A stretch of DNA of 64,000 nucleotides from Xanthomonas sp. GTDB taxonomy: Bacteria > Pseudomonadota > Gammaproteobacteria > Xanthomonadales > Xanthomonadaceae. Positions 1 to 64,000 of the stretch are shown one piece after another. A program made the translations under genes and the position numbers. Location: contig JADFDQ010000001.1 of NCBI GenBank assembly GCA_018262705.1, positions 186,001 to 250,000 on the forward strand. The letters run 5' to 3'. The notes beneath the pieces were generated by a model, which worked only from the letters and a program-made list of their open reading frames with translations, made no database searches and was not told the DNA's origin. Within the stretch, counting starts at the first letter, position 1, and each line of letters opens with the position of its first letter.

Positions 1-517
1 CGGCAATGGCCGCGGCCCAGTTCGGATCGGCGTGGTAGTCGTGCAGGATCGACACCTGCATTCCGCCGCCGTGCGCCGCGATCGCATCGATCATGCTGGC
101 GGTGGTGGTGGACGAATACTGCGGATACAGCGGCAGCACCCGCACCGTGCGCGTTCCGCGCGCGCGCAGCTCGGTCAACGCGCTGGCCAGCGACGGCGCG
201 CCGTAGCGCATCGCATGGCCAACGTCCCACTCGGGCAAACGCTCCTGCAGCGCCCGCGCCAGCGCCGCGGTGTGCACCGCCAGTGGCGAGCCGCCGTCCA
301 TCCAGATGCTCGCGTATTTTTCCGCCACCGCCGGGCTGCGCCGCGGCAGGATGATCCAGCGCAGCAGCGGCTGCCACAGCCAGCGCGGATACTGCACCAC
401 GCGGCGATCGGAAAGAAATTCCGCGAGGTAGGCGGACACCGCTGCCGCGGTTGGCGCGGCCGGCGTCCCGAGGTTGGCAAGAATCAGCGCCGGTCGGGCT
501 TCGGAAGTCTCGGACAT
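1..517 (-). CDS. hemH: Ferrochelatase, N-terminal part (runs off the window)
   Basis: Inserts ferrous iron into protoporphyrin IX, the last step of haem synthesis. Reading the minus strand from the ATG at 517 gives 172 codons before the window edge. Visible family signatures are NLGTP at residues 15-19, the WMDGGSPL stretch near 72-79, MRYGAPS near 103 and LPLYPQYSSTTT near 127-138. The C-terminal half with the catalytic His/Glu pair lies outside. It is divergent from the SYLF-domain gene, with about 107 bp between them. Only the 3' truncation by the window edge limits the call; another haem gene (hemC) lies 20 kb away. Confidence 0.93.
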   Translation of the reverse strand, partial: MSETSEARPALILANLGTPAAPTAAAVSAYLAEFLSDRRVVQYPRWLWQPLLRWIILPRRSPAVAEKYASIWMDGGSPLAVHTAALARALQERLPEWDVGHAMRYGAPSLASALTELRARGTRTVRVLPLYPQYSSTTTASMIDAIAAHGGGMQVSILHDYHADPNWAAAIA

Positions 518-624
518 GCGCATAGAATCGCATGCACGGCAGCATTCTTGCCCGGCTTAAGGAAGATTCATGCCGGACGGGTGAGGATGCCGCTATTCCC
601 CGACCGCATTCAACGGAGATATCG

Positions 625-1434
625 ATGACCGCACGCCCCCTGCGCCTGACCCTCGTTCTTGCCGCGCTGCTCGTCGCCGTCAGTGCCGTCGCCGGCGAAC
701 GCGAAGACAACCGAGCCGACAACGCGCTGCGGGTGATGCGCGAAATTCAGGCAGTGCCCGACTCCTCGATCCCCGACCGCCTGCTCGACGAGGCCCGCGG
801 AATAGTGGTCATTCCCGACACCATCAAGGCCGGCTTCGTTCTCGGCGGACGGCGCGGCCTTGGCCTGATGTCGATCAAGAATCCGGACGGCACCTGGTCG
901 AACCCGGTGTTCGTCAAACTGACCGGCGCCAGCTTCGGCTTTCAGGCCGGCGTGCAATCGGCCGACGTGATCCTGGTCTTCCGCAGCGAACGCGGCCTGG
1001 ACAACATCATCAACGGCAAGATCACGCTGGGCGCCGATGCCTCGGTGGCGGCCGGGCCGGTTGGCCGCAACGCGGCGGCGGCAACCGACGGTTCGCTGAA
1101 GGCGGAAATCTGGTCGTGGTCGCGCGCGCGCGGGCTGTTCGCCGGGATCGCGCTGGACGGCGCGGCGCTGCAGATCGACCACGGCGCCAATCGCAGCGTC
1201 TACGGTTATGGCATCACCCCGCGCATGGTGTTCGAAGGCCGCACGCCCAAACCGGCTTCAGCCACCGTCACCGCCTTCCGCGACGAACTGGAAGAGGCGA
1301 CCGCCGCCGCCCGCAATGCGCGTCGGAACACGCCACCCCCGGCCGCGACTCCGGACGCGGCCACGGCCCACCCGCTGGACTCCAACGCTCCCGCCTCCGC
1401 CGCCCCGCTGCCGGAGCCTTCGGCACAGCGCTGA
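625..1434 (+). CDS. Exported SYLF/Ysc84-domain lipid-binding protein
   Basis: 269-residue protein with an N-terminal signal peptide (hydrophobic residues 7-22, probable cleavage after AVA at 21-23). Residues about 30-210 match the SYLF (Ysc84) family, with the characteristic run ARGIVVIPDTIKAGFVLGG, and GSFGFQ-like and SWSRARGLFAGIALDG segments. The family binds phosphoinositide or other lipids in eukaryotes; bacterial members are mostly uncharacterised exported proteins. The C-terminus (from about 225) is a Pro/Ala-rich tail of low complexity. The ATG at 625 was chosen because an AACGGAG ribosome site precedes it and the signal peptide begins there; a longer upstream frame has no such support. 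It is followed 48 bp later by tatA. Confidence 0.85.
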   Translation: MTARPLRLTLVLAALLVAVSAVAGEREDNRADNALRVMREIQAVPDSSIPDRLLDEARGIVVIPDTIKAGFVLGGRRGLGLMSIKNPDGTWSNPVFVKLTGASFGFQAGVQSADVILVFRSERGLDNIINGKITLGADASVAAGPVGRNAAAATDGSLKAEIWSWSRARGLFAGIALDGAALQIDHGANRSVYGYGITPRMVFEGRTPKPASATVTAFRDELEEATAAARNARRNTPPPAATPDAATAHPLDSNAPASAAPLPEPSAQR

Positions 1435-1482
1435 CATCCGCCGTGGGTTAGAATTGCGGCCCCCACTAACACTGGTGCAATC

Positions 1483-1704
1483 ATGGGCGGTTTCAGCATT
1501 TGGCACTGGCTGATCGTGCTGGCCATCGTGCTTCTCGTGTTCGGCACCAAGCGTCTGACCTCGGGCGCACGCGATCTCGGCAAGGCCGTCAACGAATTCA
1601 AGAAAGGCGTGCGCGGGGACGACGGCAATCCGGCCACGCCGACCAGCGGCGACAAACCCGCGTCGACCCCGGATTCGTCGGGACACGACGACGCCGCGCA
1701 CTGA
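1483..1704 (+). CDS. tatA: Sec-independent protein translocase subunit TatA
   Basis: 73-residue TatA/E protein. One N-terminal membrane helix (about residues 4-20) is followed by the FGTKRL hinge, an amphipathic helix ending near NEFKKGV, and a polar Ser/Thr/Pro tail. TatA multimers form the channel through which folded twin-arginine substrates cross the inner membrane. It is the first gene of a tatA-tatB-tatC-RDD run, 18 bp before tatB. A TAGAAT -10-like box lies at 1449-1454, about 30 bp before the ATG. Confidence 0.95.
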
Positions 1705-1722
1705 CGCCGCAAGGCGGCGCCG

Positions 1723-2025
1723 ATGTTCGACTTCTCGTTCGGCGAAATGCTGGTGGTGGCCCTCGTGGCCCTCGTGGTGCTCGGGCCCGAGCGCCTGCCG
1801 AAAGCCGCGCGCTTTACCGGCCTGTGGGTGCGCAAGGCGCGCGCCCAGTGGTATTCGGTCAAGAACGAGCTGGAACAGGAGCTGGCCAGCGAGGATCTGA
1901 AGCGCAGTCTTGCCGAGGGCCGCAAGGAAATCGAGAACGTGCGCAAGATCGACCTCGACGCGGTGAGCGACGCGCAGGGCACGCCGCCTTCCGAAATGCA
2001 GCCGGAAGCCAGGCGCGATGGCTGA
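1723..2025 (+). CDS. tatB: Sec-independent protein translocase subunit TatB
   Basis: 100-residue TatB. The N-terminus MFDFSFGEMLVVALVALVVL is the membrane helix, followed by the TatB signature LGPERLPKAAR and a long amphipathic/coiled segment (residues 40-85). TatB with TatC forms the receptor for twin-arginine signal peptides. The TatB rather than TatA assignment rests on the GPERLP motif and the position directly upstream of tatC, whose start overlaps the tatB end by 8 bp. The overlap implies translational coupling. Confidence 0.95.
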   Translation: MFDFSFGEMLVVALVALVVLGPERLPKAARFTGLWVRKARAQWYSVKNELEQELASEDLKRSLAEGRKEIENVRKIDLDAVSDAQGTPPSEMQPEARRDG

Positions 2026-2776
2026 TTCGACCAGCGATGCCGAACGCCCGCTGATCGCGCATTTGCTGGAGCTGCGTTCGCGCTTGCTGCGCGGATTCGC
2101 CGGGCTCGGGCTGGTGCTGGTGTGCCTGCTGCCGCTGGCCAACCGCCTCTACTCGCAGCTGGCCAAGCCGCTGCTGGCCAAGCTGCCGGCCGGCGGCCAG
2201 ATCATCGCTACCCAAGTCGCCAGCCCGTTCTTCGCGCCGATGAAGCTGGCGTTCTTCGTCGCCGTGCTGGTGTCGATGCCGTGGCTGCTCTACCAGGCCT
2301 GGGCGTTCGTCGCACCGGGCCTGTACAAACGCGAAAAAAAGCTGGCGCTGCCGCTGCTGTCCTCGGCGCTGCTGCTGTTCTACGGCGGCTGCGCGTTCGC
2401 CTATTTCCTCGTGCTGCCGATGGTGTTCGGCTTCCTCACCCGGGTGGCGCCGGACGGCGTGGCGATGATGACCGACATCAGCGCCTATCTCGACTTCGTG
2501 CTGGTGCTGTTCCTCGCCTTCGGCCTGGCCTTCGAACTGCCGGTGGCGCTGGTCATCCTCGCCCTGCTCGGCTGGGTCACCCCTGCGCAGCTGCGTGAAG
2601 GGCGTGGCTACGCGATCGTCGGCATCTTCATCGTCGCCGCAGTGCTCACCCCGCCGGACGTGGTCAGCCAGCTGATGCTGGCGATCCCGATGTGCCTGCT
2701 CTACGAGGCCGGCATTCTCGCGGCGCAGTGGGTGGCGCCGCGCCCGAAGGCCGGCGCGGCCGATGACGCCCCCTGA
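2018..2776 (+). CDS. tatC: Sec-independent protein translocase subunit TatC
   Basis: 252-residue polytopic membrane protein with about six hydrophobic helices, matching the usual TatC length. Conserved features are the N-terminal HLLELRSRLLR segment, SMPWLLYQAWAFVAPGLYKREKK (the cytoplasmic signal-peptide binding loop) and FGLAFELPV with its buried Glu. It is the core signal recognition subunit of the Tat translocase. It overlaps tatB at its start and the following RDD gene at its end by 14 bp, so the four genes are probably one operon. Confidence 0.96.
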   Translation: MADSTSDAERPLIAHLLELRSRLLRGFAGLGLVLVCLLPLANRLYSQLAKPLLAKLPAGGQIIATQVASPFFAPMKLAFFVAVLVSMPWLLYQAWAFVAPGLYKREKKLALPLLSSALLLFYGGCAFAYFLVLPMVFGFLTRVAPDGVAMMTDISAYLDFVLVLFLAFGLAFELPVALVILALLGWVTPAQLREGRGYAIVGIFIVAAVLTPPDVVSQLMLAIPMCLLYEAGILAAQWVAPRPKAGAADDAP

Positions 2777-3467
2777 TCGCCAGCCCGCGGGTTTCTGGCT
2801 GCGCTACGCGGCCTGGTCGCTGGACGCCGTCTGCTTGTTGCCGCCGCTGCTGCTGCTCGGGCTGCCGCTGCTGTGCGCGGCGCTGGCGCAGGCCAAAGAT
2901 GCCATCCAGGCGCTGAGCGCCGACATGACGACGCTGCTCGAAACTGCCGTGACGCAGGGCCAGACGCCGTTTGCGATGGCGCTTTCGATGCTCTCGGATC
3001 CGCACATGACCTCCGCCGTGGATCGCCTGTCTTCGGCGCTGACGTCGCTGGCGCTCGTGCCGCCCCTGCTCTATGCGCTGCTGGCCTGCCTGTGGTCGGT
3101 GGGCTTCGAAAGCTCCGGTTGGCAGGCCACGCCCGGCAAGCGCGCTTTCGGGCTGGTCGTGGGCAACGAACGCGGCGAGCGTCTGCGCCCATTGCCGACG
3201 CTGACGCGATTTGCGGCCGCCGGCCTGTCCTGGCTGACGCTGAACTTCGGCCACGCCATGGCCGCCTTCAAGCCGCATCTGGCCCTGCACGACCGGCTGA
3301 GCCACACCCGCGTGCTGGTCGAACCGGAGCACGCTGCGCTGCCGCTGTGGGGCCGGGCGTGGCTGCTGGCGCAGGCGCTGGCACTGGTCATCGGCATCGC
3401 CTGGGGATTTGTCGCGCTGCAGCGCTGGATGCAAGGATTGATGGAACAGGCGCTGTCGGGAATCTAG
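2763..3467 (+). CDS. RDD-family membrane protein
   Basis: 234-residue inner-membrane protein. It begins with a GFWLRYAAWSLDAVCL helix carrying the conserved Arg and Asp of RDD proteins. Further helices lie near residues 95-120, 150-165 and 200-222, and there is a TPGKRAFGLVV motif around residue 127. RDD proteins have no agreed general function; some have been linked to ion or sodium transport. It overlaps the tatC end by 14 bp, so it is cotranscribed with tat genes, but nothing in the sequence shows a role in Tat export. Convergent with the next gene at 4400-3480. Confidence 0.85.
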   Translation: MTPPDRQPAGFWLRYAAWSLDAVCLLPPLLLLGLPLLCAALAQAKDAIQALSADMTTLLETAVTQGQTPFAMALSMLSDPHMTSAVDRLSSALTSLALVPPLLYALLACLWSVGFESSGWQATPGKRAFGLVVGNERGERLRPLPTLTRFAAAGLSWLTLNFGHAMAAFKPHLALHDRLSHTRVLVEPEHAALPLWGRAWLLAQALALVIGIAWGFVALQRWMQGLMEQALSGI

Positions 3468-3479
3468 GTCGCGGCTCGG

Positions 3480-4400
3480 TCAGGCTTCGAGGTGGTGCAC
3501 CGGTGTCGGCTTCGCCTCTTCGCCGAAGGTATCGCGCCACGCCAGATAGGCCGCGCCGGTGACCAGCACCAGCGCGGTGACGGCAAAACCCAGCATCACC
3601 AACGCCGCCAGCAGGCTGCCGACGATTGGATGGATCAATCCGCCGAGCAGCGCCAGCAGGCCCGCCACGAGACCCGCCACCAGCGCAGCAACGAGCAATG
3701 CACCGATGAACAGCACGGCGGCCAGCAGGTGCGCGGCAACGTTGTGCAGCGCCGCCTGCAGCGCCGCCTTCAGCGCCTGCAGCAAGCCGAGGCCGGAGAA
3801 CTGCATCAGTGGAATCGACAGCAGCAGCAGCGCATAGCTGAAGTAGTTGAAGACCATCTGTGCGAGAAAAATCAGTCCCGGATGCTGCGGTTCCGGCAGC
3901 GCCGTGACCCCACCTTCCAGCGCAGACGACATCGCCTTCAGGTAATCCTGCCAGTAATCGGTTCCGGCCAGACCCACCGCCAGCGCGCCGCCGAATACGG
4001 CCAGCACCACCTGCACCAGTCCCAGCCAGGCCAGCTTCTGGCCGTGCTCGCTGCGCAGCGGCGCAAACAAATCGCGCGCCCGCACCGGGCGTTCGGCTTC
4101 GGCTTCGCGAATCACGTGCATCAGCCCGCCGAGCAGGATCGGAACCAGGAAAATGATCAACAGCGCCATCGCCAGCGCAACCAGCATCAGCAGGTGAATG
4201 TCGGGCGTCTTGTCCTGCGCCGTCGCTTCACCGCCGACCAGCAGCGACAGCACCAGCGCCATCGCCAGCACCGCCGCATATAGCGTGGCGATCAGCAACA
4301 TCGCCGCGCCGAATACGGCGCGCGGATTTTTCGATCCGAGCTCGACGGACAGCCGAAACCACGCCAGGCCCTGGGTGGCCGGCAACCTGCGAATTTCCAT
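3480..4400 (-). CDS. BPSS1780-like multi-pass membrane protein
   Basis: 306 residues with six hydrophobic segments: about 28-58, 70-95, 120-145, 180-200, 215-245 and 250-285. The N-terminal RRLPATQGLAWFRLSVELGSKNPR stretch resembles the BPSS1780 family of uncharacterised proteobacterial membrane proteins. The family's function is unknown. The ATG at 4400 is the only sensible start. It is separated by 42 bp from the glutamine amidotransferase upstream on the same strand, so the two may be cotranscribed. No catalytic motif is visible. Confidence 0.7.
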   Translation of the reverse strand: MEIRRLPATQGLAWFRLSVELGSKNPRAVFGAAMLLIATLYAAVLAMALVLSLLVGGEATAQDKTPDIHLLMLVALAMALLIIFLVPILLGGLMHVIREAEAERPVRARDLFAPLRSEHGQKLAWLGLVQVVLAVFGGALAVGLAGTDYWQDYLKAMSSALEGGVTALPEPQHPGLIFLAQMVFNYFSYALLLLSIPLMQFSGLGLLQALKAALQAALHNVAAHLLAAVLFIGALLVAALVAGLVAGLLALLGGLIHPIVGSLLAALVMLGFAVTALVLVTGAAYLAWRDTFGEEAKPTPVHHLEA

Positions 4401-4442
4401 GGACCGCCTCGATTCGGACGCGCAAGAATACCGGAGTTCGCG

Positions 4443-5153
4443 TCAACGGCGGGCGTGGCGGACGAACCGGCGCAGCACCCGACGCGCATCCGGCGCTGCG
4501 TCCACGCCATCCAGCAGCGTCTGCGCACCGACGCCCTCATCGGCCAGCGCCTCGGCGCGCGCGCGGATGTAGCCGCGCATGTGCTCGGCACTGAACTCGG
4601 GGTGGAACTGCACGCCCCAGGCCGCTTTCCCGCAACGCATGGCGTGACAGCCATCGTGGGCATTGGAGGCCAGCACCACCGCGCCCGGCGGTGGCCGCAG
4701 CACGCTCTGGCGGTGGGTCGACTGCACAAGCAGCGGGCCGGAAATACCGGAAAACAGCGGATCGTCGGCCGCTGCCGGCGACAGGTCGAGGGCGACCGTT
4801 CCCATCTCCCGCCCGTTCGGGTTGTAGTCCACCTCGCCGCCCAGCGCGTAAGCCAGCAGTTGATGGCCGTAGCAGATGCCCAGAATCGGCAATCCCGCAG
4901 CGGCCGCGGCGCGCAGCCAGTCGGCGCAGCGCTCGCTCCAGTCCAGGTGCTCGGTCACCATCGCCGCCGAACCGGTCACGAACACGCCGGCGAAGCCTTC
5001 GCGCGTGGGCAGCGCTTGGCCGCGCTCGACATCGATGGCGATCGCCGCGTCGCGCTCCAGGCCGGCCGCCACGCGGATCCAGTGCGCGAAGCTGCCGTAG
5101 CGACGCAGTGGCTGCGCGGGATGACCGGTTTCGAGGATGAGGAAGGGTTGCAT
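4443..5153 (-). CDS. Class I glutamine amidotransferase-like protein
   Basis: 236-residue stand-alone GATase-1 domain. The nucleophile Cys94 lies in LGICYGHQ and the partner residues His184 and Glu186 in VQFHPEF, so the Cys-His-Glu triad is complete. Such domains hydrolyse glutamine to deliver ammonia, or act as gamma-glutamyl hydrolases or peptidases. The length and the GMP-synthase-like fold fit the family often annotated as glutamine amidotransferase of unknown acceptor. There is no synthetase partner in the neighbourhood, so the substrate is not known. Divergent from glyQ. Confidence 0.82.
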   Translation of the reverse strand: MQPFLILETGHPAQPLRRYGSFAHWIRVAAGLERDAAIAIDVERGQALPTREGFAGVFVTGSAAMVTEHLDWSERCADWLRAAAAAGLPILGICYGHQLLAYALGGEVDYNPNGREMGTVALDLSPAAADDPLFSGISGPLLVQSTHRQSVLRPPPGAVVLASNAHDGCHAMRCGKAAWGVQFHPEFSAEHMRGYIRARAEALADEGVGAQTLLDGVDAAPDARRVLRRFVRHARR

Positions 5154-5353
5154 TCCGTGGTTGCCGTTGAGTGGATGCGCCAGAGGCGAAGCCGTGGGTG
5201 TCGTCGTGCAGTTCGGCTGCAGCTGTTCGTCGATGGGCAGGCGAGGCGGGCAGGACAGCCCGCCGACCCGAATCGGAGCAGGACGCCCCGACTGGGGGTC
5301 GCCGCCCTCGGCGGACAGGCACAGCGCGAACCGGGATCAAACGGACGCACACT

Positions 5354-5359
5354 TATACT
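5354..5359 (+). promoter_or_regulatory. Probable -10 element of glyQ
   Basis: TATACT sits 30 bp before the glyQ ATG in the 235-bp divergent gap. No convincing -35 hexamer is visible at the expected spacing, so the promoter is inferred from the -10 match and position. Confidence 0.5.
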
Positions 5360-5388
5360 AGCGAGTCGCCTCGCCACTTTCAGCACAC

Positions 5389-6297
<909 letters not shown>

Positions 6298-6320
6298 GCC
6301 GTCACCCCAACGCAAGCCCG
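6298..6320 (+). repeat. Decayed half-copy of the glyQ-glyS palindrome
   Basis: The stretch from CCGTCACCCCAACGCAAGCC onward resembles the left arm of the intact palindrome at 6341-6370 with several substitutions, so it looks like an eroded half-unit of the same repeat. It lies directly after the glyQ stop. Confidence 0.5.
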
Positions 6321-6340
6321 AATTTAGCTGCAAATCAGGC

Positions 6341-6420
6341 CGTCATCCCGGCGTAAGCCGGGATCCAGCCGTTGAAGATCTCCCAATAAAGGCTGGATTC
6401 CGGCTTACGCCGGAATGACG
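6341..6420. repeat. Palindromic intergenic repeat (30-bp arms)
   Basis: Arms 6341-6370 and 6391-6420 are inverted copies matching at 28 of 30 positions, with a 20-bp loop. The arm core CGGCGTAAGCCGG is itself a small palindrome. This is the sort of dispersed REP/MITE-like palindrome common in proteobacterial intergenic spaces. Inside a transcript it would fold into a long hairpin between glyQ and glyS. It carries no coding capacity. Confidence 0.85.
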
Positions 6421-6443
6421 AGCAAAGGCATAAAGGCTTTCGT

Positions 6444-8621
6444 ATGACCACCATGCACCCCCTCCTGATCGAACTGGGCACCGAAGAACTCCCGGTCAAG
6501 GCACTGCCCGGTTTGGCGCAGGCGTTGTTTGATGGCGTGATCGCGGCGCTCGACAAGCGCGGCATCAGCATCGACCGCACGCTGGCCAAGCCGCTGTATT
6601 CGCCGCGCCGTTTGGCCGTATTGCTGCCGGGTGTGGCTGCCGAGCAGCCGCCGCAAACGTCCGAAGTATTGGGCCCGTATCTGAACATCGCGCTGGATGC
6701 CGACGGCCAGCCGACCAAGGCATTGCAGGGTTTTGCCGCCAAGGCCGGGGTGGACTGGACGGCGCTTGAAAAAACCACCGATGCCAAGGGCGAGCGCTTC
6801 GTGCATCGCGCCACCACGGCCGGCGCGGCCACCCGCGACTTGTTGCAAGATATGCTGACTGAAGCAATGGCGGCGATGCCGATCCCCAAGCCGATGCGCT
6901 GGGGCGCGCACAGCTACGGGTTTGCGCGGCCGCTGCATTGGTTGGTGGCGCTGCTGGGCGATGAGATCGTGGACGTCGCGGCGCTGGGCATCAGCGCCGG
7001 CCGCATGAGCCGTGGCCATCGCTTCATGCACGAAGGCGCGGTGTGGATTGCCCGCCCCGGCGACTACATCGACGCCCTGCGCGCTGCGCATGTGTTGGTG
7101 GACCCGGACGAGCGCCGCAACCGCGTGCTGGCTGAAGTTGAAGCCGCCGCCAAAACCGCCGGCGGCAGTGCGCGCATCACCGACGACAATTTGCAGCAGG
7201 TGGTGTGCCTCAACGAATGGCCGGTGGCGGTGGCTTGCGCATTCGAGCGCGAATTCCTGAGTGTGCCGCAGGAAGCGCTGATCGAAACCATGGAGAGCAA
7301 CCAGAAATTCTTCCCGGTGCTGGATGCGCAGGGCCGGCTCACCGAGTATTTCATCGGCATCGCCAATATCGAATCAAAAGACGCCGCTGAAATTCGCAAA
7401 GGCTATGAACGCGTGATTCGCCCGCGCTTTGCCGATGCCAAATTCTTCTTCGATGAAGATTTGAAGCAAGGTTTGGCGGCGATGGGCGATGGCCTAAAAA
7501 CCGTCACCTATCAAGCCAAACTCGGCAGCGTGGCCGACAAGGTGGCGCGCGTGGCGGCACTGGCCGGAACCATCGCGGCGCAAGTGGGCACCGACCCCGC
7601 GCAGGCGCAGCGCGCAGCGCAATTGGCCAAGAACGATTTGCAGTCGCGCATGGTCAATGAGTTCCCGGAATTGCAGGGCATTGCCGGCCGCTACTACGCG
7701 CAGCGTGCGGGCGAAACGCCCGAGGTGGCGCTGGCCATCGACGAAGGCTACCGCCCGCGTTTTGCCGCCGACGATATCGCCGCATCCAGTTTGGGCAAGG
7801 TGCTGGCGATTGCGGAGCGGTTGGACACCTTGGCCGGTGGCTTTGCCGCAGGCCTGAAGCCGACCGGCAACAAAGACCCGTTCGCGCTGCGCCGCAACGC
7901 GCTGGGGCTGGCGCGGACGGTGATCGAGAGCGGGTTCAATCTCAATATCCAAGCTCTGCTGGATGAGGCTCTCAATCAGGTATACCAAGCGAAGCTTTGG
8001 GCCGCATTGGATAATGTAAGCAATGCCTCCAAAGAAGCAGCTAGAAAAGGTGTGGCTATCGCGGAGCATCAAACTGCTCAGATCGTAGGCAGTGGAACTC
8101 CTAGCCGCGTGAACGAAATCTACGACTTCATCCTCGACCGCCTGCGCGGCTACTTCGCCGATCGCGGCGTGCCGGCCGCGCACTTCACTGCGGTGGCCGA
8201 ACGCAAGCCCACCTCGCTGACCGACTTCGGTCGCCGCCTCGACGCGCTCGGCATCTTTGCCCAACTGCCGGAAGCCGCCGCACTGGCCGCCGCCAACAAG
8301 CGCATCGGCAATATCCTGAAAAAAGCCGACATCCCCATCCCGCTGATGGAAGACGCGGCCCTGCTCAAGGAACCGGCCGAACTGGCGCTGGCCGAAGCGG
8401 TGGAAGCGGTCTATGCCGAAACCGGCCCGGCACTGGCACACGGCGACTATGTCACGGTACTGACCCGGCTGGCGCAACTGCGCGCCCCGGTGGATGCGTT
8501 TTTCGATGCGGTGATGGTGAACGCCGACGATCCCGCCATCCGCGCCAATCGCCTTGCCCTGCTGCAACGCCTTGCTGCACGGCTTGGCAGCGTGGCTGCG
8601 ATCGAGCACCTGTCCACCTGA
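6444..8621 (+). CDS. glyS: Glycine--tRNA ligase, beta subunit
   Basis: 725 residues. The N-terminus [16 protein letters not shown] and the central LAMRWG-like and NQKFFPV (near residue 285) segments are typical of GlyS, which binds tRNA-Gly and completes the alpha2beta2 enzyme. The C-terminal DALR-like anticodon-binding region is present. An internal segment of about 60 residues (nucleotides about 7940-8120, roughly residues 500-558) joins the HD-like core to [11 protein letters not shown]. It is longer than the usual linker and visibly richer in A/T than the rest of the gene, although the frame stays open. The first ATG at 6444 is used; an in-frame ATG at 6453 is an alternative. Confidence 0.95.
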
Positions 8622-8646
8622 CCCCGCCGACCCCGCAGACCCGCCC

Positions 8647-9087
8647 ATGCTCGCCCTGATCCAGCGCGTCACCCAAGCGTCCGTGGTCGTGGCGGGCGAG
8701 ACCGTCGGCGCGATCGGACCGGGGCTGCTCGCCCTGATCGGGGTGGAGCCGGGCGACGACGAGCCGCGCTTCCAACGGATCGCGCAGCGATTGGTCGGTT
8801 ATCGCATTTTCGACGACGATGCCGGCAAGATGAACCGATCTTTGGCGGATATTCAAGGACGTTTGCTGCTCGTCAGCCAGTTTACCCTGGCCGCCGACAC
8901 CCGTTCCGGCATGCGCCCGGGCTTCAGTACGGCCGCTCCACCGGCCGAAGCCGAGCGCGGGTTCAGCCGCCTGGTTGCCATTTGTCGGGAATTGCACCCC
9001 CCGGGGGTGGAAATCGGCCGGTTTGGTGCCCATATGGTGGTAAGCCTGGTCAACGACGGGCCAGCGACGTTCCTTTTGCGGTCTTGA
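8647..9087 (+). CDS. dtd: D-aminoacyl-tRNA deacylase
   Basis: 146 residues, normal DTD size. It removes D-amino acids and misattached glycine from tRNA, protecting translation. Conserved elements are the MLALIQRVTQASV start, SQFTLAADTRSGMRPGF near residues 78-94 and the C-terminal NDGPATF, where the Gly-Pro of the cross-subunit chiral selector lies. The ATG at 8647 starts the family's typical N-terminus and lies 25 bp after glyS, so dtd probably belongs to the glyQS transcript, a sensible pairing since DTD edits glycyl-tRNA. Confidence 0.95.
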   Translation: MLALIQRVTQASVVVAGETVGAIGPGLLALIGVEPGDDEPRFQRIAQRLVGYRIFDDDAGKMNRSLADIQGRLLLVSQFTLAADTRSGMRPGFSTAAPPAEAERGFSRLVAICRELHPPGVEIGRFGAHMVVSLVNDGPATFLLRS

Positions 9088-9173
9088 ATGTCCTCAAGGC
9101 GGCCGTTGTGACGTGGTAGAATTAACGGTTCACTGTCGCAATCAACGCGGCGCAATCAACACGGTGCAATCCC

Positions 9174-11045
<1,872 letters not shown>

Positions 11046-11065
11046 TCCGCAAACCGAGCCCCACG

Positions 11066-11096
11066 AAAGCCCGCCGCAACGGCGGGTTTTTCGTTT
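11066..11096 (+). terminator. Rho-independent terminator after rpoD
   Basis: CCCGCC and GGCGGG, separated by GCAAC without further pairing, form a short GC stem followed at once by TTTTTCGTTT. It lies 20 bp after the rpoD stop and before the tRNA gene. Confidence 0.85.
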
Positions 11097-11119
11097 GCAG
11101 CAATTACACTTCCAGCTGC

Positions 11120-11192
<73 letters not shown>

Positions 11193-11276
11193 TTCAGCCG
11201 CCACGAGCGGCCTGCCGATCGGCGGCAAGGCGCGCCGGGCCAAGTGCGCAAGCCCGATTGCGTCCTCTGCCGCCCA

Positions 11277-11780
11277 TCAAGCCGATTGACTTGAAGCCAG
11301 CAAGGCATGGTCGAGGCTGGCCTTGCCGGGACCGGCCATCAGCAGCCAGAACAGCACCGCGACATACAGGACTTCGTCCAGTTCGACGAATTCGTTGAAG
11401 GTCGAGATGGTCGGCAGCACCACGACCGCCAGAGCCACCAGCATGTTGACGATCATCGGGAGGGCGATCAGGCGGGTGCCGAGGCCGAGGATCAGCAACG
11501 CGCCGCCGATCAGGTCGGTGGCGCCGGAAACGGTGGCGCTCAGGGTCGGCAGCGGGATGCCCCATTCGACGAAGCGCTGCGCGAAGAACCCGAGGTTGTG
11601 CAGCTTGGCCCAGCCGGTTTCCAGCCAGAACCAGCCGAATACCAGACGCAGCAGCAGTGGGCCGAGCCAGTCCAGTCGCGCCAGCGCGGTACGCAGACGG
11701 CGGGCGCGGGTCGGCCAGGGCGAAGGCGCCGCCATGGCGGGATCGGGGTTGCGGCGGGCGAAGGTGGCGCAGCGGTGCAT
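11277..11780 (-). CDS. DoxX-family membrane protein, last gene of the bufferin operon
   Basis: 167-residue protein with four hydrophobic helices (about 40-57, 82-100, 103-125 and 135-152), as in DoxX proteins. The segment LRLVFGWFWLETGWAKL is a typical first DoxX helix. DoxX-like proteins accompany DUF692/DUF2063 gene pairs in bufferin-type clusters and are thought to take part in the redox or membrane side of the pathway; that role is inferred from such clusters. The start 11780 lies 19 bp after the bufC stop on the same strand. An ATG at 11735 is a possible shorter start. Confidence 0.85.
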   Translation of the reverse strand: MHRCATFARRNPDPAMAAPSPWPTRARRLRTALARLDWLGPLLLRLVFGWFWLETGWAKLHNLGFFAQRFVEWGIPLPTLSATVSGATDLIGGALLILGLGTRLIALPMIVNMLVALAVVVLPTISTFNEFVELDEVLYVAVLFWLLMAGPGKASLDHALLASSQSA

Positions 11781-11799
11781 GGGGGTGTCCTCGGCGGGG

Positions 11800-12564
11800 T
11801 CAGTCGGTGTGGTCTGGCTCGATCAGCAGGCCGTCGGCCAGCCAGCGCTTGAGCAGGCTGGCGGCACGCAGCGCGCCGTCCTGCGGATGGAAGACGTGCA
11901 GGCACTGGCACAGATCCGCGAAGCGCGCGCCGTCCCGCAGCGCACGCAGGCAGGCGCTTTCATCGGCATTGGAACGACGCCAGCGAACCCCGCCGGACTG
12001 CCGCCACAGCAGCCAGTGGCTGGCGCGTTGCCGGCGCAGGCGAGGCAAGGGCCGGCCCTCCGCCTGCGCGGTCAGTACGGCGGCGGCATTGCTCTCCAGC
12101 ACCAGCACGCGCACGCAGGGCCGCAACTGCAGGCGCAGGGTGGGCCAGGCGGCGGCGGGCAGGCCGGCGATCCGGGCCGAATCCAGGGCAGGGACATCGC
12201 GGGCATCGAAACAGTCGCCTTGCGCCCATTCCAGCGCGGCCAGTTGGTGCAGGTGGCGCGGCAGGCCATTGCACCGCTGCAGCCAGGGGGCGAACTGCGC
12301 GCCGAAGTGGCGCACCGAGGGGCGCCGCGATGGGTGCGCCCGCAGATAGGCTGCAGCCAGGCGATCGAACGCCGCCGCGCCGAGCAGCGCCCGACAGGCC
12401 GGGAAATCGTTGCCCAGCACCTCGCACAGACGCAGCCGGTAGGCATCGGCGTAGATGCGCAGGCGTTCCTCGCGGCGATCCCCGGCCAGATGCGCGGCGG
12501 CGCGGGGCCGAGCGTGCAGCAGCCAGTCCTGCAGGACATCCTGGGCGGTGGAGAGCGCGCTCAT
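11800..12564 (-). CDS. bufC: DUF2063 (BufC/HvfC-type) RiPP maturation partner
   Basis: 254 residues. The N-terminal part (about 10-100) is the DUF2063 putative DNA-binding-like domain with the conserved RLRIYADAYRLRLCEVLGNDFPACRALLG pattern; the rest is a second, less conserved domain. Proteins of this family pair with DUF692 enzymes and are thought to present the precursor peptide to the maturase rather than bind DNA. The ATG overlaps the bufB stop by 4 bp (12561-12564), implying translational coupling. The gene symbol follows the bufferin naming and is by homology only. Confidence 0.85.
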   Translation of the reverse strand: MSALSTAQDVLQDWLLHARPRAAAHLAGDRREERLRIYADAYRLRLCEVLGNDFPACRALLGAAAFDRLAAAYLRAHPSRRPSVRHFGAQFAPWLQRCNGLPRHLHQLAALEWAQGDCFDARDVPALDSARIAGLPAAAWPTLRLQLRPCVRVLVLESNAAAVLTAQAEGRPLPRLRRQRASHWLLWRQSGGVRWRRSNADESACLRALRDGARFADLCQCLHVFHPQDGALRAASLLKRWLADGLLIEPDHTD

Positions 12565-13403
12565 GCGGCGACTTCCAGAGGCGCCGCCGCGATGCGACGG
12601 GCAACGTCCAGTTCCTGCAGCAGCTCCACCAGCGGCGGGATGTGGTCGTCGCGCTCGATCATCGTCGGCACCGGCCCGAAGCGCTGCAACGCCCGGCGGA
12701 ACAGCGACCAGACTTCGGCGCAGACCGGCGCGTCGTGGGTGTCGATCAGCAGGCCCGAACCCAGCGCGTCGACGCTGTGTCCGGCCAGATGGATCTGTCG
12801 CACGGCGTGGCTGGGCAGCGCCTCGAAGAAGGCGTCCGCATCGAAGCCGTGGTTGCGGGCGTTGACGTAGACGTTGTTGACGTCGAGCAACAGGCCGCAG
12901 CCGGTTTCGGTCGCCAGCGCCGCCAGGAATTCGGCCTCGGCCAGGGTGTCGGCCGCGAAGCGCAGGTAGCTGGACACGTTCTCCAGCACCAGCGGCATAC
13001 CGAGCCGATCCTGCACCTGGCGCACGCGCGCGGCGACGTGGCGCAGACTGGCTTCGTCGCAGGCCAGCGGCAGCAGGTCGTGCATCTGCACGCCACGGTG
13101 GCGGCTCCAGCACAGGTGATCGGAGATCAGCGCGGGCCGTACCCGTCGTGCCAATGCCGCCAGCGCTGCGAGGTAATCGCGATCCAGCGGATCGCTGCCG
13201 CCGATGTTCAGCGCGACCCCGTGCATCGCCAGCGGCCAGCGTTCGGCGATGCGGTCGAGCATGTCCAGGGGGCGGCCGCCATCGACCATGTAGTTCTCGC
13301 TGAGAATCTCCAGCCAGTCCACCACGCCGGCATCGGCAGCCAGCAGGTCGGCGTAGTGCTGCGGGCGCAGGCCCAGGCCGAAGCCGTGCAGGTCGCGGGT
13401 CAT
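12561..13403 (-). CDS. bufB: DUF692 multinuclear iron RiPP maturase (BufB/MbnB-like)
   Basis: 280-residue TIM-barrel enzyme of the DUF692 family, relatives of which (MbnB, TglH, HvfB) use a di- or tri-iron centre to convert peptide cysteines into oxazolone/thioamide or related groups. Candidate metal ligands seen in the sequence are His61, His96 (SDHLCW), Glu141 (LENVSSY), Asp174 (LLDVNNVYVN), His205 and His209 (IHLAGH), Asp221 and His223 (DTHD) and Glu250 (IERDDH). All are in the expected order. The Cys-rich precursor gene lies 82 bp upstream, across a hairpin, and bufC follows with a 4-bp overlap. Confidence 0.92.
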   Translation of the reverse strand: MTRDLHGFGLGLRPQHYADLLAADAGVVDWLEILSENYMVDGGRPLDMLDRIAERWPLAMHGVALNIGGSDPLDRDYLAALAALARRVRPALISDHLCWSRHRGVQMHDLLPLACDEASLRHVAARVRQVQDRLGMPLVLENVSSYLRFAADTLAEAEFLAALATETGCGLLLDVNNVYVNARNHGFDADAFFEALPSHAVRQIHLAGHSVDALGSGLLIDTHDAPVCAEVWSLFRRALQRFGPVPTMIERDDHIPPLVELLQELDVARRIAAAPLEVAA

Positions 13404-13440
13404 GGCGGTCTCCCGGGGGTGTGGCGGCAACGCCCGCAAT

Positions 13441-13464
13441 CGCTGGCCGTGGTGCGGGCCAGCG
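13441..13464 (-). promoter_or_regulatory. Intercistronic hairpin between precursor and maturase genes
   Basis: CGCTGGCC (13441-13448) and GGCCAGCG (13457-13464) form a perfect 8-bp stem with an 8-nt loop, in the 82-bp gap between bufA and bufB. No T-run follows on the minus strand, so it is more likely an mRNA processing or stabilising stem, or weak attenuator, than a full terminator. Such elements often let a precursor peptide be made in excess of its maturase. Confidence 0.55.
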
Positions 13465-13485
13465 GGCGGGCGGCTGCGGGACGTT

Positions 13486-13791
13486 TCAGCCGTGCTGGGC
13501 GTTCCGGGCGGCGTTGCTGGCGGGCTTGGGCACCTCGAAACGGGCGCCGGCCGCCTTGCACTGGGCCGCAGTGGTGACGGTGAAGCCCTTGCCCTTGCAG
13601 GCGTTCTGGCCTTTGCAGGCGTTGCTCGCGGTCTTGCAGGCGCCCTGGCCTTTGCAGGCGTTGGCGCCCATGCAGTGGCCCATGGCCGAGCTGCCGGTGG
13701 TGTCGGCGCGCGCGATCGGGGCGACCGCAAACAGTGCGGCAGCGGTCAGGGCCAGCGACAAGCCGGACAGGGTGGCGGTATTGGCATTCAT
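13486..13791 (-). CDS. bufA: BufA2-like secreted Cys-rich bufferin precursor
   Basis: 101 residues. An N-terminal signal peptide (hydrophobic 8-26, likely cleavage after ARA at 27-29) is followed by a core with six cysteines at 40, 46, 52, 59, 65 and 78. Three near-repeats occur: ANACKGQGACK, NACKGQNACKGKG and a final AAQCKAAG. This fits the BufA2 type of periplasmic bufferins, ribosomally made copper-binding peptides whose cysteines are modified before export. A Sec-type leader on a RiPP precursor is characteristic of this group. It is first in the operon bufA-bufB-bufC-doxX and faces a divergent AraC regulator. No metal specificity can be proven from sequence. Confidence 0.88.
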   Translation of the reverse strand: MNANTATLSGLSLALTAAALFAVAPIARADTTGSSAMGHCMGANACKGQGACKTASNACKGQNACKGKGFTVTTAAQCKAAGARFEVPKPASNAARNAQHG

Positions 13792-13954
13792 GGTGATGTC
13801 CTTGGTGATGGATGGGTGCGCGCCGCGACGTGGGGGATGCGGGCCGGCGCAGGGGATATTTCAGGCGCAACCGCCGCGCGGCGCCATCCCCGTGCGTCCG
13901 TCCCTTATGCCCGCGCGTCCGGGCAGGTGCGGCGCGGACAGGCATGGCTGGGGG

Positions 13955-14899
13955 ATGGCCCTCCCGGAAGCGCGGGACTACGATTCGGGTGTGGATTCGA
14001 CCTCCGCCCGCGACATCCCCGATTCCGGGCGCGACAGCGTGCTCGAAACCGTGCTCGGCGCCTACCGGATGCGGGTCGAGATCACCGCCGACGTGCGCTA
14101 TTGCGGCACCTGGTACGATCAGGAGCCGGCGACCCGGTTCGGGCAGTTCCACCTGCTGACCGCCGGCGCCTGCTGGGTCAGCGGCGCCGCGCTGGAGAAA
14201 CCTTTGCAACTGCACGCCGGGGATTTGATCGTGTTCCCGTCCGGCATCCGCCATCTGCTCGCCTCCAGCCCCGACGGGCTCCTGCCGGAGCGCGACACGG
14301 AAGCCACGACCGCAATGCTGTGCGGCGAACTGGAGTTCATCAGCGGTTCCAAGAACCCGATCTTCGCCGCCTTGCCGAGCTGTTTCGTGGTGCGCGGCGA
14401 CGAAGGCAGCGCCGGCTTCCGGCAACTGGCCGAGATGCTGACCGAAGTCAGCCGCGACCGTCGCTGGGGCCGGCAACTGGTGCAGAACAAGCTGGCCGAT
14501 TCATTGTTCACCATGGCGGTGTGCGAATACGTTCGTCGCGCCGAGCAGCCGCGCGGGCTGCTGGCGGCCTTGACCGATGCCCGGCTGTCGCGCGCGCTGG
14601 CGGCGGTGCACGCACGGCCCGGCGAGGACTGGACGATTCAGGCGATGGCGGCGCAGGCCGGCATGTCGCGCACTGCGTTTGCCGCGTTGTTCACCCAAAC
14701 CGTCGGCCAGCCGCCGATCCAGTATCTGGCGCACTGGCGTGCAACCGAAGCGCGACGCCTGCTGCGGAATCGCCGTTTCTCGGTAGCCGCGGTGGCCGAA
14801 ATGCTCGGCTACGGCAGCGAAGCCGCGTTCCGGCGCTTTTTCAAGCGGATCGAAGGCGTCGGCCCCGGCCAAGCGCGCAAGCCCGACACGGAGGAATGA
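13955..14899 (+). CDS. AraC-family transcriptional regulator with cupin sensor domain
   Basis: 314 residues from ATG 13955. The N-terminal part (about 30-190) is a cupin-type ligand domain of the AraC_binding kind, with HLLTAGACWV and LHAGDLIVFPSGIRHLL. The C-terminal about 100 residues hold two helix-turn-helix units: WTIQAMAAQAGMSRTAFAALF and FSVAAVAEMLGYGSEAAFRRFFKR. It is divergent from the bufferin operon with a roughly 160-bp shared gap, so it is a candidate regulator of that operon. An alternative GTG start at 13991 lies 6 bp after a TACGAT -10-like box and would give a leaderless 302-residue protein. The inducer is unknown. Confidence 0.85.
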   Translation: MALPEARDYDSGVDSTSARDIPDSGRDSVLETVLGAYRMRVEITADVRYCGTWYDQEPATRFGQFHLLTAGACWVSGAALEKPLQLHAGDLIVFPSGIRHLLASSPDGLLPERDTEATTAMLCGELEFISGSKNPIFAALPSCFVVRGDEGSAGFRQLAEMLTEVSRDRRWGRQLVQNKLADSLFTMAVCEYVRRAEQPRGLLAALTDARLSRALAAVHARPGEDWTIQAMAAQAGMSRTAFAALFTQTVGQPPIQYLAHWRATEARRLLRNRRFSVAAVAEMLGYGSEAAFRRFFKRIEGVGPGQARKPDTEE

Positions 14900-15040
14900 C
14901 GGCCCCATGCGACGAAGCCGCGCAGGGTGCGACGAAACCGCCCGCGCCGGATTGCTCGGCGCGGGGCAGGGCCGCACACTGGCATCGGCATCGCAAATGG
15001 TTGCAAGCCCTTGCATCCGGCGCTGCCAAGGAGTGCATCC

Positions 15041-15706
15041 ATGCGCAATTTGCTGATCGGATTGATTCTGGCCACAGGCGCTCTCGCGCCCGCCTCAGGC
15101 CTCGCACAATCAGCTCCGGCGGCAGCGGCGCCACTGGGCGACCTGTCCACCGTCAATCACGGCATCCACCTGCCGGCCGGAGCCCGCGCGGGCGCGCTGG
15201 AATCCGTCAACGGTGCCATCCGGGTGGACGACGGCGCCGCGTTCAAGAGCGCCGAGGCCGTCAACGGCGCCATCGCCCTCGGTGCCCGGGTGACGGCCAG
15301 CGGCGGGCTGGAAACCGTCAACGGACGGATCGAAGTCGGTGCCGGCAGCCGGGTCGGCGGGAAGATCGAGACCGTCAACGGTCGCGTGCAGCTCGATGGC
15401 ACCAGTCTGGCGGGCGGGATCGAGACCGTGAACGGGGGCATCACGCTGCTTCGCTCCAGCGTCGGCGGCAGCCTGGAGACGGTCAACGGCGACCTGCGCA
15501 TCGGCAGCGGCAGCGTGGTGCGCGGCGATCTCATCGTGCGCAAGCCGAGCGTCGGCTGGTTCGGCTGGTTCGGCCGCTCCAATCCGCCCAAGGTGACGAT
15601 CGAAGCCGGTGCCGCGGTCGAGGGCCGACTGCTGTTCGAACGCGAGGTGACCCTCGTGATCGACCCGGCGGCGAGGGTCGCCCACCCGAAGCCCGTCACG
15701 CACTGA
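15041..15706 (+). CDS. Exported protein with VNG repeats, predicted beta-solenoid
   Basis: 221 residues with a signal peptide (residues 1-23, cleavage near GLA-QS). The mature part contains six regularly spaced repeats of the form (E)xVNGxI/V/L: ESVNGAI, EAVNGAI, ETVNGRI, ETVNGRV, ETVNGGI, ETVNGDL. The spacing of about 18-20 residues is what a right-handed beta-solenoid would show, resembling bactofilin- or DUF4097-like surface proteins. I do not recognise a named family. AAGGAG at 15028-15033 sets the ATG at 15041. It follows the AraC gene by 141 bp; a link is possible but not shown. Confidence 0.75.
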   Translation: MRNLLIGLILATGALAPASGLAQSAPAAAAPLGDLSTVNHGIHLPAGARAGALESVNGAIRVDDGAAFKSAEAVNGAIALGARVTASGGLETVNGRIEVGAGSRVGGKIETVNGRVQLDGTSLAGGIETVNGGITLLRSSVGGSLETVNGDLRIGSGSVVRGDLIVRKPSVGWFGWFGRSNPPKVTIEAGAAVEGRLLFEREVTLVIDPAARVAHPKPVTH

Positions 15707-15747
15707 CCGCAGCGGCGGTCACGCCGCCGAGGCCAGTCGGGCGGGCT

Positions 15748-16212
15748 TCAACGTCGCAGCGCCAGCACCACCACCCCGGCGGCGACCAGCGCGATTCCAA
15801 GCCAGTCGCGCGGCGAAGGGCGCTCGCCCAGCAGCAGCACCGCAAACACCGCCACCAGCAGCACGCTGGCCTTGTCCACTGCCGCCACCTGCGAGGCATC
15901 GCCGATTTGCAGCGCGCGAAAATAGCAAACCCAGGACACGCCGGTGGCGAGCGCAGACAAGCCGAGGAACAGCCAAACGCGCCCCGACAGCGCGGTCGGA
16001 TCGCTCCACTTGCCGGTGGCGGCGACGAAGGCGCCGAGCACGACGAGGATCATGATTGTGCGGATCAAGGTTGCATAGTCGGAATTCACGCCGACCAGCC
16101 CAACCTTGGCGAAGATCGCGGTCAGCGCGGCGAACACCGCCGACAGCAGCGCCCAGAAAAACCATGTCTGCGCCATGCGGCCTCCGGTAGGCGGTGCGTC
16201 GGGAATGTTCAT
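15748..16212 (-). CDS. EamA-family (DMT-like) small membrane transporter
   Basis: 154 residues with about five hydrophobic helices and the EamA pattern FFWALLSAVFAALTAIFAKVGL at the start, GALVSWVCYFRAL-like and LLVAVFAVLLLGERPSPRDWLGIALVAAGVVVLA at the end. It has the size of a single EamA repeat, so it probably works as a dimer to export small molecules. The ATG at 16212 overlaps the stop of the upstream sensor kinase gene by 4 bp, indicating coupling. A shorter start at 16176 (MAQTW) also fits the family. Substrate unknown. Confidence 0.8.
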   Translation of the reverse strand: MNIPDAPPTGGRMAQTWFFWALLSAVFAALTAIFAKVGLVGVNSDYATLIRTIMILVVLGAFVAATGKWSDPTALSGRVWLFLGLSALATGVSWVCYFRALQIGDASQVAAVDKASVLLVAVFAVLLLGERPSPRDWLGIALVAAGVVVLALRR

Positions 16213-17417
16213 GGCGACGACGGTATTGCGTCGGTGCGGATCGAAATTTGCGTTGCCGAATCAATCGCCACCTGCCAGCCCAGGCGTGCGGCCAGGCGAT
16301 CCAGCAGCGCCGATCCGGTGCCGGTGTCGGCGCGGGGCGCGACGCAGGATTGCTCCGAATCCTGCGCCGCAAAGACCCGCATCACGATCCGGTCGGCGTG
16401 CAATGCCAACTGCAATTCGCCGGTCGGCTGTTGCTGCGCCAGCCTGCGCAGCAGCCCTGCCAGCAGCAGCAGGGCTTCGCGCGAATCGATGCGCAGCTCC
16501 CGATCGACGATGCTCGCGCACACGACGTCGCGTCGCCCCTCCAGCGCCGCATCCGCCACATCCCGCAACAGATCTGCGCCGCGCACGCTTTCGATCTGCA
16601 GCGGCTTGCGCCGCGCCGCCGCCAGCATGGCTTCAAGCAGACGGCGCATTTCGACGACGCCGCGATCCACGCGATCAAGCCGCTTGCGCTGCGCCGGCGT
16701 TGCGGAAGCATCGTCTTGCAGCACCTCCAGCGCCCCTTGAATCACGGTCAACGGCGTGCGCAGCTCGTGGCTGGCGTCGGCAAGAAAGGCCTGCTCGTTG
16801 CTGTCGGCTTCCACCAGACGCATCTGATAGCCATCGATGGCGCGCGCCAGCCGTCCCAGATCGTCATGACTGACGCCGGCGGCCAGATGCGTCGCCTGCG
16901 GCTGCACGGCCAGCGCCTCGACGCCTTCGGCCAGCGTGCGCACCGGCTTGAGCGCCAACCCCGCCAGCAGCCATCCCAGCCAGCCCGACAGCGCCGTGCC
17001 CAGCACGACCAGCACCGCCATCAATCGGCGCAACTGGCGCTCCTTGCCCTCGATGTCGCCCAGATCGATGACGAACACCAGCCGGCCGGCAGCGGTATCG
17101 AACACCCCGACGTGGGTGTTCCCGTCATCCGGATCCTCGGTTATCCCGGGCGGCAGCGCGGCATAGCTGCGCGGCAATTCGGGGTCGCCGATCCGATACC
17201 CGCGCAGACGCTGGGTGTGCGGCAGCGAATCCGGGGCGCCGCTGGCCAGGCTGCGTCCGTAATCTTCGGCCTGGCCGCGCAGAATTTCGTTGGAGACGAT
17301 GTATTCGTAGTCTTCGGCCGCATCCAGCAGCTCCAGCGAAGCCAGCCCCGACAAGGCCAGCCCCAGCAGCAGGGCCAGCAGGCCAAAGCGCAGGCGCAGC
17401 GGCAGCGGGGCGTTCAT
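16209..17417 (-). CDS. Sensor histidine kinase with a degenerate catalytic ATPase domain
   Basis: 402 residues. Two membrane helices (about 8-26 and 131-155) bracket a periplasmic sensor loop; a HAMP-like linker follows and the HisKA box has the phosphoacceptor His217 in DASHELRTP. The ATP-binding domain is short and atypical. No Asn-rich N box is visible (the equivalent reads LLLLAGLLRRLAQ), and no DxGxG appears where the G1 box should be. A GTGS segment near residue 365 is the only reminder of the G2 box. It may therefore act mainly as a phosphatase or as a receiver of phosphate from another kinase. Translationally coupled to the response regulator upstream. Confidence 0.85.
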   Translation of the reverse strand: MNAPLPLRLRFGLLALLLGLALSGLASLELLDAAEDYEYIVSNEILRGQAEDYGRSLASGAPDSLPHTQRLRGYRIGDPELPRSYAALPPGITEDPDDGNTHVGVFDTAAGRLVFVIDLGDIEGKERQLRRLMAVLVVLGTALSGWLGWLLAGLALKPVRTLAEGVEALAVQPQATHLAAGVSHDDLGRLARAIDGYQMRLVEADSNEQAFLADASHELRTPLTVIQGALEVLQDDASATPAQRKRLDRVDRGVVEMRRLLEAMLAAARRKPLQIESVRGADLLRDVADAALEGRRDVVCASIVDRELRIDSREALLLLAGLLRRLAQQQPTGELQLALHADRIVMRVFAAQDSEQSCVAPRADTGTGSALLDRLAARLGWQVAIDSATQISIRTDAIPSSP

Positions 17418-18106
17418 TCCGGCGCCACCAGCCGATAGCCGACGCCGCGCACCGAATGCAGCAGCGGGGCATCGAACGGCTTGTCGATGGCATTGCGCAG
17501 CTCGTAGATCTGTGTTTGCAGGGCCGCAACGTCGGCCCCGCCTTCACCCCAAGCCGCTTCGATCAGCGCCGCGTGTGAAACGATCTTCGGCGCATTCCGA
17601 AGCAGCACATCCAGCAGCACGCCCTGCAGGCGGGTCAGGGACATGCGCTGGCCGCCGCGCCTGGCGGTCAGCGTGTGCGGATCGAAGGACAGCCCGGCAA
17701 ACGCAATGGATTCGGCCTCCGTTTGCAGGTGTCGACAGAGCGCGCGAATGCGCGCTTCCAGCTCGCGCATCGCAAACGGCTTGACCAGATAATCGTCCGC
17801 GCCTTCGGCAAATCCGCGCAGCTTGTCCTCCAGGGTGTCGCGTGCGGTCAGCATCAACACCGGCACCCCGCGCCCGGCCTTGCGCAGCCGCCGGCACAAC
17901 TCCAGTCCATCCATCCGCGGCAGGCCAAGATCGAGCACGATCACATCGAATTCAGCGCCCAGCGCGCGCGCAAGTCCGGAAACGCCGTCCGGGCAATGGT
18001 CCATTTCGTAGCCGCGACGTTCGAGAAAATCCCAGATGTTAGCCGCGATGTCGCGCTGGTCTTCGATCAACAGAACCCGCAACGCGGTGGCATGTGTGTC
18101 AGGCAT
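17414..18106 (-). CDS. OmpR-family response regulator
   Basis: 230 residues. The receiver domain has the acidic pocket and the phosphoacceptor Asp59 in IVLDLGLPRMDG, the Thr of LMLTARD and the Lys of DYLVKPF. The C-terminal winged helix (about 140-230) ends with LHSVRGVGYRLV, typical of OmpR/PhoB DNA-binding domains. ATG at 18106 is preferred over an in-frame TTG at 18112. It overlaps the kinase gene by 4 bp and sits back-to-back with the small membrane ORF and the four-repeat membrane gene, which it may control. Confidence 0.93.
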   Translation of the reverse strand: MPDTHATALRVLLIEDQRDIAANIWDFLERRGYEMDHCPDGVSGLARALGAEFDVIVLDLGLPRMDGLELCRRLRKAGRGVPVLMLTARDTLEDKLRGFAEGADDYLVKPFAMRELEARIRALCRHLQTEAESIAFAGLSFDPHTLTARRGGQRMSLTRLQGVLLDVLLRNAPKIVSHAALIEAAWGEGGADVAALQTQIYELRNAIDKPFDAPLLHSVRGVGYRLVAPE

Positions 18107-18284
18107 CGGCAATACACCCCAAGGCGCGGCAGCTTGGCGCGGGTCATGTTAAGAAACGCCTGAGATTCGGCTGAGGCAACCTTACCGCGGTGCAGGGCAC
18201 GCTGCGCGCCATGCACCCATTCCTGCCTCCCCAAGTTCCTGCTTCGCCCCCGTCGGCGCCCGCCATCCGCGCGCGGAGGCCGGC

Positions 18285-18428
18285 GTGAGCGTGTCCATGC
18301 CCTTGAGCGGCCGGCCCACGCCCAACCCCCTGGCGCGCACCGGCAAAGCCTGCACACACCTGTTCTGGAGCGTCGTCTTCGTGCTGGCGTCGTGGCTGGT
18401 TTGGGGTCGCGATTTCGACGACGACTGA
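18285..18428 (+). CDS. Candidate small membrane protein (47 aa)
   Basis: A short frame from GTG 18285 to TGA 18428 codes for a 47-residue protein with one hydrophobic helix (about residues 26-42, HLFWSVVFVLASWLVW) and an acidic end DFDDD. A GGAGG-like stretch precedes it. It lies 10 bp before the four-repeat membrane gene, so it is likely cotranscribed. I know of no named family; the frame may be chance in GC-rich DNA, so confidence is limited. A GTG at 18291 is an alternative start. Confidence 0.4.
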   Translation: MSVSMPLSGRPTPNPLARTGKACTHLFWSVVFVLASWLVWGRDFDDD

Positions 18429-18438
18429 ACCTTTCCGC

Positions 18439-19260
18439 ATGCAGGCATTGCAGGATTCGACAACCCGCAGCGACTCTGCCGAACGCGTCTTCGCGACGTT
18501 GGCGAAGGTCCCGGCGGTCACCCTGCTGTTCTGGCTAATCAAGATCGCCGCCACCACGCTGGGCGAAACCGGCGGCGATGCCGTAACGATGTCGTGGCTG
18601 GGCGAAACCACCGCGCACGCAAACCCCAACGGTTATCTGATCGGCACCGGCCTGTTCGCCTTCGTGTTTGCACTGGCAGTGTGGCTGCAGATTCGCGCGC
18701 GCCGCTTCAATCCGTGGCTGTATTGGTTCGCGATCCTCGCCAGCACCACGATTGGAACCACCCTGGCCGACTTCGCCGACCGCTCGCTCGGCATCGGCTA
18801 CAGCGGCGGCTCCAGCTTGCTGCTGGTGCTCCTGCTGGGCGTGCTGCTGCTGTGGAAACGCACCTTGGGCACGGTCGCGGTGGCCAGCGTCGACAATCCG
18901 AAGGCGGAAGCGTTTTACTGGCTGACCATCATGTGCTCGCAAACGCTGGGCACCGCGCTGGGCGACTGGGTGGCCGACACGCAGGGGCTGGGCTACCTCG
19001 GCGGCATCGCCATCTTCTGCGGCGCGCTGGCGCTGGTGGCCGTGCTGCACTTCACCAAGAAAGTCTCGCCGACACTGCTGTTCTGGATGGCTTTCATCCT
19101 GACCCGCCCGCTGGGCGCGGTGCTGGGCGATTTCCTCGACAAGCCACTGGCGCAAGGCGGACTGGACCTGAGCCGCAACTCCGCCACGCTGGCGCTGCTG
19201 GCTTTCATCGTTGCGGCCATCTTGGCTTTCCCGCAGCGCGCCGCGCAGCACGCGCACTGA
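18439..19260 (+). CDS. COG4705-type membrane protein with four internal repeats
   Basis: 273 residues with eight or so hydrophobic helices. The same motif recurs four times: TLGETGGDAVTM (near residue 41), TIGTTLADFADRSLGIGY (99), TLGTALGDWVADTQGLGY (169) and PLGAVLGDFLDKPLAQGG (228). Each repeat follows a helix, which suggests a pseudo-fourfold or double-repeat fold with conserved acidic residues inside the membrane. This matches uncharacterised COG4705 membrane proteins. It is divergent from the two-component system, a typical arrangement for a gene regulated by that system; the transported species is unknown. Confidence 0.8.
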   Translation: MQALQDSTTRSDSAERVFATLAKVPAVTLLFWLIKIAATTLGETGGDAVTMSWLGETTAHANPNGYLIGTGLFAFVFALAVWLQIRARRFNPWLYWFAILASTTIGTTLADFADRSLGIGYSGGSSLLLVLLLGVLLLWKRTLGTVAVASVDNPKAEAFYWLTIMCSQTLGTALGDWVADTQGLGYLGGIAIFCGALALVAVLHFTKKVSPTLLFWMAFILTRPLGAVLGDFLDKPLAQGGLDLSRNSATLALLAFIVAAILAFPQRAAQHAH

Positions 19261-19311
19261 AGTGCTTTGATGCAGCCGGCATAATGCGCGTTGCCGCTAC
19301 CGGACGCACCC

Positions 19312-19995
19312 ATGCTGCTGGACACCGTCGAACACCAAACCGGCCCCGATCCGACGTGGGCCGTGCTGTGGCTGCACGGCCTCGGCGCCGACGGCCACGA
19401 TTTCGCGCCGATCGTGCCGGAACTCATTCGCAAGAACTGGCCGGCGCTGCGCTTCGTGTTTCCGCACGCGCCGGTGCGGCCTGTGACGATCAACGGCGGC
19501 GCGCGGATGCGGGCGTGGTACGACATCGTCAACTTTGATTTTGACGCACTGGCCCAACGCGCCGACCTGGCCGGCGTCGATGCTTCGGTGGCGCAGATCG
19601 AAGCCTTGATCGCGCGCGAAGGCGAGCGCGGCATCCCGCCGTCGCGTCTGCTGCTTGCTGGATTTTCGCAAGGCGGCGCGGTGGCGCTGGCTACAGGACT
19701 TGCCCGCAGCCAGCCGCTGGCCGGCCTGATCGCGCTGTCCACCTACCTGTCGATGCCGGCCGAAGTGGCGCAGCAGCGGCTGAAGCCGCAGGCTGCGTCG
19801 CAGCCGCTGTTCATGGCCCACGGCAGTTTCGATCCGGTGGTTCCGGTGGCCGCCGGGCAGGCCAGCGTCCGCACGCTGCGGCAGCTAGGCTTCGACGCGC
19901 AGTGGCAGGACTACCCGATGCAGCATCAGGTCTGCGCCGAGGAAATCGCCGACCTGCGCCGCTGGCTCGACGCGCGCTTTGCCGCGGCGGGATGA
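19312..19995 (+). CDS. Carboxylesterase / phospholipase-type alpha/beta hydrolase
   Basis: 227 residues, size of the bacterial carboxylesterase (acyl-protein thioesterase-like) family. LWLHGLGADGHDF near residue 20 is the oxyanion loop region and GFSQGGAVAL holds the nucleophilic Ser. The Asp in HGSFDPVVP and the His in YPMQHQV complete the triad. It hydrolyses short-chain esters and possibly lysophospholipids. ATG at 19312 is preferred; a CATAAT box lies at 19280-19285. It is followed by an algR-like regulator 66 bp later, but no common role is clear. Confidence 0.9.
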   Translation: MLLDTVEHQTGPDPTWAVLWLHGLGADGHDFAPIVPELIRKNWPALRFVFPHAPVRPVTINGGARMRAWYDIVNFDFDALAQRADLAGVDASVAQIEALIAREGERGIPPSRLLLAGFSQGGAVALATGLARSQPLAGLIALSTYLSMPAEVAQQRLKPQAASQPLFMAHGSFDPVVPVAAGQASVRTLRQLGFDAQWQDYPMQHQVCAEEIADLRRWLDARFAAAG

Positions 19996-20061
19996 CGCGG
20001 GCGCGAGCGTCCGGCTACCATCGCGGCAAGGATGGCCAGTCGCGGTCAGGGAGGCCGGGCG

Positions 20062-20808
20062 ATGGATGCTGCGCCGCTGCGGGTGTTGATCGTGGACGAC
20101 GAACCGCTGGCGCGGTCGCGTCTGCGCGCCCTGCTGGAAGCGCAGCCCGGCGTTGCCGTCTGCGCGGAAGCCGGCGACGGCAGGGCTGCGCTGGCGCTGT
20201 GTGCCGACAGTCAGCCCGATCTGGTGCTGCTGGACATCGCCATGCCCGGCATGGACGGCCTTGAAACCGCGCGCAATCTCGCAACCACCGATGTGCCGCC
20301 GGCGGTGGTGTTTTGCACCGCCTACGACGCCCACGCGCTGTCGGCCTTCGAGGCGGACGCCATCGACTATCTGGTCAAGCCGGTGCGCGCCGAACGGCTT
20401 GCCGCAGCGCTCGACAAGGTGCGCACCTTCCTTGCAGGTCGCGGACGCAAACCTGACGCCGAAGCCCAACCGCCTGCGCGCACCCAGCTGTCGGCGCGTC
20501 TGCGCGGCAGCCTGCGCCTGATTCCGATCGACGACATCTACTACCTGCAGGCCGACGAAAAATACGTCGCCGTTCACCACGCGCGCGGCGAAGACCTGAT
20601 CGAAGAATCGCTGAAATCGCTGGAAGTGGATTTCCCCGGACGCTTCGTGCGCATCCACCGCAACTGCCTCGTGGCGCGCGAAGAAATCGTCGAGCTGCGG
20701 CGCTCGCCGGACGGCACCGTGCATGCCGTCTTGCGCCACGTCGCCACGCCCCTGGAAATCAGCCGCCGCTGCCTGACCCAACTGCGCGAAACGCTGAAGC
20801 ACCTGTGA
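20062..20808 (+). CDS. algR: LytTR-type response regulator, AlgR-like
   Basis: 248 residues. The N-terminal receiver has Asp12/Asp13, the phosphoacceptor Asp58 in VLLDIAMPG and a DYLVKPVR near 108. The C-terminal LytTR DNA-binding domain (about 145-245) shows IDDIYYLQADEKYVAVHH and FVRIHRNCLVAREEI. The neighbour downstream is hemC, the same order as Pseudomonas algR-hemC, which supports an AlgR-type identity; there is no sensor kinase gene next to it. The start ATG at 20062 has AGGGAGG just upstream; an earlier in-frame ATG at 20032 lies close to a TACCAT box and lacks a ribosome site. Confidence 0.85.
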   Translation: MDAAPLRVLIVDDEPLARSRLRALLEAQPGVAVCAEAGDGRAALALCADSQPDLVLLDIAMPGMDGLETARNLATTDVPPAVVFCTAYDAHALSAFEADAIDYLVKPVRAERLAAALDKVRTFLAGRGRKPDAEAQPPARTQLSARLRGSLRLIPIDDIYYLQADEKYVAVHHARGEDLIEESLKSLEVDFPGRFVRIHRNCLVAREEIVELRRSPDGTVHAVLRHVATPLEISRRCLTQLRETLKHL

Positions 20809-20847
20809 TTGGCATGGATGCCAACAGCCGGAAGCCGGGGTTGCGGC

Positions 20848-20853
20848 GATAAT
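20848..20853 (+). promoter_or_regulatory. -10 box six bases before hemC start (leaderless candidate)
   Basis: GATAAT followed by GCGCGG and then the hemC ATG at 20860. If transcription starts about 7 nt after the box, the mRNA begins at the ATG. No -35 match or ribosome site is visible. Confidence 0.45.
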
Positions 20854-20859
20854 GCGCGG

Positions 20860-21774
20860 ATGACCACGCTGCGCATCGCAACCCGCAAGAGCCAACTCGC
20901 GCTCTGGCAAACTGAACACGTCGCCTCACGCCTGCGCGCAGCGCATCCCGGATTGACTGTCGAACTGGTGCCGCTGAGCACCCGCGGCGACGAAATTCTC
21001 GACCGTTCGCTGGCGGCGATCGGCGGCAAGGGGCTGTTCCTGAAGGAGCTGGAGCTGGCGATGCAGCGCGGGCAGGCAGACTGCGCCGTGCATTCGCTCA
21101 AGGATGTGCCGATGGAGCTGGAACCGGGCTTTGCGCTTGCGGCCATCCTCGCCCGCGGCGACGCCGCTGATGCGTTCGTCAGCAACCATTTCGAAACGCT
21201 GTCCGCGCTGCCGTCGGGCGCCCGCGTGGGCACCTCTTCGCTGCGCCGGCAGGCGCAGCTGCGCGCGCTGCGGCCGGATCTGGAACTGCTGGACCTGCGC
21301 GGCAACGTCAACACCCGGCTGGACAAACTCGACGCTGGCGATTACGACGCCATCGTGCTGGCCTGCGCCGGGTTGAAGCGGCTCGGGCTCGAAGCGCGGA
21401 TCCGCTCGACGCTGGACGCGCCCGACTGGCTGCCCGCACCCGCGCAAGCGGCGATCGCCATCGAGTGCAGAAATGACGATCCGCAAGTCATCGCGCTGTG
21501 CGTAGCGCTCGACGACGCCGACACCCGCACCTGCGTCGATGCCGAGCGCGCGATGAACCGCACCCTGCACGGCAGCTGCCATGTCCCGGTGGCCGCGCTG
21601 GCGACGCTCGGCGGCAACGCCTTGCATCTGCAGGGGCTGGTGGGTTCGGTGATCGACGGCCGCAGCCTGCGCGCGCAGGCCAGCGGTCCCGCCGCCGCGC
21701 CAGACGCGTTGGGCATTGCAGTGGCCGAGGCCTTGCTTGCGCAGGGCGCACGCGCGCTGATCGACGCAACCTGA
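20860..21774 (+). CDS. hemC: Hydroxymethylbilane synthase (porphobilinogen deaminase)
   Basis: 304 residues. Joins four porphobilinogen units into hydroxymethylbilane in haem synthesis. Recognisable segments are [71 protein letters not shown] and [11 protein letters not shown]; the Cys in the last segment attaches the dipyrromethane cofactor. The Asp of KDVP is the catalytic carboxylate. The ATG at 20860 fits the family N-terminus and lies 51 bp after the algR-like gene. hemD is not the next gene here. Confidence 0.96.
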
Positions 21775-21792
21775 GTTGCAATCGAACGAGTT

Positions 21793-22425
21793 TCAGAACA
21801 GATAGCGCAGCTTGACCGACATGTCGGTCTGGTTGCGCGATTGCAGCGCGCTGTCGCGGCGGGTGTCCACGCCGGTGCCCAGCGACCACTGCGGCTGGAT
21901 CTGCCACACCAGCGACAGGCTGTTGCGCAGGTAGGCGCCGTGCTGGCCGGCTTCCAGACGTGCGGTTTGCGACAGCCGCGTTTCCGCGTCGAGCGCATGG
22001 CTCCATTCGAGCTGCCCGCGCAGCACCGGCCCGGTCTGCGCCACGCCGTCGTCCACCGACCCCTGCAGGCGGTAGCCCGGCTCCACCGCCACGCTCAGGC
22101 TGGTGTCGCCGGTTTTCACCATCTGCGCGCCGTATTGCAGACCGACCCGCGCATTGCTGCCCTGCGCCTTGACCCAGTCGCGGCGCGATCCGTTCAGGCG
22201 CAGGCGACCGCCGCCGCCGGGCAGGCCGCTGCCGTCGACGCGGAGCCGGCCGGCCGGAATCTGCGGCATCGCCGCGACCACCCATTCGCCATCCGCGCAG
22301 CGCAGCTGCAGGCAGCGCGGCGGATCCAGCAGGCGTTGCGCGACTTCCGGTTGCAACACCGACGGTGGCGGCAGCGCGATGGCGGTTGCTGGCGCGGTAA
22401 ACGCCAGCCACAGCAACGGCAGCAT
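21793..22425 (-). CDS. Predicted outer-membrane beta-barrel protein
   Basis: 210 residues with a short signal peptide (about residues 1-17, cleavage near AIA-LPPP). The mature part has alternating amphipathic strands in the C-terminal half (for example WSLGTGVDTRRDSA, TDMSVKLRYLF), and the last residue is Phe, the usual signature of an outer-membrane barrel protein. I do not recognise a named family; its size would suit a small barrel. The true start is the ATG at 22425. It is convergent with hemC and 79 bp from the SLC13 gene end on the same strand. Two Cys in CLQLRC near residue 39 may form a disulfide. Confidence 0.65.
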   Translation of the reverse strand: MLPLLWLAFTAPATAIALPPPSVLQPEVAQRLLDPPRCLQLRCADGEWVVAAMPQIPAGRLRVDGSGLPGGGGRLRLNGSRRDWVKAQGSNARVGLQYGAQMVKTGDTSLSVAVEPGYRLQGSVDDGVAQTGPVLRGQLEWSHALDAETRLSQTARLEAGQHGAYLRNSLSLVWQIQPQWSLGTGVDTRRDSALQSRNQTDMSVKLRYLF

Positions 22426-22503
22426 CAAACGAACTCACGAATGAAAGGCGTGATGGCGAAGTTTAATGGATCAACGCCACGGATTCGAGGAATCCGCTGA
22501 ATT

Positions 22504-24282
22504 TCACGGGTGAAACGGCCAGAACTGCGGGATCAGCCACATCGAAATGGCGCAGAAAATCGCAATCAGCGGGATGCCGACCTTCATGAAGTCGGTAAAC
22601 CGATAGCCGCCGGCGTAATACACCATGGTGTTGGTGGGATACCCCACGGGGGTGGCGAACGATGTCGCGGCGGCAAACGCCACCGCCACGATGAACGGGC
22701 GCGGATCGGCATGCACCGATTGCGCCACCGAATAAGCGATGCCCACCATCAGCACCACCGAAGGGTTGTGGCCCATGAGTTCGGTCAGCAGCGCCGTCAG
22801 CAGATAGACCAGCAGCAGGGCCGCCAGCGGGCCGTGGTTGCCCAGCAGCTGCATGCTGGCGGCCACCGTGACATCGGCCACCCCGGTTTTCTCGATCGCG
22901 ATCCCCAGCGGCAAGATCGCGCCCAGCAGGACGATGATTTTCCAATCCATCGCCTCGTACACGTCCTTGCGTCCATAGCAACCGAACACCGCCATGGCGA
23001 CGGCCCCGCAGATGGCGGCGGCGGGGATCGGCATCCAATGCAGGCCCGAGGCCAACACCACGCCGACCATGATCGCAACCGCCGTCAGCGCCTTCAGCGG
23101 CGACTTGGCGCGCGCATCCTCGCGCTGGCTGAGTACGATGAAACGGTCGTCCGCGCGCAGGATCGGAAGCCGGTCTTCGTCGGTCAGCAGCAGCAGGACG
23201 TCGCCGACCGCCAACTCGACGTCGCGCAGTGAGTCCCGCACCAGATGGCCGCGGCGATGGATGGCCAGCACGCTGCCGTCGTAGCGCCAGCCAAGATCCA
23301 GATCGGACAGGTGGCGGCTTTCCGCGGCGCTGGCCGGCGCCACCATCATTTCCACCAGCACCTGCGGGCGGTCGTCGTGATCGGCGAAACGCCGTTTGCG
23401 CGGGTGCTCCAGCTTCGCGTTCTCGCGAAACGCCTCGATTTTTTCCCAATCCCCGCGCAGCAGCAGCACGTCGCCGGATTCCAGTTTTTGCGACCATGGC
23501 GACCACAGCTTTTCATCGCCGCGCAGCAGCTCCAGCGGAAACACCCCCTGGGTTTCGATGACCCGTGCATCGGCGATCGTGGTGCCGCGCAGCGAGGATT
23601 CCGGGGTGATGCGCAATTCGGACACGTATTTGCCGATGTCGCCCCCATCCTCCTCGGTTTTCAGCAGCGTCTCCGCCTGCTTGGGCAACAACCAGCGACC
23701 CACCAGCATCAGGTAGGCAATTCCGACCACGGCCAGAACCACGCCAAGCTTGGTGAACTCGAACACGCCAAAGCCCGGCAGCCCGTTCTTCTGCGCCAGG
23801 CTGTTGGTGAGCAGGTTGGACGACGTGCCGATCAGCGTGCACACCCCGCCCATTTGTGCGGCAAACGCCATCGGCATCAACACCCGTGCCGGCGAGGTGC
23901 CGGAGCGGGTGCAAACCCGCAGCGCCAGCGGCAGGAAGGTGGCCACCAGCGCGATGTTTTTCACGAATGCGCCCATCGGCGCGATCGTCAGCATCAGCGC
24001 CAGCGTGAGCAGCCACGGTTTTCGAATCCGCGACAGCATCCGCCCCAGCGGCTCCAGCGCGCCGGAGCGTTCGATCCCGAGGCTGAGCGCAAACATCGCC
24101 GCCACGGTCACCGTGGCTTCGTTGGAAAATCCGCTCAAGGCCTCGTCGATACCGACGATCCGCAGCAGCACCAGCAACGCCAGCACCACCAGCGCCACCA
24201 GATCGATGCGGATTTTCTCGCTTGCGAACGCCACCATCGCCACGGCGATGATCGCAATCGTTGCCCAGCCCTGCCAATGCAT
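22504..24282 (-). CDS. SLC13-type (DASS) transporter with two TrkA-C domains
   Basis: 592 residues with about twelve hydrophobic helices split by a hydrophilic middle part (about 205-400). The N-terminal half shows FSNEATVTVAAMFAL, GAFVKNIALVATFLPLAL and GVCTLIGTSSNLLTN. The C-terminal half repeats the motif with LMGHNPSVVLM and ATSFATPVGYPTNTMVYYAGGY, the SNT/TPN substrate motifs of DASS/ArsB transporters. The middle part matches two TrkA-C (RCK_C) domains, common in one branch of the family. Likely substrate is an inorganic anion such as sulfate or phosphate, or a dicarboxylate; the exact one is not readable. Divergent from the WYL regulator. Confidence 0.88.
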   Translation of the reverse strand: MHWQGWATIAIIAVAMVAFASEKIRIDLVALVVLALLVLLRIVGIDEALSGFSNEATVTVAAMFALSLGIERSGALEPLGRMLSRIRKPWLLTLALMLTIAPMGAFVKNIALVATFLPLALRVCTRSGTSPARVLMPMAFAAQMGGVCTLIGTSSNLLTNSLAQKNGLPGFGVFEFTKLGVVLAVVGIAYLMLVGRWLLPKQAETLLKTEEDGGDIGKYVSELRITPESSLRGTTIADARVIETQGVFPLELLRGDEKLWSPWSQKLESGDVLLLRGDWEKIEAFRENAKLEHPRKRRFADHDDRPQVLVEMMVAPASAAESRHLSDLDLGWRYDGSVLAIHRRGHLVRDSLRDVELAVGDVLLLLTDEDRLPILRADDRFIVLSQREDARAKSPLKALTAVAIMVGVVLASGLHWMPIPAAAICGAVAMAVFGCYGRKDVYEAMDWKIIVLLGAILPLGIAIEKTGVADVTVAASMQLLGNHGPLAALLLVYLLTALLTELMGHNPSVVLMVGIAYSVAQSVHADPRPFIVAVAFAAATSFATPVGYPTNTMVYYAGGYRFTDFMKVGIPLIAIFCAISMWLIPQFWPFHP

Positions 24283-24398
24283 GTGTTGTGCGTGTCCCCT
24301 GGGCTGTCGCGTTCATTGAATGGCGGGCCGCCGGGCGAACGCCATCCCGTCGCCCCGACAGCACGCGCCCTCGCCACCCGGCGCGGCTGACACTGTCG

Positions 24399-24404
24399 CA
24401 TAAT
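24399..24404 (+). promoter_or_regulatory. -10 box six bases before the WYL regulator start
   Basis: CATAAT, then CGCGGG, then ATG at 24411. Same spacing as the hemC site, so the transcript could be leaderless. No obvious -35. Confidence 0.45.
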
Positions 24405-24410
24405 CGCGGG

Positions 24411-25385
24411 ATGGACCGCTACGAACGCATCATCGCCCTGCACCGCACGCTGCAGTCCGCGCGCCGGCCGGTGACGATGGCCCATTTGCAGGACGAGCTG
24501 GGCTGTTCGCGCGCCACCGTCTACCGCGACATCGCCTTCCTGCGCGACGGACTGATGGCGCCGGTGATCGGCGACGGCGAAGCCGGCTTCGGCTACGACA
24601 AGGACGAAGCCGAGCGTTTCGAACTGCCGGGTCTATGGCTGACCTCCGAGGAATTGCACGCGCTGGTCGCTGCGCAGCAGCTGCTGGCGCGCAGCAGTGG
24701 CGGAATGCTGTCCTCGGCGCTGGCGCCGCTGCAGCAGCGCATCGACAAGCTTCTGGACGCCCATTCCGGCGGCAAGCGCTGGCCGCTGGAGCGGATCCGC
24801 GTCATCCCGCACCGCAGCCGCCGGCTCGACGAACACATCTTCCGCATCGTCGCCTCGTCGGTGTTGGAACGGCGCCCGCTGAGCTTTGAATACCACGCGC
24901 GCACGACCGACGAAAAAACCCGGCGCAAGGTCAGCCCGCAGCGCCTGACCCACTACCGCGACAACTGGTACCTCGACGCCTGGGACGAAGACCGCGAGGC
25001 GCTGCGCAGCTTTGCCGTGGACCGCATCCACGGTCCGCGCATGGGCGATGGCGCGGCGCACGATGTCGACGAAGACGCACTCAGCACCCACCTGTCTTCG
25101 AGCTACGGCATCTTTTCGGGCGCGCCGAAAGGCTGGGCGACGATTCGCTTTTCCGCCAAGGCGGCGCGCTGGGTCGCCGAGGAACATTGGCATTCGCAGC
25201 AGCAGGGCCACTTTCTGCCCGACGGTCGCTTTGAACTGAAGCTGCCCTATTCGGCCTCGCGCGAGCTGCTGATGGACGTGCTGCAGTACGGCGCCGACGC
25301 CGAGTTGGTCGAACCCAGGGCGCTGCGCGCGCAGCTGTCCACCTTGCTGCAATTGGCGCTGGGACACTACGACGACACCCCATGA
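24411..25385 (+). CDS. YafY-type HTH and WYL-domain transcriptional regulator
   Basis: 324 residues. An N-terminal winged HTH (HTH_11: RRPVTMAHLQDELGCSRATVYRDIAFL) is followed by a WYL ligand-sensing domain (about 145-310) with RRPLSFEYHARTT, the YRDNWYLDAWDEDREALRSFAVDRI run and a C-terminal WCX-like domain. WYL proteins bind nucleic-acid or nucleotide-like ligands and often control stress or DNA-damage genes. The stop overlaps the patatin start by 4 bp, so it probably controls its own operon including the patatin. The divergent SLC13 gene is another possible target. Confidence 0.9.
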   Translation: MDRYERIIALHRTLQSARRPVTMAHLQDELGCSRATVYRDIAFLRDGLMAPVIGDGEAGFGYDKDEAERFELPGLWLTSEELHALVAAQQLLARSSGGMLSSALAPLQQRIDKLLDAHSGGKRWPLERIRVIPHRSRRLDEHIFRIVASSVLERRPLSFEYHARTTDEKTRRKVSPQRLTHYRDNWYLDAWDEDREALRSFAVDRIHGPRMGDGAAHDVDEDALSTHLSSSYGIFSGAPKGWATIRFSAKAARWVAEEHWHSQQQGHFLPDGRFELKLPYSASRELLMDVLQYGADAELVEPRALRAQLSTLLQLALGHYDDTP

Positions 25386-26296
25386 ACGCGATCGCCGCAA
25401 ACCAGACGCCTGCCCGGAAACGCGACCGCAGCGTGGTGCTGGCGCTGGGCGCGGGCGGCGCGCGCGGGCTGGCCCAGATCGGCGTGATCGAGGTGCTGCA
25501 AGAGCGCGGCTTCGAGATCAAGGCCATTGCCGGAACTTCCAGCGGCGCGCTGGTCGGCGGCGTCTGCGCAGCCGGCCGGCTGGAAGCGTTGTCTCGCTGG
25601 ATGCTGATGACCAGCCGCGCGGAAATGCTGCGTCTGCTCGACCCCGGCCTCGGCCGACCGGCCATGTTTACCGGCGAGAAATTGCTGAAAACGCTGCGCA
25701 AGGTGATCGGCGAGCCGCGCATCGAAGAATTGCCGATTGATTTCACCGCGGTGGCGGTGGATCTGATGCACCAGCGCGAAGTCTGGCTGCGCCGCGGCGA
25801 CATGTGGAACGCCATCCGCGCCTCGTTCGCCATCCCCGGCATCTTCACCCCGATGACCTTCGGCGAGATGGAGTTGGTCGACGGCGGGCTGCTGGCGCCA
25901 TTGCCGCTGACCGCAACCCGCCTCGCTGGGCCGCACCGGGTGATCGCGGTCGACATCCACTCCCAGCCTGCGGGCGCAGCCGCCGAGATCGTGCGCGAAG
26001 TCGAATCCGAACATGGCAAACCCGAGCCTGGCATTATCGGGCGCTGGATGGAGCGCCATTTCAGCGAGGACGACGAAGAGCCGCAGCACCGCTTTCGACT
26101 GATGGAGGTGATGTCGCGCGCGCTCGACACCATGCAAGAACGCATCGCCCGCGTGCAGTTGGCGATGGAACCGCCGGAACTGCTGATCCGCATTCCGCGC
26201 GACGCCTGCCAGTTCTATGAATTCTGGCGCGCTTCGGAATTGATCGAAATCGGTCGCCGCGAGGCGGAAAAAGCGCTGGACGACTCCGGGTTCTGA
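25382..26296 (+). CDS. Patatin-like phospholipase (RssA-type)
   Basis: 304 residues. The patatin fold is marked by LGAGGARGLAQIGVI (oxyanion loop, residues 22-36), the nucleophile Ser53 in GTSSG and the catalytic Asp in LVDGGLL near residue 174, a Ser/Asp dyad. Such cytoplasmic proteins hydrolyse acyl esters of phospholipids or glycolipids. Unlike the lipoprotein patatin at 57189, there is no signal peptide. It is coupled to the WYL regulator through a 4-bp ATGA overlap. A C-terminal part of about 70 residues beyond the core is charged and of unknown role. Confidence 0.88.
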   Translation: MNAIAANQTPARKRDRSVVLALGAGGARGLAQIGVIEVLQERGFEIKAIAGTSSGALVGGVCAAGRLEALSRWMLMTSRAEMLRLLDPGLGRPAMFTGEKLLKTLRKVIGEPRIEELPIDFTAVAVDLMHQREVWLRRGDMWNAIRASFAIPGIFTPMTFGEMELVDGGLLAPLPLTATRLAGPHRVIAVDIHSQPAGAAAEIVREVESEHGKPEPGIIGRWMERHFSEDDEEPQHRFRLMEVMSRALDTMQERIARVQLAMEPPELLIRIPRDACQFYEFWRASELIEIGRREAEKALDDSGF

Positions 26297-26358
26297 CTGT
26301 CGCAGTCCGTGCGACGCCGGTGCGGCAGGCTGCACGCCAATCCACACGGAGCGCCGCC

Positions 26359-26631
26359 ATGACCCGCCGCCAGCTTGATGCCTGCCTGCGCCAGATGCTT
26401 GTCCTCGGCATTGCCCTGGTCGTCCTGCTGCCGGCCGCCCGCGCCAGCAACCCGTGGATCGGCTGGCTGCCGCTGTGGTTGGTGGGCATGCCGTTGGCGG
26501 CGTGGTGGAGCCTGCGTTGCCTGCAGCAGACAACATCAACACCCGCTTCCATGCGCCGGTCGCGATTGCCGGCGCGCCCAGGACGCCGGCGCCGCGCGGC
26601 GATGGCATCGCCTGCCGTGCGCCGCGCCTGA
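26359..26631 (+). CDS. Small membrane protein (90 aa), unknown
   Basis: 90 residues with two hydrophobic helices (about 12-30 and 45-62, PWIGWLPLWLVGMPLAAWW) and a positively charged, Arg-rich tail. A CACGGAG ribosome site precedes the ATG at 26359. It lies between the patatin and the prolyl oligopeptidase gene. I do not recognise a family. The Arg-rich tail from residue 65 may be out-of-frame-like low complexity, so the end of the protein is less certain. Confidence 0.55.
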   Translation: MTRRQLDACLRQMLVLGIALVVLLPAARASNPWIGWLPLWLVGMPLAAWWSLRCLQQTTSTPASMRRSRLPARPGRRRRAAMASPAVRRA

Positions 26632-26723
26632 GCCATTCGCAGGGAAGCCATTCGCGTGGGACATGCGGGCCTCAGCCGCCGCATGCTAGCGTTCCGGGTT
26701 CGTCACGCCGACCGGAGCCCGCC

Positions 26724-28817
26724 ATGTCCCATCTGTCCAGCGCCTGCCTGATCGCCAGCCTTGCCCTTGCCACGAGCGCGGCAGCGCAGACGCCGCCGCC
26801 CGGCGACGATCCCTACGCCTGGCTGGAGGACGTGCAGGGCGCACGCTCGCTGGACTGGGTGCGCGCCCACAACGCGCGCACCGAAGCCGAAATCGCCGGA
26901 ACCCCCGAGTTCAAGGCGCTGGAAGCGCAAATTCGCGCCATCCTCGATTCCGAGGACAAGATCCCGGGCGTCGAAAAGATCGGCGCGTACTACTACAACT
27001 TCTGGAAGGACGCCCAGCACCCCCGCGGCCTGTGGCGGCGTACCACGCTGGACGAGTACCGCAAGCCGCAGCCGCACTGGGAAACCGTGCTGGATCTCGA
27101 CGCGCTCAACCGCGCTGAAGGCAAGCAATGGGTCTGGCATGGCGCCGACTGCCTGAAGCCCAAATACGAACGCTGCCTGATCGCGCTCTCGCCAGGCGGT
27201 TCCGACGCCGATGTGACGCGCGAGTTCGACCTGACCTCCAAGCAGTTCGTCGAAGGCGGTTTCTTCCGCCCCGAGGCCAAGGGCGGACTGAGCTGGATCG
27301 ACGAAAACACCGTCTATGCGTTCACCGATTTCGGCCCCGGAACGCTGACCAGTTCCGGCTATCCCAACATCGTCAAGGAATGGAAACGCGGCACGCCGCT
27401 GTCGGCGGCGGCGACCGTGTACGTAGGTCAGCCGGGCGACATGTACATCGCCGCCAGCCACGACCCCACGCCCGGTTATGAGCGCGACTGGGTGACGCGC
27501 ACGCTGGCCTTCTACAACGACGAGCTTTACCTGCGCGGCGCGGACGGAACCTTGACCCGTCTGGACGCGCCCAATTCGGCGAAAAAGGCGCCGTATCGCC
27601 AATGGCTGTTCATGCAGCCGCGCGAGGACTGGACCGTGGGCGGCAAGACCTACCCCGCCGGCTCGCTGCTGGTCGCCAAGCTCGACGACTACATGGCCGG
27701 CAAACGCGAGTTGACCGTGCTGTTCACGCCCACCGCCAACACCTCGCTGGCCGATTTCACCCTCACCCGCGACCATCTCGTCCTCAACGTGATGGAGGAT
27801 GTGAAAAACCGCTTGTACGTGCTCACGCCGGGAGCGGACGGCTGGAGCCGGTCGAACTTCGTCGGCGCGCCGAGCATGGGCACGGTGTCGGTGTCGCCGG
27901 TCGATCCGGACGAGAGCGACGCGCTGTGGATGACCGCCACCGACTTCCTCACCCCGACCACGCTGTCGATCGCCCAGATCGGCCAGAAGCCCGAAGTGCT
28001 CAAGTCCAACCCGGTGTTCTTCGACGGTTCCAGGGACGTGATCGAACAACACTTCGCCACCTCGAAGGACGGCACCCGGGTGCCGTATTTCGTCGTGCGG
28101 CCGAAGGATCTGAAGTTCGACGGCAGCGCGCCGACCCTGCTCTATGGCTACGGCGGCTTCGAGATTTCGATGACCCCCGGCTATTCCCCGGCCATGGGCA
28201 AGGGTTGGTTGGAAAAGGGCGGCGTGTACGTGTTGGCCAATATCCGCGGCGGCGGCGAATACGGCCCGCGCTGGCACCAGGCCGCGCTGAAAGCCAACCG
28301 CCACAAGGCCTATGAAGACTTCGCCGCGATCGCCGACGATCTGGTCGCGCGCCACATCACCTCACCCGCGCACCTGGGCACGATGGGCGGCAGCAACGGC
28401 GGCCTGCTGATGGGCAACATGCTCACCCAGTACCCGGAAAAGTTCGGCGCGATCGTGGTGCAAGTGCCGCTGCTGGACATGAAGCGCTACAGCCATCTGC
28501 TGGCCGGCGCCTCGTGGATGGCCGAGTACGGCGATCCGGACACGGCCGACTGGGACTTCATCCGAACCTTCTCGCCCTATCACCTGTTCGATGCCGGCAA
28601 GACCTATCCGCCGACGCTGTTCCTGACCTCGACCAAGGACGACCGCGTGCATCCGGCGCACGCGCGCAAGATGATGGCGATGATGGAAGCCGCCGGTAAG
28701 GACGTGCGCTATTACGAGAACATCGAAGGCGGCCACGGCGGCGCCGCCGACAACGCGCAGGCCGCGCACATGAGCGCGTTGGCCTACACCTTCCTGTGGA
28801 ATCAGCTGACGAAGTGA
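26724..28817 (+). CDS. Exported prolyl oligopeptidase (S9A family)
   Basis: 697 residues with a signal peptide (1-21, cleavage at AAA-QT). The N-terminal beta-propeller (about 40-430) is followed by an alpha/beta hydrolase domain. The nucleophile is Ser557 in MGGSNGGLLMG; the Asp lies in TKDDRVHPAH and the His in IEGGHGG, giving the Ser-Asp-His triad. Cleaves proline-containing short peptides, in the periplasm given the leader. ATG at 26724 has a CCGGAG ribosome site and starts the signal peptide. Followed by a hairpin and a second S9 peptidase gene. Confidence 0.93.
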   Translation: MSHLSSACLIASLALATSAAAQTPPPGDDPYAWLEDVQGARSLDWVRAHNARTEAEIAGTPEFKALEAQIRAILDSEDKIPGVEKIGAYYYNFWKDAQHPRGLWRRTTLDEYRKPQPHWETVLDLDALNRAEGKQWVWHGADCLKPKYERCLIALSPGGSDADVTREFDLTSKQFVEGGFFRPEAKGGLSWIDENTVYAFTDFGPGTLTSSGYPNIVKEWKRGTPLSAAATVYVGQPGDMYIAASHDPTPGYERDWVTRTLAFYNDELYLRGADGTLTRLDAPNSAKKAPYRQWLFMQPREDWTVGGKTYPAGSLLVAKLDDYMAGKRELTVLFTPTANTSLADFTLTRDHLVLNVMEDVKNRLYVLTPGADGWSRSNFVGAPSMGTVSVSPVDPDESDALWMTATDFLTPTTLSIAQIGQKPEVLKSNPVFFDGSRDVIEQHFATSKDGTRVPYFVVRPKDLKFDGSAPTLLYGYGGFEISMTPGYSPAMGKGWLEKGGVYVLANIRGGGEYGPRWHQAALKANRHKAYEDFAAIADDLVARHITSPAHLGTMGGSNGGLLMGNMLTQYPEKFGAIVVQVPLLDMKRYSHLLAGASWMAEYGDPDTADWDFIRTFSPYHLFDAGKTYPPTLFLTSTKDDRVHPAHARKMMAMMEAAGKDVRYYENIEGGHGGAADNAQAAHMSALAYTFLWNQLTK

Positions 28818-28831
28818 AACACGGCGCTCCG

Positions 28832-28859
28832 GCAATGGCGGTCATGCGGCCGCCATTGC
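28832..28859. repeat. Perfect 10-bp inverted repeat between two peptidase genes
   Basis: GCAATGGCGG (28832-28841) and CCGCCATTGC (28850-28859) with an 8-nt loop. It lies 15 bp after the prolyl oligopeptidase stop. It would form a stable hairpin in mRNA, but no T-run follows, so it may be an intercistronic processing or stabilising stem. Confidence 0.6.
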
Positions 28860-28884
28860 AAACGCCATCCGGGAACCCCATTCC

Positions 28885-31042
28885 ATGTTTTTCCGCATCC
28901 TGCTTGCCAGCCTTGCCTTCATGACTGCCGCCGTCAACGCGCAAACCGCGCCAACCCCGCCCGACGCCGCCCGGCATCCGCACACCGTCACCGCGCCCCA
29001 CGGCGCGCAGCGTCAGGATCCCTACTACTGGCTGCGCGACGACGCCCGGACGAATCCCGAGGTGATCGGCTACCTGCAGGCGGAAAACGCCTACGCCGAC
29101 GCGCTGCTGGCTGCGAGCAAGCCGGTGCAGGACACGCTCTACGAAGAAATCGTGGGCCGCATCAAACAAGACGACGCCAGCGTGCCGCTGCGCGAGCGCG
29201 GCTATTGGTACTACGCGCGCTTCGAGACCGGCAAGGACTATCCGATCCACGCCCGCCGCAAGGACGGCCCCGGCGTCGATGCCGCCGCCATCCTGCTGGC
29301 AAACGCCGCCGGCGATTTCAGCGGCGAGCAGATCCTGCTCGACGTCAACGCGCTCGCCGCCGGCAAGGACTATTACAGCGTCGGCAGCTTCGAAGTGTCG
29401 CAGGACAACCGCATCCTCGCCTACGCCGAAGACAGCAGCGGCCGCCGCCAGCACACGATCCGCTTCCGCAATCTCGACACCGGCGCGGCGTATCCGGAAT
29501 CCATCGAAGGCGTCGCCGCGGATCTGGTGTGGGCCGACGACAACCGCACCCTGTTCTACGTCGAAAACGACCCCGACACCCTGCTCAGCGTGCGCGTGAA
29601 AAAACACGTCCTCGGCAGCGATCCCAAAACCGATCCCGTCGTCCATGAAGAAACCGACGACAGCTTTTACATCGGCCTCGGCCGCAGCCGCGACGACCGC
29701 TACCTTTTGATCGCGCTGGAAAGCACAGTGTCCTCCGAACTGCACTACGCACCGGCCGGCGCGCCCGAGCAGTTCGCGGTGCTCGCACCGCGCGCGCGAC
29801 GTCGAATACGACGCCGACCACCACGGCGGCCGCTGGGTGATTCGCACCAATGCCGACGGCGCAAAGAACTTCAAGCTGGTCACCGCCACCGATGGCGCAA
29901 CCACGCGCGCCGATTGGCGCGACTGGATCGCACACCGCGATGATGTGCTGATCGAAGACTTCGCTTTGTTTGCGGGGTTCACCGCCATCAGCGAGCGCTC
30001 CGGCGGGCTGGAGCGCGTGCGCCTGCTCAAAGCCGACGGCAGCGAAGAATACATTCGCGCCGACGAACCCGCCTATACGATGGGGCTGGACGTCAATCCC
30101 GAGCCGGACAGCGACTGGGTGCGCTACGGCTACACCTCGATGACGACCCCTTTCACGACCTTCGAACTCAATGTCCGCACCGGCGCGCGGCGGATGCTCA
30201 AGCGCCAGCCGGTGCTGGGCGATTTCGACCCGGCCGACTACGTCACCCAGCGGCTGTGGGCCAGCGCAAAGGACGGCACCCGCATCCCCGTTTCGATCGT
30301 CTATAAAAAAGGCTTCGAACGGAACGGCAAAGCCGCCCTGCTGCTGTACGGCTACGGCAGCTACGGACTGTCGATGGAACCGGCGTTTTCGGTCACGACC
30401 CTGAGCCTGCTCGATCGCGGCATGGCCTACGCAATCGCCCATGTGCGCGGTGGCCAGGAAATGGGCCGCGCCTGGTACGAGGACGGCAAGCTGTTGCACA
30501 AGCAAAACACCTTCACCGATTTCATCGCCGTGCGTGATTTTCTGGTCGCCGAAGGCTACGCCGCGCCCGACCGGGTGGCTGCGCACGGCGGCAGCGCCGG
30601 CGGCCTGTTGATGGGCGCAGTGGCGAACATGGCGCCGGAGAAATTCCGCGTCGTCCTCTCGCAGGTGCCGTTCGTCGACGTCGTCACCACCATGCTCGAT
30701 CCAACGATTCCGCTGACCACCAACGAATACGACGAATGGGGCAATCCCGAACAGCGCGCGTCCTACGACACCATGCTGGCCTATTCGCCCTACGACAATC
30801 TTCATGCGCAGGCCTATCCGGCGATGTTCGTCGGCACCGGTCTGTGGGATTCGCAGGTGCAGTACTGGGAGCCGGCCAAGTACGTGGCGCGGCTGCGCGA
30901 TATCGACACTTCAAGCGCGCCGATTGTCTTTCGCACCAATATGGATGCCGGCCACGGCGGCAAGTCCGGGCGCTTCCGCCGCTACCGCGAGCTGGCCGAG
31001 ATGTACGCGTTCATGCTGGGCCAGCTGGGTGTTTCGGAATAG
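28885..31042 (+). pseudogene. ptrB: Oligopeptidase B-like S9 peptidase, frameshifted
   Basis: The 5' part (28885 to about 29800) encodes a signal peptide (1-20, VNA-QT) and the start of an oligopeptidase B-type beta-propeller. It carries the QDPYYWLRDD motif and EENYADALLA-like segments. At about 29789-29798, in a GC-repeat (CCGCGCGCGCGAC), the frame is lost by one base: upstream it reads into an Arg-rich string, whereas the +1 frame reads DVEYDADHHGGRWVIRTNADG. From there the C-terminal part to 31042 is open and complete. It contains PVSIVYKKGFERNGKAALLLYGYGSYG and the nucleophile in HGGSAGGLLMG. Either a real inactivating mutation or a sequencing error in the GC repeat. Confidence 0.85.
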
Positions 31043-31405
31043 ATGCGTCGCCATCTGTGGGCGCTGCTGGCCTGGACCGGCCTGATCCTCGGCATCATCG
31101 GTGCGTTTTTGCCGGTGATGCCCACGGTGCCGTTTCTGCTGGTGTCGGCGTTTGCCGCATCCAGAGGTTCGCCGCGTCTGCGCCGCTGGCTGCTGGCGCA
31201 CCCGAAGTTCGGGCGCGCAATTATTGAATGGGAACGCGACGGCACCGTGCGGCGCAGCTCGAAATGGCTGGCCACCGCCATGATGGGCGCGTCGCTGATC
31301 GGCATGCTGGTGTTTTCGCCGGTCTGGTGGGTGCCCGCCACGGTCGGCGCGGTGATGGCCGCCACCGCGGTCTGGCTGTGGCGGCGTCCGGAACTTGCGC
31401 CATGA
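31043..31405 (+). CDS. DUF454 (YbaN-like) inner-membrane protein
   Basis: 120 residues with three or four hydrophobic helices and the family segment LGIIGAFLPVMPTVPFLLVSAFAASRGSPRLRRWLLAHPKFG. YbaN-like proteins are conserved membrane proteins of unknown role, often beside metal or haem genes. Its ATG follows the peptidase stop TAG directly. It therefore depends on the transcript of the frameshifted peptidase gene or on an internal promoter. No catalytic residues are identifiable. Confidence 0.85.
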   Translation: MRRHLWALLAWTGLILGIIGAFLPVMPTVPFLLVSAFAASRGSPRLRRWLLAHPKFGRAIIEWERDGTVRRSSKWLATAMMGASLIGMLVFSPVWWVPATVGAVMAATAVWLWRRPELAP

Positions 31406-31430
31406 GCGCGACGCCGACGCGCCCTGCGGG

Positions 31431-31436
31431 TACACT
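31431..31436 (+). promoter_or_regulatory. -10 box six bases before the lptM start (leaderless candidate)
   Basis: TACACT, then TTCGGC, then the ATG at 31443. Same six-base spacing as at hemC and the WYL regulator. Confidence 0.45.
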
Positions 31437-31442
31437 TTCGGC

Positions 31443-31601
31443 ATGATCAAGCGCGCCGCCTTCCTGACCGTTCTGCTCTGCCTGCTGTCGGCCTGCGGCA
31501 ACAAGGGGTCGCTGGTGATGCCCGACAAACCGCAGGACACGCCGTCCGCGCCCGCCCAGCCCGCCGCCAGCGACGCCACGCCGTCCGATTCCTCGAACTG
31601 A
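31443..31601 (+). CDS. lptM: LptM-like (YifL) small lipoprotein
   Basis: 52 residues. A short lipoprotein signal ends in the lipobox LLSAC with the lipidated Cys18, followed by GNKGSLVMP, the conserved LptM motif, and a Pro/Ser-rich tail. LptM assists assembly of the LptD/E lipopolysaccharide transport complex in the outer membrane. In many proteobacteria the order is lptM-lysA-dapF; here dapF follows directly and lysA is absent from the spot. Small size and the motif make the assignment fairly sound, though homologues of this size are hard to prove. Confidence 0.8.
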
Positions 31602-31606
31602 CGGCC

Positions 31607-32470
31607 ATGCGTTTTTCCAAGATGCACGGCGCCGGCAACGACTTCGTCGTGTTGGACCTGCGCGGCGGCGCGCCGGTGCCGACACCGGCGCTGTGCGCAC
31701 GGCTCGCCGACCGCCATTTCGGAGTCGGCTGCGACCAGATCCTGACCGTCGAACACGCGCGCAGTACCGAGGCAGTGGCGTCCTATCGCATCTGGAACGC
31801 CGATGGTTCGTCATCCGGCCAGTGCGGCAACGGCGCGCGCTGTATTGCCGCCTGGCTGGTGCGCGACGGCAGTGCGCCGGCGCAGGGCGACTTCGTGATC
31901 GAAAGTCCGGCCGGTCGCCACGCCGTCACCCGTGATGCTGCCGGCCAGTTCGTGATCGACATGGGGCCGCCGCGCTTCGACCCGAGGCAGGTGCCGCTGT
32001 TGGGTTTCGACACCGAGCAAGACAGCTATGCGCTGACCCTTCGACTTCAGCCTTCGGCCTGCGCTCAGGACGATCGGATCGAGGTGCGTTTCGGCGCGGT
32101 ATCGATGGGCAATCCGCACGCGCTGCTGGAGGTCGAAAACGTCGACACCGCCGACGTCGCGCGCCTCGGCCCGCTGCTGCAACGCAGCGCGGCGTTTCCA
32201 GAATCCTGCAACGTCGGCTTTGCGCAGGTGCTATCGAACGAGCGCATCCGCCTGCGCGTGTTCGAGCGCGGCACCGGCGAAACCCTGGCCTGCGGCAGCG
32301 GTGCCTGCGCGGCGGTGGCGGTGCTGGCGCGGCGTGGCCGCGTGGACGCGGCGTCGGGCGTGGCGGTCGAACTTCCCGGCGGCAGCCTGCGCATTCGGCA
32401 AGACGGCGACAGCGGAACCTTTTTGATGGGCGGCCCGGCCGCCTTCGTGTTCGAAGGAGAATGGTTGTGA
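31607..32470 (+). CDS. dapF: Diaminopimelate epimerase
   Basis: 287 residues. Interconverts LL- and meso-diaminopimelate for lysine and peptidoglycan synthesis. The two catalytic cysteines are visible: Cys73 in [10 protein letters not shown] and Cys229 in LACGSGACA, each at the start of one of the two pseudo-symmetric halves. [10 protein letters not shown] at residue 6 is the usual N-terminus. It starts 5 bp after lptM, and its stop overlaps the next gene at 32467. Length is normal for the family. Confidence 0.97.
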
Positions 32471-33165
32471 GCATGGACTACAACGACAGCACCGAGAAGT
32501 TGGGCGCGCACGAAGTCGCGACGTGGCTGCGCCGTCACCCGGACTTCCTGCAACAGTTTCCGGACTTGGTGCAGTCGCTGGTGATCCCACGCGAGAACGG
32601 CCCGGCGGCCTCGCTGACCAGCTACCAGTTGGAAGTGCTGCGCGAGAAAAATCGCGATCTGAGCCGACGCCTGCACGAGCTGTACGCCAACGCGCAGGAC
32701 AACGAGCGGCTGGCGGTGCGCACGCACCAATTGGCGCTGGCGCTGATGAAACAAACCAGCGCCGACGACACCCTGCGCGCGATGGCGGCCACGCTGGAAG
32801 AGGATTTTCAGGGCGATCTGGTGCGCATCGTCGGCTTTCGCGAGGCGCCTGCGCTCGCTGGCTGCGACTGGTTCCAGCACATCCCCGCCGACAGCCCGCG
32901 GCTGGCCGGCTTTCAGGATCTGCTGGCCAGCGGCGAGCCGGTCTGCGGCCGCCTGCATCCGGACAAGAACACGCTGCTCTACGGCGTCCGCGCCGAAGAC
33001 GTCCAGAGTTCGGCGCTGCTGAGTTTGAAAGACACCGGCCTCGTAGCCATTGGCAGCGTCGACCCCAACTGCTTTTATCCCGGCATGGGCACGCTGTTCC
33101 TGCGGATGATGGGACAGGCGCTGGACGTGGCATTGCAAAGGTACATGGACGCTCCGCGCCCGTAG
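32467..33165 (+). CDS. DUF484 family protein (GAF-like)
   Basis: 232 residues. The N-terminal part [29 protein letters not shown] is typical for DUF484, followed by a short coiled coil (about 60-95) and a GAF-like domain (about 100-225). DUF484 genes sit between dapF and xerC in many gammaproteobacteria. The family's function is unknown; a GAF-type sensor role in the recombination cluster is only inferred. The GTG at 32467 overlaps dapF's stop (GTGA) and has an AAGGAG 8 bp upstream. An ATG at 32473 is an alternative. Confidence 0.85.
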
Positions 33166-33222
33166 GTGGTGTCTTGGTGCCGACCGGATTGCGGCAGCGT
33201 CCAGAACGAGGATGATGGAAGG

Positions 33223-34104
33223 ATGTCGATCGACGCCTTTCTAGAACACCTGCGGGTCGAGCGACAAAGCTCGGCGCACACGCTGGAAGCCTATCGGCGC
33301 GATCTGGCCGCACTCGTCGATTTCGCCCAGGGCCGCGATCTGATCACCTTACGCAGCGACGACATTCGCGCCTTCATCGCCCGCGAACACCGCCGAGGAC
33401 TGGCCCCGAAGTCCCTGCAGCGGCGGCTTTCGGCCTGCCGCAGCCTGTACCGCTGGCTGCTGAAGCAGGGCCGGATCGCCGCGCTGCCGACCGCCGGCGT
33501 GCGCGCACCGAAAGCGCCGCGCAAGCTGCCGCAGGTGCTCGATGTCGACGAGGCGGTGCAACTGGTCGAAGTGGCCACCGACGCGCCGCTGGGGCAGCGC
33601 GACCGCGCCGTTTTGGAGTTGCTGTATTCCTCCGGCCTGCGCCTGTCCGAACTGTGCGCGCTGCACTGGCACGACCTCGATTTCGAACAGGGCCTGGTGT
33701 CGGTGCTCGGCAAGGGCAGCAAGCAGCGCCTCGTGCCGGTCGGCTCGCACGCGCGGCGCGCGCTGCAGGACTGGCGTGAGCAGTCCCACGGAACGATCGG
33801 CGACTTCGTCTTCCCCGGCCGTGGCGGCAAACAGATTTCTCCGCGTGCGATCCAGCTGCGGATGAAACAGATTGCACTGCGCCAAGGCGTGCTCAAGCGC
33901 ATCCATCCGCACCTGCTGCGGCACAGCTTCGCCAGCCATGTGCTGGAATCCTCCGGCGACCTGCGCGGCGTGCAGGAGCTGCTCGGCCATGCCGACATCG
34001 CCACCACCCAGATCTACACCCATCTGGATTTCCAGCATCTGGCCAAGGTCTACGACGCCGCTCACCCGCGCGCGCGCCGCAAGCGCTCGACTTCCGAAGA
34101 TTGA
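33223..34104 (+). CDS. xerC: Site-specific tyrosine recombinase XerC
   Basis: 293 residues. Core chromosome-dimer resolution recombinase that cuts dif with XerD at cell division. The catalytic residues of tyrosine recombinases are visible: Arg140 (SGLRLSEL), His230-x-x-Arg233 (HLLRHSF), His256 (LLGHADIATTQIYTH) and the nucleophile Tyr265. The N-terminal SAM-like domain runs to about residue 100. The dapF-DUF484-xerC order is conserved and marks this as the housekeeping XerC rather than a phage integrase. ATG at 33223 follows a GAAGG-like ribosome site. Confidence 0.95.
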   Translation: MSIDAFLEHLRVERQSSAHTLEAYRRDLAALVDFAQGRDLITLRSDDIRAFIAREHRRGLAPKSLQRRLSACRSLYRWLLKQGRIAALPTAGVRAPKAPRKLPQVLDVDEAVQLVEVATDAPLGQRDRAVLELLYSSGLRLSELCALHWHDLDFEQGLVSVLGKGSKQRLVPVGSHARRALQDWREQSHGTIGDFVFPGRGGKQISPRAIQLRMKQIALRQGVLKRIHPHLLRHSFASHVLESSGDLRGVQELLGHADIATTQIYTHLDFQHLAKVYDAAHPRARRKRSTSED

Positions 34105-34147
34105 TCGACATCAATCCCGACTTTGAATCCGGGCGCAGACTGCGCCA

Positions 34148-34414
34148 ATGGTCGAGATCATCGAAGGCTGGCGCTGCATTGGCTGCGGCAAAGTGGACGC
34201 CCCGCGCCCGTGCATCGGCGTGTGCTCCGACCGCCGCTGCGAGCTGGTGCTGGCCGCAGACTATGCCGAACTGGCGCTGCGCGTGCAGGGTCTGGAAGAC
34301 GCGCTGTCGCTGATCGCCCGCATCACCCCCAAGCCCGGCCAACTGGAAGCCTCGTGGGCAGCCCTGCAGCAGCGCGCCAAGACGCTGCTGGACGCCGCCA
34401 AGCCGCTGATTTGA
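34148..34414 (+). CDS. Small Cys-rich protein with zinc-ribbon-like N-terminus
   Basis: 88 residues. Residues 10-31 hold CIGCGKVDAPRPCIGVCSDRRC, a CxxC...C...C pattern that could bind zinc or an iron-sulfur cluster. The rest is a helical segment (about 40-88) rich in Leu, Ala and Gln. I do not recognise a named family; the pattern resembles small conserved proteobacterial proteins annotated as hypothetical. No clear Shine-Dalgarno is seen before ATG 34148. It lies between xerC and the repeat-rich gap before hslV. Confidence 0.65.
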   Translation: MVEIIEGWRCIGCGKVDAPRPCIGVCSDRRCELVLAADYAELALRVQGLEDALSLIARITPKPGQLEASWAALQQRAKTLLDAAKPLI

Positions 34415-34562
34415 TTCAATCCCGTCAGAATCGACTCCGACTTCAGACAGGCCTCCCGTCGCCCTGCGGATTCGCCGCGAGGCCCCCGCATCCGGCTCCG
34501 ATTCACGGACACAAACGATCCATGGCCCGCTGGAACCTGGCTGAACGACGCACGGCCTGACG

Positions 34563-34634
34563 CTTCCCGCTTCTGACTTCCCGCTTCTGGCTCTTCGCTT
34601 TTCCCGGTCCCCGGTTCCTGGTCCCCGGTTCCCT
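34563..34634. repeat. Degenerate direct repeats (TTCCCGCTTCTG and GGTCCCCGGTTCC units)
   Basis: Two short repeat types follow one another: TTCCCGCTTCTG twice, then GTCCCCGGTTCC twice (starting near 34608 and 34621). They lie in a 278-bp gene-free gap before hslV. Such low-complexity tracts are typical remnants of dispersed intergenic repeats in this family. No CRISPR-like spacing is present. Confidence 0.6.
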
Positions 34635-34640
34635 GCCCAG

Positions 34641-34667
34641 CTTGAACTCAACTCCGCGCACCCCCAC
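34641..34667 (+). promoter_or_regulatory. Heat-shock (sigma-32) type promoter of hslVU
   Basis: CTTGAA at 34641-34646 and CCCCAC at 34662-34667, 15 bp apart, match the sigma-32 -35 (CTTGAA) and -10 (CCCCAT) elements closely. The expected start falls near 34675, 18 bp before the hslV ATG. hslVU being heat-shock genes makes this assignment consistent. Confidence 0.75.
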
Positions 34668-34692
34668 GTAATGGGTTCACGCGGAGAAAACG

Positions 34693-35244
34693 ATGGACCC
34701 CAGCCAGAACCCCGGCGTGTTCCACGCCACCACCATCTGTTCGGTGCGCCGCAACGGCAAGGTCGTGATCGCCGGCGACGGTCAGGTGACGCTCGGCCAT
34801 ACGGTGATGAAGGCCAACGCCCGCAAGGTGCGCCGGCTCGGCAAGGACGGGCAGGTGCTGGCCGGATTCGCCGGCGCCGCTGCCGACGCCTTCACCCTGT
34901 TCGAACTGTTCGAAGCGAAACTCGAAAAACACGGCCAACTCGCCCGCGCCGCGGTGGAAATGGCCAAGGATTGGCGCACCGAGCGCCGCTTCGGCAAGCT
35001 CGAAGCCTTGCTGGCGGTGGCCGATGCCGACACATCGTTGGTCATCAGCGGCACCGGCGATGTGATCGAGCCGGAAGACGGCCTGATCGCCATTGGTTCG
35101 GGCGGCATGTACGCGCTGTCCGCCGCGCGCGCCCTGCTGGCGCACACTGATCTCGACGCCAAAGCCATCGCCACCGAAGCGCTGAACATCGCCGGCGGCA
35201 TCTGCATCTACACCAACCGCAACATCGTGGTCGAAGAACTCTGA
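34693..35244 (+). CDS. hslV: HslV, peptidase subunit of the HslUV protease
   Basis: 183 residues, N-terminal-nucleophile peptidase that degrades proteins unfolded by HslU. The conserved TTI motif ([12 protein letters not shown]) lies at residues 13-15, so a 12-residue extension must be removed to free the catalytic Thr13; in E. coli only Met precedes it. [14 protein letters not shown] and [13 protein letters not shown] are typical. The gene lies 146 bp upstream of hslU across an inverted repeat and has a sigma-32 type promoter upstream. Confidence 0.96.
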
Positions 35245-35252
35245 CCCCCATC

Positions 35253-35374
35253 CCGTAGGAGCGCACCGCGGGGCGCGATATTTTCTACGGAATCATGCAA
35301 CCGCTTTCGCGCCCCTGCGGTGCGCTCCTACGGAAACCTCGCCAGATCCACGCGCCCCCGCGCTGCGCTCCTAC
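35253..35374. repeat. GTAGGAGCG-type inverted repeat element
   Basis: Left arm 35253-35278 (CCGTAGGAGCGCACCGCGGG...) pairs with right arm 35307-35333 over 17 perfect bp plus a one-base-bulged extension. A third half-copy lies at 35351-35374. These are the REP-type palindromes with terminal GTAGGAGCG that are scattered through Xanthomonadaceae and Pseudomonas intergenic regions. It separates hslV and hslU and would form a hairpin in their shared transcript. Confidence 0.85.
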
Positions 35375-35390
35375 ACCAGAACGAACTCCC

Positions 35391-36761
<1,371 letters not shown>

Positions 36762-36813
36762 CGAGGCGCCTCTTTTCCCGCCCAACGGAGAGCCGTGCCT
36801 GTGTTTCCTTCTC

Positions 36814-36844
36814 CCCGCCGCACGGGGAGGCGGGCTCGTTTTTT
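36814..36844 (+). terminator. Probable terminator of hslVU
   Basis: CCCGCC (36814-36819) pairs with GGCGGG (36829-36834), followed by CTCG and six Ts. It lies 52 bp after the hslU stop, overlapping a repeat-rich segment. Confidence 0.6.
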
Positions 36845-36871
36845 CCTTCTCCCCGCCACGCGGGGAGAAGG
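36845..36871. repeat. Perfect 12-bp hairpin repeat (CCTTCTCCCCGC)
   Basis: CCTTCTCCCCGC (36845-36856) and GCGGGGAGAAGG (36860-36871) form a perfect stem with a 3-base loop. A related copy at 36808-36834 is less perfect. The motif is a common dispersed repeat in this group's intergenic regions. Confidence 0.65.
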
Positions 36872-36895
36872 TGCCCGCAAGGCGGATGAGGGGCT

Positions 36896-37504
36896 TCAGC
36901 CGTTGAGGCTATACGTCCCGTAGATCGCCGCTTCGGCCAGCACATGCCCGTGCATCGCGCGCAGCACATCCGCGGCGGTAAATGCGACCGGCAGCGCCAG
37001 CGCGTCCACGTCGAGCGCGAACACACGGAAGAAATAGCGGTGCGGGCGCAGGTCGTGCGGCGGCGGATAGGGGCCGTCGTAACCGAAGTACTGCCCGGCC
37101 ATCGCGGCATCGCCGGAAAACCAGCCGGTGTAATCGTTCAGGCCACGCACGCCGCCAGCGTCGCGCCCGGCCGGCTTTCCTTTCACCAGCAGCCCGTCGC
37201 TGCAGCTGCCGGCGGCAATTTCGCGCGCGCTGGCGGGAATATTGGCCACCGCCCAATGCACGAAATCGCCGCGCGGGTGCTCGACCGCAATCGGCGTGCC
37301 GCTGTCGGCCACCAGCGCGCCGTCGGTGGGCGCATCGGTGTCGATGCACAGCAGCGCGAATGCGCGGGTAGCTTCCGGAACCTCGTCCCAGGCCAGATGC
37401 GGATTGCGGTTGCCGCCAAGGCCGTCCTTGCCGTCTTTCGCGCCGAGCGCGAACTCGGATGGAATCGGCTGGCGGTGCTGAAAGCTGTTGCTGCGAAGAT
37501 GCAT
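36896..37504 (-). CDS. YbhB/YbcL-type phosphatidylethanolamine-binding-like protein
   Basis: 202 residues of the PEBP (Raf kinase inhibitor-like) fold. The signature LGGNRNPHLAWDEVPEATRAFALLCIDTDAP is followed by DFVHWAVANIP and ending HRYFFRVFALD. Bacterial YbhB proteins are cytoplasmic or periplasmic and have no established ligand. No signal peptide is seen. The ATG at 37504 is preferred over an in-frame TTG at 37516. It is isolated on the minus strand, convergent with hslU. Confidence 0.88.
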   Translation of the reverse strand: MHLRSNSFQHRQPIPSEFALGAKDGKDGLGGNRNPHLAWDEVPEATRAFALLCIDTDAPTDGALVADSGTPIAVEHPRGDFVHWAVANIPASAREIAAGSCSDGLLVKGKPAGRDAGGVRGLNDYTGWFSGDAAMAGQYFGYDGPYPPPHDLRPHRYFFRVFALDVDALALPVAFTAADVLRAMHGHVLAEAAIYGTYSLNG

Positions 37505-37595
37505 GGCTGACTCCAACGGCGCCGAGCAAGTTGTTGCTCAAATGTGGGTTACCGGATTCGAAAGCGTACACGTGATAACGCGTCCACCAAAGACC

Positions 37596-38363
37596 TTAGC
37601 CCGCCGTCATTGCCGCGACCACGCGCTCCTGCGCAGTTTCGGCAATGCCGCGGCGCCCATCGTGCTCGCCAGGCAGGATCGGTTCGAGGAAACACACGCG
37701 CACCGGCCGCGACGGCTCGCCCAGCACCCGGAAGAAATTGCCGAGGAATTTTTCACGCGGCGCAAACGCCATGACCGTTTGTGCGTTGGCCTGCGGCCCA
37801 TAGCTCACCGCCACCGGCTGCACCGGCACGTTCGCCTCGACCGCCGCAGCGAAGATCCGCGCATGGAACACGATCGCCCTGCCGCCGCGGGTGCCGCCTT
37901 CGGGAAAAGCTCCGACCGCACGCCCGGCGCGCAGGCGCTGCGCCATCACCTCAATCACCTGGGTCAGCGAATCGCCGTTGCCGCGTTCATGAAACACCGA
38001 TTCGCCGCACTTGGCCAGCCAGCCGATGAGCGGCCAGCCGCGGATCTCGGACTTGGCGATGAAGCCCATCATGTGCTGGGAATCGAGGATCACGATGTCC
38101 ATCCAGCTGACGTGGTTGGCCACGAACAGCACGCCGCCGGCCAACGGCGTGCCCTCGCGCCGCACGCGCAAACCGAACACCCACGCCAGCCCGCCCATGA
38201 AGCCGCGAATCGCCGCATGCGACAGCGGCCCGCCGCGACCCAGCCCGATCAGGATCAGGGTGATCGACAGCCCGATGCCGATGTGCAGCAGCAACAGCGG
38301 CGTCCGATACGCATAGCGCAGGCCGCGCAGCAAAGGCTCGACGGCGGATGATGTCGCGCTCAT
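37596..38363 (-). CDS. Lysophospholipid acyltransferase (PlsC-like)
   Basis: 255 residues. An N-terminal hydrophobic helix (about 23-45) precedes the acyltransferase domain with the catalytic HX4D motif NHVSWMD (His84, Asp89) and FPEGG (near residue 150), the acyl-acceptor loop. It transfers an acyl chain to lysophosphatidate or a related lysolipid, at the inner membrane. Whether it is the main plsC or an accessory, for example ornithine-lipid type, enzyme cannot be told from the sequence. The thioesterase gene lies 43 bp upstream on the same strand. Confidence 0.87.
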   Translation of the reverse strand: MSATSSAVEPLLRGLRYAYRTPLLLLHIGIGLSITLILIGLGRGGPLSHAAIRGFMGGLAWVFGLRVRREGTPLAGGVLFVANHVSWMDIVILDSQHMMGFIAKSEIRGWPLIGWLAKCGESVFHERGNGDSLTQVIEVMAQRLRAGRAVGAFPEGGTRGGRAIVFHARIFAAAVEANVPVQPVAVSYGPQANAQTVMAFAPREKFLGNFFRVLGEPSRPVRVCFLEPILPGEHDGRRGIAETAQERVVAAMTAG

Positions 38364-38405
38364 CGTTGCAAGCGTGCCGGCTCGCGCTGGAGCAGTTCGT
38401 CTAAA

Positions 38406-38855
38406 TCAAACACCGGAAGCCGGCGGTTTCGGCAGCACCGCCAACGTGATCCGGCCGACGCACACCGGCTGGCCGTCGTCCGCCTCGATCCGGTAGTCCC
38501 AGACCTGCGTGCTGCGGCCGATGTGCAGCGGCCGGGTGGTGCCGGTGACGCTGCCGTGGCGCACCGCACGCAGGTGGTTGGCATTGATTTCCAGCCCCAC
38601 GACCGCCGCATCGCGCCCGGCCACCAGCGCCCCGGCGCTGCTGCCCAAGGTTTCGCCGAGCACGACCGACGCGCCGCCGTGGAGCAGACCGTAGGGCTGA
38701 TGGGTGCGCGCATCGACCGGCATGGTCGCGCGCAGATAGCCGTCGCCCAGCTCGGTGAACACGATTCCGAGCGTCTCCATCAAGGTTCCGGCCGAGCCCG
38801 CGTTGAGCAACTCGACCGTGGCCCCGTCCGGCCAGCGAAATGCCACGCCGGACAT
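38406..38855 (-). CDS. PaaI-type hotdog-fold thioesterase
   Basis: 149 residues. HGGASVVLGETLGSSAG carries the hotdog active-site pattern (HGG... with a catalytic Glu in GETLG). It hydrolyses acyl-CoA thioesters. The rest fits the 4HBT/PaaI family: INANHLRAVRHGSVTGTTRPLHIGRSTQVWDYRIEADDG. The ATG at 38855 starts the family-like N-terminus. It is 8 bp from the stop of the upstream YkvA-like gene, so cotranscription with both neighbours is likely. Confidence 0.85.
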   Translation of the reverse strand: MSGVAFRWPDGATVELLNAGSAGTLMETLGIVFTELGDGYLRATMPVDARTHQPYGLLHGGASVVLGETLGSSAGALVAGRDAAVVGLEINANHLRAVRHGSVTGTTRPLHIGRSTQVWDYRIEADDGQPVCVGRITLAVLPKPPASGV

Positions 38856-38863
38856 GCGCTTCC

Positions 38864-39478
38864 TCAGCCGACCCGGAACGAGCCAGGACGCCAGGACCGC
38901 ACGTAGGACTGGCGGCGATCGGCATAGCCGCTGCTGCGCCCATAGCCGCTGCCGACATCGCGCTCGCGGCGGTTGTGCATGCGGTCGAACAGCTCCTCGC
39001 GGCGGCCGTCCATCCACGCTTCGCGACCCAGCGTGCCGGGATCCACGCCGCGGCGCTTGGCTTCCAGTTCGCGGTATTCGCAGAAATCGTCGTAGGCGTC
39101 GAGTTCGTGGGTCAACTGATGCACCGCCAGTTCGACCATCACCGCGTCGTCGAAGAAGCCCAGCGGCCCGATGTTGTCGGGAATGGCATCGTTGGGATCG
39201 GCGAAATAGGTCAGGGTGTCGAGCACCCGCTGGCGATCGGCATCGGGCAAACTCCAGCCGTGATCGCGCACCATCGCGACCATGTCGTCCAGCCGCAGCA
39301 GGCGGTGCAGGATGAACTCGGGAACGCCGGCCTTCTGCGCACTTTCGAGCACCTCCGTGGCGGCGGCGATGATGTCCTCGCTGCTCTTGCCCTCGGCGGC
39401 CTTGCGCGATTTCTCCGCGGCGGCGTGGAAGTGTTCGAGATCCTTGTCGTTGAGCTCGAAATTCAGGGTGATCGGCAT
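38864..39478 (-). CDS. YkvA/DUF1232-type protein with polar C-terminal tail
   Basis: 204 residues. The central part (about 70-130) resembles YkvA/DUF1232: LADADRQRVLDTLTYFADPNDAIPDNIGPLGFFDDAVMVELAV. This is the hallmark LDD/AIPD...LG(F/Y)LDD pattern. The N-terminal half is helical (ELNDKDLEHFHAAAEK). The C-terminal about 50 residues are Arg/Ser/Tyr-rich and of low complexity. The family's function is unknown; it is not obviously membrane-spanning here. ATG at 39478; a TTG at 39508 is possible. Confidence 0.75.
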   Translation of the reverse strand: MPITLNFELNDKDLEHFHAAAEKSRKAAEGKSSEDIIAAATEVLESAQKAGVPEFILHRLLRLDDMVAMVRDHGWSLPDADRQRVLDTLTYFADPNDAIPDNIGPLGFFDDAVMVELAVHQLTHELDAYDDFCEYRELEAKRRGVDPGTLGREAWMDGRREELFDRMHNRRERDVGSGYGRSSGYADRRQSYVRSWRPGSFRVG

Positions 39479-39586
39479 GGGCTGTCCCGTGGTTTGCGGT
39501 GTCTGCAAACCGCCAGACTAGGCGGCGCAGCGCGGCGCGTCAATTGCGAGTCGGCTGGCGGCCGGGCCGGGATTCCAGCCGGAAAT

Positions 39587-41560
39587 TCACAAAATTGGCG
39601 ACAACCCCGTGCCGAACGCGGTAAACAGCCGCACGCCCAGCCATTTCAGGCCGATATCCACTTCGGGAAAGTCGCCGACCGGACGGTTGCAGCGCCCGAA
39701 ATCCGCAGCGGTCGGATTCTGCGGCGCAAAGGTTTCGGGACAGCCGGGGCCGACCATGTAGTCGTAGCTGGTGGCGTATTTCACCGGCCACAGGTCGAAG
39801 ATCGGCATGCGTTCGGACAGCCGCGCCAGCGTGTATTCGAGTCCCGGCAGGATCGGCGACGGGTCGCGGCGCGCGATCGTCCACGCGTTGCCCGGCGCCA
39901 TGTCGCGGCGGATGCTGTTCGCCAGCGCTGCGGCGAAGGCGGGGTCGTCGATGATGACGGCACTTTCGGTATTCAGGGTGTTGCCGCGCGGATCGAAATT
40001 ATGGGTCCCGACCACCCCCACCCGATCATCGACGACCAGCGATTTGGCGTGCAGTCCAAGGCGCATGCCGGCGCGCTTGAGCCGCACCGGCAGACCGCCC
40101 GAGGAAGCGAACGGGGACGGCCGTCCGGCGTCGCGGCCCGGCGGGCGGTTCAGTCCGCGCGCGGCAAGCCGCCTCTCGCGCCGCTTGCCGGTCTGGTTTT
40201 GCGCGAGTTCGTCGGCGGCGACCGCCGCGTTCGGCGCGGGCGCGTCCGCGCCGTCATCGAACGCAAGCAGTCCGGCGCCGGTGTCGCCCAGTTCGAACGG
40301 CGCATCGGCCGGAAACGGCTTGAATTCGTGGATTTGAAATCCGAAGTCGCGCAGGTAGCGGCGCTTGTACTTGTAGGACACGGCGTAAGTGATGAAGGCG
40401 TCGGTCGAGGCCAGGCTGTTGGTCGAAATCAGCACCTGCGGCGGATCGGCGCGCTGCTGCAAGGTCCGGAACAGATGCTGCGCGGGCTTGGACATGACCA
40501 GATAGGGCGTCTGCAGGAGGATTTCATGCCGCGCGCCCGCAATCAGATCGAGCAGGCCTGCGTCGGCCACGCCCTGGTCGGTGGCGGTCGCGCGCCGGTG
40601 CTTTGCGGGCAGGTCGGCGATGAAACGCACGCCGCGCACGTCCAGCGCCGGAACCACGAACCGCGTGCGGATGGTGTCGGGATTGGCGACGTCGGCAAGC
40701 AATGCGCGCACGCGCTCCGGGCGGCGGTAGGGATGGTGCGGCGGCGGCGGCGGCCCGTACGCACGCAGATAGCGCGCCACATCGCCCACGCGCTGCGCCG
40801 GAATGCTGCGCTGCGCGTTCCAGAATGCGTCGAAGTTCGCCGCCATGTCGGCCACCACCGGCCCCGCGATCAACACATCGCGATCGCGAAAATTGAAGCC
40901 CTCGCCCCAGTCGTAGTAATCGTCCTGATAGTTGCGCCCGCCGACGATCCCGACTTCGCCGTCGATCACCAGCAGTTTGTTGTGCATGCGCCGATTCAGC
41001 CGACGCAGGCAGCACAGCGCCGCCACCGCATACATCGGCGTCGACAGCCGCGCCCGATCCAGCACCGGGCTGTAGATGCGGATCTCGAAATTGGCGTGCA
41101 GCGCCGACAGTGCGGCCAGCGTTTCGACCTTGCGCAGCGCGGCCAGTTGATCGACCAGCAGCCGCACCTTCACCCCGCGAAACGCCGCCGCCTGCAGCTC
41201 GTCGAGCACCAGCTGGGCGGCGTCGTCTTCATCGAAAATATAAGTCTGCAGCTCGATGCTGCGCTGGGCGCTGCGGATCAGGTGCACCCGCACGAGCAAT
41301 GCGTCCGGACCGTCGTCGAGGATCAGGGCGCGGTGTCGGGGCGCGTCCGCCGTCGAGGCGGCCTGCTCGGTGCGTGCCATCGCCAGCAGCGGCGAGTCCA
41401 GCGCGCAGGCATTGGCGCGGGTGCAGTCCACGGTGGTGCTGCGCGCCGTCTCCGCAATGCCGGCCGCGGCATCGCGCTGCGCCCCGGGGAGCGTGGCGCA
41501 GCCTGCCAACAGCAGGGACAGCAGGCCGCCGGTTAGGCGCGCACCGATGCCCACCGCCAT
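39587..41560 (-). CDS. Phospholipase D-family lipoprotein (cardiolipin synthase-like)
   Basis: 657 residues. The N-terminus carries a lipobox (LLLAGC, Cys21). Two HKD motifs are intact: HNKLLVIDGE in the first half (near residue 193) and HAKSLVVDDR in the second (near 513), as needed for the phosphatidyl-enzyme mechanism. It likely transfers or hydrolyses phosphatidyl groups at the outer membrane or periplasm. A Pro/Gly-rich linker (about 460-500) joins the halves. The gene ends 4 bp before the sixA-type gene on the other side of a short gap. Confidence 0.9.
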   Translation of the reverse strand: MAVGIGARLTGGLLSLLLAGCATLPGAQRDAAAGIAETARSTTVDCTRANACALDSPLLAMARTEQAASTADAPRHRALILDDGPDALLVRVHLIRSAQRSIELQTYIFDEDDAAQLVLDELQAAAFRGVKVRLLVDQLAALRKVETLAALSALHANFEIRIYSPVLDRARLSTPMYAVAALCCLRRLNRRMHNKLLVIDGEVGIVGGRNYQDDYYDWGEGFNFRDRDVLIAGPVVADMAANFDAFWNAQRSIPAQRVGDVARYLRAYGPPPPPHHPYRRPERVRALLADVANPDTIRTRFVVPALDVRGVRFIADLPAKHRRATATDQGVADAGLLDLIAGARHEILLQTPYLVMSKPAQHLFRTLQQRADPPQVLISTNSLASTDAFITYAVSYKYKRRYLRDFGFQIHEFKPFPADAPFELGDTGAGLLAFDDGADAPAPNAAVAADELAQNQTGKRRERRLAARGLNRPPGRDAGRPSPFASSGGLPVRLKRAGMRLGLHAKSLVVDDRVGVVGTHNFDPRGNTLNTESAVIIDDPAFAAALANSIRRDMAPGNAWTIARRDPSPILPGLEYTLARLSERMPIFDLWPVKYATSYDYMVGPGCPETFAPQNPTAADFGRCNRPVGDFPEVDIGLKWLGVRLFTAFGTGLSPIL

Positions 41561-41564
41561 CGGC

Positions 41565-42038
41565 TCAAGGCCACCAGAATCGCGACAGGCGCGCCGACCC
41601 CGGTTCCAAAGCGACGCCATCGGCAAATTCCAGCACCGCGATGCTCGCCGGCGGCATGCCGCGGTACTGTCCGGTTTGCCCGCTGTGCAGCAGGGCGACC
41701 AGCTGTTCCAGTCCGGGGTTGTGCCCAACCATCAGCAGCCGCTGGGCGTCGCGGTGGGCATCGGCGAGTTCGAACAACATGCCCGGCGTTGCTTCGTAGA
41801 TCGTCGGCTCCTCGCGGACTTGCGCAGCGTCGAGCGCGCCCAAGCCTTCCAGCGTCTGGCGCGCGCGCAGCGCCGGCGAGCACAGCGCGCGCTCAGGCAA
41901 CAACCCCTGCTCGCGCAGCCAGCCGCCCGCTTCGCCGGCCTCTTTGCGCCCAAGCTCGGAAAGCGGACGCTCAAGGTCGTCCTGTCCGAGCGCTGCGGAT
42001 TCAGCGTGGGCGTGCCGCAGCAGGATCAGTTCGCGCAT
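41565..42038 (-). CDS. sixA: SixA-type phosphohistidine phosphatase
   Basis: 157 residues of the histidine phosphatase superfamily. LRHAHAES holds the catalytic RHG-like pair Arg8-His9, and VGHNPGLEQL the second His. It removes phosphate from phosphohistidine proteins in phosphorelays. A clear AGGAGA site lies before the ATG at 42038. The next gene begins 4 bp later on the same strand, so it is probably cotranscribed with the phospholipase D gene. Confidence 0.88.
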   Translation of the reverse strand: MRELILLRHAHAESAALGQDDLERPLSELGRKEAGEAGGWLREQGLLPERALCSPALRARQTLEGLGALDAAQVREEPTIYEATPGMLFELADAHRDAQRLLMVGHNPGLEQLVALLHSGQTGQYRGMPPASIAVLEFADGVALEPGSARLSRFWWP

Positions 42039-42158
42039 GAAATCTCCTCGTGATCGCGGTTCGCTTCGGTCAGCCCGTGCAGGCCGACTGTCGCACAACC
42101 GCGCCACGAAGGGTACACGCGTCGGACGTTGCCCGCAGCGCGCGAGGCGGGGCCCCGA

Positions 42159-44105
42159 TCAGGCTTGGCGCAGCGCCGTCTTGCCGCCACGCAGGTTGAT
42201 CCAGAAGCCGAGCGCGGCGGCGATCGCCACCGCCAACTGCGATGCCAGCGTCTGCCACGTGGGATAGACGCCGAGCAGGTCGATGCGCGGCGCCGCGACC
42301 ATCCCGAGCCCAATCCAGCCCGCTTCCTGCAGCGCGGCCACGCCCTTGCCCACCAGCACCACCGCCAGCACCGCGATCAGCGCCGAACTGAACGCGAAGA
42401 ACTTGCCGATCGGCAGCCGCATGCCCAATCGCAGCAGGGCGAAGGTGATCAGCGCCAGACCCGCCGCGCCGACAACCAGTCCCGCAACAATGGCGCCAGC
42501 GTCGCGCGGGTTCCACATCGCGGCGTAGAACAAGATGGTCTCGAACACTTCGCGATAGACCGCAACGAACGACAGCACGAACAGGAAGATCATCGAACCG
42601 CGCCCGAGCGCCGCCGACAGCCGCGCGTTGAGATACTGCTGCCAGCGTCCGGCCAGACTTTTCTGGTGCATCCAGATGCCGACGCTGAGCAGCACCGCCG
42701 CGGCGAACAGCGACGACAGCCCTTCGGTCAGCTCGCGGTTGGCGCCGCTGATGTCGATCAGCCAGGTGGCGGCCACCCAGGTGAACGCACCGGCCACCAG
42801 CGCCCCGACCCAGCCGGCGTGCACCCACTTCAGCGCTTCGCGGCGCTCGGCCTTGCGCAGGAAGGCGATGATCCCGACCACGATCAGCAGCGCCTCGAGT
42901 CCCTCGCGCAGCAAAATGGTCAGGCTGCCGAGGAAGGCCGCCGTCCAGCTGCCGCTGCTGCCCTGCAACGCCGCATCGGCACGCGCGAACAGCGCCAACG
43001 CCTGCTCAACGTCGGCTTCGATCTGCGCTTGCGGTGCGCTGGAACCGATGTCGGAGCGCAGCTTGCCCATTGCGGTTTCGATTGCGCCCAGCAGTTCGGC
43101 ATCGCGCGTCTTGATGGCCGGTTCGACCGGCTCGACGCCGTCCAGATAGGCCGACAGCGCCAGCGTCGCCGCCCGCTTGTGGTCGTTGCCGGCATACGCG
43201 GCAAGCATGTCCTTGAGCTTGGCGCGCGCCAGATCAAGCGAGGCGGGCGTGTCTTCCTTTGCATCGGCCAATGCCTGTGGCTGCGCGCGCAGATAGGCCA
43301 GCACCGCCTGCGCCTGCTGCACGCCGATCTTCTGCGCAAGCTGGCTCTGGCTGGTGTGCGCCAGCGCTTCCAGCGTCGGCAGCGCGGCGTGCAGAGTTGC
43401 ATCGTCCTTCCACAGCCGCTCGCCCTGCGCACGCTGCACATCGCCCATCGCCAGCCCGCCGACGTAAAACGCCAGGTCCCAGCGCTGGGCGTCGGTCAAC
43501 TGCGGATAGCCGACCATCGCGGTGCCGGGCACGCCGCGGCTGATTGCTTCGAACAGCGCCAGCGGACTGCGCTGGGCCGCGCGATCGGCGTCGGTGAAGG
43601 CGATCGGCGGCGGAACCAGCGCGGTGCCTTCCGGCCCATCGCCACGTCCGGTCGCACCGTGGCAGGCCGCGCACTGCTGCGCGTACAGCGCCTTGCCTGC
43701 GGCCACGTCGGGCAGTTGCGCCGGTGCCGCAGCCACGCCATAAGCAGCCAGAAGCCCGGACGCCAGCGCATGCGCGCCGCGTGCAACCTCCGCAGCGTCG
43801 GCCTTGCGTGCAACCAGCGCAATCAGCGCATCGGCTTGCGTCAGCAACTGCGTCCGCTGCGGGTTGTCCGGCAGCGCCGCGATGCGCTCGCGCGCGGTCG
43901 CGGAGAACTCGCGCATTTCCGAATACTCGCCGTCGCTGACGACCTCGCCGCCCTGCACCGCGCCGGCGTAATCGACCGCGATGTAGTCCAGCAGCTGCCA
44001 TGCTTGGCGGACCTCGGCATCAGGCCCCGGCACAGCCGCTGCGGCAAAGCCACAAACCGCAAGCAGCAGGACAGCGGCCAGCCGACGAAAAAAAAACAGG
44101 GCCAT
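42159..44105 (-). CDS. Cytochrome c-FTR1 iron permease fusion
   Basis: 648 residues. A signal peptide (1-24) is followed by a periplasmic c-type cytochrome domain with the haem site CAACH near residue 146 and a helical region. The C-terminal half (about 400-645) is the FTR1 permease with seven helices and the two REGLEALLIV and REVFET iron-binding motifs. Such fusions import ferric or ferrous iron with haem-linked redox. A Fur-like palindrome upstream (44056-44068) suggests iron control. It ends 121 bp after sixA. Confidence 0.93.
   Translation of the reverse strand: MALFFFRRLAAVLLLAVCGFAAAAVPGPDAEVRQAWQLLDYIAVDYAGAVQGGEVVSDGEYSEMREFSATARERIAALPDNPQRTQLLTQADALIALVARKADAAEVARGAHALASGLLAAYGVAAAPAQLPDVAAGKALYAQQCAACHGATGRGDGPEGTALVPPPIAFTDADRAAQRSPLALFEAISRGVPGTAMVGYPQLTDAQRWDLAFYVGGLAMGDVQRAQGERLWKDDATLHAALPTLEALAHTSQSQLAQKIGVQQAQAVLAYLRAQPQALADAKEDTPASLDLARAKLKDMLAAYAGNDHKRAATLALSAYLDGVEPVEPAIKTRDAELLGAIETAMGKLRSDIGSSAPQAQIEADVEQALALFARADAALQGSSGSWTAAFLGSLTILLREGLEALLIVVGIIAFLRKAERREALKWVHAGWVGALVAGAFTWVAATWLIDISGANRELTEGLSSLFAAAVLLSVGIWMHQKSLAGRWQQYLNARLSAALGRGSMIFLFVLSFVAVYREVFETILFYAAMWNPRDAGAIVAGLVVGAAGLALITFALLRLGMRLPIGKFFAFSSALIAVLAVVLVGKGVAALQEAGWIGLGMVAAPRIDLLGVYPTWQTLASQLAVAIAAALGFWINLRGGKTALRQA
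44056..44068. promoter_or_regulatory. Fur-box-like palindrome upstream of the FTR1 gene
   Basis: Centred just upstream of the FTR1 start, the motif GCGAAT-C-ATTCGC at 44156-44168 is a perfect 6-1-6 inverted repeat close to the Fur consensus GATAAT-GATAATC type. It lies about 50 bp before the FTR1 ATG (minus strand). Read as positions 44156-44168; the box partly overlaps the start of the truncated gene on the plus strand. Confidence 0.5.
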
Positions 44106-44153
44106 GGGACGGCTTCAATGTCGTGAGCGGGACAGTTTACCAGCATTTTGCGG

Positions 44154-44681
44154 ATGCGAATCATTCGCGTGATCGCCCGGAGACCAACACCCGCGTCATC
44201 AGCGCACCGGCTGAACGTGCTCATCATCGCGGCGCTGTCGATCGCCGTGATGCTGCCGGGTTGGTGCGTGCTGCATCCAAAGCCGGCGCAGCCGACGGCG
44301 CAAGCAGCGGTCGCGGTATCCCCATCCCACGGCGCGGCACCCGCACCGGGCAACGCGATTCCCGCCAAATCGATCGCGGTGTTTCCGTTCCGCAACCTGT
44401 CGCCCGATCCCGACAACGCCTATTTCGTCGACGGGCTGCAGGATCTCATCCTGACCCGATTGGCCGATATCCATGAGCTCAAGGCGATCGCGCGCACCCC
44501 AACCGCGCGCCTTGCCTCGCACGCCGAAAATCTCGCCGAGCTGCGCCGTGAGCTCGGCATTGCCACGATCCTCGAAGTAGGCGTGGAGAAGGCTCGCAAC
44601 GGCGCCCGCTTGCGCGGGTGTCGTCTTGAACCTCCGCAAACCGCGGCTTACTTGCGTGCGGTCAGAATCGGCGTCAGATAG
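44154..44681 (+). pseudogene. Truncated TolB-N/FlgO-like protein remnant
   Basis: From about residue 70 it resembles the N-terminal domain of CadC-TolB type proteins (SIAVFPFRNLSPDPDNAYFVDGLQDLILTRLADI), here with a hydrophobic helix (about 25-40) before it. The normal continuation (VxVQLI and beyond, usually with TPR repeats) is lost after about residue 145, where the frame runs into an unrelated string. The gene end overlaps the end of the M61 peptidase on the other strand. I therefore call it a fragment of a larger regulator. Confidence 0.55.
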
Positions 44682-46564
44682 TCGGGCTTGCCTTCGATGC
44701 GTTCCAGATACGGATAGCGCAGGCCGCCGTGGTAGTCGATCGCCACCGTGCGGTAGCGGTCAAATTCCTTGACCAGCAGTTCGATCGGCGCGCTGCCGCC
44801 CTTGGCCGCCTTGACTGCGTCTTCCAGCTGCTCCTGGGTGTAGGCCAAGCCGTTCACGGCGACCACGGTGGCACCGCTGCCGAGGCCGGCGTTGAAGGCC
44901 GGGCTGTCCCAGCGCACGTCGGAGATGACGCCGTCCTTGCCGATGGTCAGGCCCAGTGAATAGACGAAATCGGCGCCGCCCCAGCGCGGGCTGGCGCTGC
45001 CCTTGGCGTAGGGGTTGGGCGTGTCCTTGAACACCAGCCGCCAGCCGGCGGCTTCGATGCCGCCGGTCAGACCCTTGCGGCCGTCGAGACGCTCGCGCAG
45101 GAAGGTTGCCCAGTCGTGGGGATAAACGCCGTTGAGGGTCGTCACCACGTCGTCGAAGGTGTAGGTGTTTTGCACCTTCCACTCGCCGTCGTTGACGCCG
45201 AAGAAGGCGCGGGCGAAATCATCCAGAGACTTCTTGTTGTTGCTGCCGGCGCGAATCAACGCGTCGGCTTCCAGCCAGATCATCTGCCCCGCCGAGTAGT
45301 AGTCCTCGCTCATCTGGTAGTTGCGATAGGCGAGCGGGGCGCGGCTGGCGATGATCGGATCGTTGGTGGTGTCCTGCACGTTGCGCCAGCTCAGGCCCGG
45401 GCGGTTTTCCGCATAGGTCGCGGCGACCATCGCCAGCGCGTCGATCGAGGCCGGCAGCGGCCGCATGCCGCTGCGCGCGGCCAGCACGTTGCCCCAGTAC
45501 TGGGTTTGGCCTTCATAGACCCACAGCAGGCTGTCCTGCATCGGCACGTTGAAGTTCGGCGTCCACAGATCGGCTCCGCGCCGGTACTTGCCGTTCCAGG
45601 AGTGGGTGAATTCGTGCGGCAGCAGATCGTTGAAACCGACCTTCTCCTTCCAGTCGGTGAAATAGCCGGTGCCCATGCCGTTCTCGCTGGAGCGCTGGTG
45701 CTCCAGCCCATTGCCGCCCATCTGGTCGGACAGCGAGAACAGGAACTGGTAGTGATCGAAATGCTGGGCGCCGAACAGCTTGAACGCCTGTTCGACCATG
45801 GCGCGGTGGATATTGACCTGATCCGGTTTGGCTTCAAGATATTTCGGCGCATCGGCCACCACGCCCAGCCGCACCGGGCGCTGGCTGCCGGCCGGGGTCA
45901 GGTCGATCTGGCGGGTGTAGCGGCCAGCATAGACCGGCGAATCGGCGAGGATATCGAACGGCACGTCCTCGTAATTCACCGTGTTGCCGCTGCGACCTTC
46001 TTCGCTGAGCGCGGTGAACGCCGTCCAGCCGGCCGGATAGGTGACGCGGGTGTCGAACATGATCCGGTGCATGTAGTGCCCGGCCGGATACAGCGCGGTC
46101 GAGATGAACTGCAGGTTGAGCATGTTCGGCGTCATCACCACGCGGCCTTGCCCCGGCGCGGTGGGGGTGAGGAAATCGAACTGGACGACGATTTCGGAGA
46201 CGCCTTCCGGCACGGTGATGTGGAAGGCGGCCACGTCCAGCGGATCGCGCTTCCAGGTCAGGGTCTGGCCGTTGGCGGTGAAGGTGATCCCGGCGACCTT
46301 GTCGATCGCGCCGCGCGGGGTGTGCCCGCCGGGGATCCACATCGGATACAGCAAAGTCAGCGCGCCGGGCTGGGCGGGGATGGTTTCGCGCACCTTGAAG
46401 ATGCGCTGATTGAGGTTGGTGGCGTCGACCTCCAGCCGAATCGTGCCCGGATAGGGCACATCCTGCGGTGGCTGGATCCCGGCGGCTGCGCTCTGGGCAT
46501 GGACTCCGGCGCTGCCGGCCATCAGCAGCGGCAGGGCGAGCGGAAGCAGACATTGGCGGATCAT
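44648..46564 (-). CDS. M61 family glycyl aminopeptidase with PDZ domain
   Basis: 638 residues with a signal peptide (1-23, VHA-QS). The metal site HEFTHSWNGKYRR (near residue 315) with a downstream Glu matches the M61 gluzincins, which cleave N-terminal Gly or Ala. A PDZ-type domain (about 545-620) near the end includes GLGSGATVVAVNGLAYTQEQ. It acts in the periplasm or outside. ATG at 46564 begins the leader. The region before it is divergent from the I78 gene. Confidence 0.9.
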   Translation of the reverse strand: MIRQCLLPLALPLLMAGSAGVHAQSAAAGIQPPQDVPYPGTIRLEVDATNLNQRIFKVRETIPAQPGALTLLYPMWIPGGHTPRGAIDKVAGITFTANGQTLTWKRDPLDVAAFHITVPEGVSEIVVQFDFLTPTAPGQGRVVMTPNMLNLQFISTALYPAGHYMHRIMFDTRVTYPAGWTAFTALSEEGRSGNTVNYEDVPFDILADSPVYAGRYTRQIDLTPAGSQRPVRLGVVADAPKYLEAKPDQVNIHRAMVEQAFKLFGAQHFDHYQFLFSLSDQMGGNGLEHQRSSENGMGTGYFTDWKEKVGFNDLLPHEFTHSWNGKYRRGADLWTPNFNVPMQDSLLWVYEGQTQYWGNVLAARSGMRPLPASIDALAMVAATYAENRPGLSWRNVQDTTNDPIIASRAPLAYRNYQMSEDYYSAGQMIWLEADALIRAGSNNKKSLDDFARAFFGVNDGEWKVQNTYTFDDVVTTLNGVYPHDWATFLRERLDGRKGLTGGIEAAGWRLVFKDTPNPYAKGSASPRWGGADFVYSLGLTIGKDGVISDVRWDSPAFNAGLGSGATVVAVNGLAYTQEQLEDAVKAAKGGSAPIELLVKEFDRYRTVAIDYHGGLRYPYLERIEGKPDYLTPILTARK

Positions 46565-46694
46565 GGACGGCTCCGATGCGGGATCAATTCCGCATCCTAA
46601 CCGCAGACCGCGCCACGTCCCTCTGCCGAAAGCCATGCAAACGCCATTCATGCGCTGGCTGGCAGGATGTCTGAGAACCTTTCGGAGGCACCTC

Positions 46695-46991
46695 ATGTGT
46701 GTCGTTTCCCTGCTTGCCCCCGCCCTGCTGCTGTCGGCCTGCGCCGGCCAGCCCGCGGCGGATGCACCTGCGGCAACCACCGAACCACAGGCCTGCAATG
46801 CCGACGCCGCCCAAACCCTGATCGGCCAGCCGGCCACAGCGGCCAACGTCGAAGCGGCCCGGATCAAAGCCGGTGCCAACAGCGTGCGCGCGTTCGGCGA
46901 ACACGACCCCGTCACCATGGACTACCGCTTCTACCGCCTGAACATGGTCAAAGACGCGGACGGGAAGATCGTGCGGATCAGCTGCGGGTAA
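46695..46991 (+). CDS. I78-family protease inhibitor lipoprotein
   Basis: 98 residues. The lipobox LLSAC (Cys16) marks a lipoprotein, and the mature part has the I78 (AFLEI-like) pattern CNADAAQTLIGQPAT...VRAFGEHDPVTMDYRFYRLNMVKDADGKIVRISCG. Members inhibit secreted serine proteases. CGGAGG at 46683-46688 precedes the ATG at 46695, so this start is preferred over in-frame upstream ATGs (46635, 46650). It faces the M61 peptidase gene; a functional link with it is possible but unproven. Confidence 0.82.
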   Translation: MCVVSLLAPALLLSACAGQPAADAPAATTEPQACNADAAQTLIGQPATAANVEAARIKAGANSVRAFGEHDPVTMDYRFYRLNMVKDADGKIVRISCG

Positions 46992-47000
46992 GTTGCCGCC

Positions 47001-47591
47001 TCAAGCCGCAAACGCCTCCGCTGCCAGCCACAGGGCGTGTTCGCGCACGTCTTCGGGCCACGCCAACAGCAGGCTCTCGAAGCGCCCGGATTCGCCGGCG
47101 TACAGTGCGCGGGCGATGGCATCGAACTCCGGTTGGCCGGCGGCCATCGCCTGCAGAAAACGGTAGGCGGTTTCCTGCGCGGCGCGGTGGCGGTCGGCAT
47201 CGGCACTGACCTTGCGCGCCTCGTCCACCAGCCGCCGCAGCGCCACCGACGCGCCGCCCGGCTGCGCCGCCAGCCAGTCCCAGTGTTCCGGCATCAAGGT
47301 CACTTCACGCGGCACCACGCCGAGCCTGGGCCGTCCGGGACGACGTTTGCGCGGTTTTCCCGCGGCGTCGTCCCGTGCTTCCGGATGCTCGATCAAACGC
47401 AGCAAATCGGCGGCGGCCAGATCCAATGGCAGCTCGATCGTGCGTCCGCCGGCATCTTCGAAAATCCGCAGCGGCCGCTGCGGGTGCGCGTCGAACGCCT
47501 GCTTGGCCTTCATCGCCACGTGCCGCAGTTCGCCGCTGGCGATCCGGGTCGCGCCGGAGAACGCGGTGCAACGCAGGGATGGATTGAACAT
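47001..47591 (-). CDS. DUF2239 family protein
   Basis: 196 residues. The start MFNPSLRCTAFSG... and RIFEDAGGRTIELPLDL are typical. A basic middle segment (GKPRKRRPGRPRLGVVPREVTL) leads into a helical C-terminal half with HWDWLAAQPGGASVALRRLVDEAR. The basic RPRLG segment could bind nucleic acid, but the function is unknown. It is 9 bp from the I78 gene (convergent) and 20 bp downstream of folE on the same strand, so probably cotranscribed with folE. Confidence 0.75.
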   Translation of the reverse strand: MFNPSLRCTAFSGATRIASGELRHVAMKAKQAFDAHPQRPLRIFEDAGGRTIELPLDLAAADLLRLIEHPEARDDAAGKPRKRRPGRPRLGVVPREVTLMPEHWDWLAAQPGGASVALRRLVDEARKVSADADRHRAAQETAYRFLQAMAAGQPEFDAIARALYAGESGRFESLLLAWPEDVREHALWLAAEAFAA

Positions 47592-47611
47592 GGCAGCGTC
47601 CGGTCGCGGAG

Positions 47612-48208
47612 TCAGTGCCCCGAAGCCACTTCGATGAACTGCAGGAACTCGGTGCGCGTACGCGCATCGGACTGGAAGCTGCCGAGCATGCGCGAAGTGA
47701 CCATGCCGACGCCGCGCTTGTGGATGCCGCGGGTGGTCATGCACTCATGCGAGCCGACCGCCACCACGCCCACGCCCAGCGGCTGCAGCGCGCGCTGGAT
47801 GCAGTCGGCGATCTGCGCAGTCATTTTTTCCTGCACCTGGAAGCGGCGCGCGTAGGCCTCGACCACCCGCGCCAACTTGCTGATCCCGACCACCTTGCCG
47901 TTGGGCAGGTAGCCGATGTGCACCTTGCCGATGATCGGCGCCATGTGGTGCTCGCAGTGGCTTTCGAACTGGATGTCGCGCAGCACCACCATGCCGTCGT
48001 AGCCGCCGACGTGCTCGAAGGTGCGCTGCAGATAGTCGTCCGGATCGATCTCGTAACCGGCGAACCATTCGCCGTAGGCGTCGACCACCCGCCGCGGGGT
48101 GTCGAGCAGGCCCTCGCGGGCCGGATCGTCGCCAGCCCAGCGCAGCAAGGTGCGCACGGCGTCCTCGGCCTGGGTGCGGGTGATGTCGTGGCGGATGTCG
48201 TCGGACAT
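47612..48208 (-). CDS. folE: GTP cyclohydrolase I (first copy)
   Basis: 198 residues. Makes 7,8-dihydroneopterin triphosphate from GTP, first step to folate and pterins. The zinc ligands Cys85, His88 and Cys156 are present in SHCEHHM and HECMTTRG. Its ATG at 48208 lies about 97 bp from the divergent CoA-transferase start. A second, diverged folE occurs at 59743-60366. Confidence 0.96.
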
Positions 48209-48304
48209 GGGAACTCCGGAATGCGTTGAAAAGGATCGAAAACGTTCGCGCAACTGCGCCCGACGTGGACAATAGCAACTCCTGCCTCAACGGCGCGTGG
48301 TGGC

Positions 48305-49822
48305 ATGAACGACGATCGGATCCAGCCGGCTTTCCTGCGCGAGCGCGTGGTCGATGCCGAGCGCGCGGCGGAATGGATTGCGCCGGGCATGACGGTGGCG
48401 ATGAGCGGCTTCACCGGCGCCGGCCATCCGAAGGCGGTGCCGCAGGCGCTGGCGCAGCGGATCGGGCGTGCGCACGCCGCCGGCGAGGATTTCCGCATCC
48501 ATCTGCTCACCGGCGCCTCCACCGCGCCGGAAGTGGACGGCGCGCTGGCCAGGGTGGACGGCATCGCCCTGCGTGCGCCGTACCAGAGCGATCCCGACCT
48601 GCGCCGGCAGATCAACGCCGGCCGCGTGGACTATCTGGACCTGCATCTGTCTCACCTGTCGCAGCAGGTGTGGTTCGGCTTCTACGACGCCATCGACGTG
48701 GCGGTGATCGAAGTGACGGCCATCCTCGAAGACGGTTCGCTGCTGCCCTCCACCGCGATCGGCAACAACAAGACCTGGCTGGATCTGGGCAAGAAAATCA
48801 TTTTGGAAGTCAACGACCGGCAGCCGATGGAACTGCTCGGCCTGCACGACGTCTACTACGGCACCTCGCTGCCGCCGCAGCGCACGCCGATCCCGCTGAC
48901 CCGCTGCGACGAGCGCATCGGCCAGCCGACCCTGCGCTGCGATCCGGACAAGATCGTGGCGGTGGTGCGCACCCATGCGTTGGATCGCAATACGCGCTTT
49001 ACGCCCGTCGAAGACGACGACCGCCGCATCGCCGGACACCTGATTGATTTCCTCAAGCACGAAGTGAAGCGCGGCCGCCTGCCGCAGGCCCTGCTGCCGC
49101 TGCAGTCGGGCGTCGGCAACATTCCCAACGCGGTGCTGCACGCGCTGGCCGACAGCGGATTTCGCGATCTGGAAGCATTCACCGAAGTCGTGCAGGACGG
49201 CATGCTGGAACTGCTCAAATCCGGCGTGCTGCGGCACGCCTCCTGCGCGGGATTCGCGCTCAGTCCGGAGGCCGAGGCGGAGTTTCGCGCCAACCTCGAT
49301 TTCTACCGCAGCCGACTGATCCTGCGCTCGCAGGGCATCTCCAACCACCCCGAACTGATCCGCCGGCTCGGCTGCCTGTGCATGAACGGCATGCTGGAAG
49401 CCGACCTCTACGGCAACGTCAATTCCACCCACGTCATGGGCACGGCCATCATGAACGGCATCGGCGGATCCGGAGACTTCGCCCGCAACGGATTTCTGTC
49501 GATCTTCATGAGCCGCTCCACCGCCAAGAACGGCAGCATCTCAGCAATCGTGCCGATGGTCAGTCACGTCGATCACAGCGAACACGACGTGGCCATCATC
49601 GTCACCGAAGAAGGCCTGGCCGACCTGCGCGGGCTGTCGCCCAAGCAGCGCGCGCGCCAAGTGATTAGCCACTGCGCGCATCCGGACTATCGCGACATGC
49701 TGCAGGATTATTTCGACAGCGCCTGCCGCGACAGCCACGGCAAACACACACCGCACCTATTGCCGGAAGCGCTGTCTTGGCACCAGCGTTGGTTGGACAC
49801 GGGAACGATGCGGCGGTCTTGA
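48305..49822 (+). CDS. Acetyl-CoA hydrolase/transferase (succinyl-CoA:acetate CoA-transferase type)
   Basis: 505 residues, class I CoA-transferase. The catalytic Glu294 in LEAFTEVVQDGM aligns with the catalytic Glu of SCACT enzymes, and the oxyanion loop LQSGVGNIPNAVL and the MEADLYGNVNSTHV segment are typical. It moves CoA between acetate and succinyl-CoA or hydrolyses acetyl-CoA. It is divergent from folE with a GACAAT -10-like box at 48268-48273. The next gene on the right is convergent after 9 bp. Confidence 0.9.
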   Translation: MNDDRIQPAFLRERVVDAERAAEWIAPGMTVAMSGFTGAGHPKAVPQALAQRIGRAHAAGEDFRIHLLTGASTAPEVDGALARVDGIALRAPYQSDPDLRRQINAGRVDYLDLHLSHLSQQVWFGFYDAIDVAVIEVTAILEDGSLLPSTAIGNNKTWLDLGKKIILEVNDRQPMELLGLHDVYYGTSLPPQRTPIPLTRCDERIGQPTLRCDPDKIVAVVRTHALDRNTRFTPVEDDDRRIAGHLIDFLKHEVKRGRLPQALLPLQSGVGNIPNAVLHALADSGFRDLEAFTEVVQDGMLELLKSGVLRHASCAGFALSPEAEAEFRANLDFYRSRLILRSQGISNHPELIRRLGCLCMNGMLEADLYGNVNSTHVMGTAIMNGIGGSGDFARNGFLSIFMSRSTAKNGSISAIVPMVSHVDHSEHDVAIIVTEEGLADLRGLSPKQRARQVISHCAHPDYRDMLQDYFDSACRDSHGKHTPHLLPEALSWHQRWLDTGTMRRS

Positions 49823-49831
49823 ACGGGTGGA

Positions 49832-51457
49832 TCAAACCCCCGCGCGCGCCAGCGCGGCTTCAATGGTTGCCATCGATGCCAGCGTGCCGAAGGTGGCCGC
49901 ATGCGATGCCGCCAGGCGGCTGGCGCACCAGTCGGATGCCAGCGGATGGTTGGCGCGCAGCAGGGTCGCGCCTTGCAGTAGCAGCGCCAGGCGTTCGACG
50001 AGGCGGCGCGCTTCGGCCTGTTCCACGTTTTCAGCCAACATCGTCATGCCGGCTTCCAACGCGGCATCGAAATGCGCGTCAACGCTCTTCGCCATCTGCA
50101 GCTCGGCGCGCAGCGCAGCCGCGGTGTCCGGTTCACGCGACAGCGCGCGCAGCACGTCGAGGCACTGGATATTGCTGCAGCCTTCCCAGATCGCGTTGAG
50201 CGGCGACTGCCGGAACAGCCGCGGCATCAGCGAATCCTCGATGTAGCCAATACCGCCGAAGCATTCCTGCGCTTCGGCGGCGACCAGTGAGGCGCGTTTG
50301 CACACCCAGAATTTGCCAATGGCGGTGGCCACCCGCGCCAACGCGGCTTCGTGTGTATCGTGGGCGGCACGGTCGACCGCGCCGGCCACGCGCAGCGCCA
50401 AGGCGGTCGCGGCTTCCGATTCCAGCACCAGATCGGCCACGACGTTGCGCATCAGCGGCTGTTCGATCAGCCGCTTGCCAAACGCGCTGCGGTGGCGGAC
50501 GTGATGCAACGCGCGGCGCAGCGCCATCCGAATCAGTCCAGCCGAGCCGAGCATGCAGTCGAGGCGGGTGAACATCACCATTTCCAGAATGGTCGCCACA
50601 CCGCGGCCTTCTTCACCGATGCGATAGGCCCACGCGTTTTCAAATTCGACTTCGGACGAGGCGTTCGACCAGTCGCCCTGCTTGTCCTTCAGCCGCAGCA
50701 GGCGCAGCGCGTTGACGCCGCCGTCCGGCCGCCAGCGCGGCAGCAGGAAACAACTGAGGCCGGCAGGTGCCTGCGCCAAGACCAGAAAACCATCGGACAT
50801 CGGCGCCGAGAAAAACCATTTGTGTCCAACCAGCGTGTATTCCCGATCCGCCGCCAGCGGCAGGGCGCAGGTGCTGTTGCTGCGCACGTCGCTGCCGCCC
50901 TGCTTTTCGGTCATGCCCATGCCCAGCGTGATGCCTTGCTTGTGCGTGATCGGCACAAAACGCGGGTCGTACTGCGCCGCAGCGGCTTTGTTTGCCCACT
51001 CATGCAGCGCCGGCTCGCGCTGCAGCACCGGCACGCCGGCGTGGGTCATGGTCAGCGGACAGCTGCTGCCGGGTTCGGCCTGGTAGTGCAGATAGCTCAG
51101 CGCCGCGCGAGCAACGTGCACACCGGGGCCGGGCTGCGCCCACGACAAGCCGGCAACGCCGTGCTGGATCGCGGCGCCCATCACCTCGTGATAGGCGGGA
51201 TGGAACTCGACCCGATCCAGCCTGCGACCGTAGGCGTCATAGGCCAGCAGTCGCGGCCGGTCGCGGTGGGTGTCGTCGCACAACTGCAGCAGCCGTCCGC
51301 CCGCCAGCGCGCCGTACTCGGCGAGCCGCGCAGCCGCGCTAAAGCCGCCTTCGCGCTTGACCGCTTCGCGCAGGCCGGGATCGTCGTCCCAGAGATCGTG
51401 CGCGCCGAACGGCGGCGGTTGGTTGTCGACCTGGTGGGTGGTGAAAATGTCTTGCAT
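49832..51457 (-). CDS. aidB: AidB-like acyl-CoA dehydrogenase
   Basis: 541 residues. The long N-terminal extension (about 1-160) plus the ACAD core with MTEKQGGSDVRSNS, KWFFSAPMSDGFLVLAQ, the RHRSAFGKRL helix and FGGIGYIEDS are typical of AidB. AidB is a flavoprotein induced in the adaptive response to alkylation in E. coli. The start ATG at 51457 lies 101 bp from the rmuC end on the same strand. The symbol is by family similarity only. Confidence 0.85.
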   Translation of the reverse strand: MQDIFTTHQVDNQPPPFGAHDLWDDDPGLREAVKREGGFSAAARLAEYGALAGGRLLQLCDDTHRDRPRLLAYDAYGRRLDRVEFHPAYHEVMGAAIQHGVAGLSWAQPGPGVHVARAALSYLHYQAEPGSSCPLTMTHAGVPVLQREPALHEWANKAAAAQYDPRFVPITHKQGITLGMGMTEKQGGSDVRSNSTCALPLAADREYTLVGHKWFFSAPMSDGFLVLAQAPAGLSCFLLPRWRPDGGVNALRLLRLKDKQGDWSNASSEVEFENAWAYRIGEEGRGVATILEMVMFTRLDCMLGSAGLIRMALRRALHHVRHRSAFGKRLIEQPLMRNVVADLVLESEAATALALRVAGAVDRAAHDTHEAALARVATAIGKFWVCKRASLVAAEAQECFGGIGYIEDSLMPRLFRQSPLNAIWEGCSNIQCLDVLRALSREPDTAAALRAELQMAKSVDAHFDAALEAGMTMLAENVEQAEARRLVERLALLLQGATLLRANHPLASDWCASRLAASHAATFGTLASMATIEAALARAGV

Positions 51458-51558
51458 GGCGCGGTCTCGTCTTGCGTCAATTCGAGGCTACACCCATTCG
51501 GAGCAATCGCAGCGGCAGCCCCGACACCCGGCTGGCGTATCGGCACCGTCCGCAGGCA

Positions 51559-53061
51559 TCACAAGTCATCGCTTGAAACATCCGATTCGCCTTTCAGCTC
51601 AGCCGGCAACGCCTTCTTGCTCTTGGCCCCCAGTTCGATCAGCCGGCGTGCGCGCGGAATCACCGCCTGATTGGAATCGCTCAACTTGCCGCGCGCATCG
51701 TTGAAAGCCGTTCGCGCATCGTCCAGTTGACGCCCGACTCGATCGAAGTCGCTCAAGAAGTTGATCAGTGAGTCCAGGATCAGGCCGCCAGTGGAGGCAA
51801 TGGCCGACGCCTCGCGCTGAATTTTGTCGCGGGTCCACAGGCGTTCGACCACCCGCAGCAGCGCCATCAGCGTATTGGGCGATGCGAACACGATCCTTTG
51901 ATCGAAAGCGTAGGTCTGCAAACTGGCGTCAAATCCCAGCGCCGCCGAGAGCGCCCCTTCGATGGGTACGAAGGCAATGGTGATTTCCAGTGCGTTTTCC
52001 CCCAGCGTCTTGGGGTAATTCTTGGCACCCAGATCCTTGACGTGCTGGCGCAGCCCCACCGCATGCCTGCGCAGCGCATCCTGTTGCGCCTCCGGGGCGT
52101 CGGCGTTCATTGCCTCTTGCCAAGCGATCAGATTGACCTTGCTGTCGATCACGACACAGCGCTCGTCGGGCAAATTGACAACGACATCCGGGCGCTGCCT
52201 CTCGCCCTCGTCGGTTACACCCGATTTCTGCCGCAAGTAGTGCTCCCCTTCGACCAGCCCCGAGCCTTGCAGCACGTTTTCCAACATGAGCTCGCCCCAG
52301 TCGCCGCGCACCTTGGCATTGCCTCGCAGAGCGGTCGTCAACTCATGCGCGCGCTGCGCCATGTCCTGGTTGAGCGTTTTGAGTTCGTCGATTTTGCCGA
52401 CCAGAGTGGCGCGCTCGCGGGTTTCTTCTCCATGCAAGGCATCCACCCGCTGACGAAACCCGGTCAAGTGATCTGCGAAGGGCTTGAGCAGCAACTCCAG
52501 ATCGTTTTTCGACTGCGCCGCCGCCTGCTGGGTGCGCTCGTCGAATGCCTTGCCTGCCAGTTCGGCAAACGCGCCCGACAACCTAGTTTGCGCGAACTCG
52601 AGGAACTCCTTCATTTCGGCTTTGCTGCGCTCGCTGTGGCTTAGATCCGCGGCAAGTTCAGCATTGATCCTGCGCTGCTCGTCGAGATCCAGACGCAGCT
52701 TGTCGCGTTCACTCTGCGCATTCTCGCTGCGCTGAGTTGCCTGCTGCAGCGCTTCGGATCGTGCGGCCAAGGCGGCACGCAACTCTGCGTTGGCCTGCTG
52801 GTTGTCGCTTATTGCATCACTTTGTCTGGCGAGTTCTTGTTCCGATTTCTCGAATGCGGCAGAGCGCTCTTCCAGCCTGGCTGCCTTGGTCTCCGCGGCT
52901 TGCCGTGCGCTCCGCTCGATCTCCAGCTCTGCGGCGAGACGGTCGCGTTCGTCGCCAATCGCCTGTTCCACGCGAAGATCGGGTTTGCGCAGCAGCAACA
53001 AACCAAGAACCGTCAATACGGCGAGCAGCAGGGCGGCCAGCAGGATCGTTTGCGTGTCCAT
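51559..53061 (-). CDS. rmuC: RmuC-type DNA recombination protein
   Basis: 500 residues. An N-terminal membrane anchor (about 5-25) is followed by a long coiled coil (about 35-190) and the RmuC domain (about 215-460) with NAKVRGDWGELMLENVL, RPDVVVNLPDERCVVIDSKVNL and GALSAALGF segments. RmuC limits inversions at short repeats. Near the C-terminus the sequence KALPAELKGES is polar. The VIT1 gene starts 47 bp away on the same strand upstream side. Confidence 0.94.
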   Translation of the reverse strand: MDTQTILLAALLLAVLTVLGLLLLRKPDLRVEQAIGDERDRLAAELEIERSARQAAETKAARLEERSAAFEKSEQELARQSDAISDNQQANAELRAALAARSEALQQATQRSENAQSERDKLRLDLDEQRRINAELAADLSHSERSKAEMKEFLEFAQTRLSGAFAELAGKAFDERTQQAAAQSKNDLELLLKPFADHLTGFRQRVDALHGEETRERATLVGKIDELKTLNQDMAQRAHELTTALRGNAKVRGDWGELMLENVLQGSGLVEGEHYLRQKSGVTDEGERQRPDVVVNLPDERCVVIDSKVNLIAWQEAMNADAPEAQQDALRRHAVGLRQHVKDLGAKNYPKTLGENALEITIAFVPIEGALSAALGFDASLQTYAFDQRIVFASPNTLMALLRVVERLWTRDKIQREASAIASTGGLILDSLINFLSDFDRVGRQLDDARTAFNDARGKLSDSNQAVIPRARRLIELGAKSKKALPAELKGESDVSSDDL

Positions 53062-53108
53062 CCCGCCAGTGTAGTCGCGCCCGTCTCAAACGCTGCGACT
53101 GCCGAAGC

Positions 53109-53819
53109 TCAGCCGACGCTCACCCCGAACAGCCAGCCGATCAGCGCGGTGGAAGCCTGCGCCACGCTGCCCCAGAGCAGCACCCGCCAGGCGCCCTTGA
53201 TGCCGCCGCCGCCGGCCACACGCTCGGCCACATAGCCCAGCACCGCCAATAGCACGGTGGTGCTGACCACAATCGCAATACTCAAGCCTGTGCCCTGCCA
53301 TAGCCATGCCAGCAGGATCGGCGGCAACGCGCCGAGGGTGAACGAACCGGCCGATGCCAACCCGGCCTGTACCGGACGGGCACGCTGCATGTCGTGGATG
53401 CCGACCTCGTCGCGCAGATGTGCCGCCAAGTCGTCATGCGCGGTGAGCTGCTCGGCCACTTGCCGTGCAAATGCAGGTTCCAGGCCACGGTGGACATAAA
53501 TCTGGGTGAGCTCGTTGAGCTCGGCTTCCGGATGTTCCCGCAGGGCCTGCTGCTCGATACGGATATCGGCATATTCGGCATCGGCTTGCGAGCTCACCGA
53601 CACGTATTCGCCCGCCGCCATCGACAATGCCCCGGCCGCAAGCCCGGCCACCCCTGACAACAAAATGGTGGCGGGGCTGGCATGCGCGGTGGCCATGCCC
53701 AACATCAGGCTGCTCGTTGAGATCAGGCCATCGTTGGCGCCCAGGACGGCGGCGCGCAGCCAACCACTGTGCTGGCTGCGGTGCGGCTCATGGTGATGGT
53801 GGTGGTGCTCAAACTGCAT
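53109..53819 (-). CDS. VIT1/CCC1-family iron or manganese transporter
   Basis: 236 residues with five hydrophobic helices, matching VIT1/CCC1 proteins that move Fe2+ or Mn2+. GANDGLISTSSLMLG near residue 28 and GEYVSVSSQADAE near 70 hold the metal-binding residues of the family. The N-terminus carries six consecutive His (residues 5-10), an unusual natural tag likely to bind metal. ATG at 53819 is set by this start. The central loop (about 85-150) contains the metal-binding domain typical of the cytoplasmic part. Confidence 0.88.
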   Translation of the reverse strand: MQFEHHHHHHEPHRSQHSGWLRAAVLGANDGLISTSSLMLGMATAHASPATILLSGVAGLAAGALSMAAGEYVSVSSQADAEYADIRIEQQALREHPEAELNELTQIYVHRGLEPAFARQVAEQLTAHDDLAAHLRDEVGIHDMQRARPVQAGLASAGSFTLGALPPILLAWLWQGTGLSIAIVVSTTVLLAVLGYVAERVAGGGGIKGAWRVLLWGSVAQASTALIGWLFGVSVG

Positions 53820-53956
53820 AGCGGAATCTCGCTGTGCTGATCGCACCGCCATTGTAAGCTGCGGCCGTCAATGCGTCGCGCTGTGCCAAGGCGCGTGCAA
53901 GGTGGCGGCCAGCGTCTGCGAATCTTCGACATTCAACAGACGCATCGCGTTGAACC

Positions 53957-55138
53957 TTAATCCAGCACGCGGCAGAACACCGCCTTCAAATAGCGCGACT
54001 CCGGCACCTGCGCCAGCCACGGATGGTCGGCACCGGCACCGGCCACCTTCAGTACCTGCACAGTGCGGCCGGCGTAAAACGCGGCGCGGCGCAGCATGTC
54101 GAGGAACTGATCTTCGCTGACCAAACCGGTGCAGCTGAACGTGGCAAACAGGCCGCCGGGCTTGACCGTGGCCAGCGCCAATTTGTTCATGTCCAGATAT
54201 TTCTTCAGTGCGGTGATGACCTGTTCGCGATCGCGGGTCATCTTGGCCGGGTCAAGGATGACGACGTCGAACAGATCGCCCTTGGCGGCCGCCTCGCGCA
54301 ACCACGGAAAGATATCGGCCTGCACGAAACGCGGTTTGACGTGATTGAGATGCGCGTTGTCCTTGGCAATTTCGATCACCGCCGGGTCGATATCGATGCC
54401 GACCACGTCCGCTGCGCCACGCACCGCGGCATACACCGCAAACCCGCCGGTGTTGCAGCACAAATCCAGCACGCGCTTGCCGCTGCATTGATGGCTCAGC
54501 CATTCGCGGTTGTCGCGCTGGTCGGCAAAGAAACCGGTCTTGTGCGCACCGGCCGGATCAGCGCGAAATTGGATGCCGTACTCGCTGATGGTGGCCGGCT
54601 GCGTGCCCAAGGTGTCTTTGTAATCGAAACTTTCCTGCTTCTGCACATGCTCATCGGCAAAGCTGTGGAAGCGGCAACCGGGAAAGAGTTCGCGCAGCGC
54701 GTTGAAGATCCATTCGCGATGCCGCCATGCGCCGGCGCTGAAAAACCCGACCACCAACAGATCGTCATAGCGGTCGATCACCAGCCCGCTGATACCGTCG
54801 CCTTCGCTATGGAACACCCGCCACGCATTGCTGATCGCATCCAGTTTCAGAAACTCGCGACGCAGCCGCACCGCCTCGCCAATCTTGCGCAAAAACCAGC
54901 CGGCGTCGACCGCCGCATCCGGGTCGTTTTCCAGCATGCGCAGCGCAATCCGCGAATGCCCGTTGTAGAAACCGCGCCCCATGAACACGCCGTCCACGCC
55001 CACCACCTCGACAATGCTGCCGGGCTTGGGCCGCTGCGCGGGCTTTTCGACGAGGCGTTGAAAAATCCACGGGTGGGTGGAATGCCAGGCGTTTTTCAGG
55101 CGGACTTGGGGCAGGGGCTCGGTCATGCGGGCGTTCAT
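53957..55138 (-). CDS. rlmI: RlmI-like 23S rRNA cytosine methyltransferase
   Basis: 393 residues. An N-terminal PUA domain (about 1-90) precedes a Rossmann methyltransferase domain with the SAM motif LDLCCNTGGFAVYAA (near residue 225), DPAKMTRDRE and the TFSCTG catalytic Cys region. It methylates a cytosine of 23S rRNA (C1962 in E. coli). Start ATG at 55138; an ATG at 55126 is an alternative. It is divergent from terC across the riboswitch. Confidence 0.93.
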   Translation of the reverse strand: MNARMTEPLPQVRLKNAWHSTHPWIFQRLVEKPAQRPKPGSIVEVVGVDGVFMGRGFYNGHSRIALRMLENDPDAAVDAGWFLRKIGEAVRLRREFLKLDAISNAWRVFHSEGDGISGLVIDRYDDLLVVGFFSAGAWRHREWIFNALRELFPGCRFHSFADEHVQKQESFDYKDTLGTQPATISEYGIQFRADPAGAHKTGFFADQRDNREWLSHQCSGKRVLDLCCNTGGFAVYAAVRGAADVVGIDIDPAVIEIAKDNAHLNHVKPRFVQADIFPWLREAAAKGDLFDVVILDPAKMTRDREQVITALKKYLDMNKLALATVKPGGLFATFSCTGLVSEDQFLDMLRRAAFYAGRTVQVLKVAGAGADHPWLAQVPESRYLKAVFCRVLD

Positions 55139-55159
55139 GTTTCCATCAAGGCAATCGGT

Positions 55160-55165
55160 TATTGT
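55160..55165 (+). promoter_or_regulatory. Probable -10 element before the terC riboswitch
   Basis: TATTGT about 7 bp before the first bases of the riboswitch (near 55171), in the gap between rlmI and terC. It would start the leader transcript just upstream of the GGGGAGTA motif. Confidence 0.45.
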
Positions 55166-55170
55166 CGCTC

Positions 55171-55292
55171 AAGAAGGGGAGTAACTCCGCGTACGGATGT
55201 CGTCAAGACGGGTCTGCTGTTTTCAGCATAGCCCCGGCACCGTGGCAGACCAATGGTCTGTGAGTGAGACCTTCGCCGACTGGCGAAGCGTG
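55171..55292 (+). promoter_or_regulatory. yybP-ykoY-like (manganese) riboswitch upstream of terC
   Basis: Two hallmarks of the yybP-ykoY family are present. A 5' GGGGAGTAACTCC occurs at 55177-55189 and a 3' GAGACCTTCGCC at 55266-55277, separated by about 75 nt. The CTTCGCC/GGCGAAG hairpin (55271-55288) could form part of the switch or an expression platform. The family senses Mn2+ and commonly precedes TerC/Alx-type genes, as here. The terC ATG is at 55347. Folding and ligand binding were not tested. Confidence 0.75.
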
Positions 55293-55346
55293 CCTCTTCC
55301 TTGCATCCTGCATGGACACGTCCGTCACTCGCATGGCGGAGTTGGC

Positions 55347-56315
55347 ATGCAAACGATTGGTACCCCCTTCCTGTGGCTGGTGTTCGCCGTCGTGGTGGTG
55401 GCCGCGCTGTTGATCGACCTGGTGCTGATGCGCCACGGCGGCCCGCACAAAGTGACGTTCAAGGAAGCCACGTGGTGGAGCCTTGGCTGGGTGGCACTGG
55501 CGCTGGCCTTCAACGGCTGGCTGTGGTGGTACTCCGGGCAACAATTGGGTGACGCCGCCGGCAACCGCATCGGCATGGAGTTTTTGACCGGCTATCTGGT
55601 GGAAAAAGCGCTGGCGATCGACAACATTTTTGTGTTCCTGATGTTGTTTGGCTATTTCGCGGTCCCCGAAGCCCAGCGCCAGCGCGTGCTGGTGCTTGGC
55701 ATCCTCGGCGCCATCGTGTTGCGCGCGATCTTGATCTTCATCGGCGCGGCCTTGCTGGCGCGCTTTCACTGGGTGCTGTACCTCTTCGGCGCATTCTTGC
55801 TGCTGACCGGCGTGAAAATGTGGCGCGCGGCCGGCGACCCACCGAACCTGGAACACAACCCGGTGCTGCGTTGGGTGACGGCGCATTTGCCGTTCCTGCG
55901 CCGCTATTACGGCAGCGCGTTGTGGATTGGTGAGGGCAGCCGCCGCAAGTTCACCCCGCTGTTCATCGTGCTGGTGATGATTGCGATCACCGACGTGATC
56001 TTTGCGGTGGATTCGATCCCGGCGATCTTTGCGATCACCGCCGATCCGTTCATCGTGCTGACCTCCAACGTGTTTGCGGTGCTCGGCTTGCGCGCGATGT
56101 TCTTTCTGCTGCAGGGCATGGCCGACCGTTTCCACCTGCTGCCTTACGGGCTGGCCTTGGTATTGGGTTTCATCGGCACCAAGATGCTGCTGATCGACAT
56201 TTACAAACTGCCCATTCTGCTGTCGTTGGGAATGGTGGCGCTGATCATCGGCTGCACGATTGCGTTGAGCCTGCTGCGGCCGGCGCACACAAGCGCCGCG
56301 CCGCCCTTGTCCTGA
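55347..56315 (+). CDS. TerC/Alx-family membrane protein
   Basis: 322 residues with about nine hydrophobic helices. Conserved acidic membrane segments include VEKALAIDNIFVFLMLF, the MIAITDVIFAVDSIPAIFAITADPFIVLTSNVFAVLGLRAMFF run and LGFIGTKMLLID. The family is linked to Mn2+ export and tellurite resistance. The riboswitch upstream fits Mn2+ control. ATG at 55347; followed 26 bp later by the rhomboid gene. Confidence 0.9.
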   Translation: MQTIGTPFLWLVFAVVVVAALLIDLVLMRHGGPHKVTFKEATWWSLGWVALALAFNGWLWWYSGQQLGDAAGNRIGMEFLTGYLVEKALAIDNIFVFLMLFGYFAVPEAQRQRVLVLGILGAIVLRAILIFIGAALLARFHWVLYLFGAFLLLTGVKMWRAAGDPPNLEHNPVLRWVTAHLPFLRRYYGSALWIGEGSRRKFTPLFIVLVMIAITDVIFAVDSIPAIFAITADPFIVLTSNVFAVLGLRAMFFLLQGMADRFHLLPYGLALVLGFIGTKMLLIDIYKLPILLSLGMVALIIGCTIALSLLRPAHTSAAPPLS

Positions 56316-56341
56316 CCGCGGCCGCACCCCACCTTTGCAGC

Positions 56342-57109
56342 ATGTCCCCGCCACTGTCCCGTGACGCCCAGCGCCAAAACGACCGCCGTCGCTTTCGGCG
56401 CGCACTGGGCAGCAGTCTTGCCTTCGCGCTGCTGCTGTGGCTGTGCTTCATCGCCCAACAGACGTTCAATTGGGGGTTTTTGAGCGTCACCCCGCATTCG
56501 ATGGAAGGCTTGTTGGGCCTGCTCACGGCGCCATTGCTGCACGGGTCGGTGGAGCACATCCTGGCCAATACCACCGGCGTGTTGCTGCTGGGCACGCTGG
56601 CCGGCACCACCTACCCCAAAGCGACCCTGCGCGCGCTGCCGCTGCTGTGGCTGGGTTCGGGACTAGGCGCATGGCTGCTGGGCGATCCCGACTCGCATCA
56701 CTTGGGTGCCAGCGGCGTCACCCACGGGTTGATGTTTTTGGTGTTCACGCTGGGTCTGCTGCGCCGCGACCGCGCCGCGATTGCGGCCGGCATGATTGCG
56801 TTCTTTTTCTATGGCGGGATGCTGTTGACCATTCTGCCGCAGGAAGCCGGCGTCTCATGGGAATCGCACCTCGGCGGGGCGCTGGCGGGCGTTCTGGCCG
56901 CCGCTTTGTTCCGCCGCAGCGATCCGGCGCCGCCGCGCCAGAAGTACAGTTGGGAAATCGAGGAGGAGCTGGAGCAGCAACGCGCGCAAGCAGGCTTCGA
57001 CACCTTCGAAACCCGCGCCCCCGACGATGTGCCGGTCATCTGGCAGCGCGATGAGCCGCATCGCGAAGAACGCGGAGCGGTGCTGCCATTCCAGCGCCCC
57101 AGCGACTGA
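56342..57109 (+). CDS. Rhomboid-family intramembrane serine protease
   Basis: 255 residues with six hydrophobic helices. The catalytic dyad is Ser124 in GASGV and His176 in ESHLGGALAG; the HILANT segment (His72 region) is the oxyanion-side helix. It cuts substrates in their transmembrane helix. A polar cytoplasmic C-terminal tail of about 65 residues (SWEIEEELEQQRAQ) is unusual in length. Probably cotranscribed with terC. Confidence 0.9.
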   Translation: MSPPLSRDAQRQNDRRRFRRALGSSLAFALLLWLCFIAQQTFNWGFLSVTPHSMEGLLGLLTAPLLHGSVEHILANTTGVLLLGTLAGTTYPKATLRALPLLWLGSGLGAWLLGDPDSHHLGASGVTHGLMFLVFTLGLLRRDRAAIAAGMIAFFFYGGMLLTILPQEAGVSWESHLGGALAGVLAAALFRRSDPAPPRQKYSWEIEEELEQQRAQAGFDTFETRAPDDVPVIWQRDEPHREERGAVLPFQRPSD

Positions 57110-57188
57110 CCGCCCGAAGCTGGCCGTTTGGCAACCGTTATTCAAGCGCCCTCTAAGCTTGCAGCAATCGCCGTCGGTGTCCCTTTTC

Positions 57189-58214
57189 ATGATTGCCTTT
57201 CGCAACTTCCTGATCGCCGCACTGGCCGGCCTGCTCGCCGCCTGTGCCTCGGCACCCACCGCGCTCGAACCGCCTGCGGTCGCGCCCATCGTCACGCCTG
57301 CACTGCCGCCGCTGCGGATCGGGCTGGCGCTCGGCGGCGGCGCGGCCAAGGGCTTTGCCCATATCGGCGTGATCAAGATGCTGGAAGCCAACGGCATCAA
57401 GCCGGTGATCGTCACCGGCACCAGCGCCGGCAGCGTGGTCGGTGCGCTCTATGCCAGCGGCATGGACGCCTACCAGTTGCAGGAGCGCGCGGTGGCGCTG
57501 GATGAGGCGCAGATCCGCGACGTCAGCTTGTTCGGCGGCGGTCTGGTGCGCGGCCGGAAGCTGGAGGACTACGTCAATGCGCAGGTCGGCAACCGGCCGA
57601 TCGAGCGGCTGCCGATTCCGTTCGCCGCGGTCGCCACCCGCCTTGAAGACGGCCAGCGCACCGTGTTCCGGCGCGGCAACGTCGGCCAGGCGGTACGCGC
57701 GTCGAGCTCCGTTCCCGGGGTGTTCGAAGCGGTCACGATCGGGCGCTGGCACTACGTCGACGGCGGCGTGGTCAGTCCGGTGCCGGTCGATGCCGCGCGC
57801 GAACTGGGCGCCGACTTCGTGATTGCGGTCGACATCGGCAGCAAGGCCACCGGCGACGGCTACGATCCGCGCAGCCTGCTCGGCAACGTCAACCAGAGCA
57901 TCCGCATCATGGGTCAACGGCTGGCAGCGCAGGAGCTGGCGCGCGCCGACGTGGTGATCCGCCCCAACGTCAACGACATCGGCCCGGCCGATTTCAGCCA
58001 GAAGTCGCGTGCGATCGTCGAAGGCGAACGCGCGCTGCAGGCGGCGCTGCCGCAGATCCGCGATCGTTTGTCTGCGGTTCTGGCGCAGCACGCCGAAGCG
58101 GCGCGCGCACAGGCGGCAGCGCAGCGGCAGCGGCACGCCCCGGTGCCGCAGGTTCCCTGTATCACCGAGCGCCGCTGGTCTTCGCCATGGCGGCGTGACT
58201 GCAAAAACGGCTAA
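57189..58214 (+). CDS. Patatin-like phospholipase lipoprotein
   Basis: 341 residues. The lipobox LLAAC (Cys19) makes it a lipoprotein. The patatin motifs LGGGAAKGFAHIGVI (residues 48-62), GTSAG with Ser79 and YVDGGVVSP near residue 195 provide the Ser/Asp dyad. It probably hydrolyses phospholipid or lipopolysaccharide acyl esters at the cell envelope. The C-terminal 60 residues are helical and Ala/Gln/Arg-rich. It overlaps the end of the next minus-strand gene by 4 bp (58211-58214). Confidence 0.87.
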   Translation: MIAFRNFLIAALAGLLAACASAPTALEPPAVAPIVTPALPPLRIGLALGGGAAKGFAHIGVIKMLEANGIKPVIVTGTSAGSVVGALYASGMDAYQLQERAVALDEAQIRDVSLFGGGLVRGRKLEDYVNAQVGNRPIERLPIPFAAVATRLEDGQRTVFRRGNVGQAVRASSSVPGVFEAVTIGRWHYVDGGVVSPVPVDAARELGADFVIAVDIGSKATGDGYDPRSLLGNVNQSIRIMGQRLAAQELARADVVIRPNVNDIGPADFSQKSRAIVEGERALQAALPQIRDRLSAVLAQHAEAARAQAAAQRQRHAPVPQVPCITERRWSSPWRRDCKNG

Positions 58215-58636
58215 CTGCGCCCGCTCACCCCGACGCCGTAGCCGTACACCAGCGTTCCGCCCAGCCAACCGGTGGCCAGTACGCCGACAAGTCCCGCCGC
58301 TTCGAGCGCGAACACCAGCGCATCCGGCGGCACCAGCGCGCCGCCGCGCACGCGGGCGACGAGGCTTCCGGCGAACAGGCACCAGCTCGCCAGCGCCAAC
58401 AGCATGTGCCACAGCGCCGGCTTGCTGGCTGGATGGTCGTTGCCCAGCTTCATCAATTCCAGCATCCCGGCGCCTGCGGCAAGCAAGCCGAACGCACAGC
58501 CCAGACCGGCCAACCCCGCCGAGGCCGGCCATAACCACTGCGGACGCCAGACCAGTCCGCCAAAGTCGGCCAGCGGCGCCAACACCCAGCAGGCAACCGG
58601 AAAATGCACCAGCGCCGGATGCAGCGGGTGCCTCAT
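58211..58636 (-). CDS. DUF2231 membrane protein
   Basis: 141 residues with four hydrophobic helices. HPLHPALVHFPVACWVLAPLADFGGLV at the start is the DUF2231 pattern with the conserved His-Pro...HFP. The family is probably haem- or electron-transfer-related, but function is not established. Its ATG overlaps the preceding membrane gene stop by 4 bp, and the operon starts with the sigma factor gene at 59727. Confidence 0.8.
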   Translation of the reverse strand: MRHPLHPALVHFPVACWVLAPLADFGGLVWRPQWLWPASAGLAGLGCAFGLLAAGAGMLELMKLGNDHPASKPALWHMLLALASWCLFAGSLVARVRGGALVPPDALVFALEAAGLVGVLATGWLGGTLVYGYGVGVSGRS

Positions 58637-58986
58637 GACCGCGCCGCCTGCAGTACCGCGACCAACAGGACAATCACGCTGGTCACCGCGAAGCTGACGT
58701 GGGTCAGCACGTATTTCTTCATCGCCACTTTCTGATCGAAGTGCAAGGACGCGAGGAAGAAACCAAACATCGCGGTAATGAGAAAGAGGCCCAGCGCCAC
58801 CAGCGGCAAGGTGCCGACGTTGTCCATCATCACCGCCACGATCAGCAGCACGATGCCGGTGGCGCCGAGCATGGCGTGCAGCAGCGACACCGCCCACGGC
58901 GCGAAGCGTCCGCGCAGGACGAACGAGGCGAGGATCAGGCCACCGCAGGCGCCGACCAGGAAGACCAGCAAGGCATAAAGCAGCAT
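58633..58986 (-). CDS. Small multi-pass membrane protein in the sigma-factor operon
   Basis: 117 residues with four hydrophobic helices and a short cytoplasmic loop (HFDQKVAMKKY). I do not recognise a family. The ATG at 58986 is 6 nt after GGAGA; an ATG at 58992 is possible. It sits between the sigma factor and the DUF2231 gene (ATGA overlap), so the three are cotranscribed. It could act with DUF2231 as a membrane partner, but that is a guess. Confidence 0.7.
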   Translation of the reverse strand: MLLYALLVFLVGACGGLILASFVLRGRFAPWAVSLLHAMLGATGIVLLIVAVMMDNVGTLPLVALGLFLITAMFGFFLASLHFDQKVAMKKYVLTHVSFAVTSVIVLLVAVLQAARS

Positions 58987-59031
58987 TTCCATTCTCCAGT
59001 CACATCAATAAAGGATTCGCAAGGCGCAACA

Positions 59032-59727
59032 TCACGGCAGCGCCGCGATCCGAGCCATCACGCTCTCGGCCATGCGGGAGCAGCGTTCGCCCATGAACTC
59101 GAACACGCCGCCCTGTGCGGAGGCGACTCTTTCTTCCAGCACGCTGCGCAGTTGTTTGCGCGCTCGGTGCAATCGCGTCTTCACCGTTTCTTCGCGCAGC
59201 TCCAGCGCCGCTGCGGTTTCCTCGACCGAACACCCTTCCACGTCGCGCAGCAGGTAGACCAGACGGAAGCCTTCAGGCAGGGCGTCGATGGCGGCTTCCA
59301 ACCAGCGTCGCAGCTGCTGGCGTTCGGCATTGCGGAACGGATCTTCGCCTTCAGCCATGCCCGGGAAGGGCACCACGTTGCTGATGGCAGTGTCACTGTC
59401 CATCTTGTCGATCTCCACGGTTTCGCGCTGGCGGCGCAGGCGTCCATAGGCTTCATTCAATGCGATCCGCGCCACCCAGCTGGCCAACGACGACTCGCCG
59501 CGGAAGCCGTCAAGCTTGCGGTAGGCCAGCATGTAGGCGTCCTGCATCACGTCCTCGGCTTCGGCCTCGTCGCTGATCACGCCGCGCACCACCCGATAGA
59601 CGCGCTGGTTGCAACGCTGGACGATGAAACGGAATGCATTGCGATCGCCGGAACGCACCCGCGCGGCCAGCGCGGCGTCATCCTGTTCCGACAGATCCTC
59701 AGCGGATTGCGGCAGCGTTGTACGCAT
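59032..59727 (-). CDS. ECF-type sigma-70 family factor
   Basis: 231 residues. Region 2 (FRFIVQRCNQRVYRVVRGVISDEAEAEDVMQDAYMLAYRKLDGFRGESSLASWVARIALNEAYGRLRR) and region 4 (LPEGFRLVYLLRDVEGCSVEETAAALELREETVKTRLHRARKQLR) are intact, without region 3, as in ECF sigma factors. A C-terminal extension of about 35 residues contains a Cys (ERCSRMAESVMARI). The expected anti-sigma gene is not recognisable; the two downstream genes are membrane proteins instead. Confidence 0.9.
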   Translation of the reverse strand: MRTTLPQSAEDLSEQDDAALAARVRSGDRNAFRFIVQRCNQRVYRVVRGVISDEAEAEDVMQDAYMLAYRKLDGFRGESSLASWVARIALNEAYGRLRRQRETVEIDKMDSDTAISNVVPFPGMAEGEDPFRNAERQQLRRWLEAAIDALPEGFRLVYLLRDVEGCSVEETAAALELREETVKTRLHRARKQLRSVLEERVASAQGGVFEFMGERCSRMAESVMARIAALP

Positions 59728-59742
59728 CTGGGGCCTCCCCTT

Positions 59743-60366
59743 TCAGTCCGACAGCGCGGCTAGAATATCGCGCCGCCACGGGTCGATTTCGAACTCCCCC
59801 AACAGGCGTCGGGTCACCATCGCGCTGCCGTTGAGGTTGACCCCGCGGGTGGTCATGCAGCCGTGGCTGGCGCGGATCACCACCGCCACGCCGCGCGGGT
59901 CGAGCTCGCGCTGCAGGGTTTCGGCGATTTCCACCGTCAGCCGCTCCTGGATCTGCATACGGCGCGCGTAAGCTTCGACCAGCCGCGCCAGCTTCGACAG
60001 GCCAACCACCTGCTTGCCCGGCAGATAGGCGACGTGCGCCACGCCGGTGATCGGTGCCATGTGGTGTTCGCACACCGAGCGCACCGGAATGTCGCGCAGC
60101 AGCACGATGTCGTCGTAGCCGGACGATTCGAACCGGCGCGACAGGATCCTTGCCGGATCCATTCGGTAACCGCCGAACCATTCCTCATAGGCGCGCACCA
60201 CCCGCGCCGGGGTGTCTTCGATGCCGGCGCGGTGCGGCGTGTCGCCGGCCCAGCGGATCAGGGTGCGCACCGCTTCTTCGGCCTGGGTGCGGGTCGGGCG
60301 GGTTTCCACGGCGGTCGTTTCCCCTACCGGAAAGGTGGCGACTCTGTGCAAAGCCTGTTCGAGCAT
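59743..60366 (-). CDS. folE: GTP cyclohydrolase I (second copy)
   Basis: 207 residues. Zinc ligands Cys99, His102 and Cys170 (VCEHHM and HGCMTTRG) are present, so it looks active. It is clearly diverged from the first copy at 47612-48208. Start ATG 60366. It ends 15 bp before the sigma gene start. The reductase and phenylalanine hydroxylase genes are in the opposite direction just upstream, and pterins are the cofactor of that hydroxylase. Confidence 0.93.
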
Positions 60367-60408
60367 GGGATGTCTCCGTGTGGTTGCAAGAGAGATGACG
60401 CCAGTGCA

Positions 60409-60452
60409 AAAAAGGTTCCCGTCCGCTGGACACTTTTGGCGGGAACCTTTTT
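60409..60452. repeat. Perfect 13-bp inverted repeat in a divergent promoter region
   Basis: AAAAAGGTTCCCG (60409-60421) and CGGGAACCTTTTT (60440-60452), spaced by 18 bp, lie between divergent folE and the Rieske/FAD gene. It may be an operator or a terminator-like stem. The unequal position (about 43 bp from folE, 64 bp from the other start) fits a regulator site shared by both genes. Confidence 0.6.
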
Positions 60453-60515
60453 CACGCTCCCTGCATCCCTGCATTGGGCATGCTCATGGCTGCCGTATTT
60501 CAGGGAAGGTCTGTC

Positions 60516-62021
60516 ATGTCACAAACAAACGCTGCGTCCAATCCCGATTTCGCCCAAGGTGTTGCCCTGACCGACATCCCTGAAGCCGGCGTGCTGGCCG
60601 GTCACGTCGGCGATGCGCCGGTGCTGCTGGCCAACGTCGACGGAAAACTGCACGCGGTTTCCGGCAGCTGCACCCACTATGGCGCGCCGCTGGGCGAAGG
60701 GCTGCGGGTGGGCGACGAAATTCGCTGTCCCTGGCACCACGCCTGTTTCAGTCTGTGCAGCGGCAAGGCGCTGAAAGCGCCGGCATTTGCGGCGCTGACG
60801 CGCTACAAGGTCGAGATCGAAGGCGGGAGCGTGTTCGTGCGCAGCGAAGAGGCCGCCCCGTTGCCGGCGCCCGCGGCACCCGCCCAAGCGCCGGGGTGTG
60901 TGGTCATCATCGGCGGCGGCGCGGCGGCGTTTGCCTGCGCGTATCGCCTGCGCGAACGCGGCTATGCCGGCAGTCTGATCATGCTCAGCAGTGACGACGC
61001 TGCGCCGGTCGATCGGCCGAATCTTTCCAAGGACTATCTGGCCGGCAGCGCGCCGGAAGAATGGATGCCGCTGCAGGGACCGGAGTTCTACGCCGATCAG
61101 AAAATCGACCTGCGCTTGAATTCCGACGTGACGGCAATCGACACGGCGGCGCGGACGGTTGCGCTCGCCAGCGGCGAACGCTTCGGCTATGACGCCCTGC
61201 TGCTGGCCACCGGCGCCGAGCCGGTGAAACTCAAGTTGCCGGGCTTCGATTTGCCGAACGTCTACGGCCTGCGCTCGATGAGCGACACCCGCCGCCTGAT
61301 CGCCGGACTCAAAGACGCCAAATCGGTGGCGCTGGTCGGCGCCGGCTTCATCGGCATGGAGGCCGCTTCGGCGCTGCGCGCACGCGGGCTGGAAGTGCAT
61401 GTCCTCACCCCAGAAGCGCTGCCGCTGGAGCGCATCCTCGGCAAGGAGTTGGCCGAACATCTCGTTCAGATGCACCGCGATAACGGCGTTCAGTTTCATT
61501 TGGGCGCACAGACCACGGCGTATGACGGCCACAGGCTCACGCTCGGCGACGGCAGCGCGCTCGACGTCGAGGCCATTCTGGTCGGCATCGGCGTGCGTCC
61601 GCGCACCGCGCTCGCGGAAACTGCGGGACTGGCGGTCGACAACGGCATCGTGGTCGATGCGCATCTGCAAACCGCAGTTCCCGGCGTTTATGCCGCCGGC
61701 GATGTCGCCAGCTACCCGCACGGCGAAGGCCGCGCGCGGGTGGAACACTGGGTCCACGCCGAACGCCAGGGCCAGCTGGTCGCTGAAAACATGCTCGGCG
61801 CGCAGCAGGAATACACCGATCCGCCGTTCTTCTGGACCCACCATTACGGCACCGACCTGCGCTACAGCGGTCACGGCCGCGGCTGGACTTCGATCGAAAT
61901 CGACGGTTCGCCGGCCGACAACGACTGCATCGCGCGCTATTACAAGGACGGTGCCCTGATCGCGGCCGCAGCGCTCGGTCGCGACCGCGAACTGCTCGCG
62001 CTGGAGACGCAGCTGCGGTGA
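60516..62021 (+). CDS. Rieske-domain FAD-dependent oxidoreductase (AIFM3-like)
   Basis: 501 residues. An N-terminal Rieske [2Fe-2S] domain (about 15-110) has CTHYGAPL and CPWHHACF with the two Cys and two His ligands. A pyridine nucleotide-disulfide type FAD/NAD(P)H reductase core follows, with VVIIGGGAAAFACAYRL, ALVGAGFIGMEAASAL and AAGDVASYP. It resembles ferredoxin-reductase or AIFM3-like proteins that pass electrons from NAD(P)H. Start ATG 60516 has AGGGAAGG before it. It is divergent from folE and 77 bp upstream of phhA. Confidence 0.9.
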   Translation: MSQTNAASNPDFAQGVALTDIPEAGVLAGHVGDAPVLLANVDGKLHAVSGSCTHYGAPLGEGLRVGDEIRCPWHHACFSLCSGKALKAPAFAALTRYKVEIEGGSVFVRSEEAAPLPAPAAPAQAPGCVVIIGGGAAAFACAYRLRERGYAGSLIMLSSDDAAPVDRPNLSKDYLAGSAPEEWMPLQGPEFYADQKIDLRLNSDVTAIDTAARTVALASGERFGYDALLLATGAEPVKLKLPGFDLPNVYGLRSMSDTRRLIAGLKDAKSVALVGAGFIGMEAASALRARGLEVHVLTPEALPLERILGKELAEHLVQMHRDNGVQFHLGAQTTAYDGHRLTLGDGSALDVEAILVGIGVRPRTALAETAGLAVDNGIVVDAHLQTAVPGVYAAGDVASYPHGEGRARVEHWVHAERQGQLVAENMLGAQQEYTDPPFFWTHHYGTDLRYSGHGRGWTSIEIDGSPADNDCIARYYKDGALIAAAALGRDRELLALETQLR

Positions 62022-62085
62022 CCACTGCCTTCGCCCTCGCCGGCGACGGATGAATGCGCCCTGCGTTGCCGCGGTTGTGACGGCG

Positions 62086-62091
62086 TACCAT
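62086..62091 (+). promoter_or_regulatory. -10 box seven bases before phhA start
   Basis: TACCAT, then GGGTCGC, then ATG at 62099. Another leaderless-type arrangement; the longer upstream ATG at 62090 would lie inside the -10 box. Confidence 0.4.
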
Positions 62092-62098
62092 GGGTCGC

Positions 62099-62989
62099 AT
62101 GAACGCCCAGCCTCGCCGCACTGAAAACATCCAGACCGACCGCGGCTCGGTCCCCGTCTACACCACTGCCGTCGTCGATCAGCCTTGGGAGCAATACACA
62201 ACGGTCGATCATGACGTCTGGCGCCAGCTCTACGAGCGCCAGCGCAATGTGCTGCCGGGCCGCGCCTGCGAAGCGTTCCTGCGTGCGCAGGACACCATGC
62301 GGATGTCGCCGGATCGGATTCCGAAATTTTCCGAACTCAACAAAGTGCTGGGCGACACCACCGGTTGGCAGATCATCGGCGTCGAAGGGCTGCTGCCGGA
62401 GCTGGATTTCTTCACCCATCTGGCCAACCGTCGCTTCCCCGTCACCTGGTGGATCCGGCGACCGGATCAGATTGACTACATCGCCGAACCGGATCTGTTC
62501 CACGATCTGTTCGGTCACGTCCCGCCGCTGATGGATCAAACCTTTGCCGACTACCTCGTCGCCTACGGTCAGGGCGGCGTCAAGGCCCACGGCCTCGGAC
62601 AGGATGCGCTGATGCAGCTGGCGCGGCTGTACTGGTACACGGTCGAATTCGGACTGATGCGCGAGAACGGCCAAATGCGCATTTATGGCGCCGGCATCGC
62701 CAGCTCGGCGGGCGAGTCGGTCTACAGCGTCGAAAGCAACTCCCCGAACCGGATCGCCTTCGACCTCGAACGGATCATGCGCACCCGCTACCGGATCGAC
62801 AGCTACCAGAAGACCTATTTCGTCATCGACAGCTACGAGCAGCTGATCGAGGCCACGAAGCCGGATTTCACCCCGATCTACGCGCGGGTCGGCGAACTGC
62901 CGCTGCTGGCCGCAGGCACCGTGCTGGAAGGCGATCAGGTGTTCCAGCGCGGTAGCGGCGAAGGCTGGCCGGACGACGGCGACGTCTGA
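62099..62989 (+). CDS. phhA: Phenylalanine 4-monooxygenase
   Basis: 296 residues. Converts phenylalanine to tyrosine with tetrahydropterin and oxygen. The iron ligands are His135 and His140 (HDLFGH) and Glu183 (YWYTVEFGL), all present. IPKFSELNKVL and the GWQIIGVEGLLPELDFFTHLANRRFPVTWWIR segment are typical. ATG 62099 is used; ATG 62090 is in frame nearby. The second folE upstream may supply its pterin cofactor, though tetrahydromonapterin is the likely natural one. Confidence 0.95.
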   Translation: MNAQPRRTENIQTDRGSVPVYTTAVVDQPWEQYTTVDHDVWRQLYERQRNVLPGRACEAFLRAQDTMRMSPDRIPKFSELNKVLGDTTGWQIIGVEGLLPELDFFTHLANRRFPVTWWIRRPDQIDYIAEPDLFHDLFGHVPPLMDQTFADYLVAYGQGGVKAHGLGQDALMQLARLYWYTVEFGLMRENGQMRIYGAGIASSAGESVYSVESNSPNRIAFDLERIMRTRYRIDSYQKTYFVIDSYEQLIEATKPDFTPIYARVGELPLLAAGTVLEGDQVFQRGSGEGWPDDGDV

Positions 62990-63044
62990 AGGGTGCGGGT
63001 TTCCGCCCCGCCTGAGGAGTGCGGCGAAAGATACCCTCTGGCAG

Positions 63045-63148
63045 CCTGTCGCGGTTGCCCACCCTGTGGGGCAAATGTCCCCCGGCATCCGCTTGCTGCG
63101 GATACCTCCTCCTTGATTTTGCCCCACAGGGTGGGCAACCGCGACAGG
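63045..63148 (-). repeat. Nested palindrome element, copy 1 (31-bp outer stem)
   Basis: Outer arms 63045-63075 and 63118-63148 are a perfect 31-bp inverted repeat. Between them, read on the minus strand, are the 13-bp segment ATCAAGGAGGAGG, a 6-bp hairpin (ATCCGC/GCGGAT) and the 11-bp segment CCGGGGGACAT. The two internal segments are shared exactly with copy 2, while both stems differ. It lies in the 386-bp gap between phhA and fbp. Confidence 0.85.
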
Positions 63149-63200
63149 CGAAGCGTTCCCGGCGACAGATCTGGTGGGCATTTTCGTGCGAAATGTAAAG

Positions 63201-63297
63201 GCATGGCCGGGGGTCTTTGGGTGCGAAATCAAGGAGGAGGCGACGACCGCAGGTCGTCGCCGGGGGACATTCGCACCCAAAGGGCACCGGTCATGCC
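63201..63297 (+). repeat. Nested palindrome element, copy 2
   Basis: Outer arms share a perfect 13-bp core (63215-63227 with 63270-63282) extended imperfectly to about 63201 and 63297. Inside are ATCAAGGAGGAGG (63228-63240), a 10-bp hairpin (GGCGACGACC/GGTCGTCGCC, 3-nt loop) and CCGGGGGACAT (63260-63270). It is oriented opposite to copy 1. Shared loops with different stems suggest a structured nucleic acid rather than a simple duplicated sequence. Confidence 0.85.
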
Positions 63298-63375
63298 TCC
63301 GCCACAGCACCCGACAGCAGCCCTCAAAACTGCGCTATGGGCGACAATAGTCCTCGCCATGCTCCGGAAGACCCC

Positions 63376-64000
63376 ATGACGACGCACGCAAACATCGCAC
63401 TCACCCGTTTCCTGATCGAACAGCAGCGCGCCGGTCGGATCAATTCCGAACTGCGGCTGCTGGTCGAGGTGGTCGCACGCGCCTGCAAACAAATATCCGT
63501 CGCCGTCGGCAAGGGCGCGCTCGGCGGCGTGCTGGGCGACGCCGGCACGCCCGGCCACGCCAGCATCAACGTGCAGGGCGAGGCGCAAAAAAAACTCGAC
63601 GTGCTCAGCAATGAAATCCTGCTGGAAGCCAACGCCTGGGGTGGACATCTGGCGGGGCTTGCCTCCGAGGAAATGGACACTTCACAGCCGATCCCGGACA
63701 CATACCCGCACGGCAACTACCTGCTGCTGTTCGATCCGCTCGACGGCAGCTCCAACATCGACGTCAATATTTCGGTCGGCACCATCTTTTCGGTGTTGCG
63801 CTGTCCTGAAGGCGTGTCTTCGCCGACCGATGCCGATTTCCTGCAGCCTGGCACGGCGCAGGTCGCTGCCGGCTACTGCACCTACGGGCCGAGCACGATG
63901 TTGGTGCTCACCGTCGGCCACGGCAGCCATGCCTTCACCCTCGACCGCGAGGTCGGCAGCTTCGTGCTGACCACCCGCGACATGAAGATTCCCGAGGAGA
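63376..64000 (+). CDS. fbp: Fructose-1,6-bisphosphatase class I, N-terminal part
   Basis: Runs off the window after 208 codons. It hydrolyses fructose-1,6-bisphosphate in gluconeogenesis. Visible signatures are the metal-binding [29 protein letters not shown] (with the Asp/Leu-Asp-Gly-Ser catalytic site) and [18 protein letters not shown] at 63376 follows a GACAAT box at 63343-63348. The nested palindromes lie directly upstream. Confidence 0.95.

Follow-up and report, generated by a model that had tools for sequence, protein, structure and literature searches.

A dispersed repeat family of inverted nested hairpins in Burkholderiales and Lysobacteraceae, best read as a REPIN-like miniature element

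Upstream of fbp in the analysed stretch of Xanthomonas sp. DNA (64 kb at its full length, hereafter the window), two inverted nested hairpins have been characterized, and the two are members of a large repeat family of Burkholderiales and Lysobacteraceae. The best reading of this family is a new REPIN-like miniature element; it is laid out as a REPIN but lacks the GTAG tag, and no Y1 partner was found for it. The pair in the window is considered, with about even confidence, to be one copy of such a dispersed, non-autonomous element, which a putative mobiliser would spread. The family is organized as a doublet unit, with sharp ends in Variovorax paradoxus, and its sites are occupied in some genomes and unoccupied in others; the stems covary around a fixed unpaired core, the fold is strand-specific, and the copies show no coupling to Y1 transposase genes.

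Each half is a nested hairpin with three parts: a variable outer stem of about 30 bp, an asymmetric internal loop of near-fixed sequence, whose two sides read RTMAAGGnGGA and GGRGGACA, and an inner hairpin that is again variable. Two such halves in inverted orientation would constitute the inserting unit, usually located near gene 3' ends. According to the proposed mechanism, the ATCAAGG strand of each half, folded as a single strand, would be recognised by a putative nuclease or transposase-like protein, reading the unpaired GGnGGA and GGRGGACA bases. Both stems would be needed only as shape, and so would be free to change as long as they remain paired. Natural variation already tells the fixed bases (unpaired core) from the shape-only ones (stems). 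A link to RAYT-type transposases is common for dispersed palindromes, and the element family departs from it; two points are thereby made testable, the non-Y1 spread of bacterial palindromes and the action of repeats as ssDNA or RNA.

The features of the locus are listed in Table 1. The exact motif pair ATCAAGGAGGAGG-N{5,35}-CCGGGGGACAT has two matches in the window, at 63075-63117 (-) and 63228-63270 (+), and none in 100 shuffles of it. The CM R1 matches are 63039-63153 (-) for copy 1, with 105.2 bits, and 63192-63306 (+) for copy 2, with 92.7 bits. Both palindromes lie where an earlier, sequence-only reading of this stretch had placed them, and the inner segments ATCAAGGAGGAGG and CCGGGGGACAT are identical in the two copies. 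The same reading called the stems unrelated, which is correct for their sequence but not for their nature, as they represent the same structural parts of one family. Beyond the 31 perfect pairs of the copy 1 outer stem, a 32nd pair (63044/63149) is visible in the sequence; in copy 2, 14 pairs are unbroken, the 14th being G.T, and the longer stem is imperfect. In the fold of copy 1, the last two G of the 5' core ATCAAGGAGGAGG are paired to the CC of the 3' core. The 299-aa ORF, which by eye we take to be phenylalanine 4-monooxygenase, has matches in 24 of the 25 genomes of the genus.

Table 1. Parts of the doublet and its flanking genes, in window positions
Feature	Position	Strand	Basis
Flanking gene, 299-aa ORF	62090..62989	+	ORF list
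Whole doublet, two nested hairpins, inverted (- then +)	63039..63306		CM R1 matches
Copy 1, 3' outer arm on ATCAAGG strand	63045..63075	-	fold; 31 perfect pairs with 63118-63148
Copy 1, conserved 3' core CCGGGGGACAT	63075..63085	-	motif match
Copy 1, inner hairpin, 9 bp, 5-nt loop	63084..63106	-	fold
Copy 1, conserved 5' core ATCAAGGAGGAGG	63105..63117	-	motif match and fold
Copy 1, 5' outer arm	63118..63148	-	fold
Spacer separating both hairpins	63149..63200		sequence
Copy 2, 5' outer arm (14 bp unbroken beside core, then mismatches and further pairs)	63201..63227	+	fold
Copy 2, conserved 5' core ATCAAGGAGGAGG	63228..63240	+	motif match
Copy 2, inner hairpin, 10 bp, 3-nt loop	63239..63261	+	fold
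Copy 2, conserved 3' core CCGGGGGACAT	63260..63270	+	motif match
Copy 2, 3' outer arm	63270..63296	+	fold
Flanking gene fbp (name from the sequence-only reading; start codon by eye), runs off the window	63376..64000	+	sequence

The exact motif pair is present in at least 117 stretches of other genomes, and the genera concerned include Variovorax, Luteimonas, Stenotrophomonas, Lysobacter, Pseudoxanthomonas, Thermomonas, Rhodoferax, Hydrogenophaga, Aquabacterium and others. The pair is thus not unique to the window, and the earlier suggestion of a repeat family in relatives is borne out. Copy numbers per genome are lower bounds, with 10 to 150 candidates scored in each: at least 112 CM matches in V. 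paradoxus G060 (150 candidates scored), at least 76 in G069 and at least 13 in the window's own genome, G000, the window lying in G000:C11. CM matches are present in 26 of the 60 relatives but in 3 of 31 genera, in 4 of 369 genomes of a class sample (ten candidates scored per genome) and in 67 of 150 genomes of the Variovorax family. Some CM matches are 142-143 nt long, with about 28 extra internal bases (G022:C1:545450-545592 and G012:C6:235980-236121).

Phage records yielded none with the element, as opposed to four Variovorax plasmid records; in these megabase-size replicons (NZ_CP138514, NZ_CP138516, NZ_CP070344 and CP063167) the unit or a piece of it occupies 15 places, and three plasmid regions that were inspected are without annotation. 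In IMG/VR, the exact motif has been identified in one contig and a looser motif in two. A 39-kb contig classed as viral (IMGVR_UViG_3300036715_002841, locus 1-5721) carries one copy; this contig may be bacterial DNA, the adjoining long ORFs looking bacterial by eye (acyl-CoA-ligase-like, and others).

Neighbouring copies are arranged almost uniformly. Among pairs less than 400 bp apart, 66 of 68 are -/+, one is +/- and one +/+, a count that includes a few places fetched twice. In most Variovorax doublets the cores are 110-113 nt apart and the arms about 40 nt apart. The V. paradoxus unit, of about 265 bp, has sharp ends, with GTTCAGGGCGCG at its start and the inverse GCGCGCCCTGAAC at its end; its alignment (27 rows representing 24 distinct doublets, as three rows are the same place fetched twice) gives a mean identity of 0.95 and 0.91 in two inner blocks and of 0.49-0.68 in the outer blocks, unit edges included. 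By DNA search, about the same stretch of some 265 bp (query 502-770) is scattered over at least 20 genomes, among the Variovorax matches listed. The inverted terminal motif GTTCAGGGCGC is present in V. paradoxus and could not be made out in other genera. A stem closing the doublet as a whole was considered and rejected, since the flanks of 61 doublets pair no better than mismatched partners (flank score of at least 10 in 8 of 61 own doublets versus 12% of cross pairs); the Variovorax terminal motif is therefore conserved as sequence and does not covary. Inspection of the unit ends by eye revealed no target-site duplication, and the ORFs between two distant hairpins (L051, L086), inspected as a candidate autonomous version, include no transposase recognisable by eye. 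At the left unit end in L290 and L256 the terminal motif GGCGCTGTTGTTCAGG is tandemly repeated, as if one end of some units grows by slippage. An array of five copies (-,+,-,+,+), resembling a BIME cluster, is located at 4950-5719 of L060.

The position of the units relative to genes was assessed with a home-made ORF caller, and the rows are partly orthologous, so that not all are independent. The units lie between convergent (49), co-directional (49) and divergent (9) genes; their flanks are formed by 147 gene 3' ends (median distance 44 bp) and 67 gene 5' ends (median 122 bp), 20 of 127 units are inside a called ORF, and 21 more are at locus ends. Lone copies between co-directional genes (17 in the same and 21 in the opposite orientation) have no orientation bias toward the neighbouring genes. 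A recurrent neighbour gene was sought and rejected: several of the 12 largest clusters are orthologous sites, and none is widely shared (the largest contains 5 proteins).

Comparison of orthologous loci indicates that the window doublet is an insertion and not a conserved fbp regulator, because no CM match occurs at the 23 other orthologous phenylalanine-hydroxylase loci of the genus, some of which are cut by contig ends. The spacer up to fbp measures 389 nt in the window and 136, 148, 121, 152, 70, 321, 63, 1161 and 52 nt in the nine relatives with fbp in the locus, hence 52-152 nt in seven of the nine; in 14 further relatives fbp is absent from the retrieved locus. Both flanks of the window site align in six relatives, with a shorter gap; the site is empty in the relatives, its exact junction being hidden by divergence. 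The sequence-only reading had allowed a regulatory role for fbp, and the end of copy 2 does lie 79 nt upstream of the fbp start. The empty loci, the short spacers and the remaining copies, which adjoin unrelated genes (the few recurring neighbours inspected are mostly orthologous sites), all speak against it. A doublet acting as a conserved regulator of fbp or of phenylalanine-4-monooxygenase is hardly credible on this evidence; such a conserved function is refuted, while a local effect is possible.

At one Variovorax site the unit is present in six genomes, absent from G098 (113 versus 421 nt) and internally deleted in G104; these are the 8 of 30 loci that resolve (six occupied, one empty, one deleted), the flanks being 961-1263 nt apart in three others and a single flank being present in 19. 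Mobility is suggested here by occupied versus unoccupied orthologous sites. At orthologous sites the arms may differ greatly and yet pair, and some copies are decayed, such as L289, with 6-8 broken pairs compared to its orthologues. One intergenic site in different genomes (L106 and L147, which are one place, L129 and L130) has differing arms and a similar core, reflecting either repeated insertion or rapid coordinated change of the arms.

On the ATCAAGG strand, the DNA folds of the window copies reach z scores of -12.9 (copy 1) and -9.3 (copy 2), and the RNA folds -12.5 and -8.1, respectively, all beating 200 of 200 dinucleotide shuffles. In a first alignment of 67 exact-motif copies, 91.1% of stem cells are paired, compared to 61.8% in shuffles and 37-43% in slid controls, with both-side changes in 34 of 38 pairs. 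These rows were obtained from 138 exact-motif copies, of which 136 had full flanks and 74 remained after thinning; seven (L019, L021, L030, L040, L047, L104 and L117) were omitted by choice. Alignment of 72 CM matches, which was fitted to the model, gives 94.1% of stem cells paired versus 58.6% in shuffles, and covariation in 36 of 37 pairs. The 40 loci behind this set were hand-picked, mostly higher-scoring, and at least one (L385) duplicates a place of the first alignment (L107). An inner-stem pair that is constant in the first set covaries among the CM matches (G-C to A-U, 12 cells). Paired substitutions have thus been identified in other copies for all stems, as the earlier proposal of covarying stems around conserved loops had anticipated.

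Conservation of the core was read from the CM-found copies because the first search had imposed the exact core; 71 of the 72 rows were used, one reverse-strand echo being left out. The consensus is RTMAAGGnGGAG and CGGRGGACA. The eight G of both GGnGG blocks vary in 3 of 568 cells, whereas the linkers vary in 20 of 71 copies on the 5' side and 18 of 71 on the 3' side; the contrast is informative because the model had seen all these positions invariant. The likeness of AAGGAGG to a Shine-Dalgarno sequence, noted earlier, looks incidental, as the base after AAGG is variable and, by eye, neither window copy has a suitably spaced start codon. In the loop, UCAAGGAGGA fits a CsrA/RsmA consensus; a CsrA/RsmA site was nevertheless rejected, the base after AAGG and the C being variable. 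The two G-rich sides also invite a joint claim, which is rather improbable: a quadruplex-duplex hybrid would be the recognised form of a mobile-DNA class moved by a non-Y1 protein. In this hybrid an outer duplex would be followed by GGnGGA facing GGRGG across the inner duplex, and the four GG runs, separated by variable one-base linkers, could form a G-quadruplex of two tiers within one strand.

The mismatches in the outer arms indicate which strand folds. Across 237 copies, read on the ATCAAGG strand with no pairing filter, there are 527 G.T versus 57 A.C mismatches. One-step differences between nearest copies (219 of the 237 copies, arms at least 75% paired, G.T being scored as a pair, a possible bias towards G.T) amount to 156 G.T, 27 A.C, 29 G.A, 6 C.T, 18 G.G and 6 C.C, in addition to 113 double changes preserving a Watson-Crick pair; the G.T versus A.C difference has a p of 3e-23, and the unfiltered count shows the same bias. 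A strict set of 133 isolated events comprises 97 G.T, 12 A.C, 10 G.A, 2 C.T, 7 G.G, 4 C.C and one T.T. Folds of the arms only favour the ATCAAGG strand in 222 (RNA) and 224 (DNA) of 237 copies. The bias has the same direction in six lineages, namely Luteimonas, Stenotrophomonas, Rhodoferax, Hydrogenophaga, Variovorax and the genus group of the window, and it is weakest in this group (57 versus 18). Chance hairpins in the same DNA are at about 1:1 (167/170 and 176/171 G.T/A.C for two control heads), and canonical GTAG-type REPs, a small control with n=53, have no G.T excess (7 G.T, 11 A.C); a second REP control consisted of 15 recurrent hairpins of only 4 sequences. The asymmetry together with the strand-favoured folds means that a single-stranded fold, as RNA or ssDNA, and not a cruciform, is kept while the letters change. 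Strand-biased mutation could also produce the G.T part, but accounts less readily for the excess of G.A and G.G. The G.T/A.C asymmetry provides a simple test, based on sequence only, of which strand's fold is kept, and is applicable to other palindromic repeats.

A double-stranded element, that is a cruciform or a protein-binding palindrome (gyrase, IHF or Pol I site) whose arms are kept similar by template switching, is very unlikely and already largely refuted by this asymmetry, since its strands should be equivalent, yet G.T exceeds A.C by 9:1 on one of them and the arms-only folds prefer the same strand. The palindromes are indeed long and near-perfect, and template switching can create paired changes. 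Binding of proteins such as gyrase, IHF or Pol I by BIMEs and REPs has been described (excerpt of PMC2817692). The main rival to the REPIN-like element is a structured RNA family, a possible though doubtful reading in which each hairpin would act at the RNA level, for instance by stabilising 3' ends, as a terminator or by binding a protein, and its DNA copies would be scattered 3'-UTR parts. It is favoured by the strong excess of G.U over A.C on one strand in six lineages, by the lack of such an excess in the small REP control, by the closeness to gene 3' ends, by the very stable RNA folds and by the smaller G.G bias (18 versus 6; strict set, 7 versus 4), which fits RNA better than DNA. However, the ATCAAGG strands of a doublet point outward on opposite DNA strands, so that no one transcript has both favoured folds, and the lone copies occur in either orientation to their neighbouring genes. 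The Rfam gathering score was reached in the window only by one tRNA elsewhere and by nothing in ten loci with copies; below threshold, copy 1 has four matches, which fall to two miRNA hairpin families. Furthermore, G.A exceeds C.T (29 versus 6; strict set, 10 versus 2), as predicted by DNA and not RNA energies. Each energy model fails for one mismatch class, RNA predicting no G.A bias and DNA predicting the largest bias for G.G. The balance leans towards ssDNA over RNA, without certainty; the ATCAAGG strand would then take part in mobilisation in the form of ssDNA, not of RNA, and a dedicated protein presumably exists. Both suggestions of the sequence-only reading, a REP-like mobile palindrome and a structured RNA or single-strand DNA, survive.

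Movement of the family in trans by a non-adjacent Y1 (HUH) transposase of the RAYT or TIRYT kind, as a REP or TIR family, also has to be weighed, and appears unlikely. The inverted doublets, the extragenic placement and the hairpins with fixed unpaired bases fit RAYT-REPIN logic, GGGGACA of the exact core resembles the TIRYT consensus GGGGWSAS (excerpt of PMC3733652), and a Y1 gene is present in 12 of 14 element-bearing genomes picked by locus. On the other hand, the conserved core has no GTAG/GTGG tag, and by CM the element is absent from all 76 Y1_Tnp loci (about 1.5 kb on each side; 29 of the first 30, 17 of 17 and 30 of 30, these being the Y1 places with a retrieved locus) as well as from two further Y1 loci of G000 and G012 (L252, L253). 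According to tallies made by hand from match listings, Y1 is present in 51 of 67 element-positive versus 61 of 83 element-negative genomes of the Variovorax family (Fisher p 0.85) and in 18 of 26 versus 23 of 34 relatives (p 1.0), and the element-rich genomes G621 (24 copies), G499 (21), G553 (19) and G539 (16) have no Y1 match. The Y1 loci instead carry GGGGTCAG motifs (21 of 30), and the Y1 gene of the window's genome lies amid canonical GTAG-type repeats.

A reverse transcriptase (PF00078) was likewise rejected as partner: in the same kind of hand tally it is found in 28 of 67 element-positive versus 35 of 83 element-negative genomes, and there is none in V. paradoxus G060 despite its 112 matches. 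Among the Y1 transposases and reverse transcriptases tested, no mobiliser for the element was found. The Y1 gene of the window's genome is RAYT-like and located at about 1620-2500 of L252 (G000:C17:189000-193500), among GTAGGAGCGCACC / GGTGCGCTCCTAC repeats; these GTAGGAGCGCACC-type repeats represent a canonical REP-type system, separate from the nested-hairpin element.

The REPIN-like element shares with REPINs and BIME-1 a repeated unit in the form of an inverted doublet (the -/+ pairs and the unit of about 265 bp), a copy number from tens to over 100 per genome, with most copies outside genes and close to gene 3' ends, and a hairpin with fixed unpaired bases. In contrast to their halves, which are 20-40 nt hairpins with a GTAG/GTGG tag, its half is about 100 nt long, with two stems and a purine-rich internal loop; the stem sequence is free, and no adjacent or co-occurring Y1 transposase has been found. 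The 71 CM-found copies do not have GT[AG]G at the hairpin foot, and none of the 76 Y1_Tnp loci shows a cognate Y1 gene flanked by the repeat. The element resembles MITEs as a scattered, non-coding unit of about 265 bp with an inverted terminal motif and sharp ends in V. paradoxus; terminal inverted repeats with discrete ends were not seen in other genera. Unlike for MITEs, no target-site duplication was noticed by eye, no parent transposon was found, and the terminal motif is not evident elsewhere. Integron attC sites are recognised as a folded single strand, their structure being kept while the stem sequence varies, and have the consensus boxes RYYYAAC/GTTRRRY. The present element is similar in its kept structure and varying stems, but these boxes do not occur among its conserved columns.

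Among the results listed for topic searches of open-licence PMC text, there is no description of a nested-hairpin family, and the core strings led only to papers on unrelated subjects. Inverted REP doublets have been linked to RAYTs (excerpt of PMC2817692), ssDNA processing of canonical GTAG-type REPs has been proposed in print, and Y1 enzymes and REP types, some of the hairpin-bulge-hairpin kind, have been classed (excerpt of PMC6006769; Quentin 2018). GTAG REPs and TIRtrons with GGGGWSAS repeats have also been described (excerpt of PMC3733652), including a self-complementary S. maltophilia TIR family found at short distances (same excerpt; Di Nocera 2013); the TIRYT TIR families are probably subclass 2.1 of Quentin 2018 (PMC6006769). 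The element is like the TIRtron TIRs in its GGGGAC-containing motif, and self-complementary, paired members exist among the TIR families, as in S. maltophilia ORF1152 (excerpt of PMC3733652). Unlike them, it was not found flanking a TIRYT gene or beside Y1 genes at the loci checked, its core reads GGRGGACA followed by T instead of GGGGWSAS, and of 30 Y1 loci 21 carry GGGGTCAG motifs and none the nested-hairpin element. A distant link to the S. maltophilia TIR family is possible, the K279a repeats being compared by their description in the excerpt only. The GGGGTCAG motifs (L157-L180) often flank the gene on both sides in inverted orientation, a TIRYT pattern in print. The TIR beside the S. rhizophila Y1 gene (L245) is a different sequence from the element: its 56-nt terminal repeats, 91% complementary, lie at 1299-1354 and 2216-2271 and contain two tandem copies of a TAACrGGGACGGrGGTAGTTAA-like motif.
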